A stretch of 53,931 nt of DNA, taken from Erysipelatoclostridium sp. An173 (GTDB taxonomy: Bacteria; Bacillota_I; Bacilli_A; Erysipelotrichales; Coprobacillaceae). A program made the position numbers and the translations under genes. Position 1 is the stretch's first letter, and each line of letters starts with the position of its first letter. Shown here piece by piece: positions 1 to 53,931 of the stretch. The stretch is taken from positions 1 through 53,931 of the forward strand of contig NZ_NFKR01000018.1 in the NCBI RefSeq assembly GCF_002160495.1, in the 5' to 3' direction. The notes beneath the pieces were generated by a model. That model searched no databases and was not told the DNA's origin. It saw only the letters and a list, made by a program, of their open reading frames with translations.

Positions 1-411
1 CATCAAATATCAGTCAATAAACTGAAAGAGAAACTGAAGAAGCTGACGAACAGAAGCTGGTCGGTGTCATGGGAACACAGATGTACAAAACTCAGACAGC
101 TTATCAGAGGATGGATAAACTACTATCGAATTGGGCAATTCAAAACGATATGTCAAAGAATCGACGGATGGATACGGTTCAGAATCAGAATGTATCTATG
201 GAAGAAATGGAAAACAGTCAAGAATAGAGAAAAGCAGTTAAGAAAGCTGGGGGTAAATGCACTGCAAGCAAAGATGTGGTCAAATACTCGCAAATCATAC
301 GCAAGATGTGCAAGTACATTTCTCCAAAATAAAGTAACCAAAGAGTTATTAAGAAGAAAAGGGCTGCCATCAATGATAGACCAGTATCAGTTAAAACATA
401 TTTCAGCATAG
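1..411 (+). CDS. ltrA: Group II intron reverse transcriptase/maturase, C-terminal part
   Basis: The frame is open from base 1, so this is the C-terminal ~136 residues of a longer protein. It shows the maturase (GIIM/domain X) signature: basic residues, then LIRGWINYYRIG, then IRMYLWKKWKT. In the family this domain binds intron RNA and aids splicing and retrohoming. The protein stops soon after domain X with no HNH endonuclease motif, so it is an En-minus type. The GTG at 64 is internal and not a real start. The stop lies just before intron domain V, the normal arrangement. Confidence 0.9.
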   Translation, partial: HQISVNKLKEKLKKLTNRSWSVSWEHRCTKLRQLIRGWINYYRIGQFKTICQRIDGWIRFRIRMYLWKKWKTVKNREKQLRKLGVNALQAKMWSNTRKSYARCASTFLQNKVTKELLRRKGLPSMIDQYQLKHISA

Positions 412-417
412 ATTTAA

Positions 418-449
418 ACCGCCGAGTGCCGGGCGGCTTGCTCGGTGGT
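418..449 (+). ncRNA. Group II intron domain V
   Basis: A 32-nt hairpin with perfectly complementary 9-nt arms (418-426 and 441-449) lies just downstream of the maturase stop and just upstream of the domain VI stem. Domain V is the catalytic core of group II introns. Its intact pairing suggests the 3' half is not decayed. Confidence 0.8.
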
Positions 450-548
450 GTGAGAGGACGAGAATACATAATTAATCAATTCTATTTTATCTATTCTCTC
501 CTACTCGATTAATATTAAATTACTTTTAAATAATAAGGGTGAAAATTG

Positions 549-848
549 ATGAATGATGATTTAGCGTATCAAATATTAGAAATAGTTGCTGAAATACCTA
601 AAGGTAAAGTTGCTAGCTATAAACAAATTGCAATTTTAGCAGGTAGAAGCCAAAATGCTCGTTTAGTAGGAAAAATTTTAAGTCATAGTGAACAATATGG
701 TAACTATCCTTGCCATCGGGTTGTTAATAGTGCAGGACGTTTAGTACCTGGCTGGACAAGACAAAGGGAATTGTTATGTCAAGAAGGTGTGGTTTTTAAA
801 AGTAATGGTAACGTAGATATGAAAAAATGCCAATGGCAAATATTGTAA
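549..848 (+). CDS. MGMT-family (O6-alkylguanine-DNA alkyltransferase-like) protein
   Basis: A 99-residue protein made only of the DNA-binding/active-site domain of methylated-DNA-protein cysteine methyltransferase. It has the helix-turn-helix section (PKGKVASYKQIAILAG) and the active-site motif PCHRVV. Alkyltransferase-like proteins of the same size usually have Trp in place of this Cys. Here the Cys is kept, so alkyl transfer from damaged guanine is chemically possible. I chose ATG 549 over the in-frame TTG at 546 because AAGGGTG lies 7 nt upstream of it. The usual N-terminal domain of full-length Ada/Ogt is absent. It follows the intron directly and is probably transcribed alone. Confidence 0.8.
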   Translation: MNDDLAYQILEIVAEIPKGKVASYKQIAILAGRSQNARLVGKILSHSEQYGNYPCHRVVNSAGRLVPGWTRQRELLCQEGVVFKSNGNVDMKKCQWQIL

Positions 849-978
849 TGATGATTGTAGACCAAAAGTCAGTTATTGTTTATTTTTCTACAGATATAAA
901 GCATGTGTTAAAATATCACTAAAATGCTACAAATTTTAGATCTTTTATTGTATAATATAGGTCAAATGAGGTGATTGT

Positions 979-1584
979 ATGAATACAGTTTTAGTTGAAA
1001 AAGATGCTCTTGATTTAGCCGCTGAATTAGTGGGTAATAATAAGGTAGTAGCTTTTCCTACTGAAACTGTTTTTGGTTTAGGGGTAAAGTTTGGATCAAA
1101 AGAGGCTTTAGATGCACTATATCAAATAAAAAAACGTGATAAGGGTAAAGCAATCTCAATGATGATAAGCAAACCTGAAGATATAGAAAAATATGCATAT
1201 GTTAATGAAAATGCTAAAAAGATAATCAAAGCTTTTATGCCCGGTATGATTACTATCATTTTGAAAAAAAAGCCACATATTGATAAATATTTTACAGCCT
1301 CACTTGATACAATCGGAATTAGAATACCTGATGATAAATTTGTTTTATCATTACTAGATAAAACAGGACCAATGTTAGTAACAAGTGCTAATCTATCAGG
1401 TAAAGAAAGTCTGGTTGATGATCAAGCAGTTATGGAGGTATTTAAAGGAAAAATCCCTTTAATTGTAAAAGGAGAAAGTATCAGTAAAAAGGCTAGTACA
1501 ATTGTTGATTTAAGTAAGGGTAATGTTGAGATATTAAGATTAGGAGATATTTCTAAAGAAGAAATAATGGAGGTATTGAAATGA
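979..1584 (+). CDS. tsaC: L-threonylcarbamoyladenylate synthase (TsaC/YrdC)
   Basis: A 201-residue YrdC-domain protein with the signature AFPTETVFGLG (about residues 25-35) and a basic KKRDKGKA segment that binds ATP and bicarbonate in the family. It makes threonylcarbamoyl-AMP, the first step of tRNA t6A37 synthesis. It is the single-domain TsaC form and lacks the Sua5 C-terminal domain of B. subtilis YwlC, but it occupies the ywlC-like position upstream of rpiB and glyA. GAGGTG precedes the ATG. The stop overlaps the rpiB start (ATGA), implying coupled translation. Confidence 0.93.
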   Translation: MNTVLVEKDALDLAAELVGNNKVVAFPTETVFGLGVKFGSKEALDALYQIKKRDKGKAISMMISKPEDIEKYAYVNENAKKIIKAFMPGMITIILKKKPHIDKYFTASLDTIGIRIPDDKFVLSLLDKTGPMLVTSANLSGKESLVDDQAVMEVFKGKIPLIVKGESISKKASTIVDLSKGNVEILRLGDISKEEIMEVLK

Positions 1585-2024
1585 AAATTGCAATGGCATG
1601 TGACCATGGTGGATTAAGATTAAAAAATGTATTAAAAGAATATTTATTAGATAATGGTTATGAAGTAGAAGATTTTGGAACAAATAGTGAAGATAGCTGC
1701 GATTATCCAGACTATGCTGGTAAAGCCGCTAAGGCAGTAGCTAGTGGTGCATGCGACAAGGGGGTAGTTGTATGCGGTACTGGAATTGGTGTAAGTATTA
1801 CTGCTAATAAAGTAAATGGTATTAGATGTGCATTATGTCATGATGTATTTAGTGCTAAAGCTACACGTGCTCATAATGATAGTAATATGATTGCAATGGG
1901 ACAAAGAGTTATTGGTGAAGGTTTAGCATTAGAAATTTTAAAAGCATGGTTATCAACAGAATTTGAAGGTGGACGTCACGTTCAAAGAATTGAAAAAATG
2001 ATGGCTTATGAAGGAGAAGAATAA
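1581..2024 (+). CDS. rpiB: Ribose-5-phosphate isomerase B
   Basis: A 147-residue RpiB/LacAB-family protein. It shows the substrate motif CDHGG (D8, H9), the catalytic-base Cys65 in VVCGTGIG, and [15 protein letters not shown] near residue 97. It interconverts ribose-5-phosphate and ribulose-5-phosphate in the pentose phosphate pathway. The length matches RpiB. It overlaps tsaC by four bases and is followed directly by glyA, as in the ywlF-ywlG-glyA region of Bacillus. The products feed PRPP use (upp here, prs at the far end). Confidence 0.95.
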
Positions 2025-2025
2025 A

Positions 2026-3264
2026 ATGAAAGACGTTGCTGTATTTGAAAGTGTTGAACGGGAATTAAATCGGCAAAGAAATAACATTGGGCTAATCGCT
2101 TCTGAAAACTTTGTTTCTCCAGAAATTATGCAGTTGGCTGGAAGTGTTCTTACTAATAAATATGCTGAAGGATATCCGGGAAAAAGATATTATGGTGGTT
2201 GTCAGTTTGTTGATGAGGTAGAAACTTTAGCTAAAGAAAGATTATGTAAAATCTTTGGTGCCCAGCATGCAAATGTTCAACCTCATAGTGGTGCTCAAGC
2301 TAATACAGCAGTATATATGGCTTTATTAGAGCACGGTGATAAAGTTTTAGGAATGTCTTTAGCAGATGGTGGACATTTAACACATGGACATCCATTAAAC
2401 TATTCTGGAATTAATTATGATTTTTATAGTTATGGTGTCTCTAAAGAAACTGAAACTATTGATTATGAAGAATTTAAAAAGAAGTGTCAGGAAATTAAAC
2501 CTAAACTAGTAGTAGCTGGAGCAAGCGCATATTCAAGAATTATTGATTTTGAATATATGGCTAAATGTGCGCATGAAGTAGGAGCTTTATTTATGGTCGA
2601 TATGGCTCATATTGCTGGTTTAGTTGCAGCAGGTGAACATCCATCACCATTTCCTTATGCTGATGTTGTTACAACAACAACTCATAAAACATTAAGGGGA
2701 CCACGAGGTGGTGCTATTATGTGTAAAAAAGAATTAGCGCCAGCTATCGATCGTGCGGTATTCCCAGGAATGCAAGGTGGACCTTTAATGCACATAATTG
2801 CTGCTAAGGCTGCTTGCTTCTATGAGGTAATGCAACCAGAGTTTAAAGAATATGCAAAACAAATTATTAAAAATGCCAAAGCTCTTGAAAAATCTTTAAA
2901 AGAAGAAGGATTTAGATTAGTAGCTGGCGGTACTGATAATCATTTGATCTTAATAGATGTTAAATCTAGTTGTGGAATTTCTGGTAAAAAAGCAGAACGT
3001 TTATTAGATGAAATTAATATTACTGCTAATAAAAATGCGATTCCTTTTGACACAGAAAAACCATTTAAAGCTAGCGGCATTCGTGTAGGAACACCTGCTA
3101 TGACAACTAAAGGATTTAAAGAAGAAGATTTCGAAGAAGTCGGAAAAATAATTGCTTATCGTTTAAAAAACGAAGAAACAGATCAAATTAAGGAAGAATG
3201 TATTAAAAGAGTTAAAGCTTTAACTGATAAAGTTGAAATGTATAATGATATTAAATATATTTAA
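2026..3264 (+). CDS. glyA: Serine hydroxymethyltransferase
   Basis: A 412-residue PLP enzyme that converts serine and tetrahydrofolate to glycine and 5,10-methylene-THF. The PLP lysine is K221 in [11 protein letters not shown]. The N-terminal ASENFVSP and [13 protein letters not shown] segments are family signatures. An in-frame ATG at 2008 lies before the ribosome binding site; AAGGAG at 2011-2016 points to the ATG at 2026, giving the normal N-terminus. It sits two bases after rpiB and 11 before upp, in one operon. Confidence 0.97.
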
Positions 3265-3275
3265 GAGGTGAAAAA

Positions 3276-3899
3276 ATGGCAACGACAGTACTTGATCATG
3301 CATTAATAAACCATAAATTATCTATTATGCGTGATAAAAATACAAATACAATAGTATTCAAAGAAAATCTTGATGAAATCGCTATGTTAATGGCGTATGA
3401 GGTTACTAAAGATTTACCATTAGTAGAATATCCAATTGAAACACCGATTTGTAAGACCGTTGGTAAAAAATTGGCTAAACAAATAATTTTAGTACCAATA
3501 TTAAGAGCTGGTATTGGGTTGGTAGATGGTTTTAGAAGAATTATTCCTAGTGCTAAAGTTGGTCATATTGGCTTACAGCGTGATGAAGAAACATTACAGC
3601 CAATCGAATATTACGCTAAATTTCCTAAAGGTATAGAAGATGCTATTGTTATTGTCGTTGATCCTATGCTAGCAACCGGAGGTAGTGCTAGTGCAACAAT
3701 AACCAGTCTAAAAAAACGAGGTGCTAAAAACATTCATTTAGTATGTTTGTTAGCAGCACCTGAAGGGGTGGCGGTTATTGAAAAAGAACACCCTGATGTT
3801 AATTTGACGTTAGCAGCGCTAGATGATAAGCTAAATAGCAAAGGCTATATTGTTCCTGGATTAGGCGATGCCGGTGATCGTTTGTTTGGGACAGATTAG
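3276..3899 (+). CDS. upp: Uracil phosphoribosyltransferase
   Basis: A 207-residue salvage enzyme making UMP from uracil and PRPP. It has the PRPP-binding loop [16 protein letters not shown] (about residues 127-142) and the C-terminal uracil-binding region [13 protein letters not shown]. Length and order (glyA-upp-atp) match Bacillus. AGAGGTG precedes the ATG. The downstream atpZ starts 8 bases after the stop. Confidence 0.97.
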
Positions 3900-3907
3900 T
3901 TTTAAAT

Positions 3908-4117
3908 ATGAAAGAGAATAAAAGAAAGTTATTAAAAGATATTGTCTTTTGTTTATGGTTAGGTTTTGAAGTAATTGGCGTGTTTTTACTAGCTGTAATA
4001 GCTGGTTTATGGCTTGATGATTACTTCAATTCTAAACCATGCTGGATATTAGTCTTATTAATAGTGGCTTTTATTTATGTAATAAAGTTATTGTTAGGAG
4101 TAGGAAAAGATGAATGA
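3908..4117 (+). CDS. atpZ: AtpZ/AtpI-type small membrane protein (first atp operon gene)
   Basis: A 69-residue protein with two hydrophobic helices (about residues 12-35 and 43-63) and a charged N-terminus, matching the AtpZ / ATPase_gene1 family at the head of Firmicute atp operons. In alkaliphilic Bacillus the AtpZ/AtpI pair has been linked to F0 assembly and Mg2+ handling; that role is inferred here by position. No good Shine-Dalgarno is visible before ATG 3908, only 8 bases after upp, so translation is probably coupled. It overlaps the next gene by 8 bases. Confidence 0.8.
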   Translation: MKENKRKLLKDIVFCLWLGFEVIGVFLLAVIAGLWLDDYFNSKPCWILVLLIVAFIYVIKLLLGVGKDE

Positions 4118-4487
4118 AAAGACAGTAATGAGCCATTCTAAATATGTATTTTTAGTAGCTCTGGCAATAGCTGGTGTAGTTAGTTTGATTGTATCTGACA
4201 TTTCTTATTTGATAGGAATGATCGTTGGATATATAGTTAGTTTGATTGTATTTAAGATGATAATTAAAATAAGTGATCTTATTTTAGCTTTATCAACAAG
4301 TACAATCAGCTTAGTTGTTGTTCTGTTTTTTGCAAAATTGTTTGTATATGGAGCAGGATTTTTTATTGCTATAAAAGTATCCTGGATCAATATTATAACG
4401 GTTTTTCTTGGTTATTTTATTATTCAGGCTACTATTTATATTGATGCTTATCGAAATGATAGGTTGGAAAAAACTCAAAATAGCTAA
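4110..4487 (+). CDS. atpI: ATP synthase subunit I
   Basis: A 125-residue integral membrane protein with four predicted hydrophobic helices, the size and topology of ATP synthase I. In the family it helps assemble the c-ring. It starts inside the end of atpZ at GGAAAAGATG. The atpB ribosome binding site follows after 10 bases. Confidence 0.8.
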   Translation: MNEKTVMSHSKYVFLVALAIAGVVSLIVSDISYLIGMIVGYIVSLIVFKMIIKISDLILALSTSTISLVVVLFFAKLFVYGAGFFIAIKVSWINIITVFLGYFIIQATIYIDAYRNDRLEKTQNS

Positions 4488-4511
4488 TCTAGAAAAAAGG
4501 AGGTGAAAGTG

Positions 4512-5183
4512 ATGGGAGATATACATATCGTAATTCAGCCAGAACTGATTTTTTCATTGATTATTATGACAGTTTTGTCAATCTTTTTCATTTTGGCTGG
4601 AAGGAAGATCAAAGCAGCAGATTCGACTAAGCGACCCACTGGAATTGTTCTTGTTTGTGAAACAGGGGTAAAAATGATTCAAGATTATATGGCGACACTA
4701 ATGCCAGCCCAATTTTCAAAGAATTATTATCCTTATTTTGCAATGATGTTTATATATATATTTATATCAAATATAAGTGGATTATTTGGTTTTGAAGCAC
4801 CAACTTCAAATTATTCAATTACGTTAGCGATTACTATAATCACTTTTACGTTAATTCAGTACAACGCTTTAAAAACAAAAGGAGTATTTACCTATATTAA
4901 AGATATTATTTGGCCACCAACTAACATTTTAGGAACATTGGCACCACTTATTTCTTTGTCAATGCGTCTTTTTGGAAATATTGTAGCAGGGTCAATTTTG
5001 TTGTCTTTGATATATAGTTTTACGGGATACTTATCAGAGTATGTTATCAATTTTAACTTTTTGGGACCACTTATTGCCCCAATATTCCACGCTTATTTTG
5101 ATGTTTTTGCAGGATTTATTCAAACCCTAGTATTCGTGACTTTATCTAGTATTTTAATCGCTTTGGAAGTAAATGAAGATTAA
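4512..5183 (+). CDS. atpB: F0F1 ATP synthase subunit a
   Basis: A 223-residue polytopic membrane subunit that forms the ion half-channels of F0. The essential stator arginine lies in SMRLFGNIVAG, and the conserved C-terminal helix HAYFDVFAGFIQTLVF is present. A GTG at 4503 overlaps the Shine-Dalgarno GGAGGTG; the ATG at 4512, 6-7 bases after it, is the better start. Confidence 0.96.
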   Translation: MGDIHIVIQPELIFSLIIMTVLSIFFILAGRKIKAADSTKRPTGIVLVCETGVKMIQDYMATLMPAQFSKNYYPYFAMMFIYIFISNISGLFGFEAPTSNYSITLAITIITFTLIQYNALKTKGVFTYIKDIIWPPTNILGTLAPLISLSMRLFGNIVAGSILLSLIYSFTGYLSEYVINFNFLGPLIAPIFHAYFDVFAGFIQTLVFVTLSSILIALEVNED

Positions 5184-5233
5184 GCTAGTTAAAGATATAT
5201 TAATTTTAAGTAAAAAAATTGGAGGAAAGAAAT

Positions 5234-5467
5234 ATGACAGACGTAGGATTAATTGCTATTGCAGCAGGTATTGCAGTATGTGCCGGTTTAGGAACTGGTA
5301 TTGGAGAAGGAATTTGTGCTAGTAAAGCAGTAGAAGCTATTGGTAGAAATCCAGAAGCGGAAGGAAAAATCCGTACAACAATGATTTTAGGTATTGCCTT
5401 AACAGAAACAGTTGCAATTTATGGTTTATTGATTTCATTCCTATTATTATTCGTATACGGTGGATAA
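5234..5467 (+). CDS. atpE: F0F1 ATP synthase subunit c (two-carboxylate ion site)
   Basis: A 77-residue hairpin of two membrane helices that forms the rotor ring. The polar loop GRNPEAEGKIR is typical. The ion-carrying glutamate is E58 in ALTETVAIYG. A second acidic residue, E25 in GIGEG, lies in helix 1 at the position of Gln32 in the Na+-binding c subunit of Ilyobacter; T59 and Y63 also match Na+-type ligands. GGAGG at 5221 points to ATG 5234, not the upstream TTG at 5219. See the findings for ion specificity. Confidence 0.96.
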   Translation: MTDVGLIAIAAGIAVCAGLGTGIGEGICASKAVEAIGRNPEAEGKIRTTMILGIALTETVAIYGLLISFLLLFVYGG

Positions 5468-5497
5468 AATCAAATTTAATCAAGAGGAGGAATAAGA

Positions 5498-6001
5498 ATG
5501 GATATTGATATTGCCTCAAAATTATTCCCCAATATTACGACTTTAATAGTTCAGTTACTGGCAACAGGAGTAATGTTATGCATTTTTAAAAAGTTTTTAT
5601 GGAAACCAGTACAAGACTATTTTGCTAAACGTGCTGATTACATTGAAGGAACTGTAAATGATGCTAAAAATATGCAGCAAAAGGCTAAAGCTTTAATGGA
5701 AGAAAGTGAAGAACAGTCTCGTGCTGCTGCCAAAGAATATCGTAATATTGTTGAAAAAGCAAAGGTTGATGCTGGTAAGACAAGAGATAGTATCATTGAA
5801 AAAGCAAATGAAGAAGCGAAAGAAAAACTTGAACGTGCATCAAAAGAAATCGAAGCAGAAAAAATTGCAGCGAAAGCTGAAGTAAAGAATGAAATTGTAA
5901 ATATTGCAATTGACGTGGCTAGTAAAATAATGAATCAGGAAATGGATCAAAAAGCTAATGAAAAATTAGTTGACGAATTTATTAAGGAAATTGATAAATA
6001 A
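5498..6001 (+). CDS. atpF: F0F1 ATP synthase subunit b
   Basis: A 167-residue peripheral-stalk subunit: one N-terminal membrane helix (about residues 13-30), then a long charged alpha-helical coiled coil rich in Ala, Glu and Lys. It links subunit a to delta and F1. GAGGAGG precedes the ATG. The stop overlaps the atpH start by one base. Confidence 0.95.
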   Translation: MDIDIASKLFPNITTLIVQLLATGVMLCIFKKFLWKPVQDYFAKRADYIEGTVNDAKNMQQKAKALMEESEEQSRAAAKEYRNIVEKAKVDAGKTRDSIIEKANEEAKEKLERASKEIEAEKIAAKAEVKNEIVNIAIDVASKIMNQEMDQKANEKLVDEFIKEIDK

Positions 6002-6534
6002 TGGAATCTGTAGCACATTGTTATGCTGTTTCATTATTTTCTTTAGCTAAAGAAGAAAATGCGGTTGATAGTTATCAAAAAGATATGCTATTGATTGATG
6101 ATATCTTCAGTAAAGAGCCTAAATTCTTAACTTTTTTTAGTCATGTTTTGATTGATGATAAAGTTAAATGTGATTTAATAGATCAAAGTTTTAAAGGAAC
6201 AGTTAACACATATATTGTTAATTTTTTGAAATTATTGGTCAAAAAAAGAAGAATTCGCTATCTTCAAGAAATAATTAAAGAATTTAAAAAATTATGTAAT
6301 GATTATTTTGGAATAGAAGAGGGTATTTTATATACTGCTTTTGATATTTCACCAGAGTCTTTAAAACAAGTTGAACAAGCAGTAGGAAAAGCAACCAATA
6401 AAACAATTAAATTAAAAGTTGTTAAAGACCCAGCTTTAATTGGTGGAATTAAAGTTGAAGTAAATAATCGGGTTTTTGATGGAACAATCAAAAATAAAGT
6501 TTCATTATTGAAAAAAGAACTATTAAGAAAGTAG
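6001..6534 (+). CDS. atpH: F0F1 ATP synthase subunit delta
   Basis: A 177-residue OSCP/delta subunit that connects the b stalk to the top of F1. It has the family N-terminal pattern with YAVSLFSLAKEE, and the C-terminal motif IKLKVVKDPALIGGIKVEV is diagnostic. It begins on the last base of the atpF stop. Confidence 0.94.
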   Translation: MESVAHCYAVSLFSLAKEENAVDSYQKDMLLIDDIFSKEPKFLTFFSHVLIDDKVKCDLIDQSFKGTVNTYIVNFLKLLVKKRRIRYLQEIIKEFKKLCNDYFGIEEGILYTAFDISPESLKQVEQAVGKATNKTIKLKVVKDPALIGGIKVEVNNRVFDGTIKNKVSLLKKELLRK

Positions 6535-6543
6535 GTGAAAATA

Positions 6544-8067
6544 GTGGGGCTTAGACCAGATGAGATTAGCACTTTGATCAAAGAACAAATTAAAAACTTT
6601 GATGAAGTGATTGAACAAAAAGATGTAGGAACCGTTATGACTGTTGGAGATGGTGTAAGTGTAATCCATGGCTTAGATGATGCCATGTTAGGTGAACTTT
6701 TAGCCTTCCCAAACGATGTCTATGGAATGGTGATGAACTTAGATGAAGATAGCGTAGGTGCTGTTTTACTTGGTTCTGAAGATGAAATTAAAGAAGGCGA
6801 TGAAGTTAAACGTACTGGTAGAATTATGGAAGTTCCAGTAGGTGATGAATTATTAGGACGAGTTGTAAACCCATTAGGACAACCAATTGATGGTAATGGT
6901 GAAATTAAAACAACTAAAACACGTCCAATCGAAAGAGTTGCCAGCGGTGTTATGACTAGAAAATCAGTTGATCAGCCTTTACAAACAGGAATTACTTCAA
7001 TTGATGCAATCATCCCAATTGGACGAGGACAACGTGAGTTGATCATTGGTGACCGTCAAACTGGTAAAACAGCAATCGCTATTGATACAATTTTAAATCA
7101 AAAAGGACAAGATATTTATTGTATTTATGTTGCAATTGGACAAAAGAATTCAACAGTTGCACAAATCGTAGAAAAATTACGCCAAGGTGGCGCAATGGAA
7201 TATACAACAGTTGTTTGTGCTTCTGCTAGTGAATTAGCACCAGTGCAATATATTGCTCCATATGCTGGATGTGCTATTGGAGAAGAATGGTTAGAACAAG
7301 GGAAAGACGTATTAATTGTTTATGATGATTTATCAAAACATGCAGTAGCATATCGTACTGTCTCTTTATTGTTAAAAAGACCACCAGGACGTGAAGCATA
7401 TCCAGGTGATGTCTTCTATCTACATTCAAGATTATTAGAGAGAGCTTGTCGTTTAAATGAAGAAAATGGTGGTGGATCAATCACTGCTTTACCAATCATT
7501 GAAACTCAAGCTGGGGATATTTCTGCATATATCCCAACTAACGTAATTTCAATTACTGATGGACAAATTTTCTTGCAGTTAGATTTATTCAACTCAGGAT
7601 TTAGACCAGCAATTGATACTGGACTTTCAGTAAGCCGTGTTGGTTCATCAGCGCAAATTAAAGCAATGAAACAAGTATCAGGATCTTTAAAATTAGAATT
7701 GGCGCAATATACTGAAATGCAAGCATTTGCTCAATTTGGATCTGACTTAGATGCAGCAACTAAAGCAACATTAGACCATGGTGCTAAAGTTCGTGAAGTA
7801 TTGAAACAAGCTCAATATTCACCACGTTCTGTTGCAACTCAAGTAATTACTTTATTTGCTTTAAAATATGGATTTACTAAATCATTAGAAGTTGAACAAG
7901 TTTCTAACTTCATGGATCAATTAGTAGAACATATTGAAATGACTCAAAAAGAAATTATTGATGAAATCAATGATAAAAAAGAAATTTCGCCTGATTTAGA
8001 AAAACATATGAAAGATGTTATCGGTGCATTTGTAAATCAATTTGAAAAAACTCAAGCAAAGGGGTAG
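6544..8067 (+). CDS. atpA: F0F1 ATP synthase subunit alpha
   Basis: A 507-residue non-catalytic nucleotide-binding subunit of F1. Walker A GDRQTGKT lies near residues 169-176, and the ATP synthase signature [17 protein letters not shown] is present. Two in-frame GTG codons compete. AGGTG at 6533-6537 is the likely Shine-Dalgarno, so GTG 6544 (6-base spacing, giving the usual N-terminus GLRPDEIS) is preferred over GTG 6535, which overlaps it. Confidence 0.96.
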
Positions 8068-10743
<2,676 letters not shown>

Positions 10744-10758
10744 GTTGATATTATCTTT

Positions 10759-10789
10759 AAAAAGAGCACTATGTTGTTGCTCTTTTTTT
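10759..10789 (+). terminator. Intrinsic terminator of the atp operon
   Basis: AAAGAGCA (10761-10768) pairs with TGCTCTTT (10778-10785) around a 9-nt loop and runs into seven T residues, 17 bases after the atpC stop. Confidence 0.9.
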
Positions 10790-10938
10790 ACATTAGATAA
10801 TTGATTCAAAGATAATGAATTAGTTGAATAGGCTTCTAATAAAGCAAAAACATAATATTTTATCATGAGTAAAGAAAATCTCAAATTCATCTGCTTTATT
10901 TGACAAAATAGTAATAAAATATTTTAGAGGTGATTTCA

Positions 10939-11887
10939 TTGCGAAAAAAGTATTCAGTTTACCAACAAATAGAAAATTTAAAAAATAAAACATTAAATTT
11001 GAAATTATGGATGAGCATTCAGCATTGCAATATTTAACATATAATACATATTATTTTAAGATAAAATCTTTTGCTAAATCTTTGAATATAATGAATCAAA
11101 AAAGCAATATATTCATTTAGATTTTGAATACTTAGTAGAATTATCTAAACTTGATATGTACTTAAGAGAGTATATTATTAAATTATCGTTAGATACAGAG
11201 CATTTTTTAAAGGTAAAATTAATCAATGATTTAACAAATAATGATAAAGAAGATGGATATAATATTATTAGTCAGTTTTTTCAAAAATATCCTTATATTA
11301 AACGCAATATTGATTTCAAAAAGAATGATTCTGCTTGTGCTGATCTAATTCATAAGTATGAAAATAATTGGGCTGTGTGGAACATTGTAGAAGTGTTATC
11401 TTTTGGCGATTTTATTAAATTATTTGAATTATATTATGAACTTTATCCAGAAAATAAATCTCAAACAATAAATAATCTACTATGGCCATTAAAATTTATT
11501 AGAAATGCTTCAGCTCATAATAATTGCTTATTAAATACCTTAAGAAAACCATATACGCATACACACTTATTTAACGGTAAGAAAAATATTATAGAACCTA
11601 ATAAAAAACTAGTATCTTTATTAACAGAAATTCCTAATATTAGTAAAAATACGAGAAAGAAAAAAATTGCTAATCCAATTATACATGATTTTATAGCAAC
11701 TTTATTTTTATTTAATGAAGTTTGTAGCAGTCCTATATTAAAAGAAAAACAATTGCACATCTTACAAGATTTAATAAATGTAAGATTTGTTAAACATAGT
11801 GAATATTTTATTAACGATAATATATTTACATCAAATTATGAATTTGTTAAAAAAATTGTTGACTATTTATGCGAAAAATACATATAA
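10939..11887 (+). pseudogene. Abi_2 (AbiD/AbiF-like) abortive-infection gene, broken by two frameshifts
   Basis: Three consecutive frames together encode one Abi_2-like protein. Frame 1 starts at TTG 10939 after AGAGGTG and gives KKYSVYQQIENLKNK. Around 11004-11011 the similarity jumps to a second frame (DEHSALQYLTYNTYYFKIK). Around 11080-11092 it jumps to a third (ESKKQYIHLDFEYLVELSKLD), which stays open to 11887. The last part, whose first ATG is 11156, could make a 243-residue product. It has the family motif WNIVEVLSFGDFIKLFE and RNASAH, a HEPN-type R-x4-H motif. Intact relatives block phage growth, probably by cutting RNA. Sequencing error is the alternative explanation. Confidence 0.7.
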
Positions 11888-11917
11888 TATGATGAAGGAC
11901 AAAAACGAAAGTTTTAT

Positions 11918-11948
11918 GTAGAGCAACGCCTGCGTTGCTCTACTTTTT
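11918..11948 (+). terminator. Intrinsic terminator after the Abi-like gene
   Basis: Perfect inverted repeat GTAGAGCAACGC (11918-11929) / GCGTTGCTCTAC (11932-11943), with further T residues. It lies 30 bases after the Abi-like stop. Confidence 0.9.
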
Positions 11949-12269
11949 CTATATGAAAATTAATTAATAACAATTAAATTATTTAGTAGTTATTATTAAG
12001 AATTAATATACACTATATATTTTATTAATACTAAATATTAAAGAGTAAAATTAAAATGTTTATTTCAAATATAAAATGCTAAGCACAGTTAATTTTCATG
12101 AATAAATTATATTTTGTGATTAATCCATATAATAGATAAATATTTTATGTTTTAAAAGTATGTTCCTAATTTGAAATTTAAAGAATTTCACAATAAATAT
12201 ACTATTTATTCTTTAGAACAATATTTAAAAATTAAATTTAGTAAAAGTCAGAAAAGGTACAATTGATAA
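11949..12269. other. AT-rich spacer with no recognisable gene
   Basis: This stretch is very AT-rich with many stop codons in all frames. I see no ORF, promoter or repeat that I can support. It may hold the eroded N-terminal (helix-turn-helix) part of the RpiR-like fragment that follows, but no conserved HTH pattern is readable. Confidence 0.4.
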
Positions 12270-12689
12270 ACAATTTTTTGGAATAAACATAAAATAGGGG
12301 TAAATGTAAATGTGCCAATTGATGAATATCAACAGCGATTATTAGCAGCAAGTGGTGATAATAACCATTTTGCTATTATTATTTCTTTTCAAGGGCGCGG
12401 AATATTAAGCAATATTTTGCCAAAGATTCTTAAAGAGAAACAAACCAAAATGTTATTAATTTCAGCATATGGTTACAATTTTAAAAATTTTGATCCTGAT
12501 TATCATCTGTTCATTAATAATCATGAAAATCATTATAAAAAAATATCTTCATTTTCAACTCGTTTATCAATTTTATTTATTTTAGATGTTTTATATACAT
12601 GTTATTTTAAAATGAATTATGATGAAAATGTAAATAAAAAAGTAGCTTATTATGATTTGATCAGCAAATATAATAATACTAATAGTTAG
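12270..12689 (+). pseudogene. RpiR/MurR-type regulator, SIS-domain fragment
   Basis: The frame is open from 12270; a GTG at 12312 after AGGGG could start a 125-residue product. It resembles only the second half of a sugar-phosphate-sensing SIS domain: PIDEYQQRLLAASGDNN, then FAIIISFQGRG (degenerate ISxSG loop), then STRLSILFILDVLYTCYF near the end. The N-terminal DNA-binding domain of RpiR regulators is missing; a stop at 12267 closes the frame. It is therefore a remnant or a DNA-binding-deficient product. It is followed 26 bases later by the EIIB-like gene, so the pair may once have been an operon. Confidence 0.55.
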
Positions 12690-12715
12690 TTTAATACAGT
12701 AAAGATGGTGAAAAT

Positions 12716-13321
12716 ATGGATTCTTTTTTTCAAGATATTAATATTAGTATTTTTAAATCTTGGATTGAAAATTTAAGCTTTAAAGAAATCTAGATTGAAG
12801 AGAAATCAGATGTAATATATTTTAAAAAGAAAGATTTTTTAGGAACAACAGCTTTTTATCGAGATTATTTAATAGAACATGAAATCTTTGATAATTGTAA
12901 TAAGGAACGCTTATATTATATGCACTACCAATTTATAAATTTTAAGCAGGCTTTAATAATCTTTAATGATTTTATTAATACGTTTAAAGAATATTATCAG
13001 CCTAGAGTAATAAAAGTATTGTTATGTTGTAGCGCTGGTTATACTTCTACATATTTTGCTGATGGAATGAAAAGATTTTGCAACCTGGCTAAAATACCAA
13101 TAGAAATTGAGGCAGCTAGTTATAACAATATTGATAAAATGGCTAGACAATATGACATGATATTATTAGCACCCCAGATAGCTTATTTAGAATCAAAAAT
13201 ACTAACTAAATTTCATGGTGATGTTTATTCAATTCCACCTAAAATGTTTGCTACAAATGATTATAACGAAATAGTTGAATTTATTTTAAAACATAATAAG
13301 TTTACTATATTAAACAAATGA
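12716..13321 (+). pseudogene. EIIB-like protein with in-frame amber codon (paralogue of 36923 gene)
   Basis: From ATG 12716 (after GATGGTG) one frame runs to 13321, interrupted only by TAG at 12791-12793 (codon 26). The conceptual 201-codon product aligns with the first ~200 residues of the gene at 36923: the N-terminal domain of unknown function, then the EIIB lactose/cellobiose-like domain with VLLCCSAGYTSTYF, LLAPQ and IPPKMFA. The ROK-like third domain is absent. Re-initiation at ATG 12920 could give a 133-residue product with the whole EIIB-like domain. The presumed phospho-accepting Cys is kept. It is either a pseudogene by a nonsense mutation or an EIIB-only product. Confidence 0.65.
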
Positions 13322-13342
13322 TTTTATTTTATAAAAAAACTG

Positions 13343-13371
13343 TTGCAATTTTGATTATTATTATATATAAT
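13343..13371 (+). promoter_or_regulatory. Sigma-A promoter of the polyamine operon
   Basis: TTGCAA (13343-13348), a 17-base spacer, then a perfect TATAAT (13366-13371). Transcription would begin near 13378. There is no coding sequence until 13731, so the transcript has a ~350-nt leader. Confidence 0.85.
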
Positions 13372-13377
13372 CTAGAT

Positions 13378-13730
13378 GTTGCAAAAAGAGAATTTATTTT
13401 GCAAGAATTTTGACCACTCTTATGAGTTAAAGCCATCCGGACAGCTGGGTCAAAAGCCGAATCGGCAACTTTGTTGCCTTATTGATAGAACGAAAGTTCG
13501 CTTTTATAAGTTGATGTTATATTTTTAACATTGAGTTGGTGACTATACAACCGTGTGCTTTGGGCACATCACACTTGTGAAACAATCAATAAGAGTAGTA
13601 AAAGTGATTCTTGCTATATAGACTCTGATAAAAATCAAAATGAACACGAAATTTGTTCTATTATGATAATGGATTGATTCTCAAGTTGGATGACCAGCTT
13701 GAGTTTTTTGTTTTAAAGGGGGAAAACGAG
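13378..13730 (+). ncRNA. Structured 5' leader RNA with attenuator, upstream of speD (riboswitch-like)
   Basis: The leader folds into several clear elements: TTGCAAAA/TTTTGCAA near its 5' end; TTTTGACC/GGTCAAAA enclosing an ACTC-TTAT-GAGT hairpin and CCATCCGGACAG; GCCG-AAT-CGGC overlapping GGCAAC-TTT-GTTGCC; and a 9-bp closing stem CTTATTGAT (13478-13486) / ATCAATAAG (13585-13593). The last stem encloses GAAC-GAAA-GTTC, ATGTTA/TAACAT and TGTGC/GCACA hairpins. It ends in a rho-independent terminator right at the speD ribosome binding site. No SAM-I, T-box, TPP, lysine, purine or ykkC core sequence was recognised. Control by a polyamine, SAM or arginine is inference from the operon. Confidence 0.7.
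13680..13714 (+). terminator. Leader terminator (attenuator) in front of speD
   Basis: CTCAAGTTGG (13680-13689) pairs with CCAGCTTGAG (13694-13703), with one G-U pair and an ATGA loop, followed by TTTTTTGTTTT. The speD Shine-Dalgarno AGGGGG starts 3 bases later and ATG is at 13731. No promoter fits in between, so expression of the operon requires read-through. Confidence 0.88.
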
Positions 13731-14501
13731 ATGGGCGAAAAGCTAAAATTATATGGGTTTAATAATTTAACTAAATCTTTGAGCTTTAATATCTATGATG
13801 TTTGTTATGCAAAAAGTCAACGTGCTCAAAAAGATTATATTGCTTATATTGATGAACAATATAATTCTAAAAGACTAACAGATATTTTATATGAAGTGGC
13901 AAATATGATTGGGGCTCAAGTGTTAAATGTTTCTAAACAAGATTATCATCCTCAAGGAGCTAGTGTTACTATGCTTCTAGCTGAAAATGAACGAAAAGGG
14001 ACTGAAGAAGTTGATGATCGAGTAATTTTGGGACATTTGGATAAAAGTCATATTACGGTACACACTTATCCTGAGTATCATCCAGAAACTAATATTGCTA
14101 CTTTTAGAGTTGATATTGATGTATCAACATGTGGTGAAATTTCTCCTTTATCAACATTGGATTTTTTAATTGGGAATTTTGATTCAGATATAATTACAAT
14201 GGATTATCGAGTTCGTGGTTTTACTAGAGATATTAAGGGAAGAAAGCTTTTTATGGATAATCCAATGACGTCAATTCAAGAATATATCGATTCACAAACA
14301 TTGTTAAAGTATGATGCGGTTGATATTAATATGTATCAAGCTAATTTATTTCATACTAAAATGTTAATTAAAGAAATTGATTTACAAAATTATTTATTTA
14401 AAACAGATATTTATGAATTACCACCTAAAGTAAGATTAGAAATTACTAATAATTTACGGCAGGAAATGATAGAAATTTATAGTGGAAGTAATATTTTTTA
14501 G
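13731..14501 (+). CDS. speD: S-adenosylmethionine decarboxylase proenzyme
   Basis: A 256-residue E. coli-type AdoMet decarboxylase. It self-cleaves at a Lys-Ser bond to create a pyruvoyl group; the site is LDKSHITVHTYPE with S106. It makes decarboxylated SAM, the aminopropyl donor for SpeE. The N-terminus MGEKLKLYGFNNLTKSLSF matches the family. The frame is open further upstream to 13653, but that part is the attenuator hairpin; AGGGGG before ATG 13731 fixes the start. It is the first gene of the operon. Confidence 0.95.
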   Translation: MGEKLKLYGFNNLTKSLSFNIYDVCYAKSQRAQKDYIAYIDEQYNSKRLTDILYEVANMIGAQVLNVSKQDYHPQGASVTMLLAENERKGTEEVDDRVILGHLDKSHITVHTYPEYHPETNIATFRVDIDVSTCGEISPLSTLDFLIGNFDSDIITMDYRVRGFTRDIKGRKLFMDNPMTSIQEYIDSQTLLKYDAVDINMYQANLFHTKMLIKEIDLQNYLFKTDIYELPPKVRLEITNNLRQEMIEIYSGSNIF

Positions 14502-14511
14502 GGGGGCGAAA

Positions 14512-15969
14512 ATGAAATTAGATCAAAGCAGAATGCCAATCTATGAAGCATTGCAACAAATGAAACAAGACCGTTTGGTTCCTTTTGATGTACCTGGTCA
14601 TAAACATGGTAAAGGAAATCCCGAATTAACCGATTTTTTAGGTCAAAAATGTATGAGTGTCGATGTTAATTCAATGAAACCATTAGATAATTTATGTCAT
14701 CCAGTATCGGTAATAAAAGAAGCTGAAGAATTAGCAGCAGATGCCTTTAATGCTGCTCATGCCTTTTTTATGGTTGGAGGAACTACTTCATCAGTTCAAA
14801 GTATGATTATGGCAAGTGTTAAAGCTGGTGAAAAAATAATTTTGCCAAGAAATGTCCATCGCAGTGCTATTAATGCAATGATTTTAACAGGTGCTATTCC
14901 TATTTATGTTAATCCTGAAGTTGATAAAAGACTGGGGATTTCTTTAGGAATGTCAGTTAAACAAGTTGAACAGGCAATTATTGATAATCCTGATGCTAAA
15001 GCAATTTTAATTAATAATCCAACTTATTATGGAATTTGTTCCAATATTAAAGCGATTGTTGAATTAGCTCATGAACATGGAATGTTAGCACTAGTAGATG
15101 AAGCTCATGGGACGCACTTTTACTTTAGTGATGAATTACCGATGTCGGCAATGGAAGCTGGTGCTGATATGGCTAGTGTCAGTATGCATAAATCTGGTGG
15201 TAGTTTAACGCAAAGTTCATTTTTGTTATTAGGTCCTAATGTAAATGCTGATTATGTTCGTCAGGTTATTAATTTAACCCAAACAACTAGTGGTTCTTAT
15301 TTATTAATGGTCAGTCTAGATATGTCACGTAAAAATCTGGCTTTAAATGGTAAAGAGATTTTTAGTAAGGTAAGACGTTTAGCACATTATGCTCGTGAAG
15401 AAATCAACCAGATTGGTGATTATTATGCTTATTGCAGGGAATTAATTAACGGTGATAGTGTTTATGATTTTGATGTTACTAAATTATCAATTTTTACCCT
15501 TGATGTAGGACTTGCAGGAATTGAAGTATATGATTTATTGCGTGATGAATATGGTATTCAAATTGAATTTGGTGATATTGGTAATGTTCTAGCGTATATT
15601 TCTGTTGGGGATAGTGAAGCAAATATTGAACGATTAGTAGGAGCTTTATCCGAAATTAGAAGAAGGTTTAAAAAAGATCGTGCCGGAATGTTAGATCATG
15701 AATATATCAATCCCGAAGTTATTGTATCACCACAAGTTGCCTTTTATGGAGATAAGGAATCATTGCCTTTAAAAGAAAGTGCTAATCGTGTTTGTAGCGA
15801 ATTTGTTATGTGTTATCCACCAGGAATTCCAATTTTAGCACCAGGAGAAAAAATTACGCCAGAAATTCTTGATTATATTGAATATGCAAAAGAAAAAGGG
15901 TGCTTTATGACTGGTCCTGAAGATATGGAAATAAATAATTTAAATGTATTAAAGGAAGAGGTGAAATAA
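14512..15969 (+). CDS. speA: Arginine (Orn/Lys/Arg-family) decarboxylase
   Basis: A 485-residue PLP decarboxylase of the aspartate-aminotransferase fold (B. subtilis SpeA type). The N-terminal motif VPFDVPGHKHGKGNPE and the PLP lysine K227 in SVSMHKSGGSLTQ are visible; the C-terminal YPPGIPILAPGE is typical. Presence of speB (agmatinase) downstream argues for arginine as substrate, giving agmatine. Lysine or ornithine cannot be excluded from sequence alone. AGGGGGG lies just before ATG 14512. Confidence 0.9.
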   Translation: MKLDQSRMPIYEALQQMKQDRLVPFDVPGHKHGKGNPELTDFLGQKCMSVDVNSMKPLDNLCHPVSVIKEAEELAADAFNAAHAFFMVGGTTSSVQSMIMASVKAGEKIILPRNVHRSAINAMILTGAIPIYVNPEVDKRLGISLGMSVKQVEQAIIDNPDAKAILINNPTYYGICSNIKAIVELAHEHGMLALVDEAHGTHFYFSDELPMSAMEAGADMASVSMHKSGGSLTQSSFLLLGPNVNADYVRQVINLTQTTSGSYLLMVSLDMSRKNLALNGKEIFSKVRRLAHYAREEINQIGDYYAYCRELINGDSVYDFDVTKLSIFTLDVGLAGIEVYDLLRDEYGIQIEFGDIGNVLAYISVGDSEANIERLVGALSEIRRRFKKDRAGMLDHEYINPEVIVSPQVAFYGDKESLPLKESANRVCSEFVMCYPPGIPILAPGEKITPEILDYIEYAKEKGCFMTGPEDMEINNLNVLKEEVK

Positions 15970-16820
15970 TGGAGCTATGGTTTACTGAACGCCATACTAA
16001 TGGTGTAAACTTTTCAATAAAAGTTGATCGGCAATTATTTAGTGGTCAAAGTGAATTTCAAAGAATTGATATATTTGATTCAAAAGAATTTGGTCGTTTT
16101 TTAGCTTTGGATGGCTATATGATGTTGACAGAAAAAGATGAATTTATTTATCATGAAATGATTGTTCATGTTCCTATGGCAGTGCATCCAAATGTAAAAA
16201 AAGTCTTAGTTATTGGTGCAGGTGATGGTGGTGTAATTCGTGAATTATGCCGTTATGAAACAATTGAAACTATTGATATGGTTGAAATAGATGAACTAGT
16301 AGTTGAAGTAAGTAAAAAATACTTACCAACTACCGCGTGTTGTTTTGATGATCCGCGTCTAAATATTTTCTATCAAGATGGATTGCGTTTTGTCCGTACT
16401 AAAGAAAATGAATATGATTTAATCATTGTTGATTCTACTGATCCTTTTGGACCAGGCGAAGGATTGTTTACAAAAGAATTTTATGGTAACTGTTTTAAAG
16501 CTTTAAATGAAACTGGAATTATGGTTAATCAACATGAAAGTCCTTTTTATCAAACAGATGCAATAGCAATGCAACGGGCTCATAAAAGAATAGTTGAAAG
16601 TTTTCCAATTTCTAGAGTATACCAGGCCCATATTCCAACTTATCCATCAGGACATTGGTTGTTTGGCTTTGCCTCAAAAAAATATCATCCTATCAAAGAT
16701 TTTCAAAAAACAAAATGGAATGCTCGTGGGATGAAAACTAAATATTATAATACTGGTATCCATGTTGGTTCATTTGCCTTACCAAATTATGTAGAGGAGT
16801 TACTTAGAGATGTGGAATAA
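15969..16820 (+). CDS. speE: Spermidine synthase (aminopropyltransferase)
   Basis: A 283-residue Rossmann-fold aminopropyltransferase. The dcSAM-binding motif VIGAGDGGVIRE (about residues 78-89) and the catalytic DSTDPFGPGEGLF (about 156-168) are present. It transfers aminopropyl to putrescine to make spermidine, or possibly to agmatine or spermidine. It starts on the last base of the speA stop and overlaps speB by 11 bases, so translation is tightly coupled. Confidence 0.93.
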   Translation: MELWFTERHTNGVNFSIKVDRQLFSGQSEFQRIDIFDSKEFGRFLALDGYMMLTEKDEFIYHEMIVHVPMAVHPNVKKVLVIGAGDGGVIRELCRYETIETIDMVEIDELVVEVSKKYLPTTACCFDDPRLNIFYQDGLRFVRTKENEYDLIIVDSTDPFGPGEGLFTKEFYGNCFKALNETGIMVNQHESPFYQTDAIAMQRAHKRIVESFPISRVYQAHIPTYPSGHWLFGFASKKYHPIKDFQKTKWNARGMKTKYYNTGIHVGSFALPNYVEELLRDVE

Positions 16821-17670
16821 AAATATTGAAACCTTCATTGGATTAGATGCTTCTTTTGAAGAAGCCAGTTGTGTGATCTTTGGGGCACCAATGGATAGTA
16901 CTACTTCCTATCGGCCTGGAACTAGATTTGCTTCAAGTACAATGCGTAAAGAATCTTTTGGAATCGAAACATATAGTCCTTATCAGGATAAAGATTTAGA
17001 AGATATTAAAGTTTTCGATGGTGGTGATCTAGAATTACCATTTGGAAATCCACGTAAAGCTTTAGATATGATTAATGAAACAACTAAAATAATTCTAGAT
17101 GCTAACAAGCTGCCATGTATGATTGGTGGTGAACATCTAGTTAGTTTGGGAGCTATTGAAGCAGCATATGAAAAATATCCAGATTTACGGATTATTCACT
17201 TTGATGCTCATACTGATTTACGTGACGAATATCTAGGTGAAAAATTATCACATGCTTCAGTTATTAAAAGAGCATATGACTTAGTTGGTGATCATAAAAT
17301 TTATCAATTTGGTATTCGTAGTGGTGAACGGGCAGAATTTTACTGGGCTAAAGAACATACCATTTTAAATAAATTTAATTTTAATGGATTAAAACAAGCT
17401 ATTGCAGAATGTCAAGGCTATCCGGTTTATTTTACGATTGATCTTGATGTTTTAGATCCGAGTGTTTTTCCTGGAACAGGAACACCAGAAGCTGGAGGGG
17501 TAAGCTTCAATGAATTATTAGAAGCTATCATTGCGGTAAGTTCATTAAACGTAGTGGCTATGGATATTAATGAGTTATCACCAGTTTATGATCCTAGCGG
17601 GGCTTCAACAGCTTTAGCTTGTAAAATATTAAGAGAATTATTATTAGCAATGAATAAAGGAGAAGAGTAA
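16810..17670 (+). CDS. speB: Agmatinase
   Basis: A 286-residue ureohydrolase with the binuclear Mn motifs: IGGEH, FDAHTDLRDEY, and TIDLDVLDPSVFPGTGTPE. It hydrolyses agmatine to putrescine and urea, or N1-aminopropylagmatine to spermidine if SpeE acts on agmatine. The latter use is known from thermophiles. It is positioned after speE and abuts the next gene with no spacer. Confidence 0.93.
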   Translation: MWNKNIETFIGLDASFEEASCVIFGAPMDSTTSYRPGTRFASSTMRKESFGIETYSPYQDKDLEDIKVFDGGDLELPFGNPRKALDMINETTKIILDANKLPCMIGGEHLVSLGAIEAAYEKYPDLRIIHFDAHTDLRDEYLGEKLSHASVIKRAYDLVGDHKIYQFGIRSGERAEFYWAKEHTILNKFNFNGLKQAIAECQGYPVYFTIDLDVLDPSVFPGTGTPEAGGVSFNELLEAIIAVSSLNVVAMDINELSPVYDPSGASTALACKILRELLLAMNKGEE

Positions 17671-18873
17671 ATGAAAAGAACATTAATTATTGGTTGTGGT
17701 GGAGTTGCTTCAGTAGCGATTCACAAATGTTGTCAAAATAGTGATATATTTGAAGAAATTATGATTGCTTCAAGAACAAAAAGTAAATGCGATAAATTAA
17801 AAGAAGAATTACAAGACAAAACAAAAACAATTATTCATACAGCTAAGGTAGATGCTAATAACGTTGATGAATTAGTAGCTTTAATGCAAGATTTTAAACC
17901 AGAAGTGGTTTTAAACTTAGCATTACCATATCAAGATTTAAAAATTATGGATGCTTGTTTAATTGCTGGATGTCATTATATCGATACTGCCAATTATGAA
18001 CCAGAAGATACTGCTAAATTTGAATATAGCTGGCAATGGGCATACCGTGAAAAATTTGAACAAGCTGGATTAACTGCGATTTTAGGTTGTGGATTTGACC
18101 CAGGTGTTACAGGTGTATTTAGTGCTTATGCTTTAAAACATGAGTTTGATGAAATTAATTATATTGATATTTTAGATTGTAATGGTGGTGACCATGGTTA
18201 TCCATTTGCAACAAACTTTAATCCAGAAATTAATATTCGTGAAGTTTCAGCTAATGGAAGCTACTTTGAAGATGGTCATTGGGTTGAAACAAAACCAATG
18301 GAAATTAAACGTGAATATGATTTTGCTCAAGTTGGTAAAAAAGATATGTATTTATTACATCATGAAGAATTAGAATCATTAGGAATTAATATTCCTGGAA
18401 TTAAAAGAATTCGTTTCTTCATGACATTTGGTCAAAGTTACTTAACACATTTAAAATGTTTAGAAAATGTTGGAATGACATCAATTGAACCAATTGAATT
18501 TGAAGGAAAACAAATTATTCCGTTACAATTTTTAAAAGCAGTTTTACCTGATCCAGCTAGTTTAGGACCACGTACTGTTGGTAAAACAAACATTGGATGT
18601 ATTTTCCAAGGTAAAAAAGATGGTGAATATAAAAAATACTATTTATATAATGTTTGTGATCATCAAGAATGTTATAAAGAAGTTGGTTCACAAGCAGTTA
18701 GCTATACAACTGGAGTACCAGCAATGATTGGAGCTATGTTATTATTGCAAGGTAAATGGAAAAAACCTGGTGTTTACAACGTAGAAGAATTTGATCCTGA
18801 TCCATTTATGGATGCTTTAAATAAATGGGGATTACCATGGATTGAAGATCGTAATCCAGTATTGGTGGACTAA
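17671..18873 (+). CDS. Carboxynorspermidine/carboxyspermidine dehydrogenase (saccharopine dehydrogenase family)
   Basis: A 400-residue Lys9-like reductase. The N-terminal nucleotide-binding loop IIGCGGVASVAIH (about residues 5-17) and the substrate region GCGFDPGVTGVFSAYA are typical of CASDH. In the alternative polyamine route it joins aspartate semialdehyde to putrescine (or diaminopropane) using NADPH to give carboxyspermidine. Immediate linkage to nspC supports this over lysine biosynthesis. It overlaps nspC by one base. Confidence 0.9.
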   Translation: MKRTLIIGCGGVASVAIHKCCQNSDIFEEIMIASRTKSKCDKLKEELQDKTKTIIHTAKVDANNVDELVALMQDFKPEVVLNLALPYQDLKIMDACLIAGCHYIDTANYEPEDTAKFEYSWQWAYREKFEQAGLTAILGCGFDPGVTGVFSAYALKHEFDEINYIDILDCNGGDHGYPFATNFNPEINIREVSANGSYFEDGHWVETKPMEIKREYDFAQVGKKDMYLLHHEELESLGINIPGIKRIRFFMTFGQSYLTHLKCLENVGMTSIEPIEFEGKQIIPLQFLKAVLPDPASLGPRTVGKTNIGCIFQGKKDGEYKKYYLYNVCDHQECYKEVGSQAVSYTTGVPAMIGAMLLLQGKWKKPGVYNVEEFDPDPFMDALNKWGLPWIEDRNPVLVD

Positions 18874-19982
18874 TGAAAACGCCATATTATCTAATTGATG
18901 AAGAACTTTTGGAAAAAAATCTAAAAGTTCTTCACTATGTCAAAGAAAAAACAGGATGCAAAATTTTATTAGCCCAAAAATGTTTTTCGATGTTTAGTGT
19001 TTATCCTCTAATTGGAAAATATTTAGATGGAACAACAGCAAGTGGTTTGTTTGAAGCAAAATTAGGACATGAAGAAATGAAAAAAGAAAATCATGTTTAT
19101 AGCGCAGCTTATCGTGATGATGAAATTGAAGAAATTATGAATATATGTGATCATGTTGTTTTCAATTCATTTAATCAATGGCTTAAATATAAAGAACTTG
19201 CTAAAACAACAAACACTTCATGTGGTATCCGTATTAATCCTGAATGTTCAACTCAAGTAGGACATGCTATCTATGATCCATGTGCTAAGTATTCAAGAAT
19301 GGGTGTAACTCTTGATAATTTTAGAGAAGATTTATTAGATGGTATTGAAGGATTGCACTTTCATACATTATGTGAACAAAATAGTGATGATTTACAAACT
19401 ACTATTGAAGCTATTGAAAATAAATTTGGAAAATATTTGGGTCAAATGAAATGGTTGAATTTTGGTGGTGGTCATCATATCACTCGCGATGATTACGATA
19501 TTGAGCTTTTAATTAAAATAATTAATGAAATTAAAGAAAAATATCAAGTTCAAGTATATCTAGAACCAGGTGAAGCGATTGCTTTAAATGCAGGATTTTT
19601 AGTATCAAGTGTTTTAGACATTATTAATAATGGAATGGATATAGCAATCATGGATACATCAGCAGCTTGTCATATGCCGGATGTTTTAGAAATGCCATAT
19701 CGTCCAGATATTATTGATAGTGCTAAACCTGAAGTAAAGAAATATACTTATCGATTAGGTGGTCCAACTTGTTTGGCTGGTGATATTATTGGCGATTATT
19801 CATTTGATCAGCCATTACAAATTGGTCAGCAATTATGGTTTAAAGATATGGCCATTTATTCAATGGTTAAAAATAATACTTTTAATGGAATGAATTTACC
19901 AAGTATTGTTTTAAAACAAAATGATAAGTTAAAATTAATCAAAGAATTTGGTTATCAGGATTTTAAAAATAGATTATCATAA
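18873..19982 (+). CDS. nspC: Carboxynorspermidine/carboxyspermidine decarboxylase
   Basis: A 369-residue alanine-racemase-fold PLP decarboxylase. The Schiff-base lysine lies in LLAQKCFSMF. FHTLCEQ, WLNFGGGHHIT, YLEPGEAIAL and MDTSAACHMPDV are family signatures. It decarboxylates carboxyspermidine to spermidine (or carboxynorspermidine to norspermidine). It is the last gene of the six-gene operon. Confidence 0.93.
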   Translation: MKTPYYLIDEELLEKNLKVLHYVKEKTGCKILLAQKCFSMFSVYPLIGKYLDGTTASGLFEAKLGHEEMKKENHVYSAAYRDDEIEEIMNICDHVVFNSFNQWLKYKELAKTTNTSCGIRINPECSTQVGHAIYDPCAKYSRMGVTLDNFREDLLDGIEGLHFHTLCEQNSDDLQTTIEAIENKFGKYLGQMKWLNFGGGHHITRDDYDIELLIKIINEIKEKYQVQVYLEPGEAIALNAGFLVSSVLDIINNGMDIAIMDTSAACHMPDVLEMPYRPDIIDSAKPEVKKYTYRLGGPTCLAGDIIGDYSFDQPLQIGQQLWFKDMAIYSMVKNNTFNGMNLPSIVLKQNDKLKLIKEFGYQDFKNRLS

Positions 19983-20006
19983 ATAATTTGATTATAAATA
20001 AAAAAG

Positions 20007-20046
20007 AAGTCTAGAATTATTATAAAGATAAATTCTAGACTTTTAA
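20007..20046. terminator. Bidirectional terminator between nspC and the HAD gene
   Basis: AAGTCTAGAATT (20007-20018) is perfectly complementary to AATTCTAGACTT (20031-20042). There is an A-rich run on the left and T residues on the right. It closes the polyamine operon and also the convergent minus-strand gene, whose stop codon lies inside the right arm. Confidence 0.85.
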
Positions 20047-20901
20047 ATTAGTATCAAATAATTCTTTTAAACAATCAAGCACACCGTCCTGGTTATTTGT
20101 TTTATTAGAAATATATTTAGCTTTATTCAATGTTTTAGGCAACGCATTTTTCATTGTTATACCGATCTTGGCTTTTGACAATAATAATTCATCATTACCG
20201 CCATCCCCAAATGCCAAAACATTATCAAAAGATAAAGACAACTTTTGACAAATATAATTAATAGCATAGGCTTTATTTACATTTTGTCTTACTATTTCCA
20301 CACAAAATGGACTAGTATAATATATTTGATAACGTTGATTGTATTGTGAATTTAAATGTTTTACAAATTTATTTAACTTACCAGGTCGAGCAATAAAACA
20401 TAACTTACCGACTTGTTGCCAATCAATAGCATCATTATAACGATAAAAAACTAAATTAGGATATCTTTTAGCAAAAACTTTAGTAATAATAGGTGCTATG
20501 TAATATAAGCATCTAGTTACAATATTTTGATAGCTATTATTGTAATTAGTTCTAATATTTAGTTTGAATGAATAAGCAATTTTTATTAATTCATTAATAT
20601 CTTCACGTTCTAAATAATCAAATTTATGTATTTTATTAGAAGCTAACTCATATACTGTAAGACCATTACAACAAACTATATAACCATTAAATTTTTTCAT
20701 CTGCAGTTTTTGGATAAATGGTTCTAATTCATAATAAAAACGCCCAGTTGCTAAAACTAGAATATAACCATTTTGTTGTAAATTAACTAAATAATCGATG
20801 GTATTTTTTGTGATATTTTTCTGGTGGTTAAAAAGAGTTCCATCTAAGTCACAAACGATCATTTTTATCTTTTTTATATCTGCTTTTTTAATATTTTTCA
20901 T
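20035..20901 (-). CDS. Cof-type HAD-IIB family phosphatase
   Basis: A 288-residue haloacid dehalogenase-type hydrolase with the nucleophile motif VCDLDGTLF near the N-terminus and the acidic metal motif FGDGGNDELLL near residue 230, with a C2B-type cap between. The family removes phosphate from sugar phosphates and cofactors; the substrate here is unknown. An upstream in-frame start would begin at 20955, but GAAGG a few bases before the ATG at 20901 favours the shorter form. It is a single gene convergent with the polyamine operon. Confidence 0.85.
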   Translation of the reverse strand: MKNIKKADIKKIKMIVCDLDGTLFNHQKNITKNTIDYLVNLQQNGYILVLATGRFYYELEPFIQKLQMKKFNGYIVCCNGLTVYELASNKIHKFDYLEREDINELIKIAYSFKLNIRTNYNNSYQNIVTRCLYYIAPIITKVFAKRYPNLVFYRYNDAIDWQQVGKLCFIARPGKLNKFVKHLNSQYNQRYQIYYTSPFCVEIVRQNVNKAYAINYICQKLSLSFDNVLAFGDGGNDELLLSKAKIGITMKNALPKTLNKAKYISNKTNNQDGVLDCLKELFDTNLKV

Positions 20902-21040
20902 AGACTGACCTTCTTTATGAATAAATATTATAGCTAATTTTTTATTAACGAACAAGCTAACAATAATTAAAATATACTAAATCATTTGAAAAAAATCTGG
21001 TTTATGATAGACTAGTAAACTAAGAAAGAGAGGAGAATAA

Positions 21041-21859
21041 ATGGAAATCTTAATAGAACCGATTGAAGAATCGCTAATGAGTATACCGGTTTTATTTTTT
21101 GCATACTTAATAGTTGAATATATATCTAGTCAAAATGCTCTTAATAAGATTATGGAGTTTGGTAAAGTTGGACCATTTATCGGGGCAATTTTAGGAAGTA
21201 TTCCTCAATGTGGCTTTTCAGTTGTTGCTGCTAGATTATATGCAATGCGGTACTTGACAATGGGAACATTATTATCAATATTTATGGCTACTAGCGATGA
21301 AGCGTTAGCTATATTGATTGCTCATCCTGATTTATGGGTGATGATGATAATTTTAATTGTTTTAAAAATTGTTATCGGAACGGTTACTGGAATAGTGGTT
21401 GATGGCTTTCACCACAAAGGCAAAGAAGATTATGAATATCTTCAAGTAGAACCATGTGATTGTGGTTGTCAAGAAAGTATCTGGATGCCGGCAATTAGAC
21501 ATACAATAACAACATTTATCTTTATTTTACTAACGAATATAGTTTTTACTTATTTAGTTGCAGTTATTGGTGAGGATAATCTAACAAATATTTTAAAAAC
21601 AAACTGGTTATTACAACCAATTATTGCAGGGATAGTTGGATTCATTCCTAATTGTGCTGGTTCAGTAATTTTAACACAGTTATATGTTGCAGGTGGTTTA
21701 AGTTTTGGAGCTTTAGTTACTGGACTTACAACTAGTGCAGGAGTCGGGACATTAGCATTAATACGTTATAATGAAGATAAAAAAGATACAGCCAAAGTAT
21801 TATTGACTTCATATCTTGTTGCGCTTGTAATAGGTTATATAATTGTAATATTGTTTTAA
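21041..21859 (+). CDS. Putative manganese/arsenic-type permease (ArsP_2-like)
   Basis: A 272-residue membrane protein with about 8-9 hydrophobic helices. It contains two related segments, GSIPQCGFSV (about residue 50) and FIPNCAGSVI (about residue 205), suggesting an internal inverted repeat as in two-fold transporters. A cytosolic linker carries the cysteine cluster CDCGC. It resembles proteins annotated as putative manganese transporters (DUF2899/ArsP_2). Substrate is not proven. AGAGGAG precedes the ATG and a terminator follows, so it is a single-gene unit. Confidence 0.7.
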   Translation: MEILIEPIEESLMSIPVLFFAYLIVEYISSQNALNKIMEFGKVGPFIGAILGSIPQCGFSVVAARLYAMRYLTMGTLLSIFMATSDEALAILIAHPDLWVMMIILIVLKIVIGTVTGIVVDGFHHKGKEDYEYLQVEPCDCGCQESIWMPAIRHTITTFIFILLTNIVFTYLVAVIGEDNLTNILKTNWLLQPIIAGIVGFIPNCAGSVILTQLYVAGGLSFGALVTGLTTSAGVGTLALIRYNEDKKDTAKVLLTSYLVALVIGYIIVILF

Positions 21860-21861
21860 AG

Positions 21862-21889
21862 AAGAATGGGGAAAACTCATTCTTTTTTT
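21862..21889 (+). terminator. Intrinsic terminator after the permease gene
   Basis: AAGAATG (21862-21868) pairs with CATTCTT (21878-21884), followed by a T run. Confidence 0.8.
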
Positions 21890-21890
21890 A

Positions 21891-21918
21891 TTGATAAATT
21901 ATTTTGCATATTTATTAT
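21891..21918 (+). promoter_or_regulatory. Likely promoter of the lactate dehydrogenase gene
   Basis: TTGATA (21891-21896), a 16-base spacer and TATTAT (21913-21918). It starts right after the preceding terminator, about 40 bases before the start codon. Confidence 0.5.
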
Positions 21919-21960
21919 TTTTTTGCCAAAAATAAATAAAAATGCAAAGGAGTAGTGTCA

Positions 21961-22926
21961 ATGATGCAAAATCAAGATGTAAAAAAAGTTGTTTTAATTG
22001 GGACTGGATTAGTTGGGATGTCAATGGCTTATTCACTTTTAAATACTGGTGGTATAGATGAATTGGTTTTAATAGATTTAGATGAGGAAAAAGCCAAAGG
22101 TGAAGCAATGGATATGAATCATGGTTTACCATATAGTAAAACTAGTATGAAAATCAAAGTAGGAACTTATCAAGACTGTCAGGATGGAGATATCGTAGTT
22201 ATAACTGCTGGAGCTGCTCAAAAACCTGGTCAGACAAGATTGGAATTAACAGAAATAAACGCTAAAATTGTTAAATCAATTACTAGTCAGGTTATGGCTA
22301 GTGGTTTTGATGGAATATTTATTGTTGCCAGCAATCCGGTTGATTTAATGACTTATGTAGTTAAAAAAGTATCTAATTTGCCAGCTAATCGAGTTATTGG
22401 CAGTGGAACAATACTTGATACAGCCAGATTAAGATATTTACTAAGTGATTTTTTAAATGTTGCTCCCGGTAATGTCCATGCCTATATTCTAGGTGAACAT
22501 GGTGATTCATCGTTTGTTCCTTGGATGAATACGTATATTGGCTGTAAAAGTATGATGGAATATATAATTGAAATGAATATTGATATGAATAACTTACATA
22601 AAATTTATGTTGATGTTCGTCAGGCGGCTTATGAAATTATTAAGCGTAAAAATGCTACTTATTATGGTATTGGACTTGCTTTAAATCGTTTAATTAGAGC
22701 GGTGATTGATGATGAAAATGCCATTTTAACTGTATCAGCATACCAAAACGGGGAATATAAACAAAAAGGATTATATATTGGGGTACCAGCAATTATTAAT
22801 CGACAAGGTATCGCTAAAGTTATTCCATTACAACTAAATAATGTTGACCAAAGAAAATTTGACCAGAGTTGTCAAACATTAAAAGAAATGATCATTAATC
22901 AAATAGATAACATCATAAATGAATAA
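21961..22926 (+). CDS. ldh: L-lactate dehydrogenase
   Basis: A 321-residue NAD-dependent dehydrogenase. The Rossmann motif is GTGLVG. The substrate loop QKPGQTR has the Gln that marks lactate rather than malate specificity. The Asp-Arg segment is in TILDTARLR, and the catalytic His in LGEHGDSSFVPW. It reduces pyruvate to lactate and regenerates NAD+ in fermentation. AAGGAG fits ATG 21961 (8 bases) better than the GTG at 21955. It appears monocistronic. Confidence 0.92.
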   Translation: MMQNQDVKKVVLIGTGLVGMSMAYSLLNTGGIDELVLIDLDEEKAKGEAMDMNHGLPYSKTSMKIKVGTYQDCQDGDIVVITAGAAQKPGQTRLELTEINAKIVKSITSQVMASGFDGIFIVASNPVDLMTYVVKKVSNLPANRVIGSGTILDTARLRYLLSDFLNVAPGNVHAYILGEHGDSSFVPWMNTYIGCKSMMEYIIEMNIDMNNLHKIYVDVRQAAYEIIKRKNATYYGIGLALNRLIRAVIDDENAILTVSAYQNGEYKQKGLYIGVPAIINRQGIAKVIPLQLNNVDQRKFDQSCQTLKEMIINQIDNIINE

Positions 22927-22930
22927 ATTA

Positions 22931-22939
22931 TGTTATAAT
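22931..22939 (+). promoter_or_regulatory. Extended -10 promoter of the amidase gene
   Basis: TGTTATAAT is a perfect extended -10 element, just after the ldh stop and 22 bases before ATG 22962. No good -35 is visible, as expected for this class. Confidence 0.6.
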
Positions 22940-22961
22940 AGGGGAAAAGTGGGTGAAAAAA

Positions 22962-23765
22962 ATGAAGAAAATACTTAGTGTTTTACTAATTATGTTTATT
23001 ATAACAGGATGTCAGCAAGGAAATAGTAGTAAACAAGTAAAATCAAAAGTGCGCCAGCAAGAAGCAAATGGTATTGCTATGCAAGAAGGAAAAGCACAAA
23101 TAACTAGTTCAACCGGTGTTGAGTTACCAGTTGTTGGTGATAATAAACTGATTGTTATTGATGCCGGTCATCAACGCTATGGCAATAGTTCTAAAGAACC
23201 AATTGGACCAGGTGCTAGTACAACTAAAGCGAAAGTAACTACTGGAGCAACTGGAGTATCAACTGGAAAATTAGAATCAGAAATTAATCTTGAAGTAGCT
23301 TTTAAATTACAGGAAAAATTAGAGGCTTCAGGTTATAAAGTAATCATGGTACGAACAAGTCAAGATGTTGATATCTCTAATAGTGAACGGGCTGCTGTTG
23401 CTAATGAAAATAATGCGGCTGCTTTTATTAGACTTCATTGTAATAGTGATGATTCAAGTAGCGTGACGGGAACTTTAACGATGGCACCATCAACATCAAA
23501 TCCATATTGCAGTGATATAGCAACTGCAAGTCAAAGTTTATCTAAATCGGTAGTTGATCAAATATGTAATTTAACGGGTAGTAAAAATCGCGGGACAATT
23601 ATTACAGATACGATGAGTGGAATCAACTGGTGTCAAGTACCAGTAACGATCGTGGAAATGGGATTTTTATCAAATCCTGATGAAGAAAGTAAGTTAATTG
23701 ATAGTTCTTATCAAGATAAAATTGTTGATGGTATTGTTTTAGGAATAAATGATTTTTTAAGTTAA
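22962..23765 (+). CDS. N-acetylmuramoyl-L-alanine amidase (Amidase_3), lipoprotein
   Basis: A 267-residue secreted cell-wall amidase that cuts the bond between muramic acid and L-Ala in peptidoglycan. It begins with a lipoprotein signal peptide ending in the lipobox ITGC (Cys near residue 17), so it should be membrane-anchored outside the cell. A Ser/Lys-rich linker follows. Zn ligands are visible in VIDAGHQ, SEINLEVA and RLHCNSD, and the catalytic Glu in VEMGFLSNPDE. GTGGGTG fits ATG 22962 better than GTG 22953. A terminator follows directly. Confidence 0.9.
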   Translation: MKKILSVLLIMFIITGCQQGNSSKQVKSKVRQQEANGIAMQEGKAQITSSTGVELPVVGDNKLIVIDAGHQRYGNSSKEPIGPGASTTKAKVTTGATGVSTGKLESEINLEVAFKLQEKLEASGYKVIMVRTSQDVDISNSERAAVANENNAAAFIRLHCNSDDSSSVTGTLTMAPSTSNPYCSDIATASQSLSKSVVDQICNLTGSKNRGTIITDTMSGINWCQVPVTIVEMGFLSNPDEESKLIDSSYQDKIVDGIVLGINDFLS

Positions 23766-23799
23766 GATTGGCTATGATTATCATCCAATCTTTTTTTTG
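23764..23799 (+). terminator. Intrinsic terminator after the amidase gene
   Basis: AAGATTGG (23764-23771) pairs with CCAATCTT (23785-23792), then a T run. The left arm overlaps the stop codon. Confidence 0.88.
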
Positions 23800-23883
23800 A
23801 TAATGGTTTGGCTTTAAATTAAGTTTATTGATAAAAAATAAAATTAGGTAAATATGCCATATAGTGCATATTTACCCTTTTAT

Positions 23884-25999
<2,116 letters not shown>

Positions 26000-26040
26000 C
26001 TTCTTCCCTCCAGGAAATATCTTATAAAAATAGACTTAAA

Positions 26041-26069
26041 AAAACAAAAAAGTTTCCAATTTGGAAACT
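26041..26069 (-). terminator. Terminator after the RpiR gene
   Basis: Read on the minus strand, AGTTTCC and GGAAACT form a 7-bp stem around AAATT, followed by TTTTTTG and more T. It partly separates rpiR from the downstream membrane gene and bglA, so those may depend on read-through or on a promoter of their own. Confidence 0.75.
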
Positions 26070-26817
26070 AGTTTTGTAATTCTAATAAAAGAATATCAAT
26101 AATATATTTCATGATATACTCACTATATTTTTCTTCAAGGAGAGGAATAACGATTTGATTTTGACATAGGGTAATGTTTTTGTTACATGTCATTAACCAT
26201 TTATCAACATTCGCTTCTCTTATTCGCTTAATAATTCGTTTATTATAATGAAACGAATAGCCATTTGTGCTTAAGACAATTAAAAGATCATTTTTAAAAA
26301 AAAGATAATCTTTATTAAAATCAACATCACAAATAATTGTTTGAATATCATATATTTGTAACTCTCTTTGCATATTATAACAAAGCGATCTAGCATCACC
26401 ATGAGCATATAAATAAACTTTATTTGCTTTTTTTATATCTTGCATGAGGTTATGAAGTAAGTTTAAATTAATATGATTAATTGTATATTGGATATTATTA
26501 ATCATAGTTTTTGTAAAATGCATTACATTTGTTGCAAAACTATCCTGTGGATTTATAAACTTTTTTCTTTTTGTAAGGGAATCTAAATACTGCATACATT
26601 CATTTCTAAATTCTTCATAATTTTCATAGTCTAATTTTCTAATACACTTTGATATTTGTCCCTTTGAAATAAAGCATTCTTTGGCAATATCATCAATACT
26701 TAATTTGGGGATTCGATGAATATTTGCTTTGATATACGAACATAACTCACCTAGAGTTGTATTTGTTGAATTACTATTTAAAATATCATTCATTTTATCA
26801 ATAATCATATTATTCAC
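26068..26817 (-). CDS. RpiR/MurR-family transcriptional regulator
   Basis: A 249-residue regulator. The N-terminal ~75 residues form the RpiR helix-turn-helix (SIDDIAKECFISKGQISKCI). The C-terminal half is a SIS domain, with VYLYAHGDARSLCYNMQREL as the first loop and LLIVLSTNGYSFHY as the sugar-phosphate-binding segment. The family senses phosphosugars. Its position upstream of the membrane gene and bglA on the same strand suggests it controls beta-glucoside use. Confidence 0.88.
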   Translation of the reverse strand: MNNMIIDKMNDILNSNSTNTTLGELCSYIKANIHRIPKLSIDDIAKECFISKGQISKCIRKLDYENYEEFRNECMQYLDSLTKRKKFINPQDSFATNVMHFTKTMINNIQYTINHINLNLLHNLMQDIKKANKVYLYAHGDARSLCYNMQRELQIYDIQTIICDVDFNKDYLFFKNDLLIVLSTNGYSFHYNKRIIKRIREANVDKWLMTCNKNITLCQNQIVIPLLEEKYSEYIMKYIIDILLLELQN

Positions 26818-26828
26818 CTCATATACAA

Positions 26829-26837
26829 ATTATAACA
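26829..26837 (-). promoter_or_regulatory. Extended -10 promoter of the RpiR gene
   Basis: On the minus strand TGTTATAAT lies 11 bases upstream of the rpiR start, with GAGGTG between. This leaves a very short leader. Confidence 0.6.
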
Positions 26838-27124
26838 TGGAATATTTGCAACCACTACTGATAGATCAAAATAAAAAATTTAAAGTGGAATTTAACTTTT
26901 CACTTTAGATTTTATAATCTTTTTCAATTTTTACTAAAAAATATTTAGATTATATGCTAAAATATAAAGATGTGAGGATAGAATAGGTATAATAAATATT
27001 CAATTAAACAGTTAATAAAAGTAAAATATAGACTTTTATTAGGTGTTTTTGGTTAATAATTATTAAATAATACTAATTAATAACATATTATTAAATACGA
27101 GGTTAATAAATAGCCTAACAAAGA
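26838..27124. other. Long divergent intergenic region before the S41 protease gene
   Basis: About 290 AT-rich bases between the divergent rpiR and S41 genes. It holds an AAAGTG/CACTTT inverted repeat (about 26881-26905) next to the rpiR promoter and a TATAAT at 26988-26993 that could start the plus-strand transcript. It has no ORF. If that -10 is used, the S41 mRNA has a leader of about 160 nt. Confidence 0.4.
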
Positions 27125-27160
27125 GAGGAGGGAGTCGTATTTAGACGACTCAATTATTAA
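27125..27160 (+). promoter_or_regulatory. Hairpin between Shine-Dalgarno and start codon of the S41 gene
   Basis: The only good Shine-Dalgarno, GAGGAGGG, ends at 27132, 28 bases before ATG 27161, too far by normal rules. GAGTCGT (27132-27138) and ACGACTC (27145-27151) form a 7-bp hairpin in this gap. When folded, it leaves about 9 bases between the Shine-Dalgarno and ATG. Confidence 0.65.
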
Positions 27161-28636
27161 ATGGATGATTTTATTCGCCCACAAAAAAATCAAAATCTAC
27201 AACAAAATCAAGTTCCTGTAAAAAAACCTAAAAAAGGACGACATTTAAAAGAAACCGTCTTTATCATTTGTATGATCGTATGTCTAGGAATTGGTTTTGT
27301 TTCTGGATATTTAACTAAACAAGTAGTTCCTGAAAGTGGTAGTTCTTCTAGTGAAACTACAGTAATTGATGAGGCGTATCAAGTATTAAATGATAACTGG
27401 TACAACGCTAGTGGTAAAGAGGTTGATATTCAAGGGGATACAATTTCAGCATTAGTTGCTTCGTTGGGGGATCAACATAGCGATTATTATACTTTTGAAG
27501 AAGCTGAAGCTTTTAATCAAAGTGTTGATGGTAATTATGTAGGGATTGGTGTTGTCCAAAGAACTGTTAGTCAAGGAACGATGATCATTGAGATTTATCA
27601 AGATACTCCAGCGATGGAAGCTGGCTTACAAGTCGGAGATATTATTGCCGGTGTTAATGGACAAGATGTAGCTGGGAAAACAGCTACTGAAATTTCTGAC
27701 TTAGTTCGCGGGGAAGCTAATACTACTGTTACTTTAACAATTATCCGTGGCGGTAAAGAAATGCAGGTAGATGTTACTAGAAATAATATCGATAGTGCAG
27801 TTAAAAGTGAAATTCAAACTAATAATGATAAAAAATTTGGTTATGTGCAGATTAATACTTTTGGAACGACAACAGCAAGCGATTTAGAAGCAGCTTTACA
27901 ATCATTTGCAGAAGCTAATATAGATACATTAGTTATTGATTTACGTGATAATGGTGGTGGTTATTTAGTTGCTGCTCAAGATGTATTGAATTTATTTTTT
28001 GACGAAGGAGATTTATTATTCCAAATGGAATATAAAAATGGAACAGTCGAAAAATATGAAGCTGATGATAGCAAAACATATAATTTTATAAATGGTTATA
28101 TTCTGGTAAATGGAAACACCGCTTCAGCTTCTGAAGTTGTGGCAGGGGCTTTACAAGAGCAATTAGGCTATAAACTAATTGGTGATCAGACATATGGTAA
28201 AGGAACAGCCCAGACCCAAAAACAATTAAGTGATGGTTCTGTTTTGAAGTATACTTATGCTAGATGGTTATTACCTAGTGATACTTGGATTGATGGCAAG
28301 GGGTTAACACCTGATTATTCAGTAAGTAATATAGATATTAGTGAAATTACATCAGAAAGTTTAGAAAGTGATATGGGCTATGATAGTGTGGGAACTGCTA
28401 TAGCTTCAATGCAAAAAATGTTAAACTGTTTAGGTTATACTTGTGATCGCAGTGATGGATATTTTTCAAGTCAAACTGTCACAGCCTTACAACAATTTGA
28501 ACAAGCTAATAATTTAACGGTTGATGGAATTTATAGTGATGCTGATCGCCAAATCTTAGAAGCGACAGTATTAATCTATGCAAATGATGATGCCAATGAT
28601 TATCAGTATCAAAAGTTAATGGAGTTAGTCAAATAG
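27161..28636 (+). CDS. ctpB: S41 carboxyl-terminal processing protease (CtpA/B-like) with PG-binding domain
   Basis: A 491-residue membrane-anchored serine protease. A basic N-terminus and one membrane helix (about residues 30-50) are followed by a PDZ domain (about 110-200, GNYVGIGVV and PAMEAGLQVGDIIAGVNG). The S41 catalytic core has the nucleophile Ser in NGNTASASEVVAGAL and the base Lys in TYGKGTAQ. A C-terminal peptidoglycan-binding repeat (about 415-475, LNCLGY...GYFSSQTVTALQQF) completes it. Relatives cut regulatory proteins at the cell surface, including SpoIVFA-type sporulation targets. The start is supported by the bridged Shine-Dalgarno described separately. Confidence 0.9.
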   Translation: MDDFIRPQKNQNLQQNQVPVKKPKKGRHLKETVFIICMIVCLGIGFVSGYLTKQVVPESGSSSSETTVIDEAYQVLNDNWYNASGKEVDIQGDTISALVASLGDQHSDYYTFEEAEAFNQSVDGNYVGIGVVQRTVSQGTMIIEIYQDTPAMEAGLQVGDIIAGVNGQDVAGKTATEISDLVRGEANTTVTLTIIRGGKEMQVDVTRNNIDSAVKSEIQTNNDKKFGYVQINTFGTTTASDLEAALQSFAEANIDTLVIDLRDNGGGYLVAAQDVLNLFFDEGDLLFQMEYKNGTVEKYEADDSKTYNFINGYILVNGNTASASEVVAGALQEQLGYKLIGDQTYGKGTAQTQKQLSDGSVLKYTYARWLLPSDTWIDGKGLTPDYSVSNIDISEITSESLESDMGYDSVGTAIASMQKMLNCLGYTCDRSDGYFSSQTVTALQQFEQANNLTVDGIYSDADRQILEATVLIYANDDANDYQYQKLMELVK

Positions 28637-28662
28637 AGTTAGTTTTTTTCTAACTCTTTTTA
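28636..28662 (+). terminator. Intrinsic terminator after the S41 gene
   Basis: GAGTTAG (28636-28642) pairs with CTAACTC (28650-28656), then TTTTTATTT. Confidence 0.88.
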
Positions 28663-28748
28663 TTTATTAATGTAATAATTTGGTAAAAAATATTGAAAGC
28701 ATAGTTAGTCTAGTAATGGGCATAATTCTTTTAAGTTTGCAAGTTTCT

Positions 28749-28757
28749 TGTTATAAT
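28749..28757 (+). promoter_or_regulatory. Extended -10 promoter of the uvrB operon
   Basis: TGTTATAAT lies 24 bases before ATG 28782, with AGGAGGTG between. It argues against the longer in-frame uvrB start at 28680. Confidence 0.65.
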
Positions 28758-28781
28758 AGAAAGGACATAGGAGGTGTTTTT

Positions 28782-30755
28782 ATGCCAGATTTTAAACTAG
28801 TATCACCATTTTCCCCAATGGGTGATCAAATAACTGCAATTGAACAATTGTTAGATGGGATAAAAGCCGGAAAAAAAGAACAGGTTTTACTAGGTGGAAC
28901 AGGTACTGGTAAGACTTTTACTGTTTCTAATGTAATTGCGGCAGCTAAAAAACCAACATTGGTTTTAGCACATAATAAAACATTAGCCGGACAGTTATAT
29001 TCAGAATTAAAAGAGTTTTTTCCTGAAAATCGAGTAGAATATTTTATTTCTAACTTCGATTTTTACCAGCCAGAGGCATATATCCCTGGTCGGGATTTAT
29101 ATATTGATAAAAATGCTAAAACTAATTATGAAATTGAAATGCTTCGTAGTGCAGCTATGAATTCATTGATAGAAAGAGATGATGTTATTGTCGTGGCTTC
29201 AGTTGCTTCAATTTATGGATTAGGGAATCCGCAACAATATAAAGAAATGATATTTTCATTGCGGGTAGATCAGGATATTGATCGTCGTGAATTATTGACA
29301 TATTTAGTTGATCGTCAATATCAGCGAAACGATATTGAACAAACAAAAGGAACTTTTAGAGTACGTGGTGACGTAATCGAAATTGTTCCTGGTCATAGTG
29401 AAAGTTATTTAATTAGAATTGAACTATTTGGTGATACTGTTGAAAGAATCAGTGAGGTTGATCCTTTGACCGGACATGTTTTAGGTGTATATAAAACATA
29501 TACGATTTATCCTGCTTATGGTTATGTAACAACTAAAGAACAAACCTTAAAAGCATGTGATACGATTTTAGCGGAATTAGAAGAACGCTTAGAAGTATTT
29601 AAAAATGAAAACAAGTTATTGGAATATGAACGTCTTGAACAAAGAACTCGCCACGATGTTGAAATGTTACGTGAAGTTGGTATGTGTCCTGGAATTGAAA
29701 ACTATTCACGACATATCGATGGTCGAGCACCAGGACAACGTCCTTATACATTAATAGATTATTTTCCTAAAGATTTTTTATTGATCGTTGATGAAAGTCA
29801 CGTTATGCTACCACAAATCAGAGGAATGTTTAATGGCGATCGCTCTCGTAAAGAAACCCTTGTAGAATACGGTTTCCGGTTACCAAGTGCTTTAGATAAT
29901 CGGCCATTACAATTTGATGAATTTGAACAATTAATTAATCAGGCTATCTATGTTTCAGCAACACCTGGAGATTATGAATTAGAGCGAGTTGATCATCATG
30001 TAGTTGAACAAATTATTCGTCCAACTGGACTATTGGATCCAATTATTGAAGTTCGTCCAACTAAAGATCAAATCGATGATATCATTAATGAAATTAAGTT
30101 ACGTCAAGAACAAAACGAACGTGTATTGATTACGACTCTTACTAAACGAATGGCTGAAGATTTAAGTGCTTATTTAAAAGAATTGGGTATTAAAGTTGCT
30201 TATCTTCATAGTGATACTAAAACACTAGAACGTACTGAGATTTTAAGAGATTTACGATTAGGTAAATATGATGTTTTAGTTGGAATCAACTTATTAAGAG
30301 AAGGATTAGATTTACCAGAAGTTAGTTTAGTATGTATTTTGGATGCTGATAAAGAAGGCTTTTTACGAAGTGAACGTTCTTTGATTCAAACAATCGGAAG
30401 AGCTGCTCGTAATAGTAATGGTAAAGTAATTATGTATGGTGATAAAATAACTGATTCAATGGCTTATGCTATTGAAGAAACAAATCGTCGCCGTGGTATC
30501 CAAAACAAATATAATAAAGAACATAATATTACCCCAACAACAATTCACAAGGAAATTCGTGATGCTATTCATGGTCAAGAAGTTATTGATGATGCTGCAA
30601 GTCTTGTTAAAAAAGGACGAAAAGCTAGCAAGAAAGATAAACAGGCAATGATTCATGAGCTTGAAAAACAAATGAAAGATGCCGCTAAAGTTCTTGATTT
30701 TGAAAGAGCAATGGAATTAAGAGATATTATTCTGGAGTTACAAGGTGAAAAATAA
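28782..30755 (+). CDS. uvrB: UvrABC system subunit B
   Basis: A 657-residue helicase-like damage-verification subunit of nucleotide excision repair. Walker [11 protein letters not shown] is near the N-terminus, the beta-hairpin region contains [16 protein letters not shown], helicase motif VI is QTIGRAARN, and a C-terminal UVR domain ([19 protein letters not shown]) contacts UvrC. AGGAGGTG fixes ATG 28782; the frame opens upstream but across the promoter. It is the first gene of uvrB-cca-uvrA-hprK-lgt. Confidence 0.97.
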
Positions 30756-32100
30756 ATACCAATTTGAAGCTTTAGTAAACCAGATATTTAAAGATATTGA
30801 TTGCTTAGGCGGACGGGTTTTTCTAGTCGGTGGAATTGTTAGGGATATGTTGATGTATGGTCATGTTGACTATCATGATGTTGATGTAGAAATTTATGAT
30901 TTAAATATCGACGATTTACAACAAATACTAGGTAAATATGGTAAAGTAAATCTGGTAGGAAAATCATTTGGCATTTTAAAACTAGATAAACTACCTAATT
31001 ACGATTTTGCCTTGCCGCGAATCGAGCGTAAAAATGGCTTAGGTCATCAAGGTTTTGAAGTGACTGTCAATGAACATTTAGATTTAAAAACAGCTTCATC
31101 AAGACGTGATTTTACTATCAATACTATTATGTATGAAGTAAAAACAGGAAAGATTTATGATTTTTATCATGGAATTGATGATATTAATAAACGAACAATC
31201 AGAATGGTTAATGCTAGTAGTTTTGCTGAAGACCCTTTGCGTGTGTTAAGAGCAGCACAGTTTGCTTCAAGATTTGATTATTATATCGACCCTAATACAA
31301 AAGCCATCTGTAAAAAAATGGTACAAGAAAAGTTATTAGATACTTTAAGCAATGAACGCATTTTCCAAGAATATAATAAATTACTGTTAAGTATGCGTCC
31401 TTCAATTGGGTTAACTTTTCTAAAAGAAATTAAAGCTTTGTGGCCATGTCTAGATATTTTATCATCAACAATGCAACGATTAGACTTCCATCCTGAAGGT
31501 GACGTTTGGAAACATACTTTATTAGTAACAGATTTAGCGGCTTTATGTCGCCATAAAACAAGTAATCCATTAGGTTTTATGTGGAGTGCCTTGCTTCATG
31601 ATATTGGAAAGCCTGAAGTAACGACGCCAGAAGGAAGGGCACCACGCCATAATGAATCCGGTGTTAAGATTTTTGATAGCCAGGTTACTTGTTATATACC
31701 AGATAAAAAATTACAGCGTTACATTAGAACAATGATTTATTATCATATGCATTTAATGAATATGGTAAGAAATGGTGCTCGTGATTATGGCTATTTTAAA
31801 ATTCTAAAAGGAATAAATGGAATTGTACCGGTAGATGACTTAATTTTAATAACAAAATGTGATAAACTAGGTAGATATAAAGATGAACATGAAAATATTA
31901 ATCGATTTGATTATGTGATGAAAGAAAAAATGGCTCGATTAGGTAAAGAGGCTAAAGAGCCAGTGATAAATGGTAATGATTTAAAAGGACTTGGCATTGA
32001 GCCATCATCCAAATATAAAGAGATATTAGAGTGGGCATATGATCAACAGCTAAAAGGACATGATCGTGTGGCTATATTAAAGATGTTAAAAGGTAGGTAA
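30745..32100 (+). CDS. tRNA nucleotidyltransferase (CCA-adding-like) with HD domain
   Basis: A 451-residue class II nucleotidyltransferase. The head has [11 protein letters not shown] and the metal DxD in HDVDVEIYD; the [13 protein letters not shown] and [16 protein letters not shown] motifs are those of CCA-adding enzymes. A C-terminal HD phosphohydrolase domain follows ([23 protein letters not shown]). It adds or repairs tRNA 3' CCA, and the HD part may have phosphodiesterase activity. It starts at GTG inside the end of uvrB and ends 3 bases before uvrA, an unusual insertion between the uvr genes. Confidence 0.85.
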
Positions 32101-32103
32101 AAT

Positions 32104-34926
32104 ATGGAACATGATAAACTGGTCATTAAAGGGGCTAGAGAAAATAATTTAAAAAATATCGATATCGAGATTCCTAAAAATAAATTAGTAATTATGACGG
32201 GATTATCTGGTTCTGGTAAAACTTCGTTAGCGTTTGACACAATTTATGCTGAAGGACAGCGTCGTTATGTTGAATCATTAAGTGCTTATGCCAGACAGTT
32301 TTTAGGGAATATGGAAAAGCCGGATGTTGATAGTATCGAAGGATTATCGCCAGCTATTGCAATTGATCAAAAAACGACTTCTAATAACCCTCGTTCAACA
32401 GTAGGAACTGTAACAGAAATCTTTGATTATTTGCGATTATTATATGCAAGAATTGGAAAAGCATATTGTCCTAACCATGGTATTGTCATTGAGTCACAAA
32501 CTATTAAACAAATGGCAGATACAATTGATAAATATCCAGATGGATCAAAATTGCAGGTTTTAGCTCGGGTAGTTAAAAATCGTAAAGGAACTTTCAAAGA
32601 TTTATTTGAAGATTTGTTGAAAGATGGTTATATCAGAGTACAAGTCGATGGTGAAGTTATGCTTCTTGATGAAGAAATTAAACTTGATAAAAACAAAAAG
32701 CATAATATTGATGTTGTAATTGATAGAATTGTAAAAAAAGAAGGCTATCGTAGTCGTTTAATAGATTCTTTAGAAGTCGGTTTGAAATTAACCGGTGGTG
32801 AGGTTATTGTTGCCAATTTAAGTGAAGGAACAGAAAATTTATTTTCAGAACATCTTGCATGTCCTGAATGTGGGTTTAGTGTTCCTAAATTAGAACCACG
32901 CTTATTTTCTTTCAATAATCCTTTAGGAGCTTGTCCTGACTGTCGTGGGTTAGGAATTAAAAATGAAGTTGATGAGGATTTATTGATTCCTGATTGGAAT
33001 TTGAGTATTAATCAAGGTGGAATTCGGTTTTTTAAGTCATCAGTAGGAACTGAACGAATTGAATGGCAGCGTTTTTTAGTTTTATGTCGTCATTATAAAA
33101 TTGATTTAGATAAGCCGTTAAAAGATTTTACTAAAAAAGAATTAAAGATTATTTTTGAAGGTTCAGATAAACCAATTTCATATGAGATTGTTTCAAGTAG
33201 CGGTAATGTTTCTAAAACAACTCGTCCAATTGAAGGGGTAAAAAAATTAATTGAACGTCGTTATGAAGAAACAACTTCTTCATGGTCAAAAGAATGGTAT
33301 GCCTCATTTATGGCTGAACATACTTGCCCAACATGTAAAGGACGTCGTTTAAATGAACAGGTTTTAAGTGTTCGTGTTGGTGGTTTAAATATCAGTGAGT
33401 TTACTGATATGTCAATTGAAAAAGCATTAGATTTTGTTAATAATTTAAAATTGAACGAATATGAAGCTAAAATCGCTAATCTGGTTTTAAAAGAAATAAA
33501 AGATCGTCTAACATTTTTAAATGATGTTGGTTTAGGGTATTTAACGTTATCAAGAAAAGCTGGTGGTTTATCAGGTGGAGAAGCGCAGCGTATTAGATTA
33601 GCAACTCAAATCGGTTCGCGCCTAACTGGGGTATTATATGTATTAGATGAACCATCAATTGGATTGCATCAACGTGATAACGATAAATTGATTGCAACAT
33701 TGCAAAATATTCGTGATCTTGGTAATAGTGTATTAGTAGTTGAACATGATGAAGATACAATGAAAGCAAGTGATTTTATTGTTGATATTGGTCCTGGAGC
33801 CGGGGTTCATGGTGGTCAGGTAATTGTTGCTGGAACGCCACAAGAGGTGATGGACTGTCCTAAATCGATTACTGGTCAATATTTATCAGGACGGCTTAAA
33901 ATACCAGTACCTAAAAAACGTCGTAAAGGCAATGGTAACTTTATTCAAATTAAAGGTGCTCGTGAAAACAACTTAAAAAATATCAATGTTAAATTCCCGC
34001 TAGGAACGTTAACCGTTGTTACAGGTGTTTCTGGTAGTGGTAAAAGTACCCTTGTCAATGAAATTATGGGTAAAGCAATGATGGCTAAAATCTATCATTC
34101 TAAAGAAAAACCAGGAAAACATCGTGAAATCTTAGGATTAGAAAATATTGATAAAGTAATTGAAGTTAGTCAAGATCCAATTGGAAGAACACCACGTTCT
34201 AATCCAGTTACTTATACAGGTGTTTTTGATGATATTCGTGATTTATTTGCGCAAACTAATGAAGCTAAAATGCGTGGATATGATAAAGGTAGATTTAGTT
34301 TCAACGTTAAAGGTGGTCGCTGTGAAGCTTGTCAAGGTGATGGGCTAAAGAGAATTTCAATGCATTTTTTACCTGATGTATATGTTCCATGTGAACAATG
34401 TGGTGGAAAACGTTATAACGAAGAAACTTTACAAGTTACATATAAAGATAAAAATATTTATGATGTTTTAGAAATGACAGTCGAGGATGCAGTTGAATTC
34501 TTTGGTAATTTACCAAAAATTAAAACTAAGATGAAAACATTAGAAGATGTTGGATTAGGTTATATAAAATTAGGACAAAGTGCAACTACTTTATCAGGTG
34601 GAGAAGCACAACGTGTCAAACTAGCAAGTGAATTACAGAAAAAACCAACTGGCAAAACTGTTTATATTTTAGATGAGCCGACTACTGGTTTACATAGTAG
34701 TGATGTTGCCAAATTGATTGAAGTTTTACAAAGAATTGTTGATCAGGGTGATACAGTTATAATAATTGAACATAATTTAGATGTTATTAAAGTAGCTGAT
34801 TATATTGTTGACCTTGGTCCAGAAGGTGGCGATGGTGGTGGAACTGTTGTAGTTTTCGGTACTCCAGAAAAAGTCGCTAAGTGTGAAAAAAGTTATACTG
34901 GAATGTTTTTAAAGAAAATGTTATAG
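32104..34926 (+). CDS. uvrA: UvrABC system subunit A
   Basis: A 940-residue DNA damage sensor with two ABC ATPase modules. First Walker A: GLSGSGKTSLAFDT; second: GVSGSGKSTLVNE. Zn-binding CPEC/CPDC and CEAC/CEQC pairs and two LSGGEAQR signatures are all present. It loads UvrB at lesions. Length and motif order are normal. It is cotranscribed with uvrB. Confidence 0.98.
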   Translation: MEHDKLVIKGARENNLKNIDIEIPKNKLVIMTGLSGSGKTSLAFDTIYAEGQRRYVESLSAYARQFLGNMEKPDVDSIEGLSPAIAIDQKTTSNNPRSTVGTVTEIFDYLRLLYARIGKAYCPNHGIVIESQTIKQMADTIDKYPDGSKLQVLARVVKNRKGTFKDLFEDLLKDGYIRVQVDGEVMLLDEEIKLDKNKKHNIDVVIDRIVKKEGYRSRLIDSLEVGLKLTGGEVIVANLSEGTENLFSEHLACPECGFSVPKLEPRLFSFNNPLGACPDCRGLGIKNEVDEDLLIPDWNLSINQGGIRFFKSSVGTERIEWQRFLVLCRHYKIDLDKPLKDFTKKELKIIFEGSDKPISYEIVSSSGNVSKTTRPIEGVKKLIERRYEETTSSWSKEWYASFMAEHTCPTCKGRRLNEQVLSVRVGGLNISEFTDMSIEKALDFVNNLKLNEYEAKIANLVLKEIKDRLTFLNDVGLGYLTLSRKAGGLSGGEAQRIRLATQIGSRLTGVLYVLDEPSIGLHQRDNDKLIATLQNIRDLGNSVLVVEHDEDTMKASDFIVDIGPGAGVHGGQVIVAGTPQEVMDCPKSITGQYLSGRLKIPVPKKRRKGNGNFIQIKGARENNLKNINVKFPLGTLTVVTGVSGSGKSTLVNEIMGKAMMAKIYHSKEKPGKHREILGLENIDKVIEVSQDPIGRTPRSNPVTYTGVFDDIRDLFAQTNEAKMRGYDKGRFSFNVKGGRCEACQGDGLKRISMHFLPDVYVPCEQCGGKRYNEETLQVTYKDKNIYDVLEMTVEDAVEFFGNLPKIKTKMKTLEDVGLGYIKLGQSATTLSGGEAQRVKLASELQKKPTGKTVYILDEPTTGLHSSDVAKLIEVLQRIVDQGDTVIIIEHNLDVIKVADYIVDLGPEGGDGGGTVVVFGTPEKVAKCEKSYTGMFLKKML

Positions 34927-34938
34927 GGAGGAAGCATA

Positions 34939-35874
34939 ATGCCAAAGTCAATTACTGTAGGTGAATTATTAAATAATGATCATTATGTTCAAGTAACTGG
35001 TGATGAAAAATCTTTAGAACGGCCGATATTTGTAGCTGAAATTAATCGTCCTGGTTTTGAGTTGGCAGGATTTTTTAAACATAGTGATTTTCGAAGAATT
35101 ATTATTTTTGGTGATAAAGAATCAGCCTTTATTAATGAAATGTCTGAAGAAAGACAACGTGAAATATTTCCATTTTTAATTAATGATGAGGTTCCATGTA
35201 TTATTGTCGCTAAAGGAAATGAATGTCCAGCTATTTTAATTGAGATCGCTCGTAAGAAAAATTTTCCTATTTTCGTAACTGAGTCAGCTACTGGGCGAGT
35301 TTCAATTGAATTAACTAATATTCTTGATGAAGTCTTAGCACCAGAAACACTTATTCATGGAGTTTTCTTAAATATTTATGGTAAGGGTGTAATTATAAAA
35401 GGTGATAGTGGAATTGGTAAATCAGAAATCGCTTTAGAGTTAATCAAAAGAGGCCATTTATTAGTTGCTGATGATGCTGTTGAATTATATCACTTAGGAC
35501 AAAGTATCGTCGGTAAAGCACCTGAAGTTCTAGCAAATTTATTGGAAATTAGAGGAATTGGTGTTATTGATGTATCTAAAATGTTTGGAATTAGCTCAAT
35601 TTTAGATAAAGATGAAGTTAACTTAATTATTCAATTAGACCGTTGGGTACCATCACGTGAATATACACGGGTTGGTGTTGAAGAAAATGAAGCTACTGAA
35701 GAAATTCTAGGTGTTAAAATTCCTAAAGTAGTTGTACCTGTTTCAAGTGGACGTAGTATGTCAGTGATTATTGAAGCTGCAGTTATGAATATGCGTTTAC
35801 GCGAATACGGTGTTGATTCTAGTAAAGAATTTGTTGATAGAATTTTGAAAAATATTGATAAAAATAAGGGGTAG
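34939..35874 (+). CDS. hprK: HPr kinase/phosphorylase
   Basis: A 311-residue bifunctional enzyme that phosphorylates or dephosphorylates Ser46 of HPr and so controls carbon catabolite repression. P-loop GDSGIGKSE (about residues 153-161), VADDAVEL, and the HprK signature EIRGIGVIDVSKMFG are visible. It precedes lgt as in other Firmicutes. It matters for the PTS-linked genes elsewhere in the window. Confidence 0.96.
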   Translation: MPKSITVGELLNNDHYVQVTGDEKSLERPIFVAEINRPGFELAGFFKHSDFRRIIIFGDKESAFINEMSEERQREIFPFLINDEVPCIIVAKGNECPAILIEIARKKNFPIFVTESATGRVSIELTNILDEVLAPETLIHGVFLNIYGKGVIIKGDSGIGKSEIALELIKRGHLLVADDAVELYHLGQSIVGKAPEVLANLLEIRGIGVIDVSKMFGISSILDKDEVNLIIQLDRWVPSREYTRVGVEENEATEEILGVKIPKVVVPVSSGRSMSVIIEAAVMNMRLREYGVDSSKEFVDRILKNIDKNKG

Positions 35875-35877
35875 AAT

Positions 35878-36687
35878 ATGACTTTTTTTCCTGATGCAAA
35901 AACGTTCGTACAAATAGGATCACTTTCAATTGCCTGGTATGCAGTTTTTATTATCACAGGAGCGTTTATTGCTTATAAACTTGGACAACATAATTTTAAA
36001 AAAATAGGCTATGATCCAGAAGTTTTATCAGATTACTTTTTTGGGGTAATGATTACTGGTATCTTAGGAGCCAGGTTATGGTATGTTATTTTTATGTGGG
36101 ATGAGATTTATGCTCAAAACCCATTAGAAATTATCATGTTCCGTCATGGTGGTCTGGCAATTCAAGGCGGGTTGATAGCTGGAATTGCTTTTAGCTTATG
36201 GTATTTTAAAAAACATAATATTGATTATATGGTTGCTGGTGATGCAATTATGCCTGGGGTTTTAATAGCTCAAGCTTTTGGACGTTGGGGAAATTTCTTT
36301 AACCAAGAAGCTTATGGAAGTGCTGTAAGTTTAGATTTTCTACAATCACTTCACTTACCAGATTTTATCATTAATGGTATGCATATTAATGGTGTATATT
36401 ATCAGCCAACGTTTTTGTATGAATCAGTAGCGAATGTTATTGGATTCTTGTTGATATTTTTTGTTATTCGTAAAATTCAAACTAAGCAGGGCGAACAGTT
36501 TTTCTCTTATTTTATCTGGTATGGTATTATAAGATTCTTTATTGAAGGTTTACGTACCGATAGTTTATATGTGATGGGATTTAGAACTGCCCAGTTAGTA
36601 TCAATTGCGTTTGTTATTGTTGGAGTAATTGGCTTTATTTATTGTAAAAAACGAGGCAAACCAGTTATTAAAGAAATGAAAGCTTAA
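35878..36687 (+). CDS. lgt: Prolipoprotein diacylglyceryl transferase
   Basis: A 269-residue polytopic membrane enzyme that attaches diacylglycerol to the lipobox Cys of prolipoproteins, such as the amidase in this window. The signature GRWGNFFNQEAYG and the substrate region HGGLAIQGG are present, with seven membrane helices predicted. It is the last gene of the uvrB operon. Confidence 0.96.
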   Translation: MTFFPDAKTFVQIGSLSIAWYAVFIITGAFIAYKLGQHNFKKIGYDPEVLSDYFFGVMITGILGARLWYVIFMWDEIYAQNPLEIIMFRHGGLAIQGGLIAGIAFSLWYFKKHNIDYMVAGDAIMPGVLIAQAFGRWGNFFNQEAYGSAVSLDFLQSLHLPDFIINGMHINGVYYQPTFLYESVANVIGFLLIFFVIRKIQTKQGEQFFSYFIWYGIIRFFIEGLRTDSLYVMGFRTAQLVSIAFVIVGVIGFIYCKKRGKPVIKEMKA

Positions 36688-36693
36688 ATTAAT

Positions 36694-36736
36694 TACACTC
36701 TATAATTTAGAAATGGATTATAGGGTGTATTTTTTT
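36694..36736 (+). terminator. Intrinsic terminator after lgt
   Basis: TACACTCTATAAT (36694-36706) pairs with ATTATAGGGTGTA (36717-36729), with one wobble pair, followed by a T run. Confidence 0.9.
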
Positions 36737-36884
36737 ATTTTGAAAAACGTTGAATAAATCTAAATATTTTTATCTTGGAAGATATTTTTCAAAAAAATAA
36801 TAATACTTTTTTATCAATCAATTAAAAATTATATTTATTTTGATAAAAATAAATATAATAAAAGATATGTGGGAGGCGATATAA

Positions 36885-36926
36885 ATGATAAAAACTAATC
36901 TATTAAAAGCTGGGGAAGAATTATGA
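36885..36926 (+). CDS. 13-residue leader peptide, translationally coupled to the fusion gene
   Basis: A strong Shine-Dalgarno GGGAGG (36871-36876) lies 8 bases before ATG 36885, which opens a 13-codon frame (MIKTNLLKAGEEL). Its TGA overlaps the ATG of the next gene (ATGA). The large gene has only a weak GGGGAAG of its own. It may be a real upstream peptide, or a sign that the large protein once had another N-terminus. Confidence 0.4.
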   Translation: MIKTNLLKAGEEL

Positions 36927-38350
36927 TGGATGAATTTTTAAAAGACATTCATACTGAAATATTTTATTATTGGATATTGAATCAAAAAAATAGGTTATAT
37001 CGTTGCTTTCAAGATCCTGATAATCATCAGATTATTATTTTAGAAAATGAAGATAGTCAAGGAATTATTACTTTCAATAAATATAATATTATTGAATTAA
37101 CAGTAGTTAATAAAATAAAGCATAAAACAGAATTTTATCTTCATTTTCAAATGAAAAATCTTCATCACGCAAAACATCTTTTTGAAGAAATGGTAAAAAC
37201 AATTAAAAAAATTTCAACTACGCCATCAACTAAGATACTTCTTTGTTGTTCAGGAGGATTAACAACAGGTTATTTTGCTGAAAAAATTAATGAAATATCA
37301 AGACTATTAGATTTAGATATTGAAGCTAGGGCGACACGATATCTTGATGTCTATGAAAAAGGGCTTAATTATGATTATGTTTTATTAGCACCCCAGATAT
37401 CATATCTTTGTGCTAATATTCAAAAAGTATTGAAAGAACAAAAGGTTCTTAAAATACCACCTAAAGTTTTTGCTAAATATGATGTATTAAACTTAATCAG
37501 ATTTATTAGTAATTATAATAATAAAACAAATATAATAAATAAAGATAGTGATCGATTATTAATTAAAAGAAATGTTGAATTAGACACAATGATATTATGC
37601 TTATCAGTTTATAAAAATAGTGGCAAAGTATATATTGACTATCGTATTTATGATAAGAATAAAAAAATTATTTATCAAAATGAAATTATAAAACAAACAA
37701 TTGCTATCGAAGATATTTACGATGTATTAGATATTGTTTTAGTTAATTATGATAAAATTGAAAAGATTGCAATTTCATTACCTGGAGTAGTAGATTCAGG
37801 AAAAGTTGTTAGTACATTTGTTGTAAATGCTAATAATATTGATTTAGCAAAAGAGTTAAAGCGAAAGTACCAAAAAGAATTTATTATTGCTAATGATATA
37901 AATGCAGCTGCAATTGGATATTATGGTGTACAGGATATTTATGATTCTTTTTGTTTTTTATTTCAGCCAATTGGTTTGGATGCTGGTTTAGGAACAGTAA
38001 TTAATGGTGAGTTAATTCAAGGTAATTTTCATCTGGCTGGTGAAGTTAAATTTCTGCCACTAGAACTATCTGAGAATAAAGCTGAGTTAAATAAAACCCC
38101 TGAAGGAATCAATGAGTTAGTTTATAAAATGATCGTTACAATCTCATGTATAATCGCACCAGAAGTGTTTGTTATTTATAGTGATATGGTTAATGATGTG
38201 GATTTAATAAAAACTAAAGTTGAACAAAGATTTAATAAAGATGTTGCAAATTTTACAGTTAAGATCGTTAAAGTGGAACATCTACAAGAGTATATATTAG
38301 CTGGCTTGATGATATTAGGGGCAAGAGATTATAATAAACAAAAATTATAG
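36923..38350 (+). CDS. EIIB-like / ROK-like fusion protein of unknown function
   Basis: A 475-residue soluble protein with three parts. Residues 1-100 have no family I recognise. Residues 104-197 match a PTS lactose/cellobiose EIIB domain: KILLCCSGGLTTGYFAEK with Cys109 in the phospho-accepting position, VLLAPQISY and KIPPKVFAKYD. Residues 222-470 resemble a ROK sugar kinase/regulator: IAISLPGVVDSGKVV, ANDINAAAIGYYG and GLDAGLGTVINGEL. The ROK N-terminal DxGGT phosphate loop and the zinc-binding CxCG motif are not seen, so kinase activity is doubtful. Likely a phosphorylation- or sugar-sensing protein; that is inference. It sits alone after the lgt terminator. Confidence 0.7.
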   Translation: MMDEFLKDIHTEIFYYWILNQKNRLYRCFQDPDNHQIIILENEDSQGIITFNKYNIIELTVVNKIKHKTEFYLHFQMKNLHHAKHLFEEMVKTIKKISTTPSTKILLCCSGGLTTGYFAEKINEISRLLDLDIEARATRYLDVYEKGLNYDYVLLAPQISYLCANIQKVLKEQKVLKIPPKVFAKYDVLNLIRFISNYNNKTNIINKDSDRLLIKRNVELDTMILCLSVYKNSGKVYIDYRIYDKNKKIIYQNEIIKQTIAIEDIYDVLDIVLVNYDKIEKIAISLPGVVDSGKVVSTFVVNANNIDLAKELKRKYQKEFIIANDINAAAIGYYGVQDIYDSFCFLFQPIGLDAGLGTVINGELIQGNFHLAGEVKFLPLELSENKAELNKTPEGINELVYKMIVTISCIIAPEVFVIYSDMVNDVDLIKTKVEQRFNKDVANFTVKIVKVEHLQEYILAGLMILGARDYNKQKL

Positions 38351-38391
38351 TCTTTTTATTGTTAGTTATATCGATTTTTATCTATATAAAA

Positions 38392-38426
38392 TAGGCACTA
38401 GTGTAGTTACAAACACTAATGCCCAT
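38392..38426 (-). terminator. Terminator of the flavodoxin gene
   Basis: An imperfect stem (GGGCATTAGTGT with ACACTAGTGCC on the minus strand) lies 17 bases beyond the flavodoxin stop and is followed by TATTTTATAT on that strand. It may also stop plus-strand transcripts from the fusion gene, but no T run lies on that side. Confidence 0.6.
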
Positions 38427-38442
38427 TAAGTTTAATATTAAA

Positions 38443-38949
38443 TTAGTTTGTATTTACTTGTTTTAAAATATCTAAAGCATATTTTTTAGCGTTATCTAAA
38501 TCGCTTTGATCAGGATGACTTAAGGCAGCATCAAAATTATCAAGACTAACTTGTAGCCTTTTATCTTCAGGATGTTCTTGAATCATTTTGACATAACGTT
38601 CTCTTGTTGCAAGAGGCATCTTACCTTGGCAGAAAAAATGTCCTAAAATCTGATTGCTAGAATCAACAGTAGTATCAAAACGAGCTGCTAGTTTATCATA
38701 ATATTCTTGACTACCACCAAATCCAGCGGTTGCAAAAAAAGCAATCTTTTTATTTTTTAATGATTTTAAAATCTCTTGGATTTTATGACTACAATTTCCT
38801 TTATCAATCCAGGTACCTAAAAAAATCAAATCAGCATCATCAATACTTTCAATTAATTCTATATTTTGCTCTTGGCATGTTTCTTGAATACATGAGGCAA
38901 TTTGTTTGGTATTGCCAGTATTACTATCAAAAATAATCGTAACTTTCAT
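38443..38949 (-). CDS. Flavodoxin family protein
   Basis: A 168-residue flavodoxin-fold protein. The FMN phosphate loop is SNTGNTKQIA at residues 9-18; LIFLGTWIDKG and FFATAGFGG match the isoalloxazine-binding loops. Residues 105-168 form a C-terminal helical extension (PLATRERYVKMIQEHPED) common in Clostridial flavodoxin-like proteins. It likely carries electrons for an unidentified reductase; no partner gene is adjacent. It is divergent from trxB. Confidence 0.85.
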   Translation of the reverse strand: MKVTIIFDSNTGNTKQIASCIQETCQEQNIELIESIDDADLIFLGTWIDKGNCSHKIQEILKSLKNKKIAFFATAGFGGSQEYYDKLAARFDTTVDSSNQILGHFFCQGKMPLATRERYVKMIQEHPEDKRLQVSLDNFDAALSHPDQSDLDNAKKYALDILKQVNTN

Positions 38950-39030
38950 AAATTTTCACCTCTTAGATATATAGTATAAACTTAATTGGCTAAATAATAA
39001 AGCATATTGTTTATTGCTTTTAAAATGGTA

Positions 39031-39039
39031 TGTTATACT
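39031..39039 (+). promoter_or_regulatory. Extended -10 promoter of trxB
   Basis: TGTTATACT, an extended -10, lies 50 bases before ATG 39089. It overlaps the longer open frame, which supports the shorter start. Confidence 0.6.
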
Positions 39040-39088
39040 AAAAGGGAAAATAAGGGGTAATATTAAATATAAAATAGGAGTGAATCAA

Positions 39089-39997
39089 ATGGAAGATTTA
39101 ATTATTATTGGAGCTGGACCGGCAGGAATGAGTGCCTGTTTATATGCTACTAGAGCTGGTGCTAGTGTTTTAATGTTAGATGCTGGAGCACCAGGAGGAA
39201 AACTTAACGTTAGTGCTGAAATTGAAAACTATCCAGGTCAAAAAAAGAAAACAGGACCTGAATTAGCTTATGAAATGTACGAACATTCATTATCATTTGG
39301 TGGAAAACAAGTTTTTGGAGAAGTAACTAAAATAATAGATCATGGTGACTATAAAGAAGTAGTAACTACTGATAATACTTATCAGGCAAAAGCAGTATTA
39401 ATTGCTACTGGAACTAAAGAAAGAAAAATGGGAATTGAAAATGAAGAAGAACTGACAGGACATGGTGTTTCTTATTGTGCTGTTTGTGATGGACCATTTT
39501 TTAAAGATGAAGAAGTAGCTGTTGTCGGTGGTGGAAACTCAGCGTTAGAAGAAGCCATCTATTTAACAAAGTTTGCTTCTAAAGTTCATTTAATTGTCCG
39601 CCGTGATGTATTTAGAGCTGATAAAATTATTCAAGATCATGTAAAAGCTAATGATAAAATTGAAATTCATTTTCTAAAAAAACCACATCATTTAATTGCT
39701 AAAGATAACAAAGTTGATAAATTAGCGTTAGAAGATTCTGTTACTGGTGAAATTAGTGAATTAGAAGTTAAGGGAGTTTTCCCATTTGTAGGATTAGATC
39801 CTGTAACTGATTTTGTTAAAGACTTAGGAATTACTGATGAAAATGGTTATATTATTACTAATGAATTAATGGAAACTAAAATTGATGGTATTTATGCTGC
39901 TGGTGATGTTCGTCAAAAAGTATTGCGTCAGGTTGTTACAGCAACAAATGATGGGGCAATCGTTGGTCAGCAAGTAGGGCAAAAATTAAGCAGATAA
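39089..39997 (+). CDS. trxB: Thioredoxin reductase
   Basis: A 302-residue FAD/NADPH disulfide reductase. FAD motif IIGAGPAGM at the N-terminus, redox-active CAVC, NADPH motif VVGGGNSALEEA, and the C-terminal FAD motif GIYAAGDVRQK are all present. It reduces thioredoxin. TAGGAG before ATG 39089 sets the start; 25 codons of open frame upstream lie in the promoter region. Confidence 0.95.
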   Translation: MEDLIIIGAGPAGMSACLYATRAGASVLMLDAGAPGGKLNVSAEIENYPGQKKKTGPELAYEMYEHSLSFGGKQVFGEVTKIIDHGDYKEVVTTDNTYQAKAVLIATGTKERKMGIENEEELTGHGVSYCAVCDGPFFKDEEVAVVGGGNSALEEAIYLTKFASKVHLIVRRDVFRADKIIQDHVKANDKIEIHFLKKPHHLIAKDNKVDKLALEDSVTGEISELEVKGVFPFVGLDPVTDFVKDLGITDENGYIITNELMETKIDGIYAAGDVRQKVLRQVVTATNDGAIVGQQVGQKLSR

Positions 39998-40001
39998 TCA
40001 T

Positions 40002-40029
40002 ACACAGGTCTTTTGCGACCTGTGTTTTA
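40002..40029 (+). terminator. Intrinsic terminator between trxB and the UDG-family gene
   Basis: ACACAGGTC (40002-40010) pairs perfectly with GACCTGTGT (40017-40025), followed by TTT. It ends only 8 bases before the next start codon. Confidence 0.85.
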
Positions 40030-40036
40030 GTAAGCT

Positions 40037-40615
40037 ATGAAAGATTTTGATCAGTTAATGCAGGCAATACGCAAATGTCGTTATTGTAAAGATGATTTCA
40101 ATCATGAATTTCATCCCGTAGTCTGGGGTCATCAAAATGCTAAGATCATGCAAATTGGACAAGCCCCTTCATATAAAGTAAATCAAAGTTTAGTTCCATT
40201 TAGCGATTTAAGTGGTAAACGGTTATTGCAATGGTACCAGATTAGTCAAGAAACTTTTTATAATCAAGATATTTTTTATCTAACGTCTTTAGCGCATTGT
40301 TATCCAGGAAAAGCAGCTAGTGGTGGTGATCGTCGACCACCAAAATGCTGTTATCAAAAATGGTTACATCAAGAAATGCAACTAGTTAATAATGAGATTT
40401 ATATTATTATTGGCAGTTATAGTGCTAAACTGTTTTTTCCTGATAAAAAGCTTAGCGACCTGGTTTTTGAAAATCAAAAAACAAATGATAAACTAGCAAT
40501 TGTTTTACCACATCCATCGCCTTTAAATATGCGTTGGTTTAAAGCAAATCCTGAATTTGAAAATAGGTTGGTAGAAATCCGAAAAATAATCGCTTTTTAT
40601 TGTAATTGCAATTAA
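40037..40615 (+). CDS. Uracil-DNA glycosylase superfamily protein
   Basis: A 192-residue protein of the family 4/5-like UDG group. Motif 1 GQAPSYKV, the C-terminal motif HPSPLNMRW, and cysteines in CRYC (residues 14 and 17), HCYPG and KCC suggest a 4Fe-4S cluster as in family 4 enzymes. The catalytic acidic residue of motif 1 is not obvious, so DNA repair activity is inferred. No Shine-Dalgarno lies before ATG 40037; the space is taken up by the trxB terminator. Confidence 0.72.
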   Translation: MKDFDQLMQAIRKCRYCKDDFNHEFHPVVWGHQNAKIMQIGQAPSYKVNQSLVPFSDLSGKRLLQWYQISQETFYNQDIFYLTSLAHCYPGKAASGGDRRPPKCCYQKWLHQEMQLVNNEIYIIIGSYSAKLFFPDKKLSDLVFENQKTNDKLAIVLPHPSPLNMRWFKANPEFENRLVEIRKIIAFYCNCN

Positions 40616-40660
40616 TCAAGGTTTCTAGTAAAATAAGTTCAATAGTTTGGAGGGATTTTA

Positions 40661-41584
40661 ATGGTAGATAACGAAATGTTTGCGACATTAAATCAAGATT
40701 TAGTGATTAAGGGAAAATTTTATGACAAAGAAAATTTACCTAGTCAAATTAGTAATGCCATTTATAGTTTTGGTAGTTTTGATGTTTTTGAAATATTGGC
40801 TTTTATTGATATCAGTGATGAATTAGATGGTAGTAAGGGAATGATAATAACACCAGAGGCTATATATTTTAAGTTTGGTCAAGCTGGATGTTTTAAATAT
40901 CAAGATATTATTGCACTTTCGTTAGAAAAACATCGTCATGATCCCGTTATAAAAGCGGTTATTAAAACCAATGATAAAAATTATGCTTTTTCTAATAAAA
41001 CGATCGATCCTGAAATTTTTGTTAATTTGTTATCAAAGATTACTGATTTAGATATAGAAATGATTATGACTAATCATGAAAAGGTTGCTTATTATGTACC
41101 AATTGTTTTACAGGATTTAGAAAATGATGAGTATGAAGATATTGAATTAACGTTAATAGAAAAAAATAAAATTCAGGAATTTTATCAGGATTTATCAATG
41201 ATTGAACAATTAGATGATGAAAATTATCAATATGAGTTAGTGAATTTATGTCATCAAGCCCTTGCTTTTTTTGATGATCTAGGTCTTGATAGTGATGAAA
41301 TTGATGAACTTGAAAAAGTAGAAGCAGTATTTAATCAAGCTGATCTAGAAGAAGAACAGAAAATTGAAAATGCTAAGAAATTTTATGATGATATGATGGA
41401 TAAGTATCGTCACGGTGATAGTGAAATGTATGATCGAGTTAAAGGGATAATGAATCAATTTGGTATTGATGAAAATGAGTTGGCTGGTAAATCTACTGAA
41501 GAGATTGAAGATATTTTATGTAGTAAATTTGGAATTTCTAAAAGTATGATGGAAAAATTAGTACGTAAATTTAATGGTCAATAA
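40661..41584 (+). CDS. Conserved-looking acidic cytoplasmic protein, function unknown
   Basis: A 307-residue protein, strongly acidic, with no signal peptide or membrane helix. Residues ~45-130 alternate beta strands (GMIITPEAIYFKFG, FKYQDIIALSLEK) in a pattern that could be a PH-like fold. Residues ~190-260 are Glu/Asp-rich helices, and the C-terminus (GISKSMMEKLVRKFNGQ) is a short basic helix. GGAGGG precedes the ATG. It lies between two terminators as a single gene. I do not recognise the family. Confidence 0.75.
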   Translation: MVDNEMFATLNQDLVIKGKFYDKENLPSQISNAIYSFGSFDVFEILAFIDISDELDGSKGMIITPEAIYFKFGQAGCFKYQDIIALSLEKHRHDPVIKAVIKTNDKNYAFSNKTIDPEIFVNLLSKITDLDIEMIMTNHEKVAYYVPIVLQDLENDEYEDIELTLIEKNKIQEFYQDLSMIEQLDDENYQYELVNLCHQALAFFDDLGLDSDEIDELEKVEAVFNQADLEEEQKIENAKKFYDDMMDKYRHGDSEMYDRVKGIMNQFGIDENELAGKSTEEIEDILCSKFGISKSMMEKLVRKFNGQ

Positions 41585-41590
41585 TGTTTA

Positions 41591-41631
41591 TAATAAGTTC
41601 TAAGAAAATATTTTCTTAGAACTTATTTTTA
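41591..41631 (+). terminator. Intrinsic terminator after the acidic protein gene
   Basis: AATAAGTTCTAAGAAAA and its near-perfect complement TTTTCTTAGAACTTATT form a 16-17 bp hairpin followed by TTT. Confidence 0.9.
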
Positions 41632-41725
41632 CCAATTAATGTAAATAAGTTGTGAAAATAGTGAAAATAAAATACACTTATAGATGTATTTTTGATAAAA
41701 TATAAATAGAAAGTGAAGTGATATT

Positions 41726-42574
41726 ATGGATCAAGTTGAAATTGTAATTGTAACTGGGATGTCTGGTGCTGGAAAGACAAGTGCTATGGCTTGTTTTGAA
41801 AACTTAGCATATCGCTGTATTGATAATTATCCGGTAGCATTGTTAACGGAGTTTGCAGAATTAGTACAGGACAATTCTAAATATCAAAGAGTTGCCATGG
41901 CAGTAAGTCTTGATGATGCTTTAAAAGCAATTCGTTTATTATCTAATATTGATTGGATTCACTTAACTGTAGTATTTTTGGATTGTGATGATGAAGTTTT
42001 GGTTAAAAGATATAAGGAAACAAGAAGAACACATCCATTATTAATTTCTAATAAAGCATCTTCTTTAATAGAAGCAATCGAATTTGAAAGAAGATTAGCA
42101 GAACCGATTTCTAGATTGGCTAATTTATTAATAGATACTACAAAATTAAAAGGAGCTAGATTCCAGGATTTATTAGAAGATTATTTTAGTAAAGGAAAAG
42201 TAGATCCATTTAGAATTACATTTGTTTCTTTCGGGTATAAACATGGAGTACCTAAAGATGCTGATTTATTATTTGATGTTCGTTTTTTACCTAATCCTTT
42301 TTATGTAGAAGAATTACGTAATTTAACAGGCAATGATAAAGCAGTTTATGATTATGTAATTGAAAAAGAAGAGACCCAGATATTTATTAAGAAAATGCTG
42401 GATTTATTAGATTATTTATTAAATGAATATGATAAAGAAGGAAAAATGCATTTAATTGTTGGAATTGGCTGTACTGGCGGGCAACATCGTTCAGTTTCTT
42501 TGACTAACTATTTTGCTGATCATTATAGTAAATATTATCAGGTGCATCGTTTGCATCGCGATGCTGATCATTAA
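41726..42574 (+). CDS. rapZ: RapZ/YvcJ nucleotide-binding protein
   Basis: A 282-residue P-loop protein. Walker A TGMSGAGKTSA is at about residues 10-20; RYKETRRTHPL, LPNPFYVEELRNLTG and the C-terminal GIGCTGGQHRSV are RapZ signatures. In E. coli it steers RNase E to small RNAs; in Bacillus YvcJ affects competence. It is 5 bases from whiA; the yvcK gene usually between them is missing. Confidence 0.93.
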   Translation: MDQVEIVIVTGMSGAGKTSAMACFENLAYRCIDNYPVALLTEFAELVQDNSKYQRVAMAVSLDDALKAIRLLSNIDWIHLTVVFLDCDDEVLVKRYKETRRTHPLLISNKASSLIEAIEFERRLAEPISRLANLLIDTTKLKGARFQDLLEDYFSKGKVDPFRITFVSFGYKHGVPKDADLLFDVRFLPNPFYVEELRNLTGNDKAVYDYVIEKEETQIFIKKMLDLLDYLLNEYDKEGKMHLIVGIGCTGGQHRSVSLTNYFADHYSKYYQVHRLHRDADH

Positions 42575-42579
42575 TAAAA

Positions 42580-43527
42580 ATGGTATCTTTTTCACGAGTT
42601 GTCAAAGAGGAAGTTGTATTTAATGATTTTGAATCGTGTTGTCAAAGGGCAATGCTTTGTGCAGTTATTAAAATAAATGGTGTTTTATCTTTATCAAATA
42701 GTGGGCTTTCTTTAACGATTAGAACAGAAAATGCTAAAATTGCTTCAAAAATTCATAAGATGTTAAAAGAAGAATACGATCCGCAAATTGAGTTTTTGGT
42801 ATCTCGAAAGATGAAACTAAAGAAAAATAATGTTTATATTTTAAGAGTTACTAAAGCAAGGGAGATACTGGATGATTTATCTTTACTACAAGGATTAGGT
42901 TTTAGTCAAATACCTAATCCTAAAATAATTAAAAAAGATTGCTGTAAACGAGCATATTTAGCAGGAGCTTTTTTATCATGTGGTAGTGTAAATAACCCTG
43001 AAACTTCTAATTATCATCTAGAAATGAGTTTTAATGAAGAAGATTATGCTAAGTTTATTGCTGATTTGATTAATTCCTATGAATTAAACGCAAAGGTTAT
43101 TAAACGTCGTAATAAGTATGTTGTATATTTAAAATCATCAGAAAAGATTGGAGATTTTTTAAGAGCTATTGGTGCTAGTCAATCAGTAATGAATTTTGAA
43201 AGTACTAGAATAGATCGGAATATGTCAAATACAGTAAATCGCTGGAATAATTGTGATATAGCTAATGAGGTAAAAACATTAGCTACGGCTAATCGTCAGT
43301 TACAAGATATTGAAATAATTGAGATGTTTTCTGGGTTAGATATGTTAGATGAAAAAACTAGAAATGTAGCAATGATAAGAAAAGAAAATCCGGAGTATTC
43401 TTTAAATGAATTAACGGAAGCTTATTATGAAAAAACTGGAGAAACAATTAGTAAATCTGGTTTGCATCATCGATTTAAAAAAATTAGTGATGAAGCCAAA
43501 AGGTTGATCCAGATGGAGAGTGATTAA
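42580..43527 (+). CDS. whiA: WhiA DNA-binding protein
   Basis: A 315-residue protein with an N-terminal degenerate LAGLIDADG endonuclease-like domain (with CCKRAYLAGAFLSCGSVNNP in the middle) and a C-terminal helix-turn-helix (RKENPEYSLNELTEAYYEKTG). In Firmicutes it links cell division and chromosome segregation. It starts 5 bases after rapZ with no clear Shine-Dalgarno and abuts the next gene. Confidence 0.94.
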   Translation: MVSFSRVVKEEVVFNDFESCCQRAMLCAVIKINGVLSLSNSGLSLTIRTENAKIASKIHKMLKEEYDPQIEFLVSRKMKLKKNNVYILRVTKAREILDDLSLLQGLGFSQIPNPKIIKKDCCKRAYLAGAFLSCGSVNNPETSNYHLEMSFNEEDYAKFIADLINSYELNAKVIKRRNKYVVYLKSSEKIGDFLRAIGASQSVMNFESTRIDRNMSNTVNRWNNCDIANEVKTLATANRQLQDIEIIEMFSGLDMLDEKTRNVAMIRKENPEYSLNELTEAYYEKTGETISKSGLHHRFKKISDEAKRLIQMESD

Positions 43528-43740
43528 ATGGATAAAATAGAAGTAAGATTTGGTCATCGAATCAAAGAATTACGTGTAAAACAAGGAATTTCTCAAGAAG
43601 AGTTAGCTTTTCGGTGCGGTTTATCAAAAAACTATATTTCTGATGTTGAGCGTGGTACACGTAATATTTCTTTAAAATCAATTGAAAAAATTTCCAAGGG
43701 TTTTTCAGTTAATATCAAAGAATTATTTGATTTTAAATAA
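43528..43740 (+). CDS. XRE-family transcriptional regulator
   Basis: A 70-residue protein that is just a lambda-repressor-type HTH (FGHRIKELRVKQGISQEELAFRCGLSKN, split here by SQEEL as helix 2). It begins on the base after the whiA stop and is probably cotranscribed. Its target is unknown; it takes the position that crh has in Bacillus. Confidence 0.85.
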   Translation: MDKIEVRFGHRIKELRVKQGISQEELAFRCGLSKNYISDVERGTRNISLKSIEKISKGFSVNIKELFDFK

Positions 43741-43778
43741 TAAATATGTATGATATAGATGTAAAGGAGTTGATTTGA

Positions 43779-44060
43779 TTGCCAATATATTATGCGATTT
43801 TAATAATTTTGATTATCTTTGTAATATTAAGTTTAATCTTTAATATATTAACTAGTCCGATTACCTGGATAATTATTGCTGCTTTATTAATTTATTCGGC
43901 AATAAAAAAGCGTACATATGCTAAAAAAGTTGAAAAATATCAAGAAGAATTAAAAAGAAAAGCTGAAGAACAAGAAAAGGCATATTATAGCCAACAGCAA
44001 TATCGTCGTGGTAGTGAAGATATTATTGATGTTGACTACAAAGAATTTGAGGATGACTAA
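43779..44060 (+). CDS. Small membrane protein, function unknown
   Basis: A 93-residue protein with two hydrophobic helices (about residues 3-24 and 28-44), then a charged coiled-coil stretch with many Lys and Glu, and an acidic tail (IIDVDYKEFEDD). The start is TTG at 43779, 9 bases after AAAGGAG. I do not recognise the family. A terminator follows directly. Confidence 0.7.
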   Translation: MPIYYAILIILIIFVILSLIFNILTSPITWIIIAALLIYSAIKKRTYAKKVEKYQEELKRKAEEQEKAYYSQQQYRRGSEDIIDVDYKEFEDD

Positions 44061-44075
44061 GATCATCCTTTTTTA
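44050..44075 (+). terminator. Intrinsic terminator after the small membrane protein gene
   Basis: AGGATGA (44050-44056) pairs with TCATCCT (44063-44069), followed by a T run. It overlaps the stop codon. Confidence 0.88.
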
Positions 44076-44082
44076 TAAACAA

Positions 44083-44104
44083 AAAATCTACCAATTGGTA
44101 GATT
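44083..44104 (-). terminator. Terminator of the MATE gene
   Basis: AATCTACC/GGTAGATT palindrome at 44085-44104; on the minus strand it is followed by TTTTTTG. It lies at the stop codon of the MATE gene. Confidence 0.8.
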
Positions 44105-45441
44105 TATTGATAACTCTTAAATTCTTTCTTTAATAATAACCAGGCAATTATACTAGCAATCGTTTCAGCGATAACAAAAGTAGCCCATACCCCATTTAAA
44201 CCAACTAACTGTAATAAAACGTATGATAATGGTAAAGTAATGATAAATTGTCTTAATAGTGAGATAGTTAAAGAATTGCGGCCATTACCTAATGCTTCAA
44301 ATACCCCAGAAATAACAACGCCAATAGTTGATACAATAAAACTAAATGAAATTATTCTTAAACCACTAATACCAATTTTCAATAATTCATCAGTTGCACT
44401 AAACCATGATAAAATTGGTTCTGGGAAAACAAAGAAGAGGACTGTTCCTAAAGATAAAATAATACCATTACAAATAATTGAAACTTTGATAATTTCTTTA
44501 ACCCGATTAAGGTGATTAGCACCAAAGTTATAACTGATTAGTGGTCGCATTCCTTGAATTAAACCGTTTGCTGGCATATAAATAAATGATTGTAGTTTAT
44601 AATAAACTCCAAAAAAGGCAATTGCACTTTGAGATACGGTTGCTAAAATACCATTTAATAAAGAAACTAATAATGATGGTAATCCTTGCATTATTCCAGA
44701 AGGAATACCAATAGAATAGATTTTAATGATCGTTTGTTTATTTAACTTAAAATTCTTAAATGAAATTTTTAAATCCGATGTTTTAATAAATAAAATAATA
44801 GCTAGTAAACAAGCAGTCATTTGACCGATTATTGTAGCAATTGCAGCTCCAGCAACACCCATTTCAAAATAACCATTAATACCAAAAATTAAAATTGGAT
44901 CAAGAATTATATTAATGATAGCTCCAATTCCTTGAAGAAACATAGGGATAATCATATTACCAGTAGCCTGGAACATCTTTTCAATGGTAATGTGAATTAT
45001 TGAACCGAAAGTAAAAGTAATAACAATACTTCCATAAGTGATACCATATTGTAAAACTAATGGGTCATTAGTAAATAACATAAAGAACGGTTTCATCAAA
45101 AAGATACCCATTAGGACAAATAGTAAAGAATGGAATAAAGCTAAAACAATACCATGATCACAGATATTATTGGCTTCATTATTTTGCTTGGCACCTAGGC
45201 TTTTAGCAATCAAGGCATTAATAGCAACTCCAATACCGACTGAACAGGCTAGTGATAGATTTTGCAGGGGATAGGCAAGTGATAAAGCAGTTAAAGCTTC
45301 TTCACCTATTTTAGCGACAAAAATACTATCAACAATGTTATACAAAGATTGGATCAGCATGGAAATCATCGGTGGGATTGCCATTTTCATCAATAATGGA
45401 AAAACGGGTTTACTCGCCATTTCATTATATGTTTGATTCAT
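44104..45441 (-). CDS. MATE-family efflux transporter
   Basis: A 445-residue multidrug/toxin exporter with 12 membrane helices in two homologous halves. N-terminal PLLMKMAIPPMISMLIQSLYNIVDSIFV and GIGVAINALIAKSLGA are family motifs. It uses Na+ or H+ to expel organic cations. AGGAGG lies 6 bases before the ATG, right behind a terminator-type hairpin, so expression may be attenuated (see 45460-45567). Confidence 0.92.
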   Translation of the reverse strand: MNQTYNEMASKPVFPLLMKMAIPPMISMLIQSLYNIVDSIFVAKIGEEALTALSLAYPLQNLSLACSVGIGVAINALIAKSLGAKQNNEANNICDHGIVLALFHSLLFVLMGIFLMKPFFMLFTNDPLVLQYGITYGSIVITFTFGSIIHITIEKMFQATGNMIIPMFLQGIGAIINIILDPILIFGINGYFEMGVAGAAIATIIGQMTACLLAIILFIKTSDLKISFKNFKLNKQTIIKIYSIGIPSGIMQGLPSLLVSLLNGILATVSQSAIAFFGVYYKLQSFIYMPANGLIQGMRPLISYNFGANHLNRVKEIIKVSIICNGIILSLGTVLFFVFPEPILSWFSATDELLKIGISGLRIISFSFIVSTIGVVISGVFEALGNGRNSLTISLLRQFIITLPLSYVLLQLVGLNGVWATFVIAETIASIIAWLLLKKEFKSYQ

Positions 45442-45452
45442 AAAATTCCTCC

Positions 45453-45509
45453 TAAAAAAAGAGCTATAGTTCTCGTTTAATAATCAGAAACGAGAAAATC
45501 TATAGCTCT
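45453..45509 (-). terminator. Large hairpin terminator / attenuator in front of the MATE gene
   Basis: On the minus strand AGAGCTATAG (45509-45500) and TTCTCGTTT pair with AAACGAGAA and CTATAGCTCT, giving a 19-bp stem with a 3-base bulge, followed by TTTTTTT and the MATE Shine-Dalgarno. It could end the upstream HD-GYP transcript, but it also lies inside the MATE leader. Confidence 0.85.
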
Positions 45510-45538
45510 AAAAGTTTTATTCTTTCAATAGCTATCAT

Positions 45539-45567
45539 ATATTATCTTAATCTTATTTACTTGTCAA
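45539..45567 (-). promoter_or_regulatory. Probable promoter of the MATE gene
   Basis: On the minus strand a perfect TTGACA (45567-45562), a 17-base spacer, and TAATAT (45544-45539). The -35 lies within the last codons of the HD-GYP gene. Transcription from here would cross the hairpin at 45453-45509. Confidence 0.55.
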
Positions 45568-46461
45568 TAAGTTATCTTTTTTTAAACAGCTTATTAGTGC
45601 GTTTATAATTTGCTTATCATAATGAGTTGATTCAAATTGTTTTAAAATTGTGATAGCTTCATTAACTTCCATACTGCCACAATATGGCCGGCTAGTAACT
45701 AAGGCATCATAAGCGTCTGCTACAGCAATAATTTTAGCTCCTAAATTTATTTTATCACCAGCAAGTCCTTGGGGATAACCGCTGCCATCGATTCTTTCAT
45801 GGTGTTGGAAAACCATTTGACTAGCTTCATTACTAAGAATATCTTTGATCATTTGATATGATATTTGAGGATGTTTTTTAATAATTTCTTTTTCTTGATC
45901 GTTTAAGGGACCGGGTTTTAATAAAATTTCAGTTGGAATAGCTATTTTTCCTACGTCATGAAAACAAGCGGCATAAAATAAATCAGATAATAAATTATTA
46001 TGAATATTTAATTCATCAGCAATTTTCATTGTTAATTGCTGGACTCGTAAACAATGCTCTTTAGTTTTGACATCTTTTTGATGCAGTTTTGTAAGAATAT
46101 TGGATAATTGTTCTAATTGATCCATTTTTTGATTAAAACCTTGATAATTACAAATAACTAAGATAACAGTATCTTCAATTGCTTTAAAAAGATGATTATT
46201 GCTTTTATTTGTTAAAGTTAAAGTATCATTATTAGATAATATTAACGGCTTTTCTTGATAATAATCAACAGCTATTTTACCAGTTAAAATAAAAATATTT
46301 TTAACACTTTCTGATTTATAAACAGGTTTAATGATATCAAAAGTATTAGCCTTTAAATTTCCTTTAATAATTTCTAAATTAGGGTTTGAATATAATAGTT
46401 CAAAACTATTACCATTAAAAATAGTTTTTTTTGGTTGAATATTATTATTTTTTATTTCCAT
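45553..46461 (-). CDS. HD-GYP domain protein
   Basis: A 302-residue protein. Residues 1-110 look like a cupin-type beta sandwich sensor. Residues 125-295 are an HD-GYP phosphodiesterase: HCLRVQQLTMKIA, AACFHDVGKIAIP, HPQISYQMI, QHHERIDGSGYPQGL, VADAYDALVTSRPY. HD-GYP domains cleave c-di-GMP or similar nucleotides; the key HD and GYP residues are intact. The N-terminal part may sense a ligand. No membrane segment. It has its own strong promoter. Confidence 0.88.
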   Translation of the reverse strand: MEIKNNNIQPKKTIFNGNSFELLYSNPNLEIIKGNLKANTFDIIKPVYKSESVKNIFILTGKIAVDYYQEKPLILSNNDTLTLTNKSNNHLFKAIEDTVILVICNYQGFNQKMDQLEQLSNILTKLHQKDVKTKEHCLRVQQLTMKIADELNIHNNLLSDLFYAACFHDVGKIAIPTEILLKPGPLNDQEKEIIKKHPQISYQMIKDILSNEASQMVFQHHERIDGSGYPQGLAGDKINLGAKIIAVADAYDALVTSRPYCGSMEVNEAITILKQFESTHYDKQIINALISCLKKDNLLTSK

Positions 46462-46483
46462 AATGTGTTCCTCTTAACAGTAA

Positions 46484-46512
46484 ATTGTAACTAATGAATT
46501 TTATGATGTCAA
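46484..46512 (-). promoter_or_regulatory. Sigma-A promoter of the HD-GYP gene
   Basis: On the minus strand TTGACA (46512-46507), 17 bases, then TACAAT (46489-46484), 22 bases upstream of the ATG. Confidence 0.75.
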
Positions 46513-46645
46513 TTTATAACCTTTTATTTTATGGTTGTTATCGTTATAATTAACAATAGGGACTGTTGTTTTGATGGAACTGTTATTGTATGATAGTCGC
46601 ATATTTTAAAGTAGTTGAAGGAGGATTAGTAATTTAAATAAAATT

Positions 46646-47182
46646 ATGAAAAAGATAAAAGAAATTGTTGTAGTTGAAGGAAAAACAGATACGGCTTTAT
46701 TAAAAGAGTTATTTGAAGTTGATACAATTGAAACTCATGGATTAGCTTTAGATGATAAGACAATGGCATTAATTAAAGAAGCTAGTAAAAAAAGAGGGAT
46801 TATTGTACTTACTGATCCTGATTTTCCTGGTAAAAAGATTCGTGATCAAATTCAAAAAGAAATACCTGAATGTAAACATGCTTTTGTTGCTAAAAAAGAT
46901 GCTGTAGGTAAAAAGAAGTTAGGGATTGCTGAAGCTAAAAAAGAAGCAGTTATTGCAGCGATTGAAAATGTAGTAACATTTGATGCTAATAAAGAAAGTA
47001 TTACTTGGAAAGAGTTTATTGATTTAGATATTATTGGTAATAAACAAAGAAGATTAGCAGTATATGATTTGTTTAATTTAGGATATGGGAATGTAAAGAC
47101 GTTATTTAAAAGGTTAAATATGGTAGGAATTACTAAAGAAGAGATATTAAGGAGATTAGCAGATGAAAATTGCAAGTCATAA
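46646..47182 (+). CDS. rnmV: Ribonuclease M5
   Basis: A 178-residue TOPRIM nuclease that matures 5S rRNA. VVVEGKTDT (catalytic Glu), VDTIETHGLAL and LTDPDFPGKKIR (acidic DxD) are the family motifs. The AAGGAGG Shine-Dalgarno is at 46618-46624, 21 bases from ATG 46646, which is too long; no other ATG/GTG/TTG is better, and the N-terminus matches the family. A weak AATTT/AAATT pairing lies between. It overlaps the next gene by 20 bases. Confidence 0.93.
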   Translation: MKKIKEIVVVEGKTDTALLKELFEVDTIETHGLALDDKTMALIKEASKKRGIIVLTDPDFPGKKIRDQIQKEIPECKHAFVAKKDAVGKKKLGIAEAKKEAVIAAIENVVTFDANKESITWKEFIDLDIIGNKQRRLAVYDLFNLGYGNVKTLFKRLNMVGITKEEILRRLADENCKS

Positions 47183-47696
47183 TGGATTTGATTTTGTTGT
47201 TAGTGATGTATTTAAAGGGGAATATTTAAATGCACTTATTGATAACTTAAAAGTTAAATATCAAAATAACTTTGATGACTATAATGAAGTATATCATTGT
47301 AATGAGTTAATTCATAAACTACAAAAAGATCCTGATATAAAAGTAGAATATCATCTTATGTATAAAGATAAGCAATGCTTGGGAATAGCAATGATTTCGT
47401 CAGGAAAGATTGATTCAATAAAATTTTTTGATCAGGAATTTTTCAAAACTAATGATAATGATATTGTTTTAAATTATTTTCATATATCGCCATTAGGACG
47501 TGGAAATGGTACTTATTGGTTAAAAGAAATCATCTTACCATATTATCAAAATAAAGAATATATGTATTTAAAATCATCACATCCTCAGGCTTTTAGTCTA
47601 TATCAACGTTTAGGACAAGAAATCGGCAGTTATACAACAGTAAGCGATAATGGTGATTTTAAAAGAAATGGTAAAATTTTTAGAATAAGGGTATAA
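47163..47696 (+). CDS. GNAT-family N-acetyltransferase
   Basis: A 177-residue protein. Acetyl-CoA-binding motif A lies in FHISPLGRGNGTYWLKEII, followed by the C-terminal SSHPQAFSLYQRLGQEIG typical of the fold. Substrate unknown. It is inserted between rnmV and rsmA, which are adjacent in Bacillus, and overlaps rnmV by 20 bases. AAGGAG before ATG 47163 fits. Confidence 0.75.
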   Translation: MKIASHNGFDFVVSDVFKGEYLNALIDNLKVKYQNNFDDYNEVYHCNELIHKLQKDPDIKVEYHLMYKDKQCLGIAMISSGKIDSIKFFDQEFFKTNDNDIVLNYFHISPLGRGNGTYWLKEIILPYYQNKEYMYLKSSHPQAFSLYQRLGQEIGSYTTVSDNGDFKRNGKIFRIRV

Positions 47697-47703
47697 AGTA
47701 AAA

Positions 47704-48510
47704 ATGAAAGATATTGCAACTATAGCTACAACAAAAGAAATATTAGAAAAATATCAATTAGGAGCATTAAAGAAATTTGGTCAAAACTTTTTAATCGATA
47801 TCAATATTATTGATAAGATCATAACAAGTGTGGATATCAATAAAAAAACAGCAGTTATCGAAGTTGGTCCAGGAATAGGGGCATTAACACAAAGATTAGC
47901 TTTACAAAGTGGCAAAGTAATTAGCTTTGAAATCGATGAACGTTTTAAACCAGTTTATCGTGATTATTTGAATTTTGATAATTTGAATATTATTTTTGGT
48001 GATTTTATGGAACAGGATATTGCCAAAGTTGTTTTAGATTTGAGAGAGGAATTTGACCAAGTATATTTAATTGCTAATTTGCCATATTATATTACTACTC
48101 CGATTGTTGAAAAAGTTCTTTTGAGTAATTGTAAAATTGATAGAATTGTTGTAATGATTCAAAAAGAAGTGGCTTTAAAAATGACAGGATCATTAAAAAA
48201 TCCTCTAATGATGATGATTGAAGATATGGGATCAATTGATTATTTATTTACAGTTAGTAAAAACGTTTTTATCCCGGCACCACACGTTGATTCAGCAGTT
48301 ATTGCTATTGATATAAAAAAAGAAGCTGATTTAAAGTTGTATGAAGTATTAAAGGTTTGTTTTAAACAAAGAAGAAAGACAATTTTAAATAATTTAAAAC
48401 AACATTATGATAATGCCCAGGAGATTTTAGATAATGCTAAGATAGAAAGCAGTAAAAGAAGTGAAGAATTAGCGTTGGAAGATTTTAAAAATATCACCAA
48501 ATTTATTTAA
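47704..48510 (+). CDS. rsmA: 16S rRNA (adenine1518/1519-N6)-dimethyltransferase
   Basis: A 268-residue KsgA/RsmA methyltransferase. FGQNFLID, the SAM motif EVGPGIGALT, and the catalytic NLPYYITTPI are diagnostic. It dimethylates two adjacent adenines in 16S rRNA during small-subunit maturation. It stands after rnmV as in Bacillus, with only the GNAT gene between. Confidence 0.96.
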   Translation: MKDIATIATTKEILEKYQLGALKKFGQNFLIDINIIDKIITSVDINKKTAVIEVGPGIGALTQRLALQSGKVISFEIDERFKPVYRDYLNFDNLNIIFGDFMEQDIAKVVLDLREEFDQVYLIANLPYYITTPIVEKVLLSNCKIDRIVVMIQKEVALKMTGSLKNPLMMMIEDMGSIDYLFTVSKNVFIPAPHVDSAVIAIDIKKEADLKLYEVLKVCFKQRRKTILNNLKQHYDNAQEILDNAKIESSKRSEELALEDFKNITKFI

Positions 48511-48537
48511 TTTCATATAATAAAGTGGTGATTATAG

Positions 48538-49281
48538 ATGAAAATAGGTGATATTGTTTGTCGAAAAAAATATGGAAAAGATATTTGTTTTCGCATTACA
48601 GATATAAAAGATGGAATCTATTATTTAACGGGGATTGAATATCGCTTAATAGCTGATAGTGAAGAAAGTGATTTGGAGTTAAGTGATTTTAGTAGTGAGA
48701 AAAATGATATTTTAGTTGAAAATAAACCATGTTTAAAAGGTAGTGTTTTACACATTGATGGGGATAAAGATTATTTAAAAATGTGTTTAAAGAAGTATAA
48801 AGAATTTAATATTAATGTTCATGGTTATTATATGAAAGAAACTGAAATTAAAGAAAAAATCATTCCTTTACTAGAAAAACATCGCCCTAATTTGTTAGTT
48901 ATTACTGGACATGATGCGATGAAGAAAAATGGTAATCGTCATGATATTAATTGTTATTTACATTCAAAAGATTTTGTTGAGGCAATTAGACAAGCACGTT
49001 TATATGAAGATGATAAAGATAGTTTAATTATTTTTGCAGGTGCTTGTCAGTCATATTATGAATTATTATTAGCTAGCGGTGCCAATTTTGCTTCAAGTCC
49101 TAGTCGCAAAAATATTCATGCTTTAGATCCAGTATTTGTTGTTAGTCAAATAGCCAATGCAAGTATAAAAAACTATGTTGATTTAGAAAAAATTGTGGCT
49201 AAAACATCTAATAAGCAATTAGGTATTGGTGGTATTGATACTAGAGGAGTGGCACGTAAAATTTATCCAGCAAGTAGGTGA
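48538..49281 (+). CDS. yabG: Sporulation-specific protease YabG
   Basis: A 247-residue YabG-family cysteine protease that processes spore coat proteins and, in Clostridioides, pre-SleC. Family blocks visible: VLHIDGDKDYLKMCLK, LLVITGHDAMKK, and IIFAGACQSYYELLLASGANFASSPSR with the conserved Cys. It is found essentially in endospore formers. Its position between rsmA and ispE matches Bacillus, minus veg and sspF. It should be active in sporulation. Confidence 0.93.
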   Translation: MKIGDIVCRKKYGKDICFRITDIKDGIYYLTGIEYRLIADSEESDLELSDFSSEKNDILVENKPCLKGSVLHIDGDKDYLKMCLKKYKEFNINVHGYYMKETEIKEKIIPLLEKHRPNLLVITGHDAMKKNGNRHDINCYLHSKDFVEAIRQARLYEDDKDSLIIFAGACQSYYELLLASGANFASSPSRKNIHALDPVFVVSQIANASIKNYVDLEKIVAKTSNKQLGIGGIDTRGVARKIYPASR

Positions 49282-49285
49282 AGTA

Positions 49286-50134
49286 ATGAAAATAAGAGCA
49301 TATGCAAAAATTAATTTAGCGTTAGATGTAATTAGAAAAAGAGAAGATGGTTATCATGAATTAGAAATGATAATGGCACCAATTACACTACATGATTTAA
49401 TTTATATTAATATTATTGATAGTGGTATTGAAATAGCTTCAAATAGTAAAATTATGCCAACTGATAATCGGAATATTATGTATAAAGTGGCCGCTTTGAT
49501 GAAAGAACGTTATCAGATAAAAAAAGGTGTTAAGATTTTTGTTTATAAACATATTCCAACTCAAGCCGGATTGGCTGGAGGAAGCAGTGATGGCGCAGCA
49601 GTAATTAAAGCGATGAATCAATTATTTCATTTAAATTTAACATTGGAGCAAATGGCATCATTAGGTAAAGAAGTAGGGGCTGATATTCCATTTTGTATTT
49701 ATCAAAAAATTGCTTTTGTTCAAGGAATTGGAGAGCGATTAGAATTTATAGAACATCCATTTAATTGTAAAGTATTATTAGTAAAACCTAAACGAGGTGT
49801 TTCTACTAAAAAATGTTTTAATAGTCTTGATTTAACAAAAGCCAGCCACCAAGATTGTCGGTTGATGATCAAAGGAATTGAAGAAAATGATTATCAGACA
49901 GTAATTGATAATCTTCAAAATACATTAGAGGCTCCTTCAATTGATATGGTGCCAGAAATTGAACAAATAAAAAAAGAATTAATGGAATTAGGTTTTGATG
50001 GAGCTTTAATGTCGGGAAGCGGATCGACTGTTTTTGGTTTAACTCGTGATGAAGAAATACTGGAAAATGGCTATAATTTTTTTAGAGGAAAGTATTATTT
50101 TGTCAGAAAAACTGAAATATTAAATGAATTATAA
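49286..50134 (+). CDS. ispE: 4-diphosphocytidyl-2-C-methyl-D-erythritol kinase
   Basis: A 282-residue GHMP kinase of the MEP isoprenoid pathway. AYAKINLALDV at the N-terminus, the ATP motif PTQAGLAGGSSDGAAV, and GADIPFC are present. GTAGGTG precedes ATG 49286; the frame opens 20 codons earlier but inside yabG. This shows isoprenoids are made by the MEP route. Confidence 0.95.
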   Translation: MKIRAYAKINLALDVIRKREDGYHELEMIMAPITLHDLIYINIIDSGIEIASNSKIMPTDNRNIMYKVAALMKERYQIKKGVKIFVYKHIPTQAGLAGGSSDGAAVIKAMNQLFHLNLTLEQMASLGKEVGADIPFCIYQKIAFVQGIGERLEFIEHPFNCKVLLVKPKRGVSTKKCFNSLDLTKASHQDCRLMIKGIEENDYQTVIDNLQNTLEAPSIDMVPEIEQIKKELMELGFDGALMSGSGSTVFGLTRDEEILENGYNFFRGKYYFVRKTEILNEL

Positions 50135-50206
50135 ACTAAATATTAGAAAAGAGATACAATTTATCGCTAGTTTTTAGCTTTTTTCCTTTAACTAATGTTA
50201 ATTTTT

Positions 50207-50215
50207 TGTTATTAT
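50207..50215 (+). promoter_or_regulatory. Possible extended -10 promoter of glmU-prs
   Basis: TGTTATTAT with a TTTAAC 17 bases upstream, 24 bases before ATG 50240. Confidence 0.4.
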
Positions 50216-50239
50216 GTTGTTGAAAAAAGAGGTGTGAAA

Positions 50240-51619
50240 ATGAGAATATATGCGGTAGTAATGGCAGCTGGTAAAGGAACCAGAATGAAATCTGATAAAC
50301 CTAAAGTTGTTCATGAGGTTTTGTATAAGCCAATGATCAATCATATTGTTGATGAATTGAAACAGGTTGGCGTAGATGAGATTTATGTTATCGTTGGTCA
50401 TAAAGCAAATGAAGTTGAAAAATTATTAGATGATGTCAATATTGTTTATCAACATCAGCAGTTAGGAACTGGACATGCATTAATGCAATGCAAAGAAGCT
50501 TTAGCCAATAAAGAAGGAACTACAGTTGTTTTAAATGGAGATGCTCCACTTATTACTAGTAAAACATTACAAGATTTAATTGCTTATCATAATGATAATC
50601 ATTTAAAGGGAACTATTATGACTTGTGATTGTGATTTAGATAAAAAATTTGGTCGTGTAATTCGTGAAAACGATCAGGTTAAAGGTATTGTAGAATTTAA
50701 AGATTGTACTCCTGAACAAATTCAAATTAGTGAGATGAATTGTGGAGAATACTGTTTTGACAACCAGGCTTTATTCCAGGCATTAGAAAAAGTTACTAAC
50801 AACAATGCTCAAAACGAATATTATATTACTGATGTTATCGAAATTATGAATAACGACAACTTAAAAGTTGGTGGTTATAAAATTGCTGATTTAGCTGAAG
50901 TCGGTGGTATTAATGATCGCGTTGAATTAGCTGAGGCTACTAAAACATTACAGTTAAAAGTAAACAAACAGCATTTATTAAATGGTGTTAATATTATCGA
51001 TATTAATAATACTTATATTGGTGTTGATGTTGAAATCGGTAGTGATACAACAATTGAACCAGGATGTATTATTAAAGGTAAAACAAAGATTGGCAATAAT
51101 TGTCATATAGGTCCTTATTGTGAATTTGATAATGTTGAAATCAAAGATAATGTAGAAATTAAATTCTCAGTTATTTCTGATTCTATTATTGAAAATGGCG
51201 TTGATATTGGACCATTTGCAAGACTTAGAACAAATTGTCATATTATGGAAAATGCTCATATGGGTAACTTTGTAGAAATGAAAAAAGCTGTTTTTGGAAA
51301 AGGAAGCAAGGCTTCACATTTAACATATGTTGGCGATGCAACAGTTGGAAGCAACGTTAACATGGGTTGTGGAACTATAACATCTAATTATGATGGTAAA
51401 AATAAATATCAAACTATTATCGGTGATAATGCATTTATTGGATGTAATAGTAATCTAGTGGCACCAGTATCAGTTGGTGCAAATGCTTATGTCGCTGCTG
51501 GATCAACAATTACTGATCAAGTTAATGACGACGCTATGGCAATCGCTAGAGCAAGACAAGTAAATAAAGAAGGTTACGCTAAGGTATTAGAAGAAAAGAG
51601 AAATCAAAAAGGAAAATAG
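50240..51619 (+). CDS. glmU: Bifunctional UDP-N-acetylglucosamine pyrophosphorylase / glucosamine-1-P acetyltransferase
   Basis: A 459-residue enzyme making UDP-GlcNAc. N-terminal nucleotidyltransferase motif AAGKGTRMKSDKPKVVH (residues ~8-24) and C-terminal left-handed beta-helix (about 255-440), with GNFVEMKKA and NYDGKNKYQT of the acetyltransferase site. AGAGGTG before ATG 50240 fixes the start. Gene order glmU-prs is as in Bacillus. Confidence 0.97.
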   Translation: MRIYAVVMAAGKGTRMKSDKPKVVHEVLYKPMINHIVDELKQVGVDEIYVIVGHKANEVEKLLDDVNIVYQHQQLGTGHALMQCKEALANKEGTTVVLNGDAPLITSKTLQDLIAYHNDNHLKGTIMTCDCDLDKKFGRVIRENDQVKGIVEFKDCTPEQIQISEMNCGEYCFDNQALFQALEKVTNNNAQNEYYITDVIEIMNNDNLKVGGYKIADLAEVGGINDRVELAEATKTLQLKVNKQHLLNGVNIIDINNTYIGVDVEIGSDTTIEPGCIIKGKTKIGNNCHIGPYCEFDNVEIKDNVEIKFSVISDSIIENGVDIGPFARLRTNCHIMENAHMGNFVEMKKAVFGKGSKASHLTYVGDATVGSNVNMGCGTITSNYDGKNKYQTIIGDNAFIGCNSNLVAPVSVGANAYVAAGSTITDQVNDDAMAIARARQVNKEGYAKVLEEKRNQKGK

Positions 51620-51628
51620 GAGAATAAG

Positions 51629-52585
51629 ATGAAGAACAAAATTACTGTTTTTTCGTTATCAGCTAGTAAAGAATTAGCTAATGATATTGCAGAAAAATTA
51701 GGAACTAAAGTAGGAAAAAGTAAAGTACATCATTTTGCAGATGGTGAAATTTTGGTTGAAATTGATGAATCAGTACGTGGAAAAGATGTTTTTATTGTTC
51801 AATCAACTTCAAATCCAGTTACTGAAAATTTAATGGAAATCTTAGTTTTAGTTGATGCTTTAAAAAGAGCTTCAGCTAAAGAAATTACAGCTATTATTCC
51901 ATATTTTGGATATGCAAGACAAGATCGTAAAGCTAAACCAAGACAACCAATTACTTCAAAATTAGTTGCTGATTTATTAACGGTAGCAGGGGTAACACGT
52001 GTTGTTACTGTTGACTTACATGCAGCTCAAATTCAGGGATTCTTTGATATTCCTGTTGATGAAATGCAAGCATTACCATTAATTTCTAATTATTTTAAAA
52101 GAAAAAATATGGAAGATATTTGTGTTGTTTCTCCAGATCATGGTGGAGCAACTCGCGCTCGTAAATTAGCAGTAGCTTTAGATGCACCAGTAGCTATTAT
52201 TGATAAAAGAAGACCTAAACCAAATGTAGCAGAAATCATGGGGGTATTAGGTGATGTATCAGGTAAAAACTGTATCATGATTGATGATATGATTGATACA
52301 GGTGGTACAATTGTTGCGGGAATTGAAATGTTAAAAGAAAAAGGTGCTAAATCAATTTCTGTAGCTTGTACGCATCCAGTTTTCTCTGGACCAGCAGTTG
52401 AAAGACTACAAAACTCATCTGCTGATGAAGTAGTTGTTACAGATACAATTAAATTACCAGAAGAAAAAATGTTTTCTAAATTAAAAATCGTTTCTGTAGC
52501 TGGGTTACTAGCTAAAACAATCGAAAATATTGAAAACTGCTTACCGGTTTCTGATGTTTTCCAAATGTTTGATTTTGATAAATAA
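51629..52585 (+). CDS. prs: Ribose-phosphate pyrophosphokinase
   Basis: A 318-residue PRPP synthase. PDHGGATRARKLA (catalytic flexible-loop area) and the PRPP-binding IMIDDMIDTGGTI are diagnostic. It makes PRPP from ribose-5-P and ATP. It follows glmU by 9 bases and is closed by a strong terminator. Confidence 0.97.
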   Translation: MKNKITVFSLSASKELANDIAEKLGTKVGKSKVHHFADGEILVEIDESVRGKDVFIVQSTSNPVTENLMEILVLVDALKRASAKEITAIIPYFGYARQDRKAKPRQPITSKLVADLLTVAGVTRVVTVDLHAAQIQGFFDIPVDEMQALPLISNYFKRKNMEDICVVSPDHGGATRARKLAVALDAPVAIIDKRRPKPNVAEIMGVLGDVSGKNCIMIDDMIDTGGTIVAGIEMLKEKGAKSISVACTHPVFSGPAVERLQNSSADEVVVTDTIKLPEEKMFSKLKIVSVAGLLAKTIENIENCLPVSDVFQMFDFDK

Positions 52586-52594
52586 AAAAAATTA

Positions 52595-52633
52595 GCTATT
52601 ATTTAATCATTGATTAAATAATAGCTTTTTTCT
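52595..52633. terminator. Bidirectional terminator after prs
   Basis: AGCTATTATTTAATC pairs perfectly with GATTAAATAATAGCT around a 3-base loop, with an A run before and T run after. It serves prs and the convergent minus-strand gene. Confidence 0.92.
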
Positions 52634-53288
52634 ACAATTTACTAAATGTTTCAATATTTTTGTTATAGAAACGCTGTACCATATTGATAACCCAGTTTTG
52701 CTTATCTTTACGATAATAAGAAATAACATATCCAAGGACAATTAACCCACCCAAGAAAGCACAGATCATATCAGTTAAAGAATCATGAACTCCAGTAGAA
52801 TAATGATTGATACAATCATTATTAAAGAAAATTAACATTCCATATTCATAGAATTCCCATATAACAGCAACAGATAAATTAACAGCAACAATAAAAATTA
52901 AAAAGATAATGTAATCCTGTTTATTGCTAATATGTGTTTGCTTTTTAATAAGAGTAAAAATAAAAACAGCAAAAATACTAGCAAGAATACCGCTGAAAAA
53001 ATGAACAATTTTATCAAAATATGCGACATGATAGCCACCTAAACAGCTACCAATTAAAGATGCAAAATAGATAAAGACTACGTTCAATATTTTGACTTCA
53101 TCGGTCATTTTGATTTTTAAAATGTGCATAAGCGCTGGGAAAAGCCACGGTGTTAAACAAGCAACGATTCCCATATAAAAAGCCTGTTGATTACCATTTA
53201 GATAATTATAAATAAATGATCCTGCTAAAGTAATAATATAAATACCGGTCATTAAATAAAATACTAATTTGCTACTTGTTTTTTTCAT
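52632..53288 (-). CDS. YjdF/DUF2238-like membrane protein
   Basis: A 218-residue membrane protein with about six hydrophobic helices. Conserved polar residues in FDKIVHFFSG, WEFYEYGMLIFFN and GVHDSLTDMICAFLGG match the YjdF group of unknown function. AGGAG precedes the ATG. It is a single gene convergent with prs. Confidence 0.7.
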   Translation of the reverse strand: MKKTSSKLVFYLMTGIYIITLAGSFIYNYLNGNQQAFYMGIVACLTPWLFPALMHILKIKMTDEVKILNVVFIYFASLIGSCLGGYHVAYFDKIVHFFSGILASIFAVFIFTLIKKQTHISNKQDYIIFLIFIVAVNLSVAVIWEFYEYGMLIFFNNDCINHYSTGVHDSLTDMICAFLGGLIVLGYVISYYRKDKQNWVINMVQRFYNKNIETFSKL

Positions 53289-53703
53289 CTGCCCATCTCC
53301 TCGTATAATATGTTTTTAATGATGGATTTTCAACTTATTTAAATAGATAATGTATGGTTTATATCATCTTTGATGATTTTGCAAGGTATTAATTATGGTA
53401 AGTCATTAACCTATTTTAACAGCTATGATAGCTTTTTTGGTTTAATTTAGTTGAAATAATAAATGGATTATTTTATTGTTCTCTTTTAAGGATAACATAC
53501 TTTTTAATGTTTATCACGTTAATTATTAATGTTTTAAAGTTGTTATATACGCTAATCATATCTATTTTGCTAAAAAAGTTTATATTTAATTGAAAAAAAT
53601 TATCTCTTTTGTTTAGTTGAAACAATTTATTATTGCAATATTAAACTAATAAGGGTAATATAGTTAGCGTAAACTAACTATAATTTATATAAAGGAGCAT
53701 GAC
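53289..53703. other. Intergenic region before the HTH gene
   Basis: About 415 AT-rich bases without an ORF. The only features I can support are the palindromic operator and -10 element at 53661-53684 and the Shine-Dalgarno AAAGGAG of the HTH gene. Confidence 0.5.
53661..53684 (+). promoter_or_regulatory. Palindromic operator overlapping the -10 of the HTH gene
   Basis: TAGTTAG (53661-53667) and CTAACTA (53674-53680) form an inverted repeat around CGTAAA. It runs into TATAAT (53679-53684). The TTAG/CTAA half-sites resemble DtxR/IdeR-type metal-repressor boxes. Its position, just upstream of an HTH gene, suggests autorepression. Confidence 0.6.
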
Positions 53704-53847
53704 ATGCAATTAACAAAAGAAAAACTAACATACTTACTTTTTTTATACGATTATAAGGATAAAGGCTATACGATTACTAGAATTGCTCAGGAAATGAATA
53801 TATCCAAATCAACAATTAGTCGTGTTATAAAAGTCAAGATAATTTGA
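53704..53847 (+). pseudogene. DtxR/MarR-like HTH regulator, truncated by an insertion
   Basis: ATG 53704 after AAAGGAG opens a 47-codon frame that contains only a winged-helix start: LTKEKLTYLLFLYDYKDKG then YTITRIAQEMNISKSTISRVIK. Family members (MntR/DtxR-type) have 120-220 residues with metal ligands later on. Homology ends at about codon 43, where the sequence changes to what looks like an IS end. The product would have no dimerisation or metal site. Confidence 0.6.
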
Positions 53848-53931
53848 CCAATTTGTTGCAATTAAGTGTTCTCAGTTTTTTTAGGATTTAATTTATCTTT
53901 GATTCGATAAGATGGACCTGTGATATTAAAT
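53833..53931 (-). mobile_element. End of an insertion sequence (probable, IS21-like)
   Basis: From about 53833 the HTH homology stops. On the minus strand a frame enters from the window edge and ends at a TAA (53864-53862). Its last residues read NITGPSYRIKDKLNPKKTENT. The GPSYRIK pattern near a C-terminus recalls IS21-type IstB ATPases (ExYR-like end), but 22 residues are too few to be sure. The ~30 bases between its stop and the HTH gene would be the terminal repeat. Confidence 0.4.

Follow-up and report, generated by a model that had tools for sequence, protein, structure and literature searches.

The window, a stretch of 53,931 nucleotides from Erysipelatoclostridium sp. An173, carries a polyamine operon on the forward strand, the gene identities of which were checked with Pfam and NCBIfam. 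The first gene, speD, encodes adenosylmethionine decarboxylase (13731-14501; TIGR03331 equivalog, 392 bits) and is followed by a speA/ldcC-like gene for an Orn/Lys/Arg decarboxylase (14512-15969; PF01276), speE for spermidine synthase (15969-16820; NF002010/TIGR00417), speB for agmatinase (16810-17670; TIGR01230), a carboxynorspermidine synthase-like gene of the LYS9 type (CASDH; 17671-18873; NF043000, 409 bits, below the cut-off of 800) and nspC for carboxynorspermidine decarboxylase (18873-19982; TIGR01047 equivalog). A putative 10TM heavy-metal exporter gene of the ArsP_2 type (21041-21859; PF11449) lies 3′ of the operon, and an Abi_2-type (PF07751) abortive-infection-like gene (11156-11887) lies between the ATP synthase genes and the operon. 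Just 5′ of the leader are two short ORFs (12312-12689 and 12920-13321), the second of which contains a PTS IIB domain (PF02302); they look like fragments of a single decayed regulator gene.

Direct reading of the sequence upstream of speD identified a sigma-70-type promoter on the forward strand, TTGCAA-17-TATAAT (13343-13371; boxes at 13343-13348 and 13366-13371, spacer of 17 nt), with 10 of 12 consensus matches. The promoter alone is weak evidence because a scan of the 511-nt region returned 6 promoter-like sites where 2.7 were expected. A terminator scan identified an intrinsic terminator at 13680-13709 of the same strand, CUCAAGUUGG-AUGA-CCAGCUUGAG-U6 (CTCAAGTTGG-ATGA-CCAGCTTGAG and then T6 in DNA letters). 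Two terminator-like sites were found in the scan of the leader region, compared to 0.1 expected, the second being a conserved hairpin at 13464-13478. A Shine-Dalgarno run, AAAGGGGG (13715-13722, forward strand), stands 3′ of the terminator and before the speD ATG (13731). These elements, along with the long structured leader and a 9-bp stem closing part of it, are all found where an earlier note on this DNA had placed them. The folding energy of the window leader by itself was only moderately unusual (z -2.25); the comparative evidence is decisive.

A covariance model (R1; 203 positions, 55 base pairs) delimited the full conserved structured RNA as 13411-13626 of the forward strand, about 216 nt, and comparison of relatives divides it into a 5′ domain, which corresponds to Rfam family RF02440, and a 3′ domain composed of P3, P5 and P8. 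R1, whose 36 training sequences include the window, scored the window RNA at 157.1 bits (E 2.8e-35) and found a single copy in the 2.93 Mb genome, at 13411-13626. All helices are given for the forward strand. The 5′ domain (13411-13460, from the Rfam match and the alignment) contains the helix UGACC/GGUCA (13411-13415/13448-13452), a variable hairpin (13416-13419/13424-13427), a small inner hairpin (13431-13433/13444-13446) and a possible CGG/CCG pseudoknot (13438-13440/13457-13459). Next comes hairpin P2, GGCAAC-UUU-GUUGCC (13464-13478), in which 6 of 6 pairs had double-sided changes. The closing helix of the 3′ domain is P3, UUAUUGAU/GUCAAUAA (13479-13486/13585-13592, from cross-species alignment), which accounts for 8 pairs of the 9-bp stem noted earlier (13478-13486/13585-13593), with 96-97% of cells paired across species. 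P3 encloses hairpin P4, GAAC-GAAA-GUUC (13488-13499; double-sided changes in 4 of 4 pairs), and the P5 helix, UUUUAUAAGU/ACUUGUGAAA (13502-13511/13573-13582), which surrounds variable hairpins and had double-sided changes in 10 of 10 pairs, with 93% paired in the 80-RNA alignment. Hairpin P8, GAGU...ACUC (13593-13596/13622-13625), was 97.8-99.3% paired. The single-stranded core CGGACAGC and the P8 internal loop, AGUAAAA/UAUAUAG, are near-invariant. In two divergent Streptococcaceae leaders found before speA (L178 and L179), the changes in the 5′ domain are compensatory, giving AACCC/GGGUU and UGCC/GGCA on either side of an invariant ACGGACA loop, which supports the inner hairpin of that domain.

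Covariation in relatives, the check that the earlier note had asked for, was strong. In alignment A1, consisting of 36 diverse RNAs aligned by sequence alone, double-sided changes occurred in 27 of 62 pairs compared to 13.9 in shuffles, and 0 of 500 shuffles reached 27; such shuffle counts are not probabilities, the sequences being related. Pairing in A1 was 87.8%, and fell to 33-45% after the partners were slid, a control that retains relatedness but favours a structure drawn from one aligned sequence. In an alignment of 80 RNAs that was fitted to the model, and hence biased towards the structure, 47 of 55 pairs had double-sided changes compared to 27.4 in shuffles. Helix 1 was partly out of register in alignment A2 (41.6% paired) as an artefact of the structure string, and was 100% paired in A1. 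Judged from these alignments, the RNA has a conserved secondary structure with covariation, as is generally expected of a riboswitch.

RF02440 (SpF59_sRNA or ‘ldcC RNA’) matched 13411-13460 over its full length (model 1-54 of 54) at 55.1 bits, above the curated gathering cut-off of 37.2. This was the sole Rfam match in the window; no other family reached its own cut-off in 13200-13900. Of 13 related loci that were searched whole, 12 likewise matched no Rfam family but RF02440, each time only at the 5′ end of the RNA, and the remaining locus (L052) gave no Rfam match at cut-off. The model has 54 positions, the 5′ quarter of a conserved RNA of about 203, and lacks P2, P3, P4, P5, P8 and the expression platform. 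In relatives, long stretches of sequence are also shared on the 3′ side of the Rfam domain, which indicates that the RNA extends beyond RF02440. The whole RNA is common to 36-80 relatives, and conservation and covariation run to 13626 and into the terminator, which does not fit an independent small RNA of about 54-82 nt. The description of the leader as unrecognised in the earlier note consequently fails for 13411-13460 and stands for the remainder, which is outside the Rfam model. That note had also counted a hit in a known Rfam family as grounds for refutation; formally RF02440 is such a hit, in a family that models 54 of about 203 positions. The boundaries given here are those of the complete RNA; the 5′ fragment is already catalogued, as a small RNA.

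The namesake of the family is the pneumococcal RNA F59 (SN20, srn235 or Spd_sr49), and the gene 3′ of it, SP0916, is one that we take to encode a polyamine decarboxylase, a position resembling that of the RNA before the polyamine operon here. F59 is described as an 82-nt RNA between SP0915 and SP0916 (PMC3395615), it is among the sRNAs with a lung phenotype in a review (PMC4387999), and in a survey from 2025 it is still a putative sRNA, with a length of 327 nt and conservation in 385 strains (PMC12323649). Full-text searches yielded no function for the RF02440 family, no paper using ‘ldcC RNA’ as a term and no description of the full RNA, its function or its ligand, although an earlier description is possible.

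The conserved RNA is spread far beyond Streptococcus. Searching with RF02440 identified carriers in 14 of 98 near relatives, and scanning named genomes with a gene-blind DNA pattern, CGGACAGCYRGGTCAAANGCCGR, identified at least 119 loci. The RNA occurs in Bacillales, Lactobacillales, Erysipelotrichales, many Clostridia and some spirochaetes, with carriers that include Paenibacillus, Bacillus, Neobacillus, Cohnella, Lactococcus, Lactovum, Acetobacterium, Lachnotalea, Ruminococcus, Sporobacter, Fusibacter, Holdemania, Anaerorhabdus, Brachyspira, other spirochaete genomes and one Synergistaceae MAG. R1 copies were present in 19 of 59 Streptococcaceae genomes. Among the pattern matches listed, 103 loci had enough downstream sequence, and the first recognised downstream gene was a polyamine gene in 101 of them. 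The first genes at these 103 listed loci were CASDH (56, mostly then nspC), speD (33), potA (8), speA/ldcC (4) and a gene for a C39-like lipoprotein (2). Many Paenibacillus loci are near-duplicates; nevertheless, the gene association holds across orders. For example loci, NCBIfam confirmed PotABCD and CASDH-nspC, and one Lactococcus genome has two copies of the RNA, one before potA and one before speA. The cis position before functionally related genes that is general among riboswitches is therefore observed in 101 of 103 of the matches listed.

Variant arrangements were also seen. One locus before a carboxynorspermidine synthase gene has the 3′ domain without the SpF59 5′ domain (L145:1501-1675), and another, before speD, retains the 5′ domain but has a much reduced 3′ part (L005:1445-1551). 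In Erysipelotrichales and relatives, the same leader RNA is found 5′ of genes for secreted peptidase-family lipoproteins, either C39-like (L010, L011, L014, L015, L017, L126 and L147) or M28 (L002 and L008). The Erysipelotrichales leaders before lipoprotein genes have ACAAGUAC, or a sequence close to it, some 40 nt 5′ of the start codon, which suggests control of translation, or a weak terminator.

Among the matches listed, 96 of the 104 leaders contained a predicted intrinsic terminator, located 3′ of the RNA and 5′ of the gene, and 76 of these 96 terminators contained CAAG within the 5′ arm, compared to 8% of background 17-mers. This CAAG is complementary to ACUUG or CUUG of the P5 3′ strand (conserved ACUUGUG). 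After manual removal of four leaders whose terminators were weak or implausible, a pairing test was run, in which the core strand was within the best 5% of arm partners among leader segments in 18 of 23 representative leaders. The mean energy of the arm/core duplex in these 23 leaders was -12.4 kcal/mol for matched pairs, -10.4 kcal/mol when species were swapped (p=2e-4) and -6.2 kcal/mol when sequences were shuffled. Core and arm change together, as in Lactovum (L110, ACGCUUG/CAAGCGU), Ruminococcus (L057, AUCAGCUUGUG/CACAAUGGCUGAU) and L002 (UAUACCUUAU/AUAGGUGUGUAU), with L034 behaving likewise.

For the window, the predicted antiterminator pairs 13573-13587 with 13672-13686 on the forward strand (duplex -13.4 to -13.7 kcal/mol) and is supported by the cross-species complementarity. 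It joins ACUUG (13573-13577) to CAAGU (13682-13686) and is extended by GAA/UUC and CAAUC/GAUUG. The complementarity suggested earlier as a switch, AATCAAT with ATTGATT (13584-13590/13673-13679), is present and is kept in close relatives (AUUGAU in L003, L004, L006, L007 and L009), and it overlaps the antiterminator in a different register. A loose match beside the terminator was found in just 6 of 26 more distant leaders, and we reject this 7-nt pairing as a general mechanism, as it is real within the genus and not conserved outside it. The ACUUG/CAAGU pairing is more widely conserved, and the principal switch strand would be the 3′ strand of P5 (ACUUGUG) instead of P3. A predicted expression platform overlapping the aptamer, another general feature of riboswitches, is therefore present. 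P5 was not formed when RNAfold was run on the window sequence alone, which counts against the proposed switch.

Comparison of relatives supports a structured cis-leader with a terminator/antiterminator choice before the polyamine operon, as the earlier note had proposed. We consider it likely that the leader acts in cis as a riboswitch-type attenuator of this operon and responds to a polyamine, most likely spermidine, as an OFF switch. When polyamine is scarce, ACUUG(UG) of P5 would pair with the CAAGU arm, such that the terminator could not form and the operon would be read. An abundant end product, most likely spermidine, would bind the folded RNA and stabilise P5; the CAAGU arm would then be free, the terminator would form and transcription would end before speD. 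Where a lineage lacks a clear terminator, this P5 strand would pair about 40 nt 5′ of the start codon and would probably control translation. Feedback logic, and the analogy with a spermidine OFF riboswitch (PMC10853860), lead us to expect that polyamine is bound in the folded state. Each of the two conserved domains may be a sensor, or both may form one composite aptamer; their occurrence apart at some loci (L145 and L005) counts against the attenuator reading, as either domain could be the sensor. Also counting against a polyamine riboswitch is the position of the RNA in Erysipelotrichales before C39-like or M28 lipoprotein peptidases without a known polyamine role, a link that could expose a new polyamine-related activity.

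Polyamines are abundant and bind RNA. The genes speD, speA, speE, CASDH-nspC and potABCD share only putrescine and spermidine, and they cover both spermidine routes as well as uptake. That spermidine and its precursor are what these genes share speaks against a switch that senses SAM, dcSAM, arginine or agmatine. Of the ligands that the earlier note had put forward, those in the polyamine area hold up, and SAM/dcSAM, arginine and agmatine fit poorly, as the RNA also precedes CASDH-nspC and potABCD; SAM, arginine and agmatine were rejected, these genes using none of them. The alternative that fares best, although we think it improbable, is a riboswitch for putrescine, for a longer or branched polyamine, for carboxyspermidine or for an Mg2+/polycation balance signal. 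Every associated gene also touches putrescine, polyamines are polycations with broad RNA binding (PMC10853860), and the peptidase lipoproteins suggest a signal broader than spermidine synthesis; however, spermidine is the sole end product common to the speDE and CASDH-nspC routes and is also the PotABCD substrate, and the known analogue riboswitch senses spermidine.

A small molecule need not be what is sensed: leaders read by a protein or a ribosome, through a leader peptide, a T-box or an RNA-binding antiterminator, share the terminator/antiterminator architecture. Such a sensor is quite doubtful here, as a short ORF preceded by a Shine-Dalgarno sequence was found in only 6 of 29 leaders, with none shared, no T-box sequence was found, Rfam gave neither a T-box nor a protein-leader match, and the near-invariant single-stranded cores (CGGACAGC and AGUAAAA/UAUAUAG) resemble a binding fold. 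Least probable is that the RNA is mainly a trans-acting sRNA (SpF59/F59/srn235) that adjoins polyamine genes by chance and has the terminator as its 3′ end. The listing of F59 among sRNAs (PMC3395615, PMC4387999, PMC12323649) speaks for this reading; against it are the 101 of 103 gene association (matches listed) across many orders and several different polyamine operons, the species-matched complementarity of core and terminator arm, and the fact that an early-terminated leader yields the same short transcript.

From the comparative sequence evidence, we conclude that the conserved cis-regulatory RNA is real and is a strong candidate for an undescribed, widespread class of polyamine riboswitch. 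If so, gut bacteria, Bacillus, Paenibacillus and lactic acid bacteria would have in it a main means of controlling polyamines, with one class governing two alternative routes of spermidine synthesis as well as uptake, and it would provide a function for pneumococcal F59, an RNA with a listed lung phenotype. The full boundaries matter, as constructs made from the 54-nt Rfam model would miss most of the RNA.

Several known RNAs invite comparison. The raiA RNA has a comparable size and Bacillota range; identity with it was rejected, as no Rfam family but RF02440 matches the window or the 13 loci. Classical attenuators such as T-box and leader peptide systems also choose between terminator and antiterminator, whereas the leader here has no specifier or T-box sequence and no conserved leader ORF; both were rejected after the leaders were searched (29 for ORFs), with no T-box and no shared ORF found. 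The speF motif is alphaproteobacterial. Like the RNA described here, the odc1, potE and speF motifs are structured RNA candidates near polyamine genes (PMC8632094, PMC7266159), from which the window RNA differs in having no Rfam match except RF02440. The odc1 motif is alphaproteobacterial and the potE motif is from Veillonella (PMC8632094); speF is named in passing (PMC7266159).

The closest functional parallel is the spermidine riboswitch, a SAM-I variant that turns off speD, speE, speB and ldcC-type genes by premature termination (Salvail et al. 2023, PMC10853860). It is rare, and is the only validated bacterial one that we found in the literature search; its authors expected further classes (PMC10853860). 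The two systems have overlapping genes, an OFF switch by termination and, as proposed here, spermidine as the ligand. Identity with this SAM-I-type ‘ldcC’ riboswitch was rejected, as the SAM-I family had no match at gathering in the window or the 13 loci and none to E=10 in 13200-13900; likewise, the earlier note had seen no SAM-I or T-box core, and neither a SAM-I match nor a T-box sequence was found in the leader. We lean towards the view that the RNA represents a second class of polyamine (spermidine) riboswitch, very widespread and of unrelated structure, and that it has stayed hidden since Rfam and the pneumococcal literature list only its 5′ domain, as an sRNA. The SAM-I variant has a four-stem SAM-I architecture and a narrow distribution, whereas the RNA described here has a different fold and a broad distribution, and is also found before potA and CASDH-nspC.

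Follow-up and report, generated by a model that had tools for sequence, protein, structure and literature searches.

An HTH-less fusion of an N domain, a PTS EIIB domain and a ROK domain in Erysipelatoclostridium sp. An173, a candidate soluble sensor

The fusion gene and its setting

The window, i.e. the whole 53,931-nucleotide stretch of Erysipelatoclostridium sp. An173 DNA that was analysed, contains an open reading frame of 475 codons for amino acids, which starts with ATG and has no internal stops (Table 1). The genes uvrB, cca, uvrA, hprK and lgt, named from their translations, lie upstream, and a convergent flavodoxin-like gene lies downstream. No EIIC gene was found beside the fusion gene, the neighbours being lgt, the flavodoxin-like gene and trxB. 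Due to the terminator-like hairpin after lgt, transcription of the fusion gene probably starts at a promoter of its own and probably covers this gene alone; the pathway is therefore not named by the neighbours. The beginning of the fusion gene is overlapped (ATGA) by a short ORF of 13 codons (36885-36926, + strand) that has a good ribosome site, an arrangement like that of translationally coupled genes. Such an ORF was not evident in the aligned regions upstream of the G004 and G008 orthologues.

Table 1. Positions of the fusion gene, its domains and conserved codons, and other features of the window.
Feature	Position	Strand	Basis
Terminator-like hairpin and T run after lgt	36694..36729	+	1 found, 0.3 expected
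Complete N domain-EIIB-ROK fusion gene	36923..38350	+	ORF, Pfam, AlphaFold2 model, dN/dS
N domain (residues 1-100), alpha-beta5-alpha sandwich	36923..37222	+	Model pLDDT 94.5; no Pfam match
Codon of His74, invariant	37142..37144	+	67/67 fused proteins; 28/28 in a wider set including stand-alone N-EIIB
PTS EIIB domain, Lac/Chb type (about residues 103-203)	37229..37531	+	PF02302 and 2wy2 fold match
Codon of Cys109, predicted phospho-cysteine	37247..37249	+	67/67 fused; 23/23 stand-alone N-EIIB
Linker (about residues 204-221), low confidence	37532..37585	+	pLDDT about 57 at residues 201-210; no HTH match
Domain with ROK fold (residues 222-475); DxGxT loop and zinc motif absent	37586..38347	+	Fold matches
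Codons of Asn324-Asp325, matching the Asn and Asp that bind sugar in ROK proteins	37892..37897	+	Asn 67/67; Asp 62/67
Codon of Glu374 in the AGE motif, matching a sugar-binding Glu of ROK proteins	38042..38044	+	67/67
RpiR remnant, fragmented	12312-12689	+	Adjoins decayed N-EIIB
Decayed stand-alone N-EIIB paralogue	12716..13321	+	In-frame TAG, codon 26

Only two Pfam families were matched by the protein, both above their curated cut-offs: PTS_IIB (PF02302) at residues 104-182 with 33.7 bits (cut-off 23.6) and ROK (PF00480) at residues 234-375 with 63.4 bits (cut-off 22.9). The same two families were matched by all 67 divergent full-length members of the fusion family. The AlphaFold2 model, calculated with these 67 homologues as input, had a mean pLDDT of 91.5. 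No HTH family was matched in the protein by Pfam, nor was a PRD or HTH domain matched in the protein or the other members. No membrane helix was detected, as the most hydrophobic stretch of 19 residues (400-418) forms a helix and a strand within the ROK fold. The linker of about 20 residues is too short for an HTH according to the model and would correspond to the place of the HTH in the ROK partner of the split pairs described below.

An earlier note on this DNA had proposed a three-part fusion of an N domain, a PTS EIIB-like and a ROK-like domain, and the Pfam matches and predicted folds agree on this architecture: the EIIB fold (2wy2) and the ROK fold (4htl) were both recovered by structure prediction. 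The absence of EIIC, HTH and membrane parts, claimed there as well, is in agreement with the neighbours, Pfam and the model. The earlier note knew of no described protein of this kind, and searches of Pfam, the NCBIfam equivalogs, the PDB and open-access papers did not reveal one with the N-EIIB-ROK architecture.

Split relatives and order of events

The genome of An173 carries four fused copies, one split N-EIIB/HTH-ROK pair, two stand-alone N-EIIB genes and the decayed N-EIIB of the window. Matches were found in 48 of the 118 genomes of relatives searched. In the search at the class and phylum level, full-length matches did not extend beyond the same family, apart from a few members of another family in that order. 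The fusion family is almost restricted to one family of Erysipelotrichales, where several copies per genome are common; the named hosts are Thomasclavelia, Longibaculum muris, Faecalibacillus, Massilimicrobiota, Candidatus Stoquefichus, Sharpea and Eggerthia catenaformis. The protein, novel-looking to the earlier note, belongs to a multi-copy family with split versions and is no isolated oddity.

Nearly all matches of the N-domain profile in 60 genomes were located within open frames long enough for both N and EIIB, which indicates that N-EIIB is a unit. The neighbourhood census included 64 distinct stand-alone N-EIIB genes, eight of which lie directly before a ROK gene. In seven of these cases, from seven genomes, the following gene encodes an HTH-ROK of about 310-337 aa and either adjoins or overlaps the N-EIIB gene; the remaining case is a shortened, probably frameshifted fusion. 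An RpiR regulator was found within two genes of 19 of the 64 and within four genes of three more; for comparison, the An173 genome has 30 HTH_6 matches in its 2.9 Mb. Neither regulator was present within four genes of the other 34. Some RpiR pairings are tight co-directional operons, such as that of G004, where EIIB is followed by RpiR (HTH_6 plus SIS) and then, about 28 bases further on, by N-EIIB. A large share of the RpiR cases represents a single conserved divergent block with a metallophosphoesterase, and these non-independent cases therefore count once. The RpiR - N-EIIB operon of the window (12312-13321) is decayed; G004 has an intact EIIB - RpiR - N-EIIB at the corresponding place, and the operon is intact in two genomes of the same genus.

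Several further arrangements were observed. N-EIIB is divergent from an RpiR gene two genes off at L013, L099, L105, L213, L214, L218, L219, L222 and L225, and several divergent loci have a calcineurin-like phosphoesterase gene in between. At L098, L101, L103 and L205, N-EIIB is placed within a sugar operon with genes for a KDPG aldolase-like protein, PfkB-like kinase, 6-phospho-beta-glucosidase, maltose acetyltransferase and YdjC/ChbG. A general tie of the family to 6-phospho-beta-glucosidase or HAD phosphatases was unconvincing. The synteny of the split pair is kept at L094, L095 and L097, where the HTH-ROK gene has been lost; N-EIIB can therefore outlast its presumed partner. A BrxF-like P-loop protein (PADLOC BrxF, E 2.8e-17) is encoded after fused genes of one subclade at L053:11326-11757 and seven similar loci. 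Frames of 542-571 aa, which had suggested an N-EIIB-HTH-ROK triple fusion, were rejected as a read-through counting artefact of genes that are merely adjacent.

Trees were calculated for both parts of the fusion. For the ROK tree, two ROK kinases from the same genome served as outgroup. The 45 fused domains formed one clade (90/92), and both the split HTH-ROKs and the HTH-ROK encoded on contig C42 branched outside it. The nearest relatives of the fused ROK domain are ROKs that have an HTH and come from the same genomes. In the midpoint-rooted N-EIIB tree, the fused proteins fell into one clade (100/97) together with the frameshifted copy and one stand-alone copy, and the ROK-paired units were located between this clade and the RpiR-linked group. 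As the fused ROKs are a single clade inside the HTH-bearing ROK regulators, the loss of the HTH accompanied the fusion. The simplest history would be that N-EIIB stood first beside a regulator, then beside an HTH-ROK, and was finally fused to the latter minus its HTH.

Conserved and lost features of the three domains

Residues 102-203 of the model were superimposed on EIIB-chitobiose (2wy2) with Z 17.8 and an rmsd of 1.5 Å over 102 aligned residues (28% identity). The score with TIGR00853 (pts-lac), 52.2 bits, did not reach the curated cut-off of 110. Cys109, Thr114, Pro157 and Gln158 are invariant over the 67 members, and Cys109 had been named correctly in the earlier note. A single Lac/Chb-family EIIA (PF02255) is encoded in the An173 genome, at C46:69213-69485, and an EIIA of this family was found in all surveyed N-domain relatives except two incomplete genomes, G002 (89%) and G009 (69%), so that Cys109 could be served. 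The retention of all four catalytic EIIB residues, the close fit to EIIB-chitobiose and the 6-phospho-beta-glucosidase near some copies would suit an ordinary phospho-carrier, in which the protein is a soluble EIIB for at least one EIIC permease and the N and ROK domains only tune or locate it. We consider this unlikely, as the fusion gene has no adjacent EIIC, the genome has about ten further EIIB matches without an N domain, and the pairing with HTH-ROK and RpiR genes would be left unexplained.

The N domain modelled on its own resulted in a confident fold (Table 1). The structural matches after realignment were all marginal: the TriTu immunity protein (Z 8.5), the SycT chaperone (Z 8.0) and frataxin (Z 7.8). 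The Foldseek search with this domain gave nothing below E 0.001, the PHROGs search gave no solid match, and the matches of the N-domain profile among PDB sequences were repeat-protein artefacts only. A proposed conserved pair of Glu58 and His74 was weakened, since Glu58 is Glu in only 53 of the 67 members, against the invariant His74. The HTH-less fusions persist under selection and some part must therefore carry the output; as no function is assigned to the N domain, it might itself bind DNA, in which case the fusion would be a new type of transcription factor, complete in itself. This is improbable. The N domains are acidic, with a mean net charge of -6.6 (n = 67; 0 in the protein of the window), no DNA-binding domain is among their best, marginal fold matches, and the partner in the split form has an HTH of its own.

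The ROK domain (model residues 222-471) matched 4htl with Z 24.2 and an rmsd of 2.4 over 238 aligned residues, followed by the repressor Lmo0178 (Z 22.1), MecR2 (4ija, Z 22.0) and Mlc in the Mlc/EIIB complex (Z 19.7). The DxGGT ATP loop was present in none of the 67 members, nor in the aligned stretch 221-242, and CxCG was likewise absent from all 67; the position of the zinc-motif His is Tyr or Phe in 57. The sugar contacts N, D, E, H and E of ROK proteins are listed in a paper on the GNE kinase, where the zinc motif GHx9-11CxCGx2G(C/H)xE is called characteristic of the ROK family (PMC2742894). The first three contacts are retained in the fusion family and the H and the second E are lost. Invariant residues of the domain are Asn324, Asn327, Gly373 and Glu374, and Asp325 is replaced by Asn in four members and by Glu in a fifth. 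The earlier note's description of the domain as degenerate and without both motifs is thus right for the motifs and too sweeping for the domain as a whole, given the invariant Asn324 and Glu374 and the predominant Asp325. With the ATP loop and zinc motif gone and N-D-E retained, the use of ATP by the fusion protein is very unlikely, and sugar binding by its ROK domain is possible.

DhaM drives dihydroxyacetone kinase by phosphate transfer. In a comparable manner, the fusion might be a soluble PTS-driven sugar kinase, in which phosphate would pass from Cys109 to a sugar in the ROK pocket: the ATP site has been lost, the donor is on the same chain, and Asn324, Glu374 and mostly Asp325 are kept. 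However, five members have replaced Asp325, the equivalent of the catalytic base of ROK kinases, the pocket His and second Glu are gone, sugar phosphorylation by EIIB normally requires EIIC, and the nearest kin in the ROK tree are regulators, which together make such a kinase decidedly improbable.

Compared with the orthologues of two same-genus genomes, dN/dS was 0.12-0.18 and low in all three domains; the fusion family is under purifying selection. Most of the copies found, across many genera, have intact frames, and the idea of a relic, a fused regulator that is being lost, is already disfavoured and has a very slight probability in spite of the missing HTH, ATP and zinc motifs and the decayed N-EIIB copy in the window.

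Proposed working and comparison with known systems

The reading which we prefer, and to which we give an even chance, is a soluble sensor of the PTS state and of a sugar that acts by protein contact and is derived from an N-EIIB/HTH-ROK gene pair by loss of the HTH. The ancestor would have consisted of two genes, an N-EIIB reading PTS phosphorylation and an adjoining HTH-bearing ROK repressor, which were joined into one chain while the HTH was dropped. In the present protein, a Lac/Chb-type EIIA would load and unload phosphate on Cys109 as the sugar flux dictates, the ROK domain would dimerise, and a sugar or phospho-sugar may be held in the remaining Asn-Asp-Glu pocket. The combined phosphate and sugar state would set the binding of a partner, probably via the N domain; both the partner and the direction of the effect are inferred. 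Because the HTH is gone, the output is most easily pictured as contact, and the partner would most likely be a PTS component or a sugar regulator of the RpiR or ROK type that has an HTH. A possible DNA-binding partner of the HTH-less fusions is a further HTH-ROK of the same subfamily (L014:8326-9315), without the DxGGT loop and widespread across the family.

The earlier note had likewise suggested that PTS phosphorylation and a sugar are read and that the protein acts by contact, which is partly supported, as it fits the comparative evidence. Consistent with the sensor are the invariant Cys109, the retained Asn-Asp-Glu, the descent from an ancestor that still had the HTH and the pairing of N-EIIB with ROK and RpiR genes. 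Against it count the lack of a constant partner, the missing pocket His and second Glu of ROK kinases, and the many fused genes, including that of the window, which stand alone beside housekeeping genes. A split HTH-ROK partner gene was not found in some genomes with fused proteins. A broader proposal can be added, which we regard as rather unlikely: N-EIIB would be a new exchangeable PTS-input module coupled to the unrelated RpiR and ROK regulators, the N domain, with the invariant His74 upstream of the Cys, would join in phosphoryl transfer or read-out, and the fused ROK domain would be a sugar-gated output arm without DNA contact.

The living genomes present an evolutionary series from a PTS sensor gene and a ROK repressor gene to a single chain without a DNA-binding domain. 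If the function of the sensor holds, the Mlc-EIIB principle would operate in cis in Gram-positive gut bacteria rich in PTS genes, and it would be explained how a PTS input is added to RpiR and ROK regulators that have none. That EIIB can serve as a sensor and ROK as a regulator is known; their HTH-less fusion with an N domain is undescribed in the sources searched.

The dephosphorylated EIICB-Glc of Escherichia coli (PtsG) binds and sequesters the ROK repressor Mlc (PMC3901232; complex 3bp8). In that pair, as proposed for the fusion, a ROK regulator is coupled to an EIIB whose phosphorylation state is the signal. In contrast, the fusion has a soluble EIIB of the Lac/Chb type that shares one chain with the ROK domain; it possesses neither HTH nor zinc motif and carries the N domain in addition. 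The Staphylococcus aureus protein MecR2 (4ija) resembles the fusion in its ROK fold, in that the HTH can be missing, and in that the HTH-less MecR2 of strain N315 directly binds another repressor, MecI (PMC3406092). It differs by having neither EIIB nor N domain, and a deletion of four bases gave rise to its HTH-less form. In PRD regulators (MtlR and kin), an EIIB-type domain similarly serves as the PTS input of a regulator (PMC6148471), whereas the fusion has no PRD or HTH, its EIIB is of the Lac/Chb kind and its other domain is a ROK. The fusion shares with the NagC/XylR-type ROK repressors a ROK domain that is closest to the HTH-bearing ROKs of the same genomes, and is distinguished from them by the loss of the HTH and zinc motif and by being joined to N-EIIB.
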